This document shows, piece by piece, positions 1 to 64,000 of a DNA stretch of 64,000 nt. The notes beneath the pieces are model-generated. The model did no database searches, was not told the origin of the DNA, and worked only from the letters and a program-made list of their open reading frames with translations. A program made the translations under genes and the position numbers. Each line of letters opens with the position of its first letter. Position 1 is the stretch's first letter. The DNA lies in the NCBI RefSeq assembly GCF_024713945.1, contig NC_134679.1, forward strand, positions 3,911,001 through 3,975,000, written 5' to 3'. This DNA is from Dermatophagoides farinae. Taxonomy: Eukaryota; Arthropoda; Arachnida; Sarcoptiformes; Pyroglyphidae.

Positions 1-3000
1 CATTGATTATAATGATGATGATGATGATAAAATCCATATGTGAATCTGTTGGTCCAAAAAAAAAATTCTGTACAAAGGTCATTCCCAATGATCAATCGAC
101 TTGTTCATTCCAAATTGTTGGGACAAAAACAAAAATAATTTGAATTCAACCATTTTGTTTTTGTTGGTGATGTGGAGTGGTATTTATTATTATTTGTCAT
201 CATGAATTCTATTGTGAACAACAAAAAAAAATTCCGTCCAGAATTTTTTTTTCATATCGAAAAACAAAAAAAAAGAACAACAATGAAAAAAACTGCTGTT
301 CCATTTTTTGATTTGTAGTATTGTCATCTCATATATCGAGTATCGGTGTGTATGTGAAGAATGTGTTTTTGACAACATCGTCGTGTTGTCCATGAACAAA
401 ACAAAAAACAAAACAAAACAATATGGCCCTCGTGTATTTTCATTTTACAATACAAAAAGACAATTCATTATATGCTGACGAAAAAACAAGCGACATTCAG
501 TAAAAAAAAACGAAATTTTAATTATTGGAGAGAAAAGTGAAAAAAAATATATAACGTACTCTGATCAAACACAAATGTCGAAAGTGCCCCGAAAAAAAAA
601 CGAAAAGAAAATTAAGATGAATGAATCTAATCGAATTGAATCGATTGTTGTTGAACAATTCGTTTTCTTTGTGTATTTCACCATTTTTATTATTCCAACA
701 TTGTCGTCGTTGACAACAACGACAACAACAACAAAAAACGGAAACAAAGAACAAAAACGAAAAATAAGAACTGGAATTGATGTGTGTATCAAATAATGGT
801 CATGATGATTTTGTTTTTTTTTGAATTTGGCATTTTATTTTATTTTATTTTTTTCATTTATAATTTCGTTTTTTTTTCTGTTGAAAACTTTAATTTTATT
901 TTCATCATCATCGTCATCGTTGTCATCATCATCAAGAATTAATTTCGTATTCAATTTTATATGACAACAACAACAACAACGACAGCAACAACAATAACAG
1001 AAACAACAGAAAAAAACGGATTACAAGTAACGATAGCAATAGAATAAGAATAATAACAACAATAATATATGAATGAATAATCTTCTGATCGTTTGTTTGT
1101 GTGTGTACAATTATTACAGATAGAAGACAAGATCAAGAAAAAAAAACGAAATATGATCGACATTTGCGCAAATCCTGATTTATGATTGAAATTTATAATA
1201 AAAAAAAAAAAATTCAAAACGTCGTTGTATTTGTTGTCATCGTATAACAATACTCGATGAACAATCATTGATTTAGAAATGATAATAATGATGTAAATTC
1301 CAATGTAAAATGAATGTCAATAGAAATCGAAAATGGTGTCAATAATGATGATGATAATGATAACAATATTGATAAGCCGAAGAACAACATTATGTAAAAT
1401 AAAGTGCAAACTCATCATCATTTCTAACAACATAAATGTTAGTGGCGAAAAACATTTGGACCAACTCTGATATTTTAATGATTTATAATGACCAAAAAAA
1501 AACAATGAAAACATTGAAAATAATATCAGAATTTTGTTTTTATTATTCTCAATAGGCTGATGTTTTGCTTTGTAGAATGTATAATCGGAAAAATCCAGAA
1601 AAAGCTTGAATCGATTTTCTAATTGTTATTCTTTTTTCATCCACAACCATAATAGACAAACCGATCAATCGAATATAGTCAAGAATAAGAAAATTCAATA
1701 ATAAATGATGATCAAGACCAAATCAACATCATGATGATAATTGGTCAACGATTCTTCCACAATTTCTATATGTTCACACCCAGTTATCATAAAAAATCAT
1801 CATCATGAAGAATCGTAAGTGGGCCATCAATGCCACGATCAAATACTACATCATCATTTGGAAAAGTTTTTTTTTCTCTGCAATTCGACATGAATAATTT
1901 TATTTTTCGATCTTGCCACTTGAGTAGAATTCGATTATTTCTTATCCTTCACATTTACATGGTAAAAGTCGAATTTCTTTTTTTTTTCATGAAACAGAAG
2001 TGGCTATGTTATCATCATCAACTTCTAGATTCATGTATATACAATAGGATGTTATAGAAAAGCTGCTCGATTTCGTTGTATGTATCGATTTTATTGATTG
2101 ATAGAATGATTCGATTTATACGGTCTTTTTTTATTCTTTTCGATCGGACGTCAGTTTCTTGTCTTGTATATTATTTTGAAACGGCTTGTAAGAAAAAGTT
2201 TTTTTCGCAGGTCGTATATTTGGTTGAAGTGTTCAACAACAACAACAACATCACATATACTTGAATTCAGCCAAGCGAAAAGCCCAAATTCCAATAGATT
2301 TGAATTGAGATTCTTCATGTTCATCGGGTATTTCTTTTTTGCATTACAACTTGATACATTTTCCACACTCGTACACTTGCACATATCCGAAATGTGTTTA
2401 TATGTCATGTGTTGTAATCACACTATCATCATCATCATCATCATCTCAAAACACCTCTTCTTTTTCTATTTATTTTGTTGATTTATATGGTATATAATAA
2501 AAATTTATTTCATTTATTATATTGAATAATAATAAGAATGTTTAAGACTGAATGAAAAATAGTTGAGCATTTGTCAAGATGAATTTGAATTTTTTGTGGC
2601 TGCAATCTTCTTGTTCCGATTGATAATATTTTTCAACAATTCAAGGAATTTTTATTTTTGAATGCCATCACATTTTCTGATAATGTGGTAGTGCGGACAG
2701 ATGGTAAAACAAATTCCTTCTTAATTATTATATAGATATGGCCAGGAGCTGGAACAAAGACGCTGTTAGGTATAAAAAAAAAGAATAATATATAATTATT
2801 AGTTATTTTATAATTAGAAATTCTATAGTATTTTGATAAAAAAAATGTATCCAAGAGATTTAATCAATAAGTGAACCAAAAAAAAACATAAATATAAAGA
2901 TAGAGTAGTGGAAAAATTAAAATAAAATCAAAGGGTGTGACGCTCGAAAACCTACATTCATATAATTTTTTTTTTTTTTGGTAATTTGAGATCAAGAATC

Positions 3001-3289
3001 AAATTTTCAATTACTATTCATGATAATGATTAATGTAATATATATTCGCCCTAACCATATTTTTTGTTGTTTTTTCTTTGGTGAACCTTTTATTCATTTA
3101 GCATGATTAATGAATTGAATGAATGAAACATATTCAAATTGCTTTCCCTATAAAACAGTATTTAATTTAGCAAAAAGGCTTCATTTCAAACAGATAGAAT
3201 AAAATACTCTTTTTCATGAACATACCTTTATAGCCTTTTTCTATTTGATAAAAAAAAACAAAACGAAATCAGAATCATTTTTTGTATAT
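1..3289. other. Non-coding AT-rich flank downstream of the ORP1-like gene
   Basis: I see no supportable coding sequence. The stretch is made of CAT/ATG microsatellites (for example around 2428-2450), poly-A/T tracts and CAA repeats; the open frames on both strands are low-complexity Phe/Asn/Ile-rich readings. The part nearest 3290 should contain the 3' UTR and poly-A site of the minus-strand ORP1-like gene. A slightly less AT-biased patch at about 2640-2770 is open on the minus strand, but I could not assign it to any family. Confidence 0.6.
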
Positions 3290-6200
3290 TTAGAATATAT
3301 CGGGACATCTAGACCAATCACGTTTGGTCCAATATTCCTGTTTAAACACCCAATCCTCTTGTCCAGTATATTGGTTAAATTCAGGCCGAAACCACCTTTA
3401 TGACATTGACATAATTTTCATAACAATTATCAAGTTTGAATACGGGTACCATCATTATCATGATAGAATAACATGCCAACGATGAAATAAAGTTTGGTTT
3501 GTTCGATTGTCAACAGTTCGTCAGTTATATGGGCAGTTATTTTTATTTTTTGATTATTTTTCAGTTGAGTTGAGTAGTTGTAAATGGAGAAAAAAAGCAA
3601 TTAGTATAATTGAATACGGTAGTAACATGAATAAACAAACAAAATGAAATGAAAAAAGTGGAAACAAAAAAAATTTCGAAAAGTAAAGTTATCAAAAACA
3701 AAACGTAAAAAAGAAATTAACGAAAAAAAAATTCTGAACAATTGCGTGAGTGAAATGTTGTTTCAATTCTCTCTACAGCAGCAGCAGTAGTTATGTTTTC
3801 AAATCTCGAATTTCACCAACCAGAAAAATACACACACAGAACAAAAAACAAATATACAAACGAATAGTAAAGAAAAAAAAAGAACAAATAGCAATCAAAC
3901 AACAACAACAACAAAAAAAACTTACAAAGGCTGAAATTCTTTCATTTTGCCCTTTTTCCGTAATCGCCGTGCTTCACGTTGTTTTTCCTCCAATCGATTC
4001 TTTTCTGCAGCTGCTGCATCTGTTATGTCATGATTTAATTTTTGACGAACAAAAAAAAAAGAGAAATATTATTATTATTAATGATAATGTTGATGATAGA
4101 AAGTATAGTTTTCAGAATTCTTTCATTCTTCTTTTTTTTCGAATATCATTTTCGACAGCAAAATTTTTTTTTACATTTGTATCATGTGGAATCTATTAGC
4201 TACATGAATGTATCATTGTTTAGCCATCATTTAGTTTATCATTAATGTTGTTGATGATGAATCCATTTATATTTCTTTTTTTTGTTTTTGTTGGCTCCAA
4301 GCAATGGAGTAACAAAAACAACCAAATTTTGTGTAAAAATTTATGTCCAAATCTATATATATTTTTATCTATAATATTGATTCAAGAAAAATACATTACC
4401 AAGATCTCCTTCTTCTAATTTTCTTATATCAGGTCTTAAACGAGAATCAGTGGGCGGTAATCGTTTTAATAATTCTTGCCGTTCATTATTATCTCCAGGC
4501 AATTCATTTAGACCGAATGTAAACCAATTGAAATTGTAATATTGCGACGAATGTTCAGGTCTTGGTTCAGCTTTCCATAATATTCGAGAATTATTTATAT
4601 CTAATGAATGTGATGAATCACTTTTAGGCATATCACCTTCGATAGCTTCTGGTGGAAGATTATTATCATCCGTTTGTTGTTGCTGTTGATCATTGCTACT
4701 GCCACCGATCGCTACACCAAGATCTAACGATCCTGTCAACTGTTTGGTCAATGAATTCAATTTTGACATCATTTTACTACGATTAAATGAATGATGATCA
4801 TTTTGACCGCTACCATCACTCGCACCGATATCAATCGGCTTATCGGGTGCACGAAATTTATTATTATTAGCTTTCAGATATTCGTCATAATCTTCAATGC
4901 TGGCAGATTTAAGATAATCATTCCATTTTCCATATACAAAACGTAGCTTCTCTTTTTTTACATTCTGTATATAGCCATCCAAACGATTTAGATCATAACC
5001 AAACCAACCGGCCGGTTTGAAATTGATGAGCAATTTGAATTGATTCATGTGATTCGCAACTTCTACTGTACCATACTATTATATAATAAAAGAAAAGAAA
5101 AAAAAAGTATTCCCAAAGATTTTGGAATTGAATTATTAAAATCGTACAAGAATTTGTTCATGTGGATTACATTAACAAAAAAAATCAATTTACGATGAAA
5201 TCTAAAATCATTGCCGTTCCACAATTTGATTCATCATCATCATAAATATAAACATGAATTCTATCAAACGCACCTGTTCGAACCAAATTTTTCCGACAAT
5301 AATATTATGTACACAACAATTGACCGATTTCCAGGTGTAAATTTCACCACAGGATTTGAGTTCCAGTGTTGCCGTTCCTTCGGGTTTCACTTCAATCGAT
5401 TTGCCCCAGAATCGTAATTTTGGTGCACTAGTTCCACGAAGAATAAAATGTGGTGATTCAGCATGCCAGGCACTGATTGGAGGATGATGTGAAACTTGTT
5501 CACAAACAATTTTTGTTTGTGATGTTTTTATTTCATATTCAAACGTTTCACCCAATAATGGATTGAAAGGCTTATTTAGTCGAAGCCAATTTGATGAATA
5601 AGCTGAAACGATATATGCACAGATGTTCTAAAGATGTATATATACAAATAAATAAATAAGATAATTAATTGAATGACAATATATAATGAAAATGATGAGA
5701 AGAAAAAAGCAAATTAAAAAAACATAATAAGACAGAATAATAATAATTAATTATTCTTTTTGAAGATTAAGATCGCATCATTCAATTCAATTCAATTCAT
5801 TAGAGCAACAACAACAACAACAACAACAAAAACATAACATACCTCCATACGTTCGACAATATCATCACATTGATCGGCTATGTTAAGATAATGTGTATAA
5901 TGGAATAATTCTGTCATACGTTGTAAGAAACTAAGAGGCTCATTGAATATCACTGGGAATGTTATTTTCGACAATTCTTTTCCAATACAATGCTTTAGAA
6001 TACTCCAAAGGCCAATTTCATCTCTAGGCACCATCGGTGCTGGTAAACGATCTCTATGTTGGCTATTTCGAAAAAAAAAGAAACAAATCAGCAAAAATAT
6101 AGTTATTAAAAATAATAATAATAATTTAGAAAAATTAATCAATATTTTTGAAAGTGAATTGAAGAAAAAATTCATAACATTAGACGATAAATGACAAACC

Positions 6201-9200
6201 TATTGTGGTTAAATTTAGCTAAAGCACCAACATGGTCACCATCTTGATGATGATGACCATTATCATGGTGATTTTTGTTACAATTTTCCATTGAGAACAA
6301 TAAATCACTGTGTTGTTCAACATTGTTGCTATCCATTTTGGGTGTATTATTATTATTATTATTATTATTAAGGGTGTGTAAAATAAGGCTAGATTTCTCC
6401 ATAATTTTGTTGTTATAGATTTGATAGTCATCAGAACATGAAATGATGATAATGATTTTGATTGATTGAATCAGAAGAAGATTGGATTCGTTAACAACGA
6501 CAATTGTTGATAATGTTTCCAATTGTAAAACACAAAAAAATTATGAAGAAATTTGATTTTTTTTAATGTATTAATATATATATTTCATCTCTTTTTCTTT
6601 TTTTGTTCGATAATAATTTGATATTATTGTCATGTACAATGTGATATGGTTCGTTCAATAACATTTAAGACTTAAAGTTCTTCTTCTTTTACGATTTAGA
6701 TTGAGTGTCAGACTTGTTGAAAATAGAATCGATATTATTCGTAATCAATCGTAAGCGTGTTGCTGTGATTACTTGAGTAACTGTCTGATATTTTATATTT
6801 GTGGTCTGACGCTATTATTAGAAGAATGAATAATAATAATGATAATAATCAGACCGGATCTGGTCCGTCACTACTACTATAACTATTGTGACGATTTTGT
6901 CGCCGTCGCCTTGCGGCGGCAGCTGCAGCTTTTTTCGCTGCAATCGAATTTGTCGTTTCGATCGCAATCAACACTAGTACGATGAATAGAATAAATATGA
7001 TGATCAATGATGGTGTTAATAGGGTGGCGGTCAAATGTATCAACGTATGCGTCGTTTTGAATGATTTTTTATGGATGGCCGGGTACTATAATCGTGCCCG
7101 GGATGGTTTTTTTTTGGTTCGTTTTTAGTCGTCGTCAATGAATTGATTATGATATGATATTATTTACTTGAATGGAGAAAGAATAACGATGGATTTGGAT
7201 TCTAAAAAAAAAATCCGAGCAACAATCTATAAAAACACACACAAACGCTGATGTATATTAATTAGCGTTTTTCTCCGATAATTTATTTTTTTTTTGCTTC
7301 CCGAATATATGAAAAATTATGTTTTAAAGAATGGCACATTTGGTGAATACAATATGTATTTCAGATGTAAGTCGTTTCGTTCGATATAATTTATCACACA
7401 CTTAGTGAAGCAACAAAAAATATTGAAACAAACGATAAAAAAAAAAGTTCAAAGTTTTATAGTTTCAATTCAATCAATCATTTTGTTTTTTTATACGAAT
7501 TGTAAATGGCCGAATTGTGAACACATTCTTCACAACAACAGGATCATCCACATGAAAATGAAATCTTTACATTCGTCAATGCTGTTGTTGTTGTTGTTGA
7601 TGTCAAATTGTTTCTTCATCGATTATTTTTAGCTTATTTGATGATAATTATATATCTTTCTTTGTATCATCAATTCAAATATATAAACAAGGGATAAATT
7701 TACAAGTCCATCGACAAACATTAAATAATCGATATTACCACAAGAGATCTAGGAAAAAAATCTTCATGTAAAATGTCAAGTTCAAAGATCAAAAATTACA
7801 AAGCAAAAAAAAAATTCATCATTTTCAAAGTATTGGACTGATGATAATTTTGGTCAAAATCGATAAAAGAGTTTATACGCCTTTTTCTAAAGACAGGTCG
7901 TAAATATATGGCTATCCAAGAAATCGATCATAAATGTCACATACACACATATAAAATAAAATGATGACTTCAATTTCTGACAAAACTATACACACGGGAA
8001 TGATCCAATGAAATAAAAAAAAACCAAATGAAGAGAGAATCAAAAGTAAACTTAAACGTTGAAGCTCGAATATATTTATATACGACAGCAAAAAAAAATA
8101 ATAAAAGAAAAAATGGCTCGGCAATAGACTTTGGTGAGGTCGTCGTGATCGAATGAAGATGAAACGAGGAAAAAAATAAATCCACTAAAAATGATGATTC
8201 AAATTGATCAGATTGAAGAAATTGTAGGTTTTCAATTGATGGCTATTTTATCCTTGATCAAAATAATATACTATATGACAATGATATTTAGATAATAAAC
8301 TTGCTGAAAGTATTTTGTTTTGTCAGAAAAAAAACGATGGTTAAAAATGTTCGACGAATGATGAATATCATGAATGACCAAATATTGAATGAATGAAAAC
8401 AAAAATCTGATGATGACAACAATAATATTCTCAATATAACTATGTTTTGCATTGAATAATACCGACACAGACGCTAAAATCCAGCGCAAAATAATAACAC
8501 ACATACATAGAATATAAATAAATGTGAAAAAAACTGGAACCAAATTCAGTTACTGCTCTTTTTTCCCTTTGCGTTCTATACTTTTTATTTTGCTGCTGCT
8601 GTATCGCTGTGTAGATGAATTCTGTTGTCATACAGACACACTACTGATCTAGAATGTGTATTTTATAGCGTTTATGGAGCCGCGTGATTCGATTCAATTT
8701 GGCAGACTGAAACATAGATATATTCTAGTCCAAGGATTTTTTTTTCATTTCATCGCGTGTAGTTCCTGAAACACAACAACAAAGTAACGAAGAAGAACAA
8801 CAGAAAAAAATGACAAGAAAACCAAATGCAACTGCTTTGTAGGAAAATGGATAAATGAATGTTTGTGTTGGCAACGTGTGGTATTGTCACAAACACACAC
8901 ACATATATAAACAAGTAAGCATAGGCCCATAAAGAATATTCTATATCCAAAACAGTTGCTAGTTGGTAGTGGCCTTTTGGAACGACGTACAAGATTACAA
9001 TATATAACCAACACATGTGGCTATGTTCAATGAGGAGAATAAAAACATTGAATCGAAATTGAAGTTCCAAAACAACAGCGGACAACATTTAGCTCTCTCT
9101 CTCTCTCTTTCTTTCTTTGGTGATGACCTATTGCCGCGTGCGCGTTAAATATTAGATACGAAATGAATAAAAAACCATAGAATCAAGTTGGCCAAATAAT

Positions 9201-12200
9201 GGCGCCATAGTTATAGTTGGAAAAAAATGAATCCTTCATGCCCATACAAGCATACACACACACATATATATATATATATATACAAATACAGACATCAAAA
9301 TGAATTCGATTTTTTTCGCACTAATTTTATCGGGTTATATGTTTATATTTGTGGGTGCCTAATTTTTTTCCATCAAACAAATAAATAAAGAAAAAGAGGA
9401 CAAAAAAACTATAGTTTAATGTGGCTTCTAAATTGGATCCGTTTTCTTTATTTATTTTCTTTGTTATTTATATGTTTGTTGCGATAACAATGAAAACGAA
9501 AACAAAACACAAAAAAAAAACAAATAAATAGATCTGCTAATCAGACAAGACTAAAAAAAGGTCTCTCTGGTAAAAAAAGGCAAAAAAAATTTTCCATAAA
9601 AGAGTGAAGGAAAAAAAATCAATCAGATTTGATACCCGAAACAAAGAAAAAACATCATGGTAGATATACAAAATTTCAGTAATCATAATAATGATCATCA
9701 TTAACTAATACATAAAAAACAAATGTTAATCACAGGAACCATTCTATGGCAACAAAAAAAAATTGAGCATAAATTTTCAAACAACAAATTCCGGAAGCAA
9801 ACAGAAGAAAAATTCGGTCAAATAAACAACAAGAAAACTGAAAAACAAATGTTTTCTTCGTTTTCTTTGGTCGTTGTAAAAAAATAAGTAAAAAAATAAG
9901 CAACAAAACAAGATTGAATGATGAATTACAGTGAATCATTCAACATGAAAATAGAAAAAAAAACATCAACGACGACAACATTGAATATGGAACATACATC
10001 AACAATTTGACAAATGGATCTACAGACGGAAATAAAAAGAAACAATGAAAATAATTCTCAAAAAAAAAAATAAATAAATAAACACAGAAATAAGAAAAAA
10101 CAAAACAACAAAATGAAACAAAATTAACCAGAAGAATAGATTATGAAAAACAAGTAAGAACCACCAAAAATTTTTCTTTTCAGTTTTATATGATAATAAA
10201 AAAAAAACAAACAAACAAACATAAACAGCCATCCGTATAAATAAAAATCTCGTAAAAAAAGTGATGAAAGCAACAACATTCTGATCATCTCACTACAGTC
10301 ATTATCATTATTATTATAATGATGATAAGACTCTTATATTCATTATATTACTTGAAATAAAAAAAAAAACATTTCCGTTTATACATAAACATAGTCACAC
10401 ACAGTCAATACGTCACTATAGTGAATGGAAAGCATTAAATCCTCTGTCCAAATTTCTGTTTCGAATATATATAAAGGCAAACAACTATTAATACATTGCT
10501 TATCATCATTATTCTGATGCTATGATCGAAATAGAATATTCTTTCAACCATAAAAAATCGAATCTTCTTCTTTTTTTTGGGCTTTTCTACATATATAACA
10601 ATAAAATGGTTCACGTTTATTTGGCTCATTAACATTCACCACCATTCACATACAAACACGACAAGACACACATTCATGGAATAAATGTGTTATGATCAAC
10701 GGCGAAAAAAAAAATAAGAATTACAAAAATCTGTCGTATATATACGGTGCCGGACAGTAAAATCAAACGTTAAGCATAAAATAAAATAGACTTATACCAT
10801 TAGTTTTTGCAATCATTTAAGATGATGAAAAGAACAAACAAGAAAATAAAAACAGAATAAAATTATGACAACTGAACCATATCCGAAGATTATTGGAAAA
10901 CCAAATGAGAATCATAGAATTCGATAGAAATGATCTTTTAGAATCAGATCATAGGGTAGAGATTCCATACCAGACTTTTATTATTGTTATTATTATCATC
11001 ATTAGATGGAATGAATCGGGATAATAAAGTAGAAAAAAAATCTCCAGGGTTACAAATCATAGGATTTGAATAAAAAAAAAATAGATTGAGGTCCAGTGAA
11101 CTGGAACTCCTAGAGATAGTTTATTTATCTGATATTATAATGTTAATGAAGAGCATAGAATGTGCATTGACAAACATGACATGTATGGAACAAATCATAT
11201 GAGCAAAACCAAACGAATTCAAAATAAAAAATGCCAATTTTCGAAAAAACAATTGTGAAAATGTCAACATTAATATTTAACTATGTGATAATAAATTATT
11301 ATTATTATTTAATGTTTGTTTACCGGCAATTATATTATCTGACAAATATTCTAAAACAAATTTCATTCCAATTGAAAATTTGAATAACAAACACAATTTT
11401 CTTCTTTTCCTTTGACATTGAGAATCAAATTCAATCAATTTATATATACATTTGACATAGTAAAGCATACACACATATGGTTTAATCAATATTGAAACAA
11501 ACAAAATTGAAATTCGATTCGATTGTTTTTTCTGTCATCATTCATTCATTCATTCATTCAATTTTGGATAAGGATAAAAAAGAACAAAAAAAAGAAAACA
11601 TTACATTCATGTGATTTTTAAATTAGAAACAAAAATAATAATAATAAAAAAATAACGAAATTTTTCGGATTGTCTTTTTTTTTTAATACACTCCATAGTT
11701 TGTGTTGGCAATTATTATCGAACAAAACAACGTCAAGACCAATTGATTGTTTCCATTATCATATATAACACTATAAAAACGAATAAGAAAAAAAGGAGTA
11801 AATGGCAAATTAAAAAAAAGTCCAATTGTCTCTAGTTATCTTTTTCGGTCCAGCCATCTAACTTGGGATTAGTTTAAGCATCAATAGAAAATGGAAGAAA
11901 CTGTCCGTTAAAAAATGTTACAGTACCTATCGATTGGTCCACACAAGCAAACAAAAATGTTTGGAGAACACTGGCATAGATTATTATTCGATTTACTACA
12001 TGAATAAATGAATGGATGGTTGATGGGGCTGATTGAATGGTAAATTTGAAATTGAATTTTTTTTCATATTCTCGTTTTTTTTTATTTGCAATTGTACAAT
12101 TCTTTGCTCGATTGAGACAGCCTGTGAATCCCTCCTAACCATCTTTGTAATAAATAAGTAAATTAGATTTCAATTTCTAGAACGCCCGAACGAAAAAAAG

Positions 12201-15200
12201 CAGAGAGAAACAGGAAAGCAAAAATGTATGATTTCGTTCCAACGTTTGAATTTCCATCACAAAATCTCTCCATGTGAATGTATTGCAATTATTTTTTATT
12301 CCTTTTCTTTCACAAGCTAGATTCTATAAATTCACAAACACGGACACGAATTGAATTTTGAATGAAAATAAAATCATCGGTTGCTGCATGCATGCATATA
12401 TTATTAGCATTGTATTCCAATATCATTACTTATTGGCATTCAATACAGAATCGAACAGCAATAACAAAACATGACAAAGAATTGAATTTGTCTCATCATA
12501 AATTTACCGAATAAAAAAAATACTAATAACCGTGATAACGGTGATAATAATAGGCTCTAGAATTTCAAATAGTATAAACAGATGAAAAAACCAGCCAGCC
12601 AGCAAGTATTTGATAATTTTTCCTCGTGTTCGACTAACTAGAAAAAATGTATTACAACCCACTTTTTTCATCATTTATGTTTATCATGGTTGCAGACGCA
12701 CGATAACATTGTCGTAAAAAAAGGAGGAAAAACATTTTTTTTGTAACTATGAATTCACTAAAATATAATTCGTTAAATTTTCCGTGAACAATTTGATTTT
12801 CATAGTAAAAAAAAATTATGCCCACCTCATTGAATTTAATGGTAAATCATCCGAAGCAATAGTTTTGTCTGCGTCACCATCATCATCATCGGGTGATAAT
12901 GTCGATATCGAATCGTTGATTGTAAGATCATTCAGTTGTTCACTATTATCATTTGCAGTATGAAATGTTGTCAATGTTTTCAATTGATTTAATGGTTCAT
13001 TTTTATTATCAATACTATCCATTATGATTATTCGATCATCACTATTTTTGTTATTGTTATTAGTTGATGACGAATCACAATGAACAATTTGATCTGGATG
13101 TTGTGGATTTGAATTGGAATGTTGATGATGATCATCTTCATCATCAAACGCATCATCGAAAGCATCATAAAATTCATCCATATCGGTCGCCATTGATGTT
13201 TGCGATAGACATGCAAATGATCGTACAAGACTCTGATTCAATGATATTAGATTAGAATTATGTATAGATTGATCAGCTATAATCGAATTATTTTGAGCAA
13301 CATCGGTCGGCATTGATGTTGAGATAGAATGTTGCTGTCTGGCAGTAGAATTAAGAATGGAACGTGTAACTGATCGTTCTAGATCATGATGTTCATGGGC
13401 TAATAATTGTAAAGCTTCTTCCAATGCACGAACCTTTTCCTGTTCTTGTTGTATCAATGTTTGTCGTGACTACATCAGTATTTTGTAAGCATAAAATTTA
13501 TTAATTTTAGATAGAAAAAAATAATAAATTACGAACCTGATTCTGATGAGATATCAATACTAAACATTGTGTCAATGATGAGTTGGCATTTTTTGATGAT
13601 TCCAAAATCAAATTTAAATGAAATTTAATTGAAGGTATTGTAGAACGAGAAATTGAATCTATTGATTGCACTGAATGAAAACTATCATTGGAAAATTGGT
13701 CATCACGATTTCTTTCAGCTATATTTTCGAAAATGAATAGGAAAAAAATCAATATTTTGTCATCAATATTTATCATTTAAATATAAAAATAATAATAAAA
13801 AAATACATTCAAAACATACGAGAAAAGAATAGGGTCTCATCATTCAATAATTGCTGTAATGCATTGATATGTCGTTCAAGAATTTTTTGATGTGCATTCG
13901 CTGTCACTATCATATCCTGTATGGCCATTGGTGATAATAATTGTTTGGCAGCCTCCTCTTCATCATCCGAATCATCGCCCATATGAGTGCCCTGTGGTTA
14001 TTTATTCAGAAAAAATAATATTTGAGTCAAAAAAAATAAAATATAAAAAACATACTTGTTTGATAAAATTCGTGCTGAAATAAATATGATCATTGATGGC
14101 GTTAATCCATTTTTGCAAATTAAGTTCGGACTGATTTTTCGGCAGTCCTAACATTGCTCGAGATCGATCACCGAATATGATAATGAAACACAATGGCTGT
14201 GGAGATGGTGATTGTTGTTGATGTTTATGATCAAGATTACTGGATATTGAGCTCGAAATGGATGGACTATTGCTATTATTATTGCCAACATTATCATGTA
14301 CGACTTCGGTAATGGCGTTATCTAGATATTTATAACCTTTTCTTCTGACTCCGGTAGCTGCATCAGCTCGATTTTGAAAATACGAAAACACACCCCTTTC
14401 GAGAATGACCCATACTGGTCGCCAACCAAAAAATCGTGCTTTACGTAAAAGGCATCCTTCGAAACGAGCAACAGATTTATTTTTCAATGATGCAACCACT
14501 CTTGGTGTCATCACTGACAAATGTGCTTCCTGTATTAATTGTTTTAGCGAAATTGTCGCTGCCACATTAGAAGCCAATTGTCCGCGTTTATTTTTGATCG
14601 CAGTGTCGATACCATTTTTGAGTAGAAAAATGACTACTTCGGTCTGTCCACGATAAGCAGCACAATGTAGGGCAGTATTGCCCGATGAATCAGTACAATT
14701 AATATTGATACCATTGTTTGTATCTTCAAGCAATTCTTTTATGACGGAAATTTGTCCAGATCGTGCTGCACTAAGGTAACGTTCTTCACGACGTTTTATG
14801 TCAAATTTTTCGGCTGCCGATAATAATTTCTGTATTGAATCGGTTTTAGCTAATTCGAATGCTCGAAGAGAATCACCATTAGAAATGAAAACGTTTGCCT
14901 GATGTGCAAGCAATAATATGACAATATTTTCACGGCCAGTATAGGCTGCTTTATGCAAAGGTGTATCACCTTCTTCATTTTGTATGTTAACATCGGCACC
15001 ATTTTTCAATAGAATTTCTACCACTTCATAATGACCGAAATATGTGGCCAAATGTAATGGTGACCAGCCAAAATTGGCTTTAACTGTACCTTTACAATCA
15101 ATATTCAGAGCAATCTCATGAGCATTACGAAGACTTAATAATTTTTTCACTAATTGCACTTGTCCGATACGAGAAAAATGTAGAAGGAATTCTTCAGAAG

Positions 15201-15384
15201 TTTCAAAATCAACAAGATCATCTTCATGGATATCGTAGAATTCTTGAGCATCAAGTTTTAATGGTTGAATTTTTTGTTCAGTTTTTTGATCATCATGTAA
15301 ATCGGCATTGCTGATGGTCGATTCTTTGTCGTCTTGTTGTTCGTTTTGTTTGTTGTTGTTATTGGGTTGATAAGAGGAAAACAT
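3290..15384 (-). CDS. OSBPL1A: Oxysterol-binding protein-related protein 1 (ORP1L-type): ankyrin repeats, PH, FFAT, ORD
   Basis: Ten minus-strand exons keep phase throughout: 15384-14056, 13991-13820, 13718-13537, 13469-12826, 6388-6200, 6062-5843, 5627-5274, 5075-4400, 4019-3926, 3395-3290, giving about 1321 aa. Exon 1 carries ankyrin repeats (e.g. GWSPLHLATYFGH, GDTPLHKAAYTGR, GNTALHCAAYRGQ) and a PH domain (RFFGWRPVWVILERGVFSYF). Exon 4 opens with a coiled coil and holds the FFAT motif DEFYDAFDD. Exons 6-10 form the lipid-transfer domain with the family fingerprint EQVSHHPPISAWH and a C-terminal Trp-rich tail ending CPDIF. The ATG at 15384 is the first in frame. ORP1L proteins act at late endosome-ER contacts, bind sterol/PI4P and contact VAP through FFAT (family knowledge). 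Length exceeds human ORP1L (950 aa), mainly through Asn/Gln/Asp-rich inserts. The 5' edge of exon 5 is the weakest boundary. Confidence 0.93.
6402..12825. other. Long (about 6.4 kb) intron of the ORP1-like gene, simple-sequence rich
   Basis: This gap separates exon 4 (phase 2 donor after ATGAG at 12826) from the lipid-transfer half of the gene. All other introns of the gene are shorter than 550 bp. It is filled with poly-A/T tracts, CAT and CA microsatellites and a CT run near 9093. No conserved exon was recognised, except for a GC-richer open stretch at about 6845-7090, listed separately. Its size and position, between the ankyrin/PH half and the lipid-transfer half, would suit an internal promoter for a short isoform; that is inference. 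Confidence 0.6.
6845..7090 (-). other. GC-rich open stretch with a possible transmembrane segment (candidate exon)
   Basis: On the minus strand an open frame follows an in-frame TAG that could also be a splice acceptor (ATTATAG) and runs to a stop near 6845. It encodes a hydrophobic stretch (LIIIFILFIVLVLIAI), then an alanine run, RRRR and a Ser/Asp tail. There is no ATG in the frame, so it would have to be an exon, not a stand-alone gene. Its base composition (GCCGTCGCC, GCGGCGGC) is clearly less AT-biased than the surrounding intron. I recognise no family. It could be a terminal exon of an alternative transcript of the ORP1-like gene or a separate nested gene. Confidence 0.25.
13070..13200 (-). 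other. Canonical FFAT motif of the ORP1-like protein
   Basis: The minus-strand reading MDEFYDAFDDAFDDEDD in exon 4 fits the FFAT core (E-F-F/Y-D-A-x-D/E) with acidic residues on its C-terminal side, and lies between the PH/coiled-coil part and the lipid-transfer domain, as in vertebrate ORP1L. FFAT motifs bind the MSP domain of VAP proteins on the ER (family knowledge). The second DAFDDEDD stretch directly behind it extends the acidic tract. Confidence 0.85.
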
Positions 15385-15723
15385 TTTTTTGATCAATTAA
15401 ATGAATATATAGATAATTTATTACTATTCTGACTATGCACAAAAAACGGTAAACAAAGGCAAAAGATGAAAGCTATTGAGAATGATGATCCGATCACCAT
15501 TTCAATATATTTATTTATATTTATATAAAGATTGATAAGATTTTTAATTTTTATATATACATCAACACCTTTCCAATGTAAACACACAAACAACGCCATT
15601 CAATTTAAAATCATTTCGTAAAATGTTGAAATAGTCAATCTATTCTAGTGTCATCTATTGTCATGAATTTACACAAACTTTCAATTGCAAGAATATATTA
15701 TACAAGCTGTTAAAAATTGTATA
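15385..15723. other. Upstream region of the ORP1-like gene (5' UTR/promoter interval)
   Basis: About 340 bp of AT-rich DNA lie between the ORP1-like start codon and the next mobile element. No TATA box or core motif can be assigned with confidence. Any promoter lying beyond this interval would be separated from the gene by the Tigger-like insertion at 15724. Confidence 0.4.
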
Positions 15724-16359
15724 CAGTAAAAGCTCCTTATTCGCGGGGTATATGTTCCATAAATATGCCGCGAATACAGAAACCGTGAATAAGGAATGGA
15801 AATTTATATGGGATTATAGGGGATACGTTCTTAGGTGACAAAATAAAAAAAACAAGTGTATAAAAAATCAATTTAATTGAAGTTTTTGAACATTTTTATT
15901 AATTATCTTAAGGCTTAGGCAATGGTTTGAAAAATTTTGTAATTTTCTCTTGCTTGGCAGTTTTTAAAAGCTCCTTCAATTCAGACTGATACGCAGCAGT
16001 CGCATTATCAATTTGCCTCTTAAAAATAAGACTTCGTTCCATAGACGGATCAATGTTCATAAAGAAATCGCAAAGCTTCAAATTCATCGATTTCGGCTAT
16101 GTTTGCAGTCAAAAATTGAACTTGCACAGATTCTTCGTCATTTTCCGCAGTCAGAGCAGTTTCAAGTTCGCGAGGATGACCTGGTGCATTGTCTAAAACT
16201 AGATTTGAAATGTTTTCTCGCTCACAATTTTTTATTTTACTTATTAAATCCGCGAATAAAGAAATTTTTAGCCGCGAATATAGGAATTGGGTCGCATTTT
16301 TTTAGTCCGCGAATAGTGAAACCGCGAATGAAGGAAGCGCGAATAAGGAGCTTTTACTG
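15724..16359 (-). mobile_element. Tigger/pogo-like DNA transposon, internally deleted (636 bp)
   Basis: The element has terminal inverted repeats (CAGTAAAAGCTCCTTATTCG at the left; its near-complement ending GGAGCTTTTACTG at the right) and a TA dinucleotide on each side, the target duplication typical of Tc1/mariner-superfamily elements. The minus strand encodes the C-terminal part of a DDE transposase: NLVLDNAPGHP carries one catalytic Asp, and the reading ends ITKFFKPLPKP after at least one frame change. Only the tail of the transposase is present, so this copy is non-autonomous and broken. It lies 340 bp upstream of the ORP1-like start codon. Confidence 0.85.
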
Positions 16360-16509
16360 TAAATTGGAGCACTCAATGTTACGTAATATATGAATGGTTA
16401 GGATTGAAAAAAAAATTTTAAACATGCGAAATTTGTTTATGTTTATAACTAAATCAAGTTTTTATTTGATTTTCATATTAAATTTATACTCCATTCTAAT
16501 AGTATGAAA

Positions 16510-16975
16510 TTGTGATTTCAGATTATACAACAATTCGATCGAATAAAGATTCACGAATCTTTGGATCTGCTTCTCATAAATTGTGGGCTAAAGCTATGTG
16601 TACATCTATTTATGTATTCAATACATGGATAAAAGATGATAGTAAATCACCATATTAAAAATTGTATGGTAAAAAAAATGTTATAATCATTTAAAAACCT
16701 TTGGGTGTGAAGCATACCATCATCAACTTAGATCACCTAGATCAAAACGTTCGAAATTTGACAAAACATCAAAAAAAGAAATTAATGTTTATTGGTTATA
16801 CGAATTCAGTTACAAATTATGGATTACATAATCCAAAAACTGAAGAAATCATCATTACAAATGATGTAAAATTCAATGAAGATAGAATGTATTATGATTG
16901 GTTTAAAACATCAAGATGTTTGTCTGATAAAAATTTTCAATCTCATTCTTCATCAAATATGAATATGAATTGATT
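16510..16975 (+). pseudogene. Copia-type retrotransposon integrase fragment
   Basis: The plus strand reads, across stops, as the C-terminal part of a Ty1/Copia integrase. A piece like LWAKAMCTSIYVFNTWIKDD is followed by KLYGKK, then after a break by KKKLMFIGYTNSVTNYGLHNPKTEEIIITNDVKFNEDRM shifted into a continuous frame (16701-16973). This matches the Copia order 'LWAEAV..YLxNR', 'YGKKP', 'GIFxGYSxxSKxYRxWxPETxKIxxSRDVxFDE' (family knowledge). No gag, protease, reverse transcriptase or LTR is seen next to it. Other Copia pieces occur at 25800-26550 on the opposite strand; they need not come from the same insertion. Confidence 0.8.
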
Positions 16976-17013
16976 CAAACAATGATGATCACAGAAAAAA
17001 AAGTAGGGTTAGT

Positions 17014-17086
17014 ACTAACCCAAAATGGTTAGTACTAACCTGCAATGCTAACCCACAAAGGTTAGCACTAACCATTTTGGGTTAGT
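17014..17086. repeat. Perfect-stem hairpin built from GGTTAGTACTAACC units
   Basis: Two 27-nt arms (17014-17040 and 17060-17086) are inverted copies with a single mismatch, separated by 19 nt. The unit GGTTAGTACTAACC is itself palindromic and occurs twice near the left side (starting around 17007 and 17027), so several alternative cruciform structures are possible. The strand reads ACTAACCCAAAATGGTTAG at the left arm start. It may be the core of a small foldback element; no target duplication was recognised. Confidence 0.8.
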
Positions 17087-17394
17087 TTTTTTCATACACA
17101 CCATACAAGTACTTTTCATGTATAAACCTATCATAATAATTTTAAAAATTGATGCAATGATGAATATGAGAAAGAATGATTTGAACTTGAAACTAATACT
17201 CTGTCTGTGGTCGGTTGTTTTTTTTTCTCTCTCTCTCTCTCTTTCTCTCGGTATGATATATGAATGAAGTATAAAAAACGTAAGTTTGATTTTCATATCA
17301 TTTCAATTCACCACAACTTGTCCTTTATTTAATTTCAATATTTTTTTTCATTCGAGTAACGATTCAATAATAATATCATTATCAATTAACCAAA

Positions 17395-17770
17395 TGGAAC
17401 CACAAATACCGAAAGTATCTCATTGGACATCAATCGAACACCACCTACAATAAATTGTACAATAATGAGAAATGCAACACCGAATCCATTACGTTCGTTT
17501 GTGGAATTTAACCGGACAACAACAACAACAACAACACCTTCATTATCACGTGATGAATCGCAAACATTGTTAAATTTTTCATTGGAAGATGCATTCGATT
17601 ATATTGAATCTTATATAGTTGATTCCTGAATCGATTTTAATGTTTTTCAATTTAGTCAACGTCCAGTATTTGTGACATTTGTACGATTAGTTACAGCTTG
17701 TTTTGTTTCTATCGGTGATAAATCAATGAATTTTAATCAACGAACTAAAATGGAAGATGTTTGGAAAAAA
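17395..17770 (+). pseudogene. Unrecognised reading frame with an in-frame TGA
   Basis: A frame beginning at ATG 17423 runs 68 codons (including a Thr run and SLEDAFDYIESYIVDS) to a TGA, and continues in the same frame for 50 more codons (QRPVFVTFVRLVTACFVSIGDKS...MEDVWKKLNSQ) to the next stop. The continuation is not low-complexity and looks like former protein-coding sequence. A TTTCAATTTAG acceptor-like site lies just after the TGA, but the only GT donor nearby would give a frame-breaking intron of about 40 nt. I do not recognise a family; a decayed gene or transposon-borne gene are both possible. Confidence 0.35.
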
Positions 17771-18995
17771 TTGAATTCACAATGATGATAATGTCACCAC
17801 AATTACAGCATCATAATTTTCAACACCACCAACAACAACAATGGAATATTGTACATGTGACAAAAAATGATAATAATTGAATCAAATAATTTTTCGTAAA
17901 TTAAATCACTATTTTATATTTTATTCATTTAAATATATTAATTAAAAGTTGAGTTATAAAATCATAACTATTTTAGTCGTAAAATTTAAATTCTTATATG
18001 TCAAGAAGCATTCGACGATGAGCGAAAACAGATTCGAAAATAGTTTTGAATTTGGTCAACAAATGAGTTATTATGGAATCCAGAATCAAAATTCTCCATT
18101 GGATATTCTTCTATAAATTTTTTTAGAGTTGAATTTGACTGTGATAAGTCATTGATTTCTTTATACGAACCGATTCGTATGCATCGAGTATTATGGACAA
18201 TGAAATGAAAAGATAAATGCGACTAAACCACCATATAAGACTTGATTTTTTCACATCAGTGGAAAAAAATGTAGCAAACATATCATCACCGTTCATAATT
18301 GAAAACAAACATTAGAATGTTAGCTTAGCGTACGAAATTTGAGATGATGAGGACCCAAAACGACCGAACCACAAAAACAAAATCCTCTGTAAAATGATAA
18401 AATTTTTAAACAATTTTTTTTATAAACTAATGATGAACAATTACACTAACCAATAAACTAAAAATGCACAGAGACAGAACCGCAAAACGTTTAGAAAAGA
18501 TTTCTTCAATGTTACAATAAGAGAATGTTGTATGATTGAAAATAGGCAAAATAACGTAATAATGGAAACCAAACCAAAAGATTACCAATGCCTAAAAATA
18601 GCGAACAGCTAACAGAAAAAAAATTATAACCAATTTAATTTGAAACATAAATATTTAACAAACCTATTCATCTTTTTTACTGATACAATTGGACTATCAC
18701 CTTTATGGTTTCTACAAATTGATAATAATGATGAACCATTGTTGTAGTGAGAATCAATTGAATGCAAAACGAACAATATTTAATAATAAATATGTCGTGG
18801 GATCGTTTGTGAAAATCGGATTTTTATTTGTTGTCGAGTTGTGTGTGTTAGTGTTCCTGACTCGGAATTTTCGGCTGAAAAACGTGCTCGTTCTCTCTCA
18901 CCGACATTCTCGGTCGAAATAGGGGAAAGTAGAAATAGGCAGGAGCATGCGCAGCCAGTAATGCTACATATATACAGTGATATAATACAAATATA

Positions 18996-19205
18996 CAGTA
19001 ATACCCCGCTTAACGCGGGGTTACGTTCCAAAAATATTGAGCGTAAAGCGAAACAACAGCGCAAAGCGGGGTTATTTTTGCATAATTTACATAATGCATT
19101 TTTACTCTTCATATACAATGTAACAATGTATTGCAATGTAATGTAATTGCACAGCGTTATATCGAAACAGCGCTAATCGGGGCAGCGTTAAGCGAAGTAT
19201 TTCTG
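18996..19205. mobile_element. 210-bp Tigger-like MITE, left copy
   Basis: The element starts CAGTAATACCCCGCTTAACG and ends with the near-complement GCGTTAAGCGAAGTATTTCTG, flanked by TA on both sides. It has no coding capacity of its own. The TIR style (CAGTA...CCGC) resembles the larger element at 15724-16359 but the two are not the same family. An identical-length copy lies at 23428-23637 in the other arm, so it was present before the arms were duplicated or is part of a composite element. Confidence 0.8.
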
Positions 19206-19355
19206 TAATGTCGTAAAATATGATTGTTATATACGACCATAATTACGTTCTATATTATGGGGGAGGATAATGGTCTGGGGGAAAATTACCCCATCATTTA
19301 TAAATTTGCCTCCCCCATTTACACACATTAACACATATACACGCATATACACATT

Positions 19356-19392
19356 CGACGTCGGTTCAAATCCCATCGCGGCCGCCTGGGTT
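19356..19392 (+). repeat. tRNA-like 3' segment (B box) inside the repeat arm
   Basis: GACGTCGGTTCAAATCCCATCG followed by CGGCCGCC resembles the T arm and 3' acceptor side of a tRNA, with GGTTCAAATCC matching the RNA polymerase III B box consensus. No A box, anticodon arm or 5' acceptor strand lies upstream, so this is not an intact tRNA gene. It is repeated in the right arm at about 23245-23275. It may come from a tRNA-derived SINE or have been captured by the element. Confidence 0.5.
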
Positions 19393-19394
19393 AA

Positions 19395-19915
19395 TATAAA
19401 AAATAGTCAGTGTTGGGGGTGGATAGTGGTTTGCGCATAATCACTTATAAATTTGCCTCCCCCTCGCTTATAAAACCTATTTGTTGGGGAGGATAGTGGT
19501 ATGGACCATAATTGTCCGATCACTTATAAATTTGCCCCCCAATTATTTATATACACATTTACACTTGCGCTTAAAGTAATTTAAAAAATAGTCAGTGTTG
19601 GGGGTGGATAGTGGTTTGCGCATAATCACTTATAAATTTGCCTCCCCCTCGCTTATAAAACCTATTTGTTGGGGAGGATAGTGGTATGGACCATAATTGT
19701 CCGATCACTTATAAATTTGCCCCCCAATTATTCATATACACATTTACACTTGCGCATAAAGTAATTTAAAAAATAGTCAGTGCTGGGGGTGGATAGTGGA
19801 CAATCACTTATAAATTGGCCTCCCCCTCGCTTATAAAACCTATTTGTTGGGGAGGATAGTGGCATGGACCATAATTGTCCAATCACTTATAAATTTGCCC
19901 CCCAATTATTTATTA
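19395..19915. repeat. Tandem array of about 185-bp units, left arm
   Basis: The landmark GTCAGTGTTGGGGGTGGATA (GCTG in the third unit) recurs at 185-bp spacing (G-run starts near 19415, 19600, 19785). Each unit contains two inverted copies of a motif like GGGGGAGGCAAATTTATAAG, so single units can fold. The third unit is shortened. A related array of about 168-bp units is in the right arm (22762-23240). Confidence 0.85.
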
Positions 19916-20027
19916 AACAAATTAATCTCGAGTATCAAAATATGACTTTATTGATCGAACGAAAAAAACGAATTAATAATTACAACTATCATTTAAATCA
20001 CACAACACTTTATGTGTTGACTTTTTG

Positions 20028-20106
20028 GCCACATTACAAGTGAACACTATATCTGATCCTTTTAGCGAACTTAAATGAGCAAATTGTTTCAAAAGTAATG
20101 GTGATT
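20028..20106 (-). pseudogene. Cassette D Ig exon, truncated by the inverted-repeat arm
   Basis: After a good acceptor (TTTTTTTTCTACCAG) the exon reads ESPLLLKQFAHLSSLKGSDI then VFTCNVAK, closely similar to the start of the Ig exon of cassette A (ESPVLVK...KGSDLVLTCNVAKGSKPL). It stops matching exactly where the repeat arm begins (20027). The Trp and second Cys of the Ig fold are missing, so this exon cannot encode a complete domain. Confidence 0.8.
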
Positions 20107-20173
20107 CTGGTAGAAAAAAAACAGAGAAAACAAATCAATTCAAGTCAAGTAAATTCAATTAATTTTAACTTAC

Positions 20174-20267
20174 CATTTCCGTTAATAATTAACGTGTGGA
20201 ATATTAACAAAATGATGATTTGAATACACCATTTTAAAATGATACGACCACTAAACCGACAAAACAT
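20174..20267 (-). CDS. Cassette D signal-peptide exon (Dscam-like cluster)
   Basis: ATG at 20267 opens MFCRFSGRIILKWCIQIII followed by LLIFHTLIINGNG, a basic N-region and a long hydrophobic core. The exon ends in phase 1 at a consensus donor (G|GTAAGT at 20174). The layout is the same as cassettes A and C: signal exon, short intron, Ig exon. The CTCF-like element at 20384-20398 lies 117 bp upstream of the ATG. Its Ig partner is truncated, so the cassette is probably dead. An upstream start in the same frame at 20336 would add residues before the hydrophobic core and is less likely. Confidence 0.6.
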
Positions 20268-20383
20268 TTTGAAAAATGCTTTATGATTATTATGATGAAC
20301 AGAAAGAGACAGCATTATGTGAAAACACTCAAACAATGGTAAATTTAGATAAAAAAAATTAATGATTTAAAACTGAATCGATA

Positions 20384-20398
20384 GCGCCGCGTTTTGGC
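20384..20398 (-). promoter_or_regulatory. CTCF-like 15-bp element upstream of cassette D
   Basis: The minus strand reads CCAAAACGCGGCGCT, identical to the element of cassette A. It lies 117 bp before the cassette D start codon. It fits the pattern CCAnnAnnnGGCGCT shared by the cassettes, which resembles the CTCF core (CCANNAGRKGGC). Binding is not shown by the sequence. Confidence 0.55.
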
Positions 20399-20447
20399 CG
20401 AAAACATGATCAAAAACAAACAAACAAACGGAAAAACAAACAACTAC

Positions 20448-20863
20448 CTTGCACTTGAAGCAATGTCCATTGAATATCGATTCCAAACTGATTGCCTACG
20501 ATACAAGAATAATTTCCCGAATCAGCAGCTTTCAATTTTGAAATGGTTAAAAATGATAGAAAATTATCTGTTTTAATCTGATATGATAATTCCGGATTTC
20601 TATGTCTAAGTAATTCTTGTTCATTTTTAAACCATTTGAACGATAGTGGTGTTGAACCACTGATAACCGAACATGGAATATTCAATACTGATCCTTCAGA
20701 TTGATTCAATTCTGTTGAAAACAATTTAGAAATTCGAGGTGCATCTGAAGGAAAAACAAGGGATTGACATTAGAAACGTAAAATTAGAAAAAAAAATTCT
20801 CCAACCTTTTGAAGCATAAATAACCGTGAATGAAATACAGAAAAACAGCAACAATTTAAACAT
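20448..20863 (-). CDS. Cassette C: signal exon plus single Ig-domain exon, sDscam-like
   Basis: Signal exon 20863-20806 encodes MFKLLLFFCISFTVIYASK and ends in phase 1 (AAAAG|GTTGG). Ig exon 20744-20448 follows an acceptor TTCAG, is 297 nt, phase 1-1, and encodes DAPRISKLFSTELNQSEGSV to GIDIQWTLLQVQ. It keeps the Ig hallmarks: first Cys (IPCSV), Trp (FKWFK), and D-S-G-N-Y-S-C with the second Cys. The donor after it (CAAG|GTAGTTG) shows that it should splice to downstream exons. In chelicerate sDscam genes such exons are alternative 5' cassettes joined to shared downstream exons (family knowledge). No constant exons are visible downstream in this window, so either they are remote or the cluster is orphaned. 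Confidence 0.7.
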
Positions 20864-20987
20864 TGTGAATGTTTTTAAACATTTCACAACACAACACAAC
20901 AACAACAAAATGATAATCAATTCAAGTAGAAAAAAATGAAGATGACCAGAAAAAATTAATTTTTGGTAAAACAAATTATGCATTAAA

Positions 20988-21002
20988 AGGGCCACCTATT
21001 GG
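20988..21002 (-). promoter_or_regulatory. CTCF-like 15-bp element upstream of cassette C
   Basis: The minus strand reads CCAATAGGTGGCCCT, 125 bp before the cassette C start codon. Of the four copies this one fits the CTCF core CCANNAGRKGGC best. It differs from the others by GGCCCT in place of GGCGCT. Confidence 0.5.
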
Positions 21003-21039
21003 TCAAGCAAATCACGATTATAATAAATAGCAATCAAAC

Positions 21040-21410
21040 CTTGTATGACAAGTTTTGTTGTAATCGAATCAGTACCATGAACATTCCTGGCATTACATGT
21101 ATAGGTTCCGGTATCATCATTTGAATTAAGACGTTTGAATACAATCGATGACATTGTATCATAAATAACAATTTTATATTCAGTCGAAGATAATTTCTTA
21201 TGATCATCTTTGTACCATTCAAAAAATATTGATGTCGATCCTGATGAAATGGAACATGGTAATATGTATGATGAATTAATGGAAAGATTAATTTCAGATG
21301 CAGGAAATTTATTCAGAAACATCGAAAACAAAAATTCAAATGAATTACCAGCATCAATTGAATGAAAGTAAAAAGTTGAAAAAATCACCGTTAATAAAAT
21401 TATTATTATG
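21040..21410 (-). pseudogene. Cassette B: Ig exon with damaged signal exon and acceptor
   Basis: The Ig part (about 21302-21040) keeps both Cys (LPCSI, YTCNA) and the Trp (FEWYK), and ends in a donor at CAAG|GTTTGA. A hydrophobic leader-like reading (IIIILLTVIFSTFYFHSIDA) precedes it at the usual distance, but the start position is ATA, not ATG, and the nearest upstream ATG terminates after six codons. The expected splice acceptor is TTTCCTGCATCTG, with no AG. The frame stays open from the leader through the 'intron' into the Ig exon. I infer loss of the start codon and acceptor; an unusual unspliced reading cannot be excluded. Confidence 0.6.
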
Positions 21411-21517
21411 TCAGAAACAATGTGTGTTCATACTCTTAAACTTAAGTATACATTTCATGGGTAAAATTATTTTATGCAAAACAAAAAAAAAATTATAACC
21501 CACAAAATGGTAAAATT

Positions 21518-21532
21518 AGCGCCATATATTGG
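21518..21532 (-). promoter_or_regulatory. CTCF-like 15-bp element upstream of cassette B
   Basis: The minus strand reads CCAATATATGGCGCT. It lies about 108 bp before the position where the cassette B start codon would be, the same spacing as in the intact cassettes, although the cassette itself is damaged. Confidence 0.5.
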
Positions 21533-21564
21533 CCAATAAAAAACATTGAATAAATTGTTCAAAC

Positions 21565-21974
21565 CTGTAACCGTTAGTTGAATCCAAAGTTTATCGAATC
21601 CGAATTTATTGGTAACAACACAGGAATAATTTCCCACATCATTGGAATCGATATTTCTCAATGTAAAAAAAGAGAAAATATCTTTATTTTCAATTGTCGA
21701 TCGTCCAGTATTGGATAATTCAACACCATTTTTGAACCATTGAAACCGTAATGGTTTACTGCCTTTGGCTACATTACAAGTCAACACAAGATCTGAACCT
21801 TTGGTTTGTTCATTTTTTGAATAAAGTTTAACGAGTACTGGAGATTCTATATTTAAAAAGATAAAAAATTGAATTAATTGAAGCAATGAATAATTGACAA
21901 ACAGACTTACCATCGCTGTGAACAGATGAAATAAAAATGATCAAAGCGAAAAACTTGGAAATAAAATTCAGCAT
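21565..21974 (-). CDS. Cassette A: signal exon plus single Ig-domain exon, sDscam-like
   Basis: Signal exon 21974-21911 encodes MLNFISKFFALIIFISSVHSD and ends at a consensus donor (GATG|GTAAGT). Ig exon 21846-21565 is 282 nt, phase 1-1, and encodes ESPVLVKLYSKNEQTKGSDL through GFDKLWIQLTVT. The Ig hallmarks are complete: LTCNV, FQWFK, DSNDVGNYSCVV. The donor (ACAG|GTTTGA) implies splicing to a further exon. This is the most intact of the four cassettes. sDscam proteins are cell-surface recognition molecules with isoforms chosen from tandem 5' cassettes, each with its own promoter (family knowledge). Alternative reading: a simple single-Ig gene family that shares ancestry with Dscam. Confidence 0.72.
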
Positions 21975-22078
21975 TTTCACAGGCAAATTTCTTGTAACCA
22001 AACATTGAATGTGAGTAACACAATCGAAAAAAGTATTTTGGACAGAAAATTCAAAATCAAGTTTTCAATAAGATAATT

Positions 22079-22093
22079 AGCGCCGCGTTTTGG
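22079..22093 (-). promoter_or_regulatory. CTCF-like 15-bp element upstream of cassette A
   Basis: The minus strand reads CCAAAACGCGGCGCT, 105 bp before the cassette A start codon, and is identical over all 15 bp to the element of cassette D. The flanking bases are not conserved to the same degree, which argues for selection or functional constraint on the core. Confidence 0.55.
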
Positions 22094-22149
22094 TGAAAAT
22101 TATGATGAAAAATTTAGAATTTAATCTAAACCTCAAATTCGATACCACA

Positions 22150-22435
22150 ATTAAATTAAAAGCAAACCTTGTCTTGTTTTTTTGTAATCGAATTACGATT
22201 ATCTCCTTGATGCCATCGTAATGAAATAGAATTTGACGTGGTTTCCTTTTGCAATTAGAAGTTGTGCAGGTGGTATATCTCCATCAAGTGTACGTTTCAG
22301 CACTACTTGTGATTGTGGTCCACTTCCGGCCAAAATTTAAGTTTTAACAAAGATTTCATATTTTGTTCCATGTGATAGGTCACGTAGGAAATATTCATAA
22401 ACCTCGTTTTCAATTTGATTAACTTCTGCACAGAG
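22150..22435 (-). pseudogene. Broken fibronectin type III exon of Dscam type
   Basis: After an acceptor (CTCTGTGCAG) the minus strand reads EVNQIENEVYEYFLRDLSHG then TKYEIFVKT, an in-frame TAA, ILAGSGPQSQVVLKRTLDG and DIPPAQLLIAK. After a one-base shift it continues TSNSISLRWHQGDNRNSI. This is the end of one FNIII domain (YxxxLxxGTxYxIxVxAxNxxGxG) and the start of the next (SITLRWHQWxDNG), in the wording typical of Dscam (family knowledge). The stop and the frameshift make it non-functional. It supports a Dscam origin for the neighbouring Ig cassettes and indicates that a further Dscam copy once lay here. Confidence 0.75.
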
Positions 22436-22761
22436 ACACAGAGACGAAAGTCTGCGGTGTACACTGCAAGGTGAAATTTATCATAACATGAGACATACCC
22501 GAAATATTGGTTAACATTTGTCAGTACCAAATAATCATCATAACTCGATATGGTTGAGAATTTCATGATCATTTCATCAAAAATGAACAAGACGAAACTT
22601 GAGAAAAAACGAGCATTTTTGCACAAAGACAGCGAGTACAAAAAGTCAACACATAAAGTGTTGTGTGATTTAAATGATAGTTGTAATTATTAATTCGTTT
22701 TTGTCGTTCCATCAATAAAGTCATATTTTGATACTCGAGATTAATTTGTTTAATAAATAAT

Positions 22762-23240
22762 TGGGGGGCAAATTTATAAGTGATTGGACAATTATGGTCC
22801 ATGCCACTATCCTCCCCAACAAATAGGTTTTATAAGCGAGGGGGAGGCAAATTTATAAGTGATTGTCCACTATCCACCCCCAACACTGACTATTTTTTAA
22901 ATTAATTTATATGTAATGTGTAAATGTGTATATAAATAATTGGGGGGCAAATTTATAAGTGATTGTCCACTATCCTCCCCAACAAATAGGTTTTATAAGC
23001 GAGGGAGAGGCAAATTTATAAGTGATTGCGCAAACCACTATCCACCCCCAACACTGACTATTTTTTAAATTACTTTATGCGCAAGTGTGTATGTGTATAT
23101 AAATAATTGGGGGGCAAATTTATAAGTGATTGTCCACTATCCTCCCCAACAAATAGGTTTTATAAGCGAGGGGGAGGCAAATTTATAAGTGATTATGCGC
23201 AAACCACTATCCACCCCCAGCACTGACTATTTTTTATATT
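22762..23240. repeat. Tandem array of about 168-bp units, right arm
   Basis: The landmark CCACCCCCAACACTGAC (CCACCCCCAGCACTGAC in the last unit) recurs at 168-169 bp spacing (starts near 22874, 23042, 23211). Compared with the 185-bp units of the left arm, these units mostly lack the piece with GGACCATAATTGTCC, which survives only in the innermost copy near 22785. The arms have therefore diverged by unit turnover since they formed. Confidence 0.8.
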
Positions 23241-23427
23241 AACCCAGGCGGCCGCGATGGGATTTGAACCGACGTCGAATGTGTATATGCGTGTATATGT
23301 GTTAATGTGTGTAAATGGGGGAGGCAAATTTATAAATGATGGGGTAATTTTCCCCCAGACCATTATCCTCCCCCATAATATAGAACGTAATTATGGTCGT
23401 ATATAACAATCATATTTTACGACATTA

Positions 23428-23637
23428 CAGAAATACTTCGCTTAACGCTGCCCCGATTAGCGCTGTTTCGATATAACGCTTTGCAATTACATTACATTGC
23501 AATACATTGTTACATTGTATATGAAGAGTAAAAATGCATTATGTAAATTATGCAAAAATAACCCCGCTTTGCGCTGTTGTTTCGCTTTACGCTCAATATT
23601 TTTGGAACGTAACCCCGCGTTAAGCGGGGTATTACTG
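23428..23637. mobile_element. 210-bp Tigger-like MITE, right copy
   Basis: This is the reverse-complement counterpart of 18996-19205, with the same length and TA flanks. The terminal repeats are CAGAAATACTTCGCTTAACG at this end and GCGGGGTATTACTG at the other. Confidence 0.8.
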
Positions 23638-24499
23638 TATATTTGTATTATATCACTGTATATATGTAGCATTACTGGCTGCGCATGCTCCTGCCTATTT
23701 CTACTTTCCCCTATTTCGACCGAGAATGTCGGTGAGAGAGAACGAGCACGTTTTTCAGCCGAAAATTCCGAGTCTGGAACACTAACACACACAACTCGAC
23801 AACAAATAAAAATCCGATTTTCACAAACGATCCCACGACATATTTATTATTAAATATTGTTCGTTTTGCATTCAATTGATTCTCACTACAACAATGGTTC
23901 ATCATTATTATCAATTTGTAGAAACCATAAAGGTGATAGTCCAATTGTATCAGTAAAAAAGATGAATAGGTTTGTTAAATATTTATGTTTCAAATTAAAT
24001 TGGTTATAATTTTTTTTCTGTTAGCTGTTCGCTATTTTTAGGCATTGGTAATCTTTTGGTTTGGTTTCCATTATATTACGTTATTTTGCCTATTTTCAAT
24101 CATACAACATTCTCTTATTGTAACATTGAAGAAATCTTTTCTAAACGTTTTGCGGTTCTGTCTCTGTGCATTTTTAGTTTATTGGTTAGTGTAATTGTTC
24201 ATCATTAGTTTATAAAAAAAAATTGTTTAAAAATTTTATCATTTTACAGAGGATTTTGTTTTTGTGGTTCGGTCGTTTTGGGTCCTCATCATCTCAAATT
24301 TCGTACGCTAAGCTAACATTGGAATGTTTGTTTTCAATTATGAACGGTGATGATATGTTTGCTACATTTTTTTCCACTGATGTGAAAAAATCAAGTCTTA
24401 TACGATTACGATCAATGGTGTAATAGTTCTATAAATTAAGCATGTTTACCAGTTATTCATTATTATTAAAAATCATTTATACCATTCTAAAAGCCTATC

Positions 24500-24770
24500 T
24501 ATTGAATATTATATACATATTGAATCAATACTTCCAGGACTCTTCTTAACATTAGCCATCTTGAAATATGCCCAGAATGTGATCATGGCCACAACCGAAA
24601 GAACAATCCCAAAAACCAGAAACCTTCGTCATAAGAGTTTTTGTTGCCATCTTTATGATCATTGTTGTTGTTTCAGTCTTTTTATCATCATCACTGTTCG
24701 TGGTGATATCGGGCTTCTCGGTCTCGGTATCTGGTCCATCCATCTATAGCTAGTTGATATTCGATAGAAT
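24500..24770 (-). pseudogene. Relic of a single-pass membrane protein tail
   Basis: The minus strand reads MDGPDTETEKPDITTNSDDD then KKTETTTMIIKMATKTLMTK, a one-base frame change, then RFLVFGIVLSVVAMITFWAY followed by FKMANVKKSPGSIDSICI and a stop. The second part is a clear transmembrane helix with a short basic cytoplasmic tail. A Thr/Asp-rich stalk, a membrane segment and a frameshift suggest the decayed 3' end of a surface receptor. Given the Dscam-type FNIII relic nearby on the same strand it may belong to that family, but I see no sequence hallmark that proves it. Confidence 0.45.
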
Positions 24771-24794
24771 TCACCATAATCCACGGTCCGGTAC

Positions 24795-25543
24795 GAGATT
24801 TTAAAATTTTTTGCGACCCACCTTATGAAAAAAAAACATTTATTTACAAAACAAATTTTGGATATTCCTTTTGACAGCGCAACCAAAAATTAATTAGTGG
24901 TGCAGTTTCAAACACTTTTTTAAGATTAATTAAATTATCATCGATGAAATTTCAATTAAATTATCAACTTCTTGTTCACTAAGATTAAGCATTTCTTCCT
25001 TTTCAATTTCGACAGAAAAAGGATCTTTATTGCTCATATTATTTGAGGCAATACCCGGAAAGTAGTCTTTAAAACTATTTATTAGCATCGAAAGATGTTC
25101 TTGAATTGAAACTGATAATGTTTCAAGATGTTTCAATCTTCTTCATCGTAGTTTGAATGGATTTCAATAAATTTATGTAGTGTTTCAAAAGATTTAAAAT
25201 TTCCTTTTAAAAGTCGTTACTTAATTATTGCAGCGACCTTTTCTGATACTTTGAAGATATTTAAACCAAAGCCTTGCAAATTTAAATTCAATTCATTGAA
25301 TTGACAATAGTAAGCCAGCTTTCACACGGCGATAGCGGATACTTTTAATTGCGTAGATTGCACAACGCGCTAACGTCGCTATGAAAGAGCACAAATATAT
25401 ACTTTGGCACTATTCCTAGTGAATAACCAACTAGTAATAATATGAAACAACATTTTTTTGTGTTTTTACAATTTTCGCCGCGACCCAGCTGAATTTTTCT
25501 GCGACCCAGTGCCGGCTCGCGACCCACACTTTGGGAAACGCTG
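24795..25543 (-). mobile_element. hAT-superfamily (ZBED-type) transposon relic
   Basis: The minus-strand left end CAGCGTTTCCCAAAGTGTGG followed by GTCGCGAG is a typical hAT terminal repeat. Inside, 25136-24930 reads MKHLETLSVSIQEHLSMLIN...FKDYFPG...DPFSVE...LSEQEVDNLIEISS, and a further piece near 24880 reads FWLRCQKEYPKFV, both in the order seen in hAT/ZBED5-like transposases (family knowledge). The frames are broken and most of the transposase is missing. A second copy of the GGTGGGTCGC motif near 24820 marks roughly where the 3' end would be. Confidence 0.7.
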
Positions 25544-25666
25544 CGCCGGATACTATATAACAATATTTCTTGCATCAAAGTATTTAATTAGCATCATTAA
25601 TACTGTAATAGAACCGTGGTCTGATTTGGGAAACTTTAAATGGGTTCCGTGTATCCATTTTGTATT

Positions 25667-25682
25667 GTCCGGTGTCGGCTGG

Positions 25683-25722
<40 letters not shown>

Positions 25723-25773
25723 GGCCCCTGCATTAAGGATGACGCGCAAAATCGTGAAGCGTTCCAAATTTTT
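25667..25773 (+). ncRNA. U6: U6 spliceosomal snRNA
   Basis: The 107-nt segment contains the universal U6 core: ACATATACTAAAATTGG, ACGATACAGAGAAGATTAGC with the ACAGAGA box at 25706-25712 and the AGC triad at 25718-25720, ATGGCCCCTGC, and the 3' stem ending GAAGCGTTCC with a T-run terminator. The 5' hairpin GTCC...GGAC differs in sequence from human and fly U6 but still pairs, which suggests a working gene, not a processed copy. TTTAAA at 25635-25640 lies about 30 bp upstream, where a pol III snRNA TATA-like element would sit. Variable positions: CTGCATTAAGGATGAC in place of the usual CTGCGCAAGGATGAC. Confidence 0.93.
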
Positions 25774-25798
25774 TATTTTTTTTCGATTCCGAACTTGT

Positions 25799-26554
25799 TC
25801 AAGTAATTTTAATGTTTCCCGAACCCCAAACATTAATGTCAATATGTTTGAATTTAGAAGGGGAAGCCAACTGATTCAATTGTACGATAGCTGATTGATT
25901 GCATACTGCATGCGATAAATTCAGCCTCGGACGTGTTGTCCACCACCATTTTTTTTGTGTTTTAGTACGCCACAATATCGGTCCATTTGCCATCATCACC
26001 ACATATCCGCGGATCAATTTTACGACCAGCCAAGTAAGCATCAGAGAATGCACACTCAACACGATAGGATTTTCGGCGCCCAACTGTATACCAAAACTAT
26101 GTGTGCCAGCAAGATGATTGAAAATTCGTTTTACAGCTTTCACACATGTACGCGTCCAATGGTTTGACCACAAAACGAGATACAATAAAGCGAAAATCGG
26201 GTCGTGTTTTGGTTGCGATAAATAGATTCGACGATTCGGTTGGTTGTTCGATATACACATCATGATCAAATTGGATTATATATCCATGTCATAAGTGGCG
26301 ATTATTGAAAAGACTAGTCGAGTGGTGTCGGTGTTTACCACCGGAGCATAATTGTTCCACAAATCATCATCGTACTCTGACTCCATAGAGTCGAATATGA
26401 CCTTCTTGGTGACATTTGAAACTTTTCTTTCGTCTTGCCATAGCCAGCATATTTTTGGTCTCAGGCTCCTTTTTTTGATTTCGATCTCTTTCTTCTCAAC
26501 AGCTTTTGCCGTCATCGACCCCATGACAAATGGTTCCAGCTGATTAAAAGTCAT
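25799..26554 (-). pseudogene. Copia-type retrotransposon reverse transcriptase/RNase H relic
   Basis: The minus strand reads, with several frame changes and internal loss, as Copia pol: NNYAPVVNTDTTRLVFSIIA then TYDMDI (start of the reverse transcriptase), QPKHDPIF-like remnants, then RNase H pieces (GYVVMMANGPILWRTKTQK and TSEAEFIACSMQS, matching Copia 'GYxxxxxxGPISWxSxxQ' and 'STTEAEYIAxSxxxxE'). The catalytic YVDD region is not recognisable. The U6 gene follows only about 30 bp beyond its 3' end. Confidence 0.8.
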
Positions 26555-26599
26555 ACGTTTGCCAAACGGATAGCTTCGATGCTATAATAATGAATAGAT

Positions 26600-27552
26600 T
26601 ATTCCATTCCATGCGATTTCGTCCAGGCAAAACATAGATGACCACAATAACCAGTGAAAGTTCGAAATATCTCCTGTATAATACGATTATATGAATAAAT
26701 TTTACATATTGATTGAATTGCAGATTTCAAATCTGAAATAATCTGAACATCAATAATATTATTAGCAACAATCCATTCCGAAGCTTTTTTGATGGCAAAA
26801 ACTTCGGCTTGAAAGACAGTACATTGACCAGCTAAACGAAAAGATTGAATCGCCACCGGACTACAATCATCCCGGTAAAATACCACAAAAGAAGCGCCAA
26901 TTAAACCATCAATTTTCGAACCATCCGTGAATATAAGATAATTATGCAAAGCAGAACAAAATTCCATGGACATCAAAAGAGGTGATCAAAGCCGGATGAA
27001 CTGTATCAGCATACTTTAATGGTAATTGAAAAGAACCAAATACCGATGCAGAAAGATTTTTGGCATCAAAAACTTCTGACCAATACTGAATCTTCAAGTC
27101 AATCGGAACAGTATTAGCAATCACCAACGATACGATTCGAATCATACTTGTTTGATAGACACCATCAAATTGTTAGTAAACATTTCAACATCATCAGCAG
27201 ACATAAGATCAGCAACAGTATCAGAAAAAGGCGACAAAATAATGATGTTTTCAATAATAATTTTTAATAATGATGATATCTTCAACATTCCATTCGGAAA
27301 CATGACCAATCGCACGTTGATTAACCAAAGTTAGATCAATAGCACACTGACACCGACCATTATCAAAAGTCATGGTTCCATCATTTAAAATCACCAAATT
27401 TAGACGGCACAAAAGATCCACAATAAGCTCACCACCCCAAGCACGATGATGTGCATTAAAATCACCAGAAACAATAATTGGATATGTAGAAAATGTAGTG
27501 ACCAATCTTTCGATATTATCAATATCTTGTCTAAATGTTGCCATTCGGCTGA
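26600..27552 (-). pseudogene. Non-LTR retrotransposon relic: endonuclease and RNase H, no reverse transcriptase
   Basis: At 27544-27251 the minus strand encodes the C-terminal half of an APE-type endonuclease (IVSGDFNAHHRAWGG ... CAIDLTLVN). At 26976-26599 it encodes an RNase H domain: FTDGSK, QAEVFAIKKA and ISDLKSAI carry the expected D-E-D acidic residues, followed by AWTKSHG. A linker piece (27145-26942, IANTVPIDLKIQYWSEVFDAKN) is of the kind found between RT and RNase H. The whole reverse transcriptase that should separate these domains is absent. I-, R1- or LOA-like clades with RNase H are candidates. Confidence 0.8.
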
Positions 27553-28204
27553 TGATGATCCTTGATGCTACCTGCTTTCAATGCTTGATAAATTTGCTTT
27601 GCTCTTTTACATCCGATGATTCTATCATGATTATCGTCATCCAAAGAACTGTACAATAGATTTTTAGCCGCATACATACATTTCTCTTTATATCAATTAC
27701 TGATTACTGAGTTTACTGATTACTTTGGGTTACTTTTGGTTACTTTGGGTTCCGTATTGAGATACAGAAAAAAAACAAAATAAACATTCCAATTGTGTTA
27801 ATTTATGGCGAAAAAAGAACGTCTTATATCGAAAACAGCCATACATTTAAATAAACAATTTTGCAAGATAGAAAATTCGTAAATCAATCAAGCGCCATCT
27901 ATATCTAATCTTAAAATGCATTTTATTTTTTATTTTTCAATCAATATTAAAAAAAATGAAATAAATTACAAAAATAAAAGATGCTTGTACATGGACAAAT
28001 ACACAAACATCTTTATTAACTTGAACAGAAACGAAAATCCATGTTGTTTTTTTTTGAGTTTGTTTGATGATAAACTCATCGATTTTAATTATAATGGTGA
28101 TTATGATTGTCATTGGCGGCATATGATATTTGGTTCAATTCAATCGAATTATATTTGTCTGAATAAAACTTGATTGAGATTGACATTCTGATTAACATTG
28201 AACA
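27553..28204. other. Mixed interval between the non-LTR relic and SURF4
   Basis: A short minus-strand open stretch at about 27555-27690 (MYAAKNLLYSSLDDDNHDRI followed by IGCKRAKQIYQALKAG) is not low-complexity and may be the 5' remainder of the retrotransposon or an unknown fragment. At 27695-27755 there is a degenerate repeat of TACTGATTACT / GGTTACTTTTGG. At 27891-27905 the minus strand has a CTCF-like AGATGGCGCT. The last 200 bp before SURF4 should include its 3' UTR. Confidence 0.4.
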
Positions 28205-29094
<890 letters not shown>

Positions 29095-29609
29095 TATTTA
29101 TAAACAAGTAAAGAAACGATAAATTATCACCAATCAATTATTGCAAAATTTATTTTTTCAAAATGGAAAAGAGAAACAAAAAAAACTGAATGTTGAATCA
29201 CAAGAATAAATTTTTCTATATGAATGGTATGAAATATTATTATTTCAATTTTAAATGTTGGTTTTTTGGCGAATATCCTTGATCTTTTCAAAGTTCACTA
29301 TTGTACCGATCCTAAACCACATCGATCGATCATCAAATCTATTAAAAAATTAAAAGAAAAAATATTTGTAAACGAACACGTAAGCACAGCAGTTTGATTG
29401 TGCCATAGCATTTTGCATGGACATATGAAACTCAATTTCACATGCCCTTCATCAATGACGTGACACAAAATTTTCAAAATTTTATTACAAAAATTTAGAC
29501 TAGGTTTTCGAACAATTAAAAATCGATTTTTATTCATTTTTCAATTCAGAATAAAACTTTAACAATTACAAAAAACAAAACTTTGTACAGCTAAATATAG
29601 ATAATTTTT
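29095..29609. other. Short intergenic interval between SURF4 and neuroligin
   Basis: Both neighbours are on the minus strand, so these 515 bp must hold the neuroligin 3' UTR and the SURF4 promoter and 5' UTR. A somewhat less AT-biased piece at about 29320-29470 has no recognisable coding content. No core promoter motif could be assigned. Confidence 0.45.
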
Positions 29610-32600
29610 TCACACGGACATTTCATGATATCCAGTATTTGATGATGGCTGCTGTTGAGTTTGCAATTGAATTGTATTTGTTGTACCATCATCAATCATT
29701 TGATCACCATAATCACCTGCATCATTGCTAGGATTTGTATGATTTGTTGCATTAACTTGAAGGCAATAATATGTTGCTTGTTGTTGATGCGACGATGATA
29801 ATGTTGTAGGATTCGAATTAGTTGCGGTTAAAAAAGGCACATAATTTCCTGTAGCAACCGTAGTTCCACCTATATCGTCTGGATTATGATTCAATAGGAT
29901 TGTTGTATGATGATCATTTAAACCAGATGTAGCGGGTCCTTGATGTGCAAACGATAATGTCTTTGTGCGTTTACCCAATGTATTTGTTGATGTTGATGTA
30001 GTAGTTGTCGTTATATCCGATGGTGTTAATTCAAAACTTATTGGCTGTCTGTGATCACTAGGTGCCGGATACATGCTATAAGAAGGACCATCTATATTAC
30101 TTGATTTTTTACGGTTAAAGGTGTTGGTATTATTGCTTGTCGTATGTAGTATCATTAGATTATCATCCACATTTTGATCGGTTAGAGTTGATTCACGATA
30201 TTTATTTCCACATTTATTGTTAAACATTGCCGATGCGCTTGGAGATTGATCACCAGATATAGGATATTTTGATTGTATACTATTTATCTATAAACAATAA
30301 TAAGAAATTAATAAATTATTCGAATAAATGATGGAATCGATGAGTCAATTACCTCAACGTTTTTGTCGTCGTTATTAGATTTTTGATTTTTCTGTACTTT
30401 GCGATTCTTTTTTAATTGATAGAAAAGAGCAATAAAAAATATGACATTGATAAAGAATAATATGGCACAAGCGGCACCAATCATAATCAACCACCATGAT
30501 GCCGAACCATCGGGAACTGGTCCATAAAACATTGGATGACCGATGCTCATACCGGAATTATCATATCGTGTATGTAACAATCGATTTCCATCGCCATGAA
30601 TATCTGATAAATTTATTGGAAGATGTGTAACATTATACCAATTATGATTGATCGATGATGACAATGAAGATGAAAGATTCGCTGTTGCAGCTGAATGATT
30701 TTCCAAGATTGATGCATTGTGAGAATTGTTTGATCCAAGGGAATCGGTATTATTATTATTATTATTAGTGTTATTCAAGGTATTTGTATTATTTGAGAAT
30801 GTTCGAACAATACCATCATAGGATTTGGGATTATCGTAATCAACAAGAAGATGGTGTTGTCTATACAATTGTTTTTCGTGTTGCTGTTGTTGGCTAGAAT
30901 ATGGTTCAGATGCCATAGCCATTGATCCAGCTACATGTTTAGAAGTTTCACCAATCACACGATCGTTTCCGCCATAATTTCCTGTTGTTGAAAAATTAGT
31001 GGAACCATAATAATAATTGGGAAAATTTCGTGAGTAATACGAAAATCTAGATGGCAATTTGTATGATGATTTTATGATGTTATTACGAGGATTGTTTGGA
31101 TCATTTGATTCATTTTCAGTAGTGAGATTGGCACCAAAATTCGTCTGATAAAAATCATGATCATCAATCAACAATCGTGGTATAAGATTAAGCCATAGAG
31201 AAAGGCGATGATTTTGACGATGATCCATTTGTTTTGGACTTGTCGATCCCAATAATAGATAGTTTTTTTGTTCCAGATCATATCGAGGCCAAAAATGTCG
31301 TTGAGTAAGTGTGTTTTTGATTTTTGATTGTTGTCGACTTGTCAACGAGGATGACGATGAAGATGTCGTTGTAAAATGTGATGATCGAGTATTTGGTTCC
31401 CTAAACACATAATCAAAATAATTAGCATCCAAATTCAACAAAAAAAAATACGAACCCATGACGAGCAAAATTAACAATATATTGTATGAATAATTCTGAT
31501 ACAATCTGGTGTGTCTGTGTCAAATTGACCGGATAATAGAATGGACCAACCTGACTATTGAGACCAAATTGGAGATGAGCAATTGGATCGCCAAATAGAA
31601 AGGCTAAATCATGTTCAATAGAACAGACGATTCGCTTGGATGGTGACAAATGCAATTGATCGGTTGACTGAGAAAAAGAAGATGACGATGATAATGATGC
31701 CAAAGACATACGGCTTTCACTGTACAATGATTCTTGGCTCACTTGCTGTTGTTATTTTTTTTTTATACCCGTCATGATTTGATTTGTTCAGAGACCCGAA
31801 AACGAAAAAAAACAAAAAGGTAAATCTATTATTAGTAAATTGAAAAAATATTCAAAATTTTTCCGTTTCGTTACATTTGTATCGAAATAATAAAAAAATA
31901 AACGGCCACCAAATGATGATTGTTGAGATGATGATGAAGACCATGGTCCATTCGAATGTAAATCAGCCATACGGACCAATGGAGCGAATACTAATGCATC
32001 GCTCAGTATGGATTTAGCCGAATCAAGTATATCGAATGATCGTTTATTCGTTTTCAAATACGATGAAGATGATGAATATGAAACCGGATTAGTAGTGGCA
32101 GCATTCCATGATGAATATTCATTGTATAAAATTAAAAAAATAGCCTAAATTTTCATGTAAATAAAGAAAATTGTCATCAATTTTTTTTCATTATTGAGTG
32201 AATCAACTTACTTGTTGATGATAATCATAGAGATTACGTACTAGAGTACGAAGTATACGATCACGACGATCTGGTTCAACACCATAAATAGATTCTTGAT
32301 CGGAGAATAAACAAGGTGAATCAACATCAGTAACGCCAACCATCAGATCATATGATCGGGCCAGTGTTAATGGATCAAAATGTGAACGTTCTTTATTATG
32401 ATTTGTAGCTCGTTCCGATGATGATGATGATGATGATGAGGGCGATGATGAATGATAAAGTTCATCATTATGATGTTGATGATAATGATAGATATGAACC
32501 GGATCAAAAGGCACAACAATCGAATCGATTATTGGACCGAATGCGGTCAAATGTTCGGGTGCAATGTTTTCATATTGAGCAATTAATTGACTAATTTTTT

Positions 32601-35600
32601 TTGTACGTAGACAATCGATCATTGCATCCTACATTTATTGAACATAACAAGAAAAAAAATTATTATTATTATTGTAAATGATCAAATAAAAAGAAATGAT
32701 AAAGAAAATGTTATGATTCGACAAATGGAAAATAACTTAAATACCGATTCAACACACATACAAAGATGGACTAAATTCAATTCTCATCAGTCAATTCACT
32801 ATTAATATTCGATTTTGATTAATAATCACAAAGGAACAGAGTGAAAAAACCGCTAACCATGGAAAGAAAAAAAAACACACATTGAAAACGAATAAACTTT
32901 TTTTTTTATTGGTATGTGTGCATTTGATTGATCACCCAATTTATGACTATTCGATTCGATTAATATGAAATGAATTTTCTATTTCTTTCTTTGAATCAAA
33001 AGGAATAGCCAATACAGACAATTAATACAGTTATTAAAAACAATTGATGGACAAGAAAAAACATTGGAATTTTTTTTCAAATTATCCTCAACAAACTTTC
33101 TGTTTTATTTTATTATGATCATCATCATCATCATAATCAGCCATCACAAACAGAAGTGGCTTTCTTACGATTGATTGCTTAATGCCATGCCAACTGGTAC
33201 ACAATTGGACAGCAATGAATAGAATCAAAAAAAAAAATGACCAGACCAAAACAATAAGAAAAAAAACTGATTATAAAATTGATGATAAAGATAATTACAA
33301 GACATGAACATAGAAAAAATAACAAAGCCTTCAATGTCAGAAACAAAATATCTAAATGAGTATCGATTGAGTTTTTTCTATCCTGATTTGTTTGGACATA
33401 GTTAGGTTCGATTATAATTCGATTTTGCTCTTGTTTTTTTTTGTTGGTCATAGTTATTGAAAAGAATTAAACAAGAAACTAAGATGAATCAATTATATCA
33501 TAGGCTTTGGCATCATGCTGTTGCATTGTGTTACAGAAAAATTACTCGTTTAAAAAAAAAATTTTACTTCAATCATCGAATCAAAGAAAAATATCATGTC
33601 ATTTAAAATCATCACAGAAAAAAAAAATATTTGACTTACCAAATTAGTACAGTTTAGTTTGTTGCCCAATTCACGAGCATAATGTTCTGGATCGCGTGCG
33701 ATTGCCCATGGACTCAATGCTGAACCGCTCATCAATATCACTCGGTTGAATAAACCTGTGATTTTTTTCCCGCATTGAATAAAGCAGAAAAAAGTAAAAA
33801 AAAAAACGAAAAAAAAAATTTTTCCAATCATATATTAAAGAATCATTTATTTTTTTCCGAATGAATTCGGTTATGAATTTTGGATAAAAATTTTTTTATT
33901 TTTTATTTTATTTTCAACATACAACTTTGAATGAATAGAATTTGAATCGATTTGATATGAATCGAAAACAAACTACAACAGTTTTCTAAATGAATACATT
34001 GATTTTTTTTCAATGAAAATATTTCAATTCATTAAATTCTTTACAGTCCAGATGAAAATCATAGTAGTAGTTTGAAAACTGAAGATCGAATTTTCAAAAG
34101 AAAATTTTTTTTTTTATTTTTTTTTTTTTTTTTTGATTCCATTGAAACATTGTTGTACGATGGTTATTGTAACGGGATTGATAATTTTGCGGATGTGTTG
34201 GTAGTAGTGTAAGAAGAAAAAAAAACTTGCAAACAAAATTGCAATCATCTTGACAAAACAACTTGATGTAGTGAAGAGAAAAAAAAACTTATCAAAGCGT
34301 AAAAAGTAAGATAAAACACTACGGACGAATTTCATATTCACTATGGCATTTTAGATTGTGTGAAAAAAAAGAGGCGCCGAAAACTACAAGAAACATACAT
34401 CGAAAAAAATCAGTCTTCAAGACTTTTTTTTTTAAAAAGAAATTCTTTCTTGAAATTCTATTTATGATGAACTACTGTATTTATGTAAGCTTTAGCTCAA
34501 ATCTACCAGGAATTCGAAAATTGTAAATGATTTCAAATTGAATTGAATTGAATTACGAATCACGATTCAATGTATCAGAATTTATTTGATTTATACACAT
34601 AAAAATACATTTTTTCTCATTCATTTTCTCAACGCTTCATCATTTGTCGTTAATATATGACTGGCTCTACAAAGAATTTTTCATTGGACATCATTATTTT
34701 CATATTTAAAGTGGAAAATACATTTATATTCTCAGTGTTACTAATTAGATCGAATGCAAATGGAAAAAACAATTTGTAATTTGGACCCACCTTTAGCCAT
34801 TGGTGATAGCATCAATAGATGAACAAATGCAGCACCGTGCCCATGTCCAATCAATGTTACATTAGATGGTTGGCCACCAAATTCACCAATATTTTCTTGT
34901 ATCCAATGTAATGCTGCTACTTGATCCATTAGGCCATAATTTCCACGAATAGTACCATCGGCAAAAGCAGGGAGGAATCCTGTATAAGCACATATGGAGA
35001 AAAAATAATAAACAAAACGAAACGATTAAAAACAAAAGTTGATGAGAATTGTACCATCATAAACAGATACTAAAAATTGATAAAATGTACTTTTAATCCA
35101 TAAAACAAACTAATTAGAGAAAATTGAAAAACTAGAACTATGGAATCAGCCACCAACCACGAAAGGATTTTATGTTATACAATACTATTTGTCTATCTTT
35201 CTGTATGAATGTGTGCATGTTTGTTTTCGGGATTTTTACAATCAATTCCTTCTAATTATTATTTTTGCCATCTTGACCATCAGAAAAAAAACTCATCATC
35301 ATTATTCAAGCATGAAACATAGAAATTTTTCACTTTTTGTTTGGTTAATACATGTGCATTCAGAAGAAAAAACCGAATGATTTTTTTTGTTCTCGACACT
35401 CAAAAGTACTAATTGCATCGGTTCTTTTAACAATTTTATGATAAAATGTATATGAAAATCGTTTGCAACATCAACAGAGAAGTGATCATTACCCGTTAGT
35501 GTGTATATACGGTATTGGATCAATCACAAAATTCAACAATTATAAAAAACAAATAGAAATTCGTTTCGTCATTCATCGAATGATATCTATCATGATCCAT

Positions 35601-37201
35601 GTTTGCCTATAGGAGAATAAACACAGTATAAAATTTGCAATGTAACCAATACCTAAAAATTACTAAAAATGACTTATCAATTGAATTCAACATGAACAGG
35701 AAACTTTTTTTTCATGTTCATTTTTTTCAGGATAGCCTAAATATTTTACCCTTTAGGTTTTGTTTCCCTCTAGCATTGTTGATTTTTTCAATACACAATC
35801 ACGAATATATAGACTACTAGAAGCATACTATAGGATTGAAATGAATAAATCGAGTTTTGACGTGATTCATTCGACTAGAACAAGATCATTACACATTTAA
35901 TGTGACCGATCCTTTAATAATATTGAAGAGAGAAAAAAAAACAAAAGTGAAATAGAAAATTGAAATTTGAAACTTTTTTTCTCTGTTTCGGAATCGAAAA
36001 AAACTTTGAATTTATCTTCTGAATTGTTTCTGCATTTGTGTCTGATTGTATGTCAGTATGAAAAGAATAAATATATGAACAGAAAAAGAAATTCGATAGG
36101 AATTGAAGATCGGATTCGTCTGTATTCTTCAATGATCAAATTTAGAATTTTGGCAATCATAGATTCTAAAGCGAATGAGCGAGAATGTTCAATCGAAATA
36201 ATAACTCTTAATTCACTAATCTTTGGTCAAATTTTGTAACTTTTTTTGGCCATCATATTTGTTTTTTCCAAACGAATAATGATAATGATTATTGCTATGA
36301 TCGTTATGGTTGAAATTATTGCCTATTCTGTATATTTTTCAGAAAGAATTGTTTTTCAAATTCTGATGATGATGATGATGATGAATTAGGATAATAATCA
36401 TTTATTCGGAATTGTTAAAGTCAACAATGAGAAGATGAGAATCGGCCATTATTGTTTTGATTGTTGTTTTTGTTTTCTATTGTGTAGATAGTTTGAAAAA
36501 AAAATTCCTCCTTATACCAGAGATCCATAAGCAGCAATTGCAATATGTGTGCATACACAATGTAGTCAGAAACTATTGGTGCGGATTTAAAAATGGCAAT
36601 GGCCAGCATCGAATCTTGATGATTGAAAGTCAAGAAAAAGATAATTTTCTTAAAAGCTCTGGTCAAATCAGGCAAAACAAAATGATGAAGGCCAATGTAG
36701 TCAGGCAAATTAAATGGATCAACGTCTATGGCCGTGGTGACTAGTTGGTTTATAGTTCATGGTGGTCCATTGACTAAACATTAATGTCTTGTTTATTGGT
36801 TGGATTAAATCTTTTGCATGAAGAAAAAAAACTGTATACTGACCTAAAATTCCAAGACGAAAATTGACAGTAACGACTACCACTTGTCCATATGAAGCCA
36901 ATATGGATCCATCGAAAACATTTCCGGAATGCCAATCATATGATTCACCATGTAGTATGACTAGAACCGGAAATGGTTGTAAATCTATGATGAAAAAAAA
37001 ATAGAGAAAGAGAGAGAAAAGAAAATATGATTTATTAATACAAAAAAAAACTACAACTATTATCTTCAACATAAATAAAATTTTAACCTAAAGGATTTTT
37101 GGATAACAAAAACACACACACATTGTCGATTCAGCTAAAATGCTAAATTATAATTAACTTTACCATCATCTTCATCTTCATCATAATTATGAATTTCATT
37201 T
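29610..37201 (-). CDS. Nlg: Neuroligin, 3' nine exons (5' part not found in the window)
   Basis: Exons 37201-37164, 36984-36844, 34979-34791, 33755-33640, 32628-32212, 32144-31875, 31745-31456, 31400-30353 and 30287-29610 keep phase and give about 1062 codons. They read [20 protein letters not shown] and [10 protein letters not shown], then [74 protein letters not shown], and FARHGEPN, the neuroligin order of the cholinesterase-like domain. The nucleophile elbow is GHGHGAA (normally GxSxG), so there is no catalytic Ser, as expected for neuroligins. A long Asn/Ser-rich linker precedes one membrane helix ([20 protein letters not shown]) and a tail of about 250 aa ending HEMSV. Neuroligins are postsynaptic adhesion proteins that bind neurexin (family knowledge). 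The first exon listed (38 bp, acidic) is the least certain. Confidence 0.92.
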
Positions 37202-37416
37202 CTATATATACACCAACACAGACAGAATTATTGAATTGAATGTTGCACAAAAAAAAGTGAATTTATCATGTTTGTTTTTCTTAGTTAGAATTAATGAATA
37301 GTTGGTTGTTGACATGCCAACGAAGAAAAAAAAATCTGTCGCATACCCGGGTTTATTTTTTAATCCTTTGAATTCGTTTTCACCACATTCATCATTTTCA
37401 AACATTGTGGATCAAA

Positions 37417-37422
<6 letters not shown>

Positions 37423-37459
<37 letters not shown>
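37423..37459 (+). repeat. (AC)n microsatellite
   Basis: An uninterrupted AC dinucleotide run of 37 bp, one of the longest in the window, lies between the first visible neuroligin exon and the nested membrane-protein gene. Confidence 0.95.
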
Positions 37460-37464
<5 letters not shown>

Positions 37465-37843
37465 AAAAGCCAAGTTCAAATGAATTTATTCATTTTCAAA
37501 ATTTAGTTATTTGCTTTAATTTTTTTTTCTCTTTTGTTAATAATTTAAATTAAAACAAAATAGAAAACATTCTCGAATAATTCCATGTTCCATATATTAT
37601 TCATTTATCTTCTATTATATTATGAGGAAATTTTTTTGCTTGCTTGATAATAGATCCAACACCAACAAAAACATAAACATGAATGAATTTTTTTTTATAT
37701 ATAAGAGCGAGTGGTAAAAATTAATGATGGCTCGGATGATAATGCATCATTCATAAATAATGTAAATCATTAAACGTTTTTGTTTCAAAAATATAAAATT
37801 AAATTAAAAAAAAATCATATGTAGTGGGCTTTCATACATACAC

Positions 37844-38515
37844 GTGAATAAATTGACATCATTCATCAAAAAAAAAATGAATAGTAACAAAAGAAAAAAT
37901 ATCATCATTCTGATACTAGCCATATTGGTTTTAGTATCATTTATTCTGTTTATTTTGTCAATCAAAAAAGATTATTATTATTTTAGTGAAAAACTATCAT
38001 CATCATCACCATCATCATCATTATTCACGAAGAATGAATTCAATCATCGATTAGCCGTATTGAATACAGAAATACATCGATGGTTACTTGAATGGAATCT
38101 AACCAGAAATTGTTATTATGAATTGTATGGAGATCGGTCATTATTTGAACAATATTGTCAAAATAGATCGTTGGAACCGTTATTGTTTCAAAGAGAAAAA
38201 CCTTGTTACGAACAAACAGCATTCGATTGGAAAAAATCGCCAATACTAATGAATGGTGAAAACAACTTGATAATGATGGAACAAAAATTTTGGCTTAAAT
38301 TTTATATTGAACAATTACCATTATGGCGTGCACGACGTTTTCGAGAATGGCAATTGGCTAAAAAATGGGCTTCGAAACATGGATTACGATGCGTCATCAA
38401 CAACAACAACAACACCAACAACAAAATCAATGAAGATGATAATGGTGAACACAAGAATCAGGATGAAAATAAAATGAACCAGAATCCTGATACAGATGAA
38501 AAAATTATTTCTTAA
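37844..38515 (+). CDS. Unknown single-pass (type II-like) membrane protein
   Basis: An uninterrupted 223-codon frame starts MNKLTSFIKKKMNSNKRKNI, followed by a strong hydrophobic helix (IILILAILVLVSFILFILSI), a Ser-rich spacer, a non-repetitive domain of about 130 residues, and an Asn/Asp-rich tail. The domain has several Cys residues (RNCYYELYG, QYCQNRS, KPCYEQTAF, LRCVIN) and a Trp/Arg-rich stretch (LPLWRARRFREWQLAKKWAS). Basic residues before the helix favour a cytoplasmic N-terminus and a luminal or extracellular domain. A second in-frame ATG at 37877 would also keep the helix. I do not recognise the family. It lies on the opposite strand to neuroligin, upstream of its first visible exon, so it is probably nested in a neuroligin intron. 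It may be only part of a spliced gene. Confidence 0.6.
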   Translation: MNKLTSFIKKKMNSNKRKNIIILILAILVLVSFILFILSIKKDYYYFSEKLSSSSPSSSLFTKNEFNHRLAVLNTEIHRWLLEWNLTRNCYYELYGDRSLFEQYCQNRSLEPLLFQREKPCYEQTAFDWKKSPILMNGENNLIMMEQKFWLKFYIEQLPLWRARRFREWQLAKKWASKHGLRCVINNNNNTNNKINEDDNGEHKNQDENKMNQNPDTDEKIIS

Positions 38516-41500
38516 TTTGAATTGTAAAAATTTTGTGAATATGATGATAAAATAAAATATACAATTTGAATTCATTCGTTACAAATGTTACCGTTATTCG
38601 TGTAACTGGATTTTTGTCTATACAAGATTAGAATCTATTACGAATGTGTTTGTTTGTATAGCAGCTATCATGTTAATTCTAAAATAATTTCAAGATTGCC
38701 ATTCTTGAGTAAATCTAAGCTTCGCGTGTGTCTGTGATAAAAAAAAGAAGATACACGTCGACAAACAAAATAATTTATTCCGATTTTCGAAATCGATTTT
38801 CTTACCATGTGTATGTGTGTGTGTGTGTGTGTGTGAACATGGAAAAGAAAATTTCCGTTTGTTTTTTAGAATCAGAATTTCTTTCATGCTAGTGTTGTGT
38901 TGTGTATTGTATGTAAACTACAACGAATTGGGTTTTAATTCAATTCGATTTGATTTGATTTGATTTGATTTTGATGACAAAAATATTAAGAAATCGATAA
39001 AATTTATATTTATTCAATGATTTTTTTTTGAAAGATAATGATGATGAATAACTGAAATCAATTGAAATAGATGATAGTTTTTTAAAACAAAAACAAAATT
39101 CATAGAGCCGTTGTCAACATGTATTATTTGGCTGATTGAAAAAAGATTATAACCACAAATGTAAAAAAAAAAAAATATCACTAACTAATCATGCTCTATA
39201 TGGCCATATTGAACGATTGTCAATTCATTAAGTTATTGATGATCATCAATAACCCAACCATTAAAAGGCTCGTAGAATTTTTATTTTTCTTTTGTTCTTG
39301 AAATAACCAGATGAAAACCAAGAGAAAAAACATCGATCGATTCATTCAGTGTTTATTGGATGGAATGGAGAAGATTCAAATGGAGAAATAAAAGAAAAAA
39401 TGAACAAGTCAAATTAAACCAAACAACAAAAAGAGCCAATCTCATCAAATTGAATCGAATTAATTTTTTTTCTTTTTCCCTCTCGTTATTTGTTTCGATC
39501 GATGTTTATTTTTTGTATGTATGTTCGATATCCATTTGACCATATATTTTCTGCTGTTCAATGCATTTTGATGCGTTTTGTATATGTGTTTGATTAATTT
39601 TCCAAGGCATCATCATCATCATCATCATCATTGATCGATGATAACATTATGACCGATAATAATAATCGATACAAGATGATCACGAATTACAGGAAAATTC
39701 TTTGGAAAAAAATTCGGCTAAATCAGCTTGATGTTTGGTTGAGCAGTTCCCATTTTTTTTTATTGTTGTTTGAACATATTTTTTTTCTTGTTGTTTTTGT
39801 GACTTAAAGGCAAAAAAATCATATTGGATCATGAAGCTTTTACAAAGTAGAAGATTTTTTTTGTGTTGAAAATTCTAATGATAGTGATGTAGCGACCAAA
39901 TAAAAATTGTTAAACAGCACGCACGCACATAAGACAAATATTATGAATTCATCAAACGATGAATTCCAATGATGGCCTGCAGGACAATGAAAAAAAAATG
40001 ACTTTTGTTTTATCCATGAACCAAAAAAAAAAAAAAACAAGAAAAATTTTATAATTTCATCAGAAAGAAAAAAATATGGAATCCATAGCAAAAGCATGAT
40101 TATTTGTCATCTCAGTATTTTTAGACTATATTAAAAAAGAAAAATAAAGCCAACTTCACTTGAATTTTAAGTTTTTTTTGCAAACCAACAAAGCAACCAA
40201 AAAAAAAAAAAAAAAGCCATCATCAGCATCATCAATATGGCGAATACTTTCGATCCTGAGCTACATTGTAATTCAATTGGAGAATTCCATATTTCATAAT
40301 TCGATTTAATAGATGGAAATACATTGGTAGCTCATAAAGACAAGTTATTCAAACACACCATTCGCCGTAGTTTTTTTTTGGGGTTGTGGTTTTAGATTTA
40401 TGTAGGTGGAAATATTAAATCGATCTAGATATTAGATATGGAATACATAAATTAGTTTTCATTTGCCACTCTCTCCCTTGTTTTTTTTGGCATTCGAATT
40501 GAAATTCTCTTCCCGATTCTAATTATGTTTATATTTTTCTGATCAAAACATCAAGCGACAATAATAATCATCATCGGTAGGAAAACAGATCGATTTATCT
40601 TCATTTTTTTTTATTATTTGAATAAATTGTCAATACACGAATCAAATGAACAAGACAGAGATCGAGAATGAACAAGTTACTGTAAATGTCAAATATCAAC
40701 ACATTGCAAACATGGCAATTGAAAAAAATTAACTATCCTGAAGCAAGAAAAAAAAATCTTAAGCACATCTTGTTGAAGAATAAATCGCATTCTTTATGCA
40801 ATAAAATCAATGTGATTTAAATTAAGAATCATTTGAAGAGATTTCGTCATCATATTATTATAATAATGATGTTATATCTTTTAACCCAAAAAAAATGACT
40901 ATACGTTTTTTTTCTATATATTTCTCATGTAAATATGACAATCATTACAATCAAAACATTCACAAACATACACACACACACACACACACACGAACAAACA
41001 TTATTCATGATAATAGCAAATAATAATAAGTGGGTGTACTTGAAAGAGGTGAAAGAGAAATTTTATTGTTATTATCATCATCATCATCATCATTATTATT
41101 ATTATTGATAGGAAATATCGATATACAATTCATTTGTAACAAAAAAAAAACTAATTTTGACTAAATACGATATTATACGACAAAAATGGATACAATCCAA
41201 ACATATAAACAGAACAAAACATCCAAACAACAAATATTGATGATGATTATTATATGAAAAAAAAAGACAATTTAGTTTCCCCTCTCTAGAAACAGAAATG
41301 CATTTAAACGATCCACATTGATGATTACTATTGAGGAAAAAAATGTTCCAAACAAAACAAGAATGATAAGAACGAAAGAAGATGAAACAAATCAGTTGGC
41401 ACATATATGTAAATGATGATGATGATGAATCCATATGTATGTGTGTGTGTATGTGTGTTTGCCATGGAAGGTCACAAATTACGATTTATGTAAGAAAAAC

Positions 41501-44500
41501 ACGAAAAATAATCATTGATATTTTTTTTTTTTTTTTTTTTTTTTGGTTTTTGTTTTGTTACCATTATTCAGTAATATAAATAGAAATAAATATAATGCCA
41601 ATGAACATAATGTTGCAACAATGAGGATGTTAATACAAGTTTTTTCTTTGTTAAGATTTTCCGGGTACCAATATTGATGATGATGATGATGATGGGCGTA
41701 TTGAACACACACACACACACACAACCATAATTATGTTGTGATGAAAAAATCTATACAAATTTATGAGGATTCTTATGATTGTTTCGGTGAAAAAAAAACC
41801 AATTTTTTATTAATAGAATCCATTCAAATAAACGGAAATATTGTCAAATATTTTTCAAATGTAAATTCCAATCATTTAAAATTTCTTATTGAATTAAACA
41901 TTGACAGATCATAATAATGTATGAACGAATGTGGTAGACAATAAGAAAAAAAAATTCGGTTGTCGAGACATTTTTTCATAGAAATGAAAAAATATTATTG
42001 AAATAAATGGCATAGACCAGAATGTGTGAAACTTTTTTTGATTTTTTTTTCACTCTTTACAAATGAAAAGATTTTAACCTTGAATTTGCAGGAATCCACA
42101 AATATTCATTGTACAAGAATAACAAATGTTAAGTCATCAAAAAAAAAAATGACCGTTCCTTGCTCATCAAACATTCCTTGTTCATGATGGTCGATCATTT
42201 TAAAGAATTGATCCCCAAAGAATTATGGTTCCATGCTATGGAAATACAACCACCATCATGCGTATCATCATCATCATTATGGTGCCAACCATAATGATAA
42301 TCATCATCATCATTATGGACATCGATTGTTGTCTTTTTTTTTGGCAATAGTCCTATGTGTTTCATCAATGAATGAAATTCGTTTGAAGAAATAACAAAAA
42401 AAAAAAATATTTCTACATAAAATGTTGATAGAATCATCAAGAACAAAATTGGAATTAAGAAAAAATGTTTAACGATCACTCATTAATGGGCAAATGACCC
42501 AGACGAATTAAGAATCATTCAGTCATTCGGTCTATTAAAACATTGTCTGCTTTGTATTAGAAAACTATCTTGAATGCATAAAAATCTCTCTTTCATATAA
42601 ACACCCCAACATTAATGAAACGAGAAAAGATGGTGGAAAAAAAATAAATTTTCTTTTTCAAAAAAACATGCAGAATAAAGCATAAACAAAAAAAAAGGGT
42701 GAAAACGATAAGCATGAGAGAGACAGTAAAAAAAAATGAAGACAAAAACCAGTTAATGATGGAGGATTTATTCAACAACAACAACAACAACAAAAAAATT
42801 GTTCGATTATAATATTCAAAAAAAACAGAAAAAAATTATTGAAAAAAACAAATTTTTTTTAAAGAATCTGATTCCAGTGGCATCATATTCAATAACCATC
42901 CAATTGGATTGCAAATTTTTTTTCTCTTTGATTACAGAATTCAACTATAAGTAACAAAAAAGAAATGAAGAAGAAAAAAAAACACATGGCAAAACAGAAA
43001 CAATAACAAAAAGAGAAGAAAAAATTCAACGAAAAACACGTCAAAATCTTCACATACAAATGATGATGACGAATGAAATTGAAATCAATTGCATTTCTTG
43101 TTACAAAAAAAACTTTTTCTTTCTTTTTCAATTTTCTATCCAACCACTACTATCATCATCCAAATGATATTGTTTTTTGTTTTTGTTTTTTTTCTTATTT
43201 CTTGTTTTTCATACCATTTTGTTGTGCCTCATGCAAAGAATATTTGTGTTCACCAAAGAAAAAAACGGAAAAAAAATCCACAGGGTTATTAAGATAATGG
43301 ATCCAATTGGAACACACACATACACACACACAAACGAATAAAAACTTGGAAAAAATTTCTATAGAAATAATAAAAAAAAAGAATTCAACACATAAATATA
43401 TGTAGAACGAAAAAAAAAAAAATAAAACAAACGAATGAAACGAATATCAAAAAAAAAAACGAAATGATACAAATACAAACAAACGCACACTGTATGATTG
43501 AGGCCAAATTCATCAACAACTAATAACGGTAAAGAACCAGGTTTTCTCTATACGCTAAAAGTGGTGGATGTATTCTGCTTTATACTAAAGCTAAATAATA
43601 AGAGAATCATCAATTCAAAATGTGTTTTGGTGGAATAGAATAGACATCCATTGATGATTGATGATGATGATGACTGACTGAAAAAAATATGGATAGACCG
43701 CTAGATGGATGGATGGTTGAAATGTGAATTGATTCTGATGATGATGATATATAAGATTCCTGAATATAAGCCACCATAGAATGCATGAAACGGAATGAAA
43801 TTTCATTTTTATAGCCCAGTGATTCGGTCTATTTGGACTAATCATCATCATCATCATCATTATAATCACTGTATGTAGACAAATATTCTTTATGATGATT
43901 ATCATCATATCAAAACAATGTATTTGTACAATATGGCCAAAAAAAAATAGTAGAAACAAACTAATAGAGCGAAAAAAAATCCAAAGACCAGTAATAAGAC
44001 AATGAATTTCGGTTTCTGGTATTAAATTATTAAATTGGCTTCTGAATGTATAAATTCAAATCAAGAATATAAAAATACGAACAATAACAACCAAACTAAG
44101 AAAACAATAATTTTGATGATGATGATGAGCAATTGAGCCATAAGAATAAAACAACAAATACAACAACAATAAGGATTAAAAGGAATGATGATGATGACTG
44201 AAGAATTTAGTAAACCAAACAGAGAAAAACAAACGTAGAACGTTCAAACCAGAATTGTATAAATGAATGTTGTTTTTTTCACATAATAAAATGATTACCC
44301 AAAAAACAACAAAAATCCTAAAAATATGATCCACACACCTACAGATATATAGTGAGAAAATAACGGACAGGAAACAGAAGATAATTTTTTTTTTGCTGCA
44401 GCTGATTTTCCTATGGCCATCTCGTATCATTAAGCACATACAAAAACATAAACATGCATAAACATAAAGATATTATTACGCAGGCAAATTCCACAAGATG

Positions 44501-47500
44501 TTTTTTTTCTGCTGTATCATGTTTGCCTGAAGAACCAAGAGAAAGAGAGCGATACTTTCTGTAGAATAAAATCATCATCATCATGAGTACGATGAATATA
44601 ACGACATTTGACAATCATCATCATCATCATCATAAAGCCATCGTCATGATCTGTGTTATTTTTAATGTCTGCTATGCAATTCCTTTTCTATGAAATGAAG
44701 AATGGCAATAGAGAAGAAGAAGAACGAAAAAAAAGAATTGGAGCGGAGCTTAAGTTCCACTGTGTGTGTGTGTGTGTGTAAGTATGGACATCAACAAACT
44801 TTATTATGAGACAAAAGAAAACAAAAAGTTGTTTGTGAAAATCATCGTTTTCTTGTTCCATCACTTTCTTTCGTTTTTTTCCCACTACTCATTTTCTTAT
44901 CGGTGATATTACGTAAGGATAAAAAAAAGTAATAAAAAAACTCATTTTGAGCCTAAAAATCTTTATATGGCTACCAATACATTCAAATATCAGCCATCCA
45001 GGCCTGACAGTCAGATATCATCATCATCATCATGATGGCTAAATCATCCATTCAACAATCGAATAATTCAGAAAGGAAAAGATCGAATAAACAACAAATA
45101 GAAAAAAACCATCAAATGAAAAATTGAATTGAAATCAAACAACAACAACAACAGCATTACAAACACAATTGCAATTGGCCATTTTTTTCAATGATGGGAA
45201 TGGGTCAATTCTTTATTTTTCATTTTTTGCTTAGCTATAGCAAAAAAAAAACACCAAAAACTTATTGAATTCACCACACACACACACACACAACCACACA
45301 CAGACAAACAAACATATAACAATGATGATCGAGAAAAAAAAAATTCTGACGACCTAACAAAATTTATCCATCTTTATTCATTGAACGAACATCAGTTATA
45401 TATTTGGTGTCAGACAGACAGATCTTTTGATCCGAATGTAAAAAAAACGATAATAATAATAAAAAGTAGAAAATGTCAAGGATTCTGTAAACAACAACAA
45501 AATATGTGTGTAAATGGGTGTTTTGTGTGTGTGTGTGTGTTTTTTTTCATATATTTTCTTTTCCATTTTTTTTCAATAACAAAACATATCAATGGAAAAA
45601 AAACAAATGTTATTATTATTACTTGTGTTATTTATATATAGAAAACGAAACTTTTATTTCCAATGTGGTAAGAGCAAGAATAACTTTATGTAATATGAAA
45701 AACAACAACTTTTGATGCTGATGATGTAATTCTTGTTTGTTTGTTTTTTTTTGTTTCAATGATCAATTATTGATCAAATATTTTATACCTACACACACCC
45801 ATTTACAACACAATACAAAACAATAGTAAAAGAAAAATTATTATTATTGTTATGACACATCACATTCAATGTGATTATTATCACAAAATACAAATTTCCA
45901 TTTTCACACATTCAATATCTTAATTGACTCATATTATTATGTTTCGATTCTTTGGCTATTTCAAGTTTGTTTTTTTTGTTTTGTTTATGCATTTATGGTA
46001 TTGTTTGTGTTTATTCTCCATATTCAAAATAGCCCATTAAGAATAACAACAAGAAAAATTACTACACATCCTTTGAGTACTACTTCAAATTAAAACAATT
46101 CAATTCTTCATCATCATCATCATCATCATCATCAATTCTACACAGAGAATTTGCCCATTTAGATTATTCACCGAAAATTATAGGTTTTTATTCTATTCTG
46201 TGAACATTCACTACAAAGTGTGCTTTGGAAAATGAGCATTTTTTCTTTAAAAAGAGAGAGAGAGAGAGAGAGAGTGAATGATCAAGTCAATGAAAGTAGA
46301 AAAGGGCTCGTCGGTGGATTCATTTAAAGAATTTTTTCATGGTTCAAGATTATATTTTTTTTTGTTCCATTAAAAAAATTTCAAAAAAGATAAGACCCAA
46401 AAAAAATGAGATGAAATCCGGTTATCATTGTAAACGGGAGCTAGTTTAATTGTAAATGTTTGTCAGGTGGTATACTATTGCAAAAAAAAATTTGATTGTA
46501 TCGCAACAATACACCACTCACTTACTTGAATTGAACTTGATATGCGAGAATATATTCAACGGGGGACATAAAATTTGGTATCTTAAGTGGACTGGAACTA
46601 ATTAGGAACAATGTTTCACATAGCCACACAGACACATTGGTGGGCTTTTAAATTCTGGTAATGAAGGAATTGCTGAATATATATATATAGATAATGCAAA
46701 ATAGAAAAAAAAACTTTTTTGTCGAATAGTTTCATTTCCAACAATGATTGTGTTCATTGAAAAAAAAATAAAGAAAAAAAAGGGTAAAACCAAGAAAATG
46801 TTTTGAAAATGTCAAATGACATCCGTTTTGTTTGCTGTCATAAACGATGATGATGGTAAAAGGAATTTTTTTTTAGTTTCAGTTTTAGTTTTTTTTAAAA
46901 ATTGAAAAAACGGAAGAATGGAATTCGATTTTTATTTTTTTCCCCCTCTTTTTTTCCTATGAACTAATAACCGTTACATCGACATCTATGTATACTTACT
47001 TGATACAGAATTCACAATATTATGCCATTTATTTGAAGAAAATAATAAAAACATCAAGTGTACCATTGGGAATCTACATTAGTGGCAAACAAAAAAAATG
47101 AAAATGAAGAATAAAATTTGCCGTAACCTTAACAACATCTTAATCATCATTCACTCGATAGGTCAGTCATTATGACAATCATTAAGAATTTTTTTTTTTT
47201 TTTAGCAACAAGAAAAAATAGACAAATCAAACAAAACAAATTCAATGAATCATTTGTGTAATCTTTGTGTGTGTGTGTGTGGGTGGGTGTGCGATAAAAA
47301 TAACTAAGAAACTGAAGAATGGAAATCGATACTTTAAATTTTCGAACGAAAAAAAAATTCATTGCCATCATCATAATCATCATTATTAAAAGTGTGATAA
47401 AATGTCAAAAAAAGGCAAAATTCGTATATTGAACCGATATATAAATGGAGAAAAAAAATAAAAAACAACAAAAGAAAAAAGAAAGAATCATTTTCCATGG

Positions 47501-50500
47501 AACCTTTTTAGTGTATAGAAAATATAAAAGTAGAAAAAGAATATGTGAAAGCAAAAAAAAAATATAGCACCCAATTAAAAAGGGGCAAAACAAAATTCCA
47601 TATTCCATTTGACTGGATCTTTTTTTTAGTAGTGATTTTATACCCAAACACTCACACAGACAAAGATATATTTGGCTCAAAGAATCTTGAGAATCGAATA
47701 AAAAAAAGCGAGACCAACGCGAATAATAATAATAATAAAAGTGAAAAGTCAACTATATGTGTGTGTGTGTATTTTTTATATTGGCAAAAGAATGTATAGA
47801 ATTGGATGCGCTGATATTCGTTGATAGAATGACAAAGGCACAGTAGCGGAAAAAAAGAAGAGAAAAATCGATTTACTTTTTTTTCTTGGTTCCGTTTTCA
47901 TGAGATCCAATATTCATGTGGAACCACCATCATCATATAAGAAAATGAAAACGTGGAATGAAAATGAAAATATCACCAGTAATAATGCACAAACGTTCTA
48001 AGATGATGAACAAAATTTTTGTTCATTCATTCATTTCATCATATATATGGTTATTAATAATGAATTATGTAAAAAAAAATAAGAAATTCGTATTATTAGA
48101 TGAAAAATGTTGGCATTGAAACATGTAAAAAGTTTAATTTGTTTTATAAGAATTACTATGGAATAATACAATCACAATGAAATACGGTACGGACAACCAT
48201 CGAACAACAACATTCATGACATTTACCATAAAAAAAATTCTGAAATGAATGAAAATTTTCGATTCAAAAGAAATATTTATATAATAGTATCATTTTGGAT
48301 TCTCATAATAAACATCATGCTCATTCATGGCTATTGTTATTGCATTTTTTCTTTTCTATTTCTATTTCTATTTCGATTCGATTCGATTCGATTCAAACCA
48401 TATGGATTGGAAAGGACATTTATGCTTCAGGGTTATTTATTTCATAGCCATAGATAGGAAATAATGTCTACAAGTGTGTATGTGTATGTGTGTGTGTGTG
48501 ATAATGAAAATCGCATTATACAGGAAATTTATATCTAAAAATCGATAAAAATGTTGATGATGAAATCGAACATCATCATCATGATGGAAAAATTATATCA
48601 AATATTTATTCAAGAAGAAAACTTGAAATTAAAAGCATAAATGGCAACGAAAAAAATCATGTCTCTATGAATAATGAATTGTGGGAAAAAAATATCAATA
48701 AATATATAGAACTGATATATGAAAGGAAATTCAATCTGAATTCATCTTCATTAAATTAAGCCTTTAATGACAAATTTTTTTTTCTCATTGGCAGCCGTAT
48801 TGATTTGGGCCAATTTTTTTTTTTTTTTTTTTTTTTTGGATAAAAATCAGGATCAAATGAACTATTTTGTGAAAGAAAAAAAGAAATTAATTAAAAATAA
48901 TGTTTATATGAGACAAAAAAATGAATGAATATCTGTATAAATATCAGATATGGATGGAAAAAAAATTGAAATCATGATGAATGTGATTAAAAAAAAAATC
49001 TCGATTGAACAACATCAATGATGAGAATTAATGAAATGACTAGAAACAAAAAAAAACCACAAACAACATTGATGACATTTTCATTTTCAAACTGGTCCAA
49101 TATATCATGTTCACACAATTCATCACACAATGTTTTGCAAACGTCAGCGATAAAAAAAACAACATTCGATGCTACATTTTATTTTCGTTTGAACGACGTT
49201 GAATTAGTTGTTTTGTTTTTGAGACAATAAAAACGACAATGGAATTCGAATGATGATGATGATGATGATAAGATTGAAACATGAAAATGTAAATAACAAT
49301 TTCATGTTATGATAACCAATGTTACCCGAAAGAGTGATGCAACAAAAAAATTGTGACATTTACACATGGTTATGTCGAATCATCATCATCATCATCATCA
49401 TCATGTATACTGCCATGTGACAAATTCTACATTCTGATTCATTATCAGCATAATAATAATCGACAATTCAAATGGGAAAAAAATAGAAATAGCTTTTTCC
49501 GATACCAAAAAAAAAAAATTAATCACTAAATTGTCGACATTTTCAACAATTTAGTGATTCAAAAAAAAACAAGAATGTAAAAGAAAAACTACGAATAATC
49601 GGAAGCTAAGTATACAAAACAAAAAAAACTATGGAAAAAAAACTCATGGGAACTATGAAAACTTTTTTTTCCATCATTATTATTCCGCTTCAACTTTCAT
49701 GTTTTTTTTTGCCATGAGATCTCTTTTGTCCAAAACAATGATGACAAAAGAGAGACAGAAAAAAAAACTCTGACTATAAATGCATTTTCGGTCCCAAAAG
49801 TATGCAAGATTAGACGAAAAATAAATACACAAACAAACACACATATACAATATATATGTACAAACAAAACAACAAACAGAATAGTATGGAATCCATCACG
49901 AGTACGATGAGATACAAATAACTTGATTAAAGAAACTCGAATCGAAATCTAAACAAAATAAGTGTGTGTGTATGTATGCTAGCATTGCTGAAAAAACAAC
50001 TAGCCATCAGCGATCACGATTCTAAACATTCTTAATAACATCACGAATTTTTTTTTGTTTTGTTTTCGGGTTGTATAGTGGTGATGATCATGACGATAAT
50101 GCTGATGATGATGATAGCACACACTGGTATCTGAATGTCTGTTGAAACAATTCGATCCAGAAATGGAAAAAAAACAACTAACCCGGAATGGACAGCCAAT
50201 GAAATTTGTTGTTCAATAAAAAAACAACAACAACAACAACAACTAGAAAATAAAAGAGGCGAAAAAAAAGATTTGTTCCGATTGTGTGTGTGTGTGCGTG
50301 TCTTTCATTCATTTATTTATTTATTCGAATACAACCAAAAGAAACAAAAAATTAGCCCAGATTAATCAATTAATCGCAATATCGACTTGGAAAACAAAAC
50401 AAAACAAAACAAAAAAAAGTTTTGTCCATTCAATAAAAACCAAAAAAAAAAAAAAAATATCAAACTCAGCGACAAAATAGAAAAAAAATTGAAAGTAATC

Positions 50501-53500
50501 TGAACAGAAAAAAAAATACAATTCAATAGATGGACAATTTACTTTTTTTTTGTTTGTCGTTGACTTTGTCCATTGGACGTCATTCGATTTTGATTTGAGA
50601 AAATAGAAAAAGAGGAGATAAAAAGAGTAGTGCACAACAGTGGTCCAAACAATAGTAGATACTAATTGATAATCAATAAAATCACCAGCGATCATTGCTA
50701 TTGTAATTCATTTTCTTTATCACCACCAACACCACCACCACCACCCATTATTGTATTCGAATACAATACAATCATCAAAAGACAATAATCTTCTACAAAG
50801 GGGGTAAAGTGATTGAACTACTTTATTTGTGTGAGTGTGTATTATTTGTGGTAAAAAGTAGTAAAGCATCCGATAACCAGAAAAAAAGAGAGAAAAAAAT
50901 GCTCAATAAAAAAAACCAAAAAAAGAAATATCAGCCTGGATCCAAAATCCCGATGGGACCGAATACCGGCTCGATAGTTGTGTATTTTTCTTTTGTTCAT
51001 CACGTCATCATAATAATAATAATCACTATAACGACTATGTGTGTGTGAAATCAACTTTCGATAATGTAAGATAAAACGTATAATCATCATAACGTACACA
51101 GATTGTCCATGTATTTAGAATTTAATGTCCAAAGTTTTCTTTGTTCCATGCATGCTTCTTCTTTATCACGAGATCATTGTGGATTCAGTCATTTGGAACA
51201 AAAAAAAATCAGTTATCAAATCTGATATTTAAAGTTATTCAGTTGGTCGTCGTTGAACATCAATAAAATGGAATGGGTAAGCCATACGTTTCCAATCGAA
51301 AGTGTGTTCCTTTTTTTTAATATGACAGTCAAAAATTCAGTTATTGAAATACGGAAATTAGAACTAAAATGACAACACGATGATCATCATATATGCATGA
51401 TGATGGTTATGATTATCACACAAAGGATAATGGCGATTTTTTTTTTTTTTTGATTCAAAAAAAATCGATAAGGTACTATCGATACTATCGGTATTTTAGA
51501 ATGTAGAACTTTTTTTTCGTTGGTTATTTTCACTAGAAACAATTCGTTGTCAAAATGATGATGATGATGATGACGAAAACTGTCATTTAAAGTATCGATT
51601 TTTTCAATGGACTTCATTATCGTCATCATTGTTGTAATATAATCACTGATGATGGTGGAAACAAGTTTACGAAACGATCCAAAACAATCATGCCATAGAC
51701 AGATAGTGTGAAAAAGAAAATTCTCACTAAATTCTGTCTTCTGTTAAATTCATTTTTTTTCTGTTCACAACCAACAACCAACAAAAAAAATAGAAGCGAA
51801 AAAAATTCAAATCCATAATCAACAGAATGCAAAGCAAAGAAAGAATTCTTTTTTTTATTTTTAATAAACAACAAAAAAAAGTTCGCATTCTGCAAAGTTT
51901 TTTTTTATTTTGTTTTATATTCATTTTGCCGCTAAGGCAAAAATGTACTGATGTCTTATTCTTTGAATAGAAAATTTGTGGATAATTTAAAGTTTTTTTT
52001 TCATTTTACTTTTGATTTTTTTTTCGCAAAACGAAAATGTATAAAAAAAACTTGAAAAAGTGAATAAAAATGAAAATAATGATGATGATGATGGGTTTTA
52101 TAGCATGAAAATTTCTGAAGAAAATTCGCCATTTGACAGTCGTCATCATCAACAAAAATATGAATAAAACTGGCCACATTGTGAATCAATGAATAATGTG
52201 AATGAATGAATTGGAGCGAAAAACTCTTTGAAATAAAAATAAAAATAGAAAAAAATGAAGAATTTTCATTTTTTTCCAATGATAATTTTCTACAGCTGGA
52301 CATCATCAAATATTGGACATTAACGAATCTTGATCATGAAATTATATTATATCAATATTTGTCAGTCTAGAATTTCGATTTTCATAAACTTACTTGTGTG
52401 TATGTGTGCTAATTTCATTTAGAAAAGAGAAAGAAAAATTTTCTCACATCAAGTATTTCAGCATTCAAATATCCAATTTCATTTCATTTTTTTTTTTTTT
52501 TTTTTGGTCAAAATTTGATATTTGAATATTAAACCGGAAAAATTGTTCATGTTCAACAATAAGAACCAAGAAGATTATCATCGTATTTAGAGTGATGACA
52601 ATGTTCAAATAACAAAAATAAACGAAAAAAAAAATAATATTACTGAGTAAAATCGAACCAAACAAGCTGGAAAGAGAAATAAAAAAAAACTTTTAATGTT
52701 TCATAGTGGTGGCATGGTGATTCGTATCTGTATCTGTATCATATCCATCATACAAATATTCAGTATCACAACGAAAAGACGATGAAGATGAAAACAAAAA
52801 ACAAATTTCACTTTCGATCTTTCTTTCTCACTATCCATTTCGAGCTTATTCTTTTAGCATTATTATTATCATTGGATACGATGGGGACACATTATCTATC
52901 TTTAGAACCCATTAATCTATATTGCAAAAATAACTTTTTTCTTTATTTCTTCGTATATTTACACTAGAATCTATTTTTTTTCTTATTGTTACGTAACGTT
53001 GTCAATTGAGTAGACTAAAACGAAAATGAAACCTACATTCTTTGATATTCTCAGTTTACATCAAATACTATGATCATTCTATGTAGAAGTAAAAAATATT
53101 CTATTCGAAGCAGTATGGAAAAGAAAGACGAAAAAAAACGTGGCAAAATAAGAAACAAAAAAATTTTTTTTTCTCTCGAAAATTACTGCGTAAAAAAAAT
53201 ACAGACAGTATTCGAAACAGTGATCATCAGACAACAAAAAAAAATCCAGTATGTATGATGTCAGATTGTCATATTGTTGTGTATCCAGTGTGTATGATAT
53301 TTCGATTTATTATTATAAAATTGCGTGTATGGTTACCATTATCATTATTATAAACAAAATTCTACAATATACAATTGCTTCACATATCGAAAAAATATTT
53401 CTAAATCAAACAAAAAAAAAGAGAAAAAAATTCAACATAAAAAATCCATATTCAAGTGAATGCATACATTTTGTTTTGTTTTTTTTTGTTTGTTTGTTTC

Positions 53501-56500
53501 GTATATTACAAACCACTTTTTCTTCATAACAATGATTCTTGTGTAATTTTTTCTTATTATTCTAACCGATTTTCTTAGTGATGATGATGATCCAATATTG
53601 TATAATAACAAATATTCAGTAACATTTCATTCATTTATTCAAAAGCTATTCTCAATGAAAGAGAAAATTGTTTCATAAAGAATATGTGATATACCGTAAT
53701 AATAATGATAAGAATATGAAGAAAATGATAGCCATTATGTTGATGATGATGATGATGATGAAGTAATTTGCATGTCAAACACAGAATCACACACATGTAC
53801 AGTATAATATCAACAACACTAACTCTTTTACCAAAAAACGATTATAACGAAAACGAAACAACAACAACAATGTTGACAATAAATAATAATAATACAGAAC
53901 AATCGTGACAACGATTATGATGATATTAATAATAATAATAATAAGAATAAGAAGAATGAAACTGATACAACAAACAAACAAGGCGTGAAAGAAATAATCA
54001 ACAACAACAACAACAGAAGAACAAAAAAAGGAAACAAGATTTCATAATAATCCAGTTTTTTTCATTTTTCTTATTTTTTGCGGCATTTATACGTTTTTGT
54101 TTTATGAGTAGCAATTTTTTAAAAACTTTTTTTCCGAAAACATTTCTACTAGATATTCCAAAAAAAAGGAAACAAAAATCTGGCCGGTCATTAAATCAAC
54201 CAACCAACCAACTAACCAACCAACCAACCGATCATCATCATCATCATCGAATTCGTTGATGATTCTTGAAACGGTTATGATCATCATAATCATTATCATT
54301 AACGTACAACAAGAAGTTGTGAATAAGGAATCTTTTTTTTTACATTTCCTATAATGAATGAATGAATGAATGAATCAGTATATTTATGAGTAAAAACGAA
54401 AGAAAGTGAAAATTTTTGTTTTTTAAACATTCATATCTTTTTCGGAAACACTATAGTCATATCACTGTTTGGTACAAGACAAAAGTATGAATGAATGAAT
54501 TGTGAAGAAAAATGAATGTTAACCATCATCATCATCATTGTCGTAGTCGTCGTAAATGTCATTCGTCTTATTTTTTGTTTTCAAAGAGATTTTTTGTCAG
54601 TCTAAAAAGAGATGGTATAAAAATTCATTTTAAATACTCGATGATAAAGGAGAAAAAAGAAATGAATGAATGAATTTTTTGGTCCAGGAAAAGTTTTTCC
54701 AAGTTGAAATACAAGTAGTTGTATGTATGTATGTATGTATGTGTTTTTTTTTCATTTCCACAAAAGGAAATGCCGATAGATATTAGCGGCCATCATTATC
54801 ATCATAATCATCATTATAATGATTTCGTGAAGAAAATTTTCAATTTATTCTTTACTTGCTACTCATATGATGGTATTTGACTTTTTTTTTCTTCAGAATC
54901 ATATTGCCATTTTTTCAATTTTCTAAGGCCATCAATGAATCACGTTTATTTTTTCCTTTATTCTTGGGACCTGTACGAATCTATAGAGGCTAAAGCCATC
55001 AAAATTCTATTTTTTTTTTTTTTTTTGCTGATGTTAACCAATTGTCCATTGAAAATATTTATACACAAACATAGGGATAGAGCGGCCAAAAAAAAAACAA
55101 AATCTTTGGCCACCAACAAAGAAACATCTTCACAAACGCAGACACATACAGAGGATCTTTTTGCATCGTTTTTATTTTCTTTATTCTTTACATTTTATTA
55201 GTATTATACTGATGAAAGTATGGAAAAATAAAAGCAAATAATTTGTTAGTTGTTTTATTTAATGCTTTAAACACAGACACACACACACACACACATCCGA
55301 ACCGAAATGCACATCCACAACACGAATGGTAAATACGTTTTAGATGGCACGTTCCAGTGAAAAAAAACAATACGACAAATAGCCGAAAACCAAAATGAAA
55401 AAAAAACAAAGACAAGCAAAATGAAGAATATCAGTGGTTTTTGTGTGACTGTCGAAATACTCATTCGATATATGTGGGGTTACTGAAACAAACTTTGAAA
55501 TACCATTGTAAAATGTTATTTTTGTCTCAAATCATACAACAATTTGTTCTTTTCCCATCAGATCTTATAGACAAGAATTTGGTGGAATTTTTTTTCAAAA
55601 TTTTGCTCTAAATAAATAAAACAACAAAAAAAAATACACAGAATTCAGTTCAATAAATATAATTCATGTGTGAATGTAAATTTTTATTAAATCACAAGTT
55701 CAATGTTTCTTCCTGTACCAGTGTGTTGGTCAAATGATTGTTTTTTTTTCATAGAAATATGCACACAAACACAAACAAACAAAAACAAGAGAAGTATTGT
55801 ACATTTATATAATCATAAATGATTATCATAGTCAAATGATGATAATAATCATAAAGTTCAAGAATCAATGAACACAAGTCTATTCGTGTGTGTGTGTGTG
55901 TGTGTTTGTGTATGTAAAAATTTTAATCTTGTCGTATGAAAATTTATGATAAAAAAAACAAGTGAATATTAATAGAAAGTTAGAATAATAGAAACAAAAA
56001 ACAACCAAAAGGACGGAAAGAAAAAAACATTTGTCATATTTTGTACTCATGAAAAAAAAATCTATGACAACAATGGATACAAGAAACTATTATTATTTGG
56101 GACAAACCATTATGTAAACGAATGATTTATAGTACGTATAATTTTTACAGTATTTTGTATAAGATTTTTACTTTATAATAATAATAATAAAAGCCAATAT
56201 ATTCATTATCAAGAAAAAGAAAATGAATCAAAATGAAGTGAAAATTCATTTATTATGCCGGAATTTTGTTTTTTTGTTTTTTATATATATGCATGCATAA
56301 TTATGTATTCCTATCTTTATGATACAATGTGGCTACCGGCTACTATAATGATGTGAGATGAGTAGAATGATTTATTGGATCATTCTTCTTCTTCTTCTTC
56401 TTCTCATCACATAATAATAAAAAAAAGAAAATAAAAAAAATTTAAAATTAACCGACACTATAGTTGAAAGTATTCAAATAAAATGACCAGATTGTCATGA

Positions 56501-59500
56501 AGATAGGAAAATAACAAAATAAAATGATTTGTATCTGGTAATAGAATCAAATTCATCGTTAAGAATTTGGTAGAATTAAGAGCAAAAGAAAAACCAGCTG
56601 CCAAAATCGAACAGGTGAAATAGTTTTAATTAATGTTTTTTTTTTTTGGGGGGAACAAGCAATAAACAAATCTTGAAACTTTTGATCAATCTGAACTAAA
56701 AAAAACCTCTTATTTTCAATAAAACTATTATTATCAATAGCATTTTTTTTGACAAAAAAAAACTTTAAATCAAATGTAAACACTAATTTTGAGATTGATT
56801 TTAGTGTTTTTTTTTTGAAGAAAAAACTTTGTAGAAAAAAAGTTTCACTCTATACGACATCGTGTTACTGTTTTTTTCCTATTACTCAATTTTAAAAAAT
56901 TAATTCCATACACTTGAAAAATTGTACCCAAGTTTCAGCCTATATACATTGATACATCGATTAACTTGTGAACTGGTAAAACGATGACCATGTATCGAAT
57001 TGTTAACCGTGGTATCGCTGTATTGTTTTGTTCAAATTATTAAATAAAATAAAAAAAATGAAGGAAATGAAACTTAATCGAAATTAGAGAGAGAGAGAGA
57101 GAGAGAGAATGGGAAAAAAATAATTTTCAACCATTTTCGATTTAGTTGTGATTTTAACTTTTTATACAATATTATTATTACCATTAGGGTAAATGGTATT
57201 GCCCTATGTGTGTGTGTGAATGTGTGCCATTTAAATTGCAACAATTTTCTTTACTGAACTGAATGATTTAAAAAAAAAATCCGATGACCCGTAGGCATTG
57301 TCGAACTTTTTTTTTCATTTTCTTTCAAGTAACAAGGTCTTTGAAAAGGAAAAAAAACGAATAGACTGAAAATCTGGTTTTTCCTCAAAATTAAGATTTG
57401 TATTTCAATTTGTCTAGCGTAATAACGAATTAAGATGAAAGTTTCTTTTCTACTTTGTTTTTACAATTTTCAAACAGAAAAAAATAAAAAGAATTATGAG
57501 TTTCACTTCACAAACAGACAAAGAAAAAAAGATTGAATCCTGTTCATTATTTTATACTAAAACTACTGTTGTTCATGGACATTAACTTTACAAAAAAAAA
57601 CTTTGAAACAAATTAAAGCCCATTGTGAATGAACAATAGAATAACAGAATGGAAAAACTTTAACAAAAAAAATCAACAATATTCATCAAATGTTGTCGAT
57701 TATTTCCAATTGATTAGTAATAGATTCTTTGGTTGCAAATCAACCAACACAAAAATAAAAACCAAAGAATTTGTTTTGTTTTTTTTTTTTTTTTTTTTGA
57801 ATAGAATTGAAAATAAAAATTGAAAAAAAAATCGCCATAATTTTTCATCCAAAGTCAAATCTATACCGTTGAATTTTTTTGTTGTTGTTGTTGTTGTCAG
57901 TCTCTCTTTCTATTTTTTTTTTTTTTTTTTTTTTTTGAAACGTACAAATACAAACCGACTGGGCCAAAAAAAAACTTGAATCAATGATTTCCAAAAAAAA
58001 AAGAATTCAAGCAACCATGGAAATAAATTTTTCTTTTTTTCTTTATAAACTAAGCTGTGTATACCGAAAAAAAAGATACAAATGCCAAGCGGAACTAAAA
58101 AAACAAAAAAAAAATCCCAGCAGCAAAGAATAAATGATAAAACAATTGGATTGAATGAATAAGGGAGAAAAACAGAATATCAATATAACTATTCGAATGG
58201 AACCAAACGTACAAAAAAAAATAAAATAAAAAATAAATAAATACATGGACCACGAAGGATATGATTCCATGAATTGAATACAGAAAAAAAAATTCAAAAT
58301 ATCATTTTGATGTTTGTAAGAATTTTTTTTCATGATATTCTGCGACTACTTTGTAGTAAATTCCATCGTACATATACTGTACTGTGAATAAACTGACTTT
58401 GAACGAAAATAAAAAATTTTCATTTTGAGACATTTTTCATCCATAGATTTTGTATCATACAGGATTTCTATGGAAAAAAACATTAAGAAAAACCAAAATA
58501 AGATGAGAAAAATTTGAAAAAAAATAAAAAAAACAAAAAAACAAATCATCATACGACGACAATGGATGAACATTTTTCTGCTAGACCTGAAAACAAATCG
58601 GTCAAAATAAAGACGAACGATACAAAGTGTTATGAAAAATGATAATAAAAAAAAAATTTATTTTCATTGCTAAATATCTACAAACAACACGAAAGAAACA
58701 AGATCAACTTGTGTGAGTAAATGAAACAAGAGAAAAAAAATCATTTGTTAAGCATCATTTGCTGCATCATTTTTTTCTGGTTTCTCGATATTTGGTTGTC
58801 TTGTTTTTTTTGGGGTGGGGTATTTTTTAATGGATAGTGTTTGGTTTGAAAACCACGAAACAAAAAATCTCTTAATATGATGATAAAGTGATGATAATTT
58901 TTTCCTTCCTTTGTTTAACAAGAAAATTTAGCCAATTTTAAATATTGATCACAAAGCCACATTCAGTATCCAGACAGAAAAATGCATTCACTAATTCTGC
59001 AAAGCAATTTTTTTCCATTTTTTTTTAATACTAACTATTCTAATTCATTATTCTAATGGTTATTGATTTGAAAGCTATATGTATGAGATTAAAGAATTCA
59101 AAATTATCTGACACAGATTACTGGTATATAGAAAATAGATTGTAATTAATTTAATTATAAGACCATTTAGGAAAAGATGATGATTGTGTATTTGTGTGTT
59201 GGCGGGGGGGAGGCAATTAATAGAAATGAATATACAAAAAAATAAAATCAGCGTTTAACCAGAAACGAATGAACCGAATCGATAAAAGAAAAGATAAAGA
59301 GGAGAGTAAGATTCGATTACTTATGGAGGAATTAAACGACCACTATCATTATCATCTATGTTGGAGCTTATCTTTGAATAGCATAACCTAGTAAATCGCA
59401 GTAAAGCAAGTTTGTCGTTTCAGTTTTAGGGGCAAAAAAGTAAGAATAGTAAGAAAACGAAAATCGTTTTTCGATTGAGATTCAATGAACAACTCCGGGA

Positions 59501-62500
59501 AGAAAAATGTTTCTTTTCGTTTTGTTTTTGTTTTTTTTTTACTTCGTCGTGTTCTTGGGCCTTTCTTCTTTTTTTTCTTAATGATTTACTGATAGAATGA
59601 ACAATTGCTTTAATATGTATGTGTATAAGAAAAAACCCCTTTACTTACTCATACACAAACACGGTTGGAAAAAAACCGACCATGAGTTGAACATTTAAAT
59701 ATAGCAGGAATAGTGGGATTCTTAAAATATCATTTGGATACTTCGTGTGTGTGTGTGTGTGTCGTTCACATCTGCTACATCTGGCCTATAGACTTCCTTT
59801 GCCTTCTTATTCTCTTTCCCGGGTATTCATTTCTTTTTTTTCTAACTCGTTTCAACATCATTATTATTTAGTTCTCAAGTCTATTGGTTAATGTTGGGAT
59901 CGAGATTTATTTATTTATTTTTCCAAAAAAAAAAAAAAAAAAATTTTCAGAAACCTATATGGAACAGTATGAACAAAAAAATCGGTTGCACTTTTTCATG
60001 AACAAAGACAAACTATGAAAATGACAACAAAGTAAAATTAAGTGCCCATCTTTTTTTTGGTGAGAAAAAAAAATAATGTCATCTTGCGATTTTTTTTCCA
60101 CCACCATAATCATCCATAGTCTAGAGCATTTTTTTCAATGGGGCAAAAATAGATATACAAACCAAACATCTGACGACCAAAAAAAAAAAAAAATAAATGA
60201 AGAGAAAATGTTGCTGGTCTTTTTATTCTGGTTTTTGGATTGTAAAATTTTTTTCATCAATTGAACAAAAAAAACAAACAAACAAAAAACAATAGATTAA
60301 CCTATTGATCGAATCCGAATAACATTTTTCTATTGAAATTCATATTATTGAAAAAAATTGTCATTCATGTGAAAATGTTTGGGGCTAGAACCACAGTGAC
60401 AAGATTTTTTTTTCTATTATATCGACAATCATTTAAAACCACACGCACACACACACACACACATTTATAAATATAGATTTTGACAATGATCAAAAAATCG
60501 AGTGTTCATTATCATCATCATTTATAGCAGTTTATTACATTTTTTTTCAGTGAACGTTTTTTTTACATTAATATATTCTCGATTGAATGATCAAAGATGA
60601 TGATGATAATGGAGAATAATTTTAAATTTTAGAATTTGAGATTGGTACATACAAATGAGAAATGCAAAAAAAAGTAAAGAATAAACCACTTCTCGTTATT
60701 CCGGGAAAAAATGGCTCTTTTTCACTAAAACATGATACCGGTTATATACAGAATTACAATATATTAATATATTGAACAATTTTTATTCAACTTTTTTTTA
60801 TTCAACGATTATCATCATCATCGTCATCATACTGTTATATTGATAAGAGCTAGTTTTTTTTCGCTAAAAAAAAGTGATGATGATGAAATATAACATGGGT
60901 TAAAAAACAACGAATGAAAAAATATGAAAGCAGAATCAATCTGAAACGACAAAGGCACACAGACACACACATACACACACACAATGGCCATATCTTGAAT
61001 GTAAAATCTATAATAATATCTATACTACCGTTGTTGTTGGTTCCTATTTTATATTATGATGATGAAGCCGAAATATATTCGGTTAGATTTTGCCATTTTG
61101 ATATTGTTGAAAATTTTTTTTTTCATTTCTATTTTTTTTCCACGCGTACACTTTACACTTTATTGAATTTTTCTATTTTTTTTCTTTTCTTTTTTTTTTT
61201 TTTTTTGCTATTACTGTTGCTGTTGTTGCTTTTCATCATTTATATTCCATTTGAATACGGGTGGTGAAGCAAAAAAAGAAGAAGAAAAAGAAGAAAAAAT
61301 ACAGCCAGTGGATCATCATCATCATCATCATCATCAGCCTAGATCAGAATTCAATGATAAATACCATTGAAAAATGGATAAATCAATTCTTTGTGCCATA
61401 ATAAAACTTAGTTCATTTTCATGTACTTCATCCATTCATTCATTCATTCATTCATTCATTTTTTCTATGAAAAAAAACTCCTTTTTTATCATAATAATAA
61501 CAACAACAACAAAAAACTTGCTAGACAAAAAAAAAAGAAACGTTTGGTTTGTTTCAATTCATGATACGAATACATACGAGAACATTACGCGGCTAGATTT
61601 CAATGAATGGATGCTAACAATTTTTTGTTTTCTGGCCTTACATAAATGCCAAATGACCAAAAAAAAAACATTGGTCTATCTATTGAAAACTGAAGAAAAA
61701 AAAATAAGAATATCACGTTCAATAACTTGAAATTCATGTAACAAAAAAATGAAAACGAATTTCATTTCATTTTTTTTAGCTGTCGTTATCGACAGTACAT
61801 CAACACCTTTCAGCTGAACGCCAAACAAACAAACAAATAATCGAAAATTTTTGATCGACAAAGAATCTGAATTTTTCAATCTTTTTTTTTATTCACTGAT
61901 TTTATGAAACGTTTACTGATGTTTTTGATGATGATACAACATAACACACTTGAAACGTTTTTTTTTCCGGAGCCAAAATAAAAATGATGCATGTATTCAA
62001 TGATTTTTTTTTTTGGTTTTGTTTCCTTTATTTACAATTGTTACATCATCATCATCATGATCATTTTCAATATACACAAAATTGAATGGTCAGAACAAAG
62101 AAAACAGCACAAAAAAAATTCGGATACAGAATACGAAACAAACAGATGTTGATAATGATGGTTGAAAAATAAAATTATATTGAATCGATAATATTATTTT
62201 GATAAAATTTTCATTTGAACATACACACACACACACACACATACATGCAAATCTTTAGTATCCATCATCATAGTAATGGATATCATCATCATCATCAACA
62301 ACATACAAAACAACAAATTGTGGCTAACCAAAACAAAATGAGTTAAGGAAAAAAAACATTTTCTGAGAAATAATGGAAAAATTTTTTTTATTTTTTTCTC
62401 ATTCATTCAAAAAAGAATCAAAAAAAGAGTTGTTTATAAATCGATAAATCGAATATACTGGATTGTATATGAAAATTTTCATTTCAATTTTCCAACCATA

Positions 62501-63848
62501 CATTGACCAATGTTGTCAAATTTTTTTGTCACTAAAATCCAATCTCAGATATACTGAATACTAACTTTGTGTATTCAGTTTATCAGATTTTAATTTTATT
62601 TCAACCAATTTTTCTTTGTGTATGAATCTGAATGGAATGTTTTTATATATATTCATTCATCTTAACGCATCGAATGCAAAGAAAATTCAATGTTGTAGTC
62701 ATTGCAATAACAATGATAATAATAATTTTTTTCATTTTTATTTGATATCAAAATTATTTATAACTTCCGGCTGTTTATTATAGCAATTGTTGTTGTTGTT
62801 GTTGATTTCACCAGAATATCATACAAAATTAAATCATCTAAATTACAAAGATTTTCAAATACGAGCTGACCATAAGTATATAATTGTTTGTTTTCAAGTT
62901 TATTGTCTATTCTGACTAACAACAACAATCAGATAATCATAATCAATTTGATTATAATCAAAATCACCTTTATGGTGGATAGAAACAAAAACTATTCCAA
63001 GTTTTATATCATCATCAACAATCATGATTGCAAGAAAAGCAATAAATATTTTTCTTGTCTCTTTTCAACTCTTGAATCCAAGGCCTATTAGTTTTTCATG
63101 CATAATGGATAGATTCTTTTTCATATATGACATGACTATGACAATATTATGAACATGGCAATCATAATAATGATTGTGAAATTGGAATATGGTGTGCCAA
63201 TGTCTGTGCGTCTATTGTAACATTCAAATAACAAAATAAAAAGAAAAAAAATAATGATTTGTTGAGATTCTGGTCTGTTAGATCCATATTATTAATAATA
63301 ATAGAACATAGACTCATGTTTATTGGTTCGATGATTTGATTTGGTGCATATATGAAAAAAAATAACAACAACAACAACAACTAACAAACCAGAAATAAAA
63401 TATTCTGAAATTTCCAACAAAATAGTTATGATCATCATGATGATGAATAGCAAAAAAAAAAGAGAAAAAAGAAACGGAATATATAGTAGAATTGGAATAT
63501 CAAAAAAAAAAAATAATAACTTTAGATAAAAAAAAAGTCGAAAAAAATGTGAGAATCGATAATTGAAAATTAGCGTGGCTCGAATCCAAAAATGAGTGTT
63601 TGGTACGGTTCATTTTTGTAATCAGAATAAAACAAACCCAAATTGAATAAATTGTTAGAAGTGTTCTGTATTTTGCATATATAAATCTCTATAGGTCAAT
63701 CAAAATCAATGGCCACACTATTCCTATACTTTTATGCGCGAGAAAAGGAAATAAAATAAATGCAAAACAAAAAATCATTGATCATCTCATTTGCTAAGCC
63801 TAGATATTTTGAAAAAAAAGTTCATTGAATGTAGCGGTGATTAATGTT

Positions 63849-63880
<32 letters not shown>

Positions 63881-64000
63881 TTTTTTTTTTGGTAGCCATC
63901 CATGTTTTGATTTTGTTACCATCATATATATTTGGTTTATTGTTTTAGAATTTTTGAGAATACTGGTGAAAAATATGAAAATGGATATTTTTTGACAATT
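38516..64000. other. 25 kb without recognisable genes; microsatellite-rich
   Basis: I find no exon with family resemblance on either strand; the open frames are Phe/Lys/Asn/Ile-rich readings of simple sequence. Notable tracts: (TG)n 38813-38835, poly-T 41520-41544, (AG)n 46252-46274, poly-T about 48814-48838, CAAC-type repeat 54197-54229, (CTT)n about 56383-56404, (GA)n 57085-57108, (ATTC)n about 61432-61460, GTTTT repeat about 63856-63882, and many (CAT)n runs throughout. Because the neuroligin gene lacks its 5' exons and points away from this region, the simplest inference is that much of it is a long 5' intron of neuroligin; intergenic DNA is the alternative. Confidence 0.55.

Follow-up and report, generated by a model that had tools for sequence, protein, structure and literature searches.

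The analysed window, a 64-kb stretch of Dermatophagoides farinae contig 3, carries on its minus strand a short tandem array of sDscam-type cassettes, in which signal exons are combined with Ig exons. In cassette 1, the signal exon (MLNFISKFFALIIFISSVHSD; 21911-21974, with the ATG read and the 3' end presumed) is the same as in cluster A, one of the three sDscam-type clusters considered below, and the Ig exon (21566-21847) was recovered by a translated search as a stop-free match of 94 amino acids. The same search detected the Ig exons of cassette 2 (21044-21274), for which no signal exon was found, and of cassette 3 (20452-20745), which is open in the window. Cassette 4 (20024-20107) ends inside its Ig exon at a repeat junction (20024); beyond it the translated search gave no Ig matches in the window, and the match to cluster A stops at 20024 as well, so that the window copy appears to lack constant exons downstream of its cassettes.

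According to the first-pass annotation, four CTCF-like 15-mers stand on the minus strand of this array, each 105-125 bp before the start, or the former start, of a cassette. All four elements were confirmed. Element 1 (CCAAAACGCGGCGCT; 22079-22093) is an exact match to the pattern CCANNANNNGGCNCT and lies 104 bp 5' of the ATG at 21974, while the other three match this pattern as well. Element 2 (CCAATATATGGCGCT; 21518-21532) has no recognisable signal exon, for which the wording “former start” is fair. Element 3 (CCAATAGGTGGCCCT; 20988-21002) lies 124 bp 5' of the ATG at 20863. Element 4, which repeats the 15-mer of element 1 (CCAAAACGCGGCGCT), lies 115 bp 5' of the ATG at 20267 and occupies 20383-20397, one base lower than the originally reported 20384-20398. 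The elements had also been said to occur nowhere else in the cluster, and the pattern CCANNANNNGGCNCT indeed gives exactly four matches in the 64 kb, namely these four elements, against 0.05 expected; none of 100 shuffled sequences contained four matches (mean 0.05).

The resemblance to the CTCF core is a different matter. In the window, the strict core CCANNAGRKGGC is exact in element 3 only and has one mismatch in element 2; when up to one mismatch is allowed, two occurrences are found against 1.83 expected, which is no enrichment over chance. The vertebrate CTCF matrix, which was not trained on these sites, gives 14.3 bits for element 3, 13.5 bits for element 2 (a score not reached in any of 200 shuffles) and 8.6 bits for element 4. 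Within the region of element 1 the best place for this matrix is elsewhere, and the site of cluster A identical to element 1 has 25.0 bits under the de novo motif presented below. Since the strict-core matches are at chance level, the window alone is too weak for the CTCF reading, and it is in clusters A-C that the resemblance is borne out by both the motif and the matrix fit.

The genomic surroundings of the array clarify its status. The whole segment from 20024 to 22476 (minus strand; 2,453 bases) is 99.3% identical to contig 1:3962256-3964706, which is the 5' end of cluster A, and it is enclosed by two arms of a multicopy repeat, since the arm at 22639-24402 is 96.7% identical, in inverted orientation, to its partner of about 1.8 kb at 18234-20027. 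A search with one arm yielded at least 61 genomic matches, counting every length, with 40 of 133 candidates scored. The sDscam fragment also occurs at contig 2:5.249-5.252 Mb and contig 4:3.732-3.734 Mb, beside repeat copies. Judged by its sequence, the window cluster is a truncated and displaced fragment of cluster A and no working gene. Its four elements are passengers, carried to contig 3 in a fragment of cluster A within an inverted-repeat element, and the mobile unit seems to have spread presumed host promoters together with Ig cassettes (18234-24402 in the window, and the sites on contigs 2 and 4). A reading of the window cassettes as a working promoter array is not supported.

Transposons carrying fragments of host genes are known as Pack-type elements. 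The window unit resembles them in that a host fragment is flanked by long inverted repeats and recurs on contigs 2 and 4 next to repeat copies, which gives it both long inverted arms and a dispersed distribution in several copies. Unlike Pack-type transposons, the unit has no recognised target-site duplication; none was recognised at the repeat copies compared, between which the arm ends vary.

Several other features of this region were observed. Cassette 3 (20452-20745) is stop-free in the window, its counterpart in cluster A (contig 1:3963990-3964280) has two stops and its copies on contigs 2 and 4 have one stop each; the window copy may keep an older reading frame. Contig 1:3958188-3962255, which separates the repeat arm from cluster A, is a stretch of some 4,068 bases that has inverted ends of 17 bases (GGGTATCGCCAAATAGC); it looks like a later insertion at cluster A because it is missing from the window copy. 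The 245 bases at 22184-22428, located 5' of the cassettes, are 83.7% identical to a sequence near contig 1:8137373-8137616, downstream of the cluster B cassettes, and read like a putative fibronectin III remnant.

Since the window cluster is not a working gene, the element was tested in the real clusters of the same genome (62.4 Mb, 22 contigs), to which all cluster comparisons are confined. Repeated translated searches for Ig exons outlined three clusters of sDscam-type cassettes on contig 1: A (3.962-3.974 Mb, plus strand), B (8.127-8.136 Mb, plus strand) and C (8.216-8.209 Mb, minus strand). Under the model built on cluster A, an element of at least 14 bits precedes 41 of the 44 variable Ig cassettes (16/17 in A, 15/15 in B and 10/12 in C). 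The common form is missing from a degenerate cassette of A (16435) and from the two leading cassettes of C. The 44 exclude the constant Ig exons of the three clusters, include the degenerate A 16435 as a miss and do not contain a frame-split cassette of B (13390-13660), which the length filter removed. This count refers to the forward strand only, and the orientation rests on the two-strand motif search and on a two-strand scan of the cassette stretches of the three clusters, in which all 36 sites of at least 16 bits are on the coding strand. The distance to the ATG is narrow: the median is 115 bp among the 26 elements with a retained ATG, and 24 of these 26 lie at 96-137 bp, the two remaining values (150 and 224 bp) being possibly wrong. 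The signal exons were called heuristically, and among the 41 elements 13 had no ATG and two were discarded for an implausibly near one (35 and 1 bp).

The motif was also recovered de novo. A two-strand search of 18 cluster A regions returned a single 16-base motif, forward in 17 of them; the eighteenth is the degenerate 16435, where no real match exists, and the 17 include a constant Ig exon that matches weakly. For the 16 cluster A regions used in the further tests, which leave out the degenerate cassette, the log-likelihood of the motif is 133.2, compared to 59.0-71.0 in eight dinucleotide shuffles. Searched separately, clusters B and C each yield the same motif (other-strand readings AGCGCCACCTTTTGGC and TAGCGCCACCTTTTGG), and the consensus is CCAAAAGGTGGCGCT in each of A, B and C, an agreement that is only partly independent since the three clusters are related to one another. 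No second shared motif was found above the shuffles between the element and the Ig exon (40.3 vs. 34.9-41.5). Thus, nearly every alternative start of the mite sDscam-type clusters carries the same CTCF-like site. The first-pass annotation had linked its reading to enrichment of the motif upstream of other cassettes, and such an enrichment is present in this genome.

A simple source of such regularity might be the history of the clusters themselves, which are built from related cassettes: the element might be a remnant of tandem duplication of the whole promoter, retained without selection, and the identical 15-mer shared by two of the window copies is in line with this. In that case the flanking bases were expected to be conserved equally. 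In cluster A, however, the mean pairwise identity of the 16 sites is 0.64 within the motif and falls to 0.34 on one side and 0.36 on the other (60 bases each), although this alignment was anchored on the motif, so that the dinucleotide-shuffle control is the fairer test of significance. The orthologous cassettes of different clusters, compared with sites below 12 bits left out and gaps counted as differences, again place the motif above its region: 161/176 positions (0.915) are identical vs. 0.779 in the rest of the region for 11 A-B pairs, 138/144 (0.958) vs. 0.836 for nine B-C pairs, and 93/112 (0.830) vs. 0.674 for seven A-C pairs. In just two of the 27 pairs has the motif diverged more than the region around it. 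In this genome, the flanks are more diverged than the motif, and we consider an unselected duplication remnant extremely unlikely. In its simple tandem form it was rejected, since the flanks have diverged and the motif has been kept.

Another explanation treats the element as a core-promoter element used generally in this genome, with nothing specific to sDscam. CTCF-type sites do exist elsewhere in the genome: the strict pattern MNAGRTGGCGCT has 120 matches, and the reversed pattern has eight, an excess suggesting that this mite makes use of a CTCF-type motif (one of the 120 sites lies in the window, at 27891-27902 on the minus strand). Strong sites of the cluster type are nevertheless rare in control DNA, which comprised 120,850 bases from loci not chosen for carrying the pattern. 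At a threshold of 16 bits under the model trained on A, two sites were found there vs. 36 in 27,550 cluster bases, and at 14 bits the control had three sites on both strands. In a hand count over the 62.4 Mb, CCANNANNNGGCGCT has 15 matches in the three clusters and eight in their copies, against 12 elsewhere. A general promoter element was rejected on the rarity of strong sites in control DNA, and among all explanations considered we regard it as the least credible one.

The fit of the motif to CTCF was evaluated in the real clusters. The consensus CCAAAAGGTGGCGCT fits the core CCANNAGRKGGC, while single sites often deviate at core position 7, where 18 of the 41 elements have G, 13 have C and 10 have T, and the CTCF matrix demands G nearly always. 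At p<0.01, seven of the 16 cluster A regions contain a site for the vertebrate matrix. Its 300 column-permuted versions find sites in 0.29 regions on average (maximum three), and none of them reaches the CTCF count or the Fisher score. At the milder level of p<0.05, five of the 16 regions fall short, and among the 11 passing regions there is one whose match lies away from the element. Two CTCF consensus strings give counts of seven and six regions, whereas each of 16 strings for other factors gives one region at most. On this ground E2F, YY1, NRF1, NFY, NFI, CArG, DREF and BEAF, as well as Su(Hw), GAF, Zelda, SP1, GABPA, REST and MTF1, were rejected as better fits. At 8 bits or more, the CTCF matrix gives 26 sites (24 of them forward) in the 27,550 cluster bases vs. 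13 in the 120,850 control bases. The similarity between the motif and the CTCF matrix (10.78) was reached by none of 1000 permutations, the closest of which gave 10.77. The two cluster C cassettes lacking the common form have CTCF-matrix matches of 14.4 and 10.9 bits at the same distance (249 and 247 bp 5' of the Ig exon), and a reverse match of 12.2 bits was found in the first of the two regions as well.

A CTCF gene is present in the mite. Its ortholog (locus L029) is located at contig 6:654-656 kb, and in the PDB one of its exons matches CTCF (7w1m chain H) best. When compared to the human residues (positions -1, 1, 2, 3 and 6), fingers 3 (TSGER) and 5 (DTYKR) are identical, and finger 4 differs just at helix position 1 (ELSKR vs. 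EVSKR in human). Finger 6 reads QSNSA vs. QSGTM, and finger 7 reads RKTDI vs. RKSDV. The N-terminal part of the mite protein, before the fingers, contains NDISVYDFND with the sequence SVYDF, which is also the human sequence and resembles the cohesin-docking motif of human CTCF. A YDF motif mediates the contact of CTCF with STAG2-SCC1 cohesin, as described in excerpts of PMC9159944. The mite SVYDF may point to cohesin docking, although it is only suggestive. The genome also contains DNMT1-type and DNMT2-type genes (contig 2:6134924-6136254 and contig 3:3370184-3371135, respectively), and a Pfam search of it found no third methylase-family locus that might be of the DNMT3 type.

The same data allow one to consider another zinc-finger or promoter factor of the mite, which would share the GGCGCT sequence, be specific to these clusters and have no relation to CTCF. 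Such a factor might explain why position 7 is G in just 18 of the 41 elements despite the conserved finger 5 of CTCF, and why positions 4-5 are A-rich and not S,Y, unlike those of the genome-wide MNAGRTGGCGCT sites; candidates are numerous, since 124 matches to zinc-finger genes were found in the genome, several of them being fragments of one gene. Nevertheless, AGGTGGCGCT is regained in the consensus of each of the three clusters, the CTCF matrix outscores its 300 permutations and the 16 non-CTCF strings, and even the two cassettes of cluster C without the common form carry CTCF-matrix matches. We therefore consider an unrelated factor unlikely, and the element is probably a CTCF site that serves its own promoter, with one such site per alternative promoter. 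The claim of a CTCF-type element per cassette, made originally for the window, is thus supported at the sequence level (41/44 cassettes, the matrix fit and the CTCF ortholog), while the window copy itself is a dispersed fragment and no working promoter array.

A function at the RNA level was considered as well. Exon clusters of insect Dscam1 use intronic pairing between selector sequences and a docking site, and by this precedent the element could act in RNA, e.g., steer splicing as a selector that pairs with its docking site. Use of an upstream promoter would also place it within transcribed introns. The reverse-strand matches expected for pairing are lacking: at 16 bits or more there are none in cluster A plus 10 kb and none in C, and the sole match in B plus 10 kb lies some 12 kb beyond the final cassette. 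A role in RNA thus appears very unlikely.

Under the CTCF reading, each sDscam-type cassette would possess a promoter marked by one site for the mite CTCF, oriented along transcription and placed about 115 bp 5' of the signal-peptide ATG. The mite CTCF would bind this element (e.g., CCAAAACGTGGCGCT), and the bound protein would, most likely, mark, insulate or anchor its promoter. A given cell would then use one or few cassettes, as is the case with the protocadherin CTCF sites. That the regions in question are promoters, that CTCF occupies them and touches cohesin, and that looping governs promoter choice are suppositions drawn from DNA data. Clusters B and C are arranged tail to tail (contig 1:8126846-8214790) with about 74 kb between the arrays, due to which their forward element arrays are convergent. 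One can suggest, quite tentatively, that in chelicerates the choice among the tandem promoters of Dscam-type identity receptors came to depend on CTCF and cohesin, in protocadherin style but by independent evolution, with a single forward CTCF site at each promoter and, in the two tail-to-tail clusters, convergent arrays anchoring on each other. The prediction is precise: it concerns 41 sites on one strand within a narrow distance.

Among the closest known systems are the chelicerate sDscam genes. Excerpts of PMC4835542 and PMC5775551 describe each tandem cassette with its own promoter, and the mite clusters, which consist of tandem signal-exon plus Ig-exon cassettes, resemble the 5' clusters described there; the window copy differs from them in being a fragment of such a cluster. 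The word “motif” is absent from the texts of PMC4835542 and PMC5775551, and CTCF appears only in a reference title of the latter. In the accessible portions of the open-licence literature, we found no report of a CTCF-like element at sDscam promoters and nothing relevant on Hi-C, CTCF or methylation in dust mites.

We know of no case in which Drosophila CTCF sites are arranged as one per alternative promoter of a tandem array. The sequence itself is similar, since the fly sites share AG-GGCGCT (e.g., the reporter site ATGTCAGAGGGCGCT) according to excerpts of PMC7880997, and this string is common to fly and mite sites. According to the abstract of PMC9897668, flies give no evidence for CTCF acting by cohesin looping; if the proposed mechanism is true, the mite clusters would bear on whether arthropod CTCF can act in this way.

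A further comparison is with the clustered protocadherins of vertebrates. In excerpts of PMC7087399 and PMC8787164, the alternate promoters of protocadherin alpha have forward CTCF sites, each with a CpG, and one enhancer is flanked by reverse CTCF sites; looping bears on promoter choice. In the mite clusters, a CTCF-type element is also present per alternative promoter, in forward orientation and with a CpG (38/41 elements), and tandem 5' variable exons precede the constant exons as in the excerpted protocadherin descriptions. There are differences as well: the mite genes are Ig cassettes from an unrelated family and phylum, fewer than half of their elements have G at core position 7, and no strong reverse-oriented site was found past clusters A or B, since the reverse CTCF-matrix sites past the cluster A cassettes are weak (9.1 and 8.5 bits) and the 10 kb past cluster B has none of at least 8 bits. 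The likeness is, in our opinion, one of presumed mechanism and not of family membership. Most likely, the mite clusters are convergent with the clustered protocadherins in having one putative CTCF site per alternative promoter. If each promoter indeed has such a site, vertebrates and chelicerates took up the same DNA-level switch on two separate occasions, and it would be common to two unrelated families of adhesion molecules, the cadherins and the Ig proteins.
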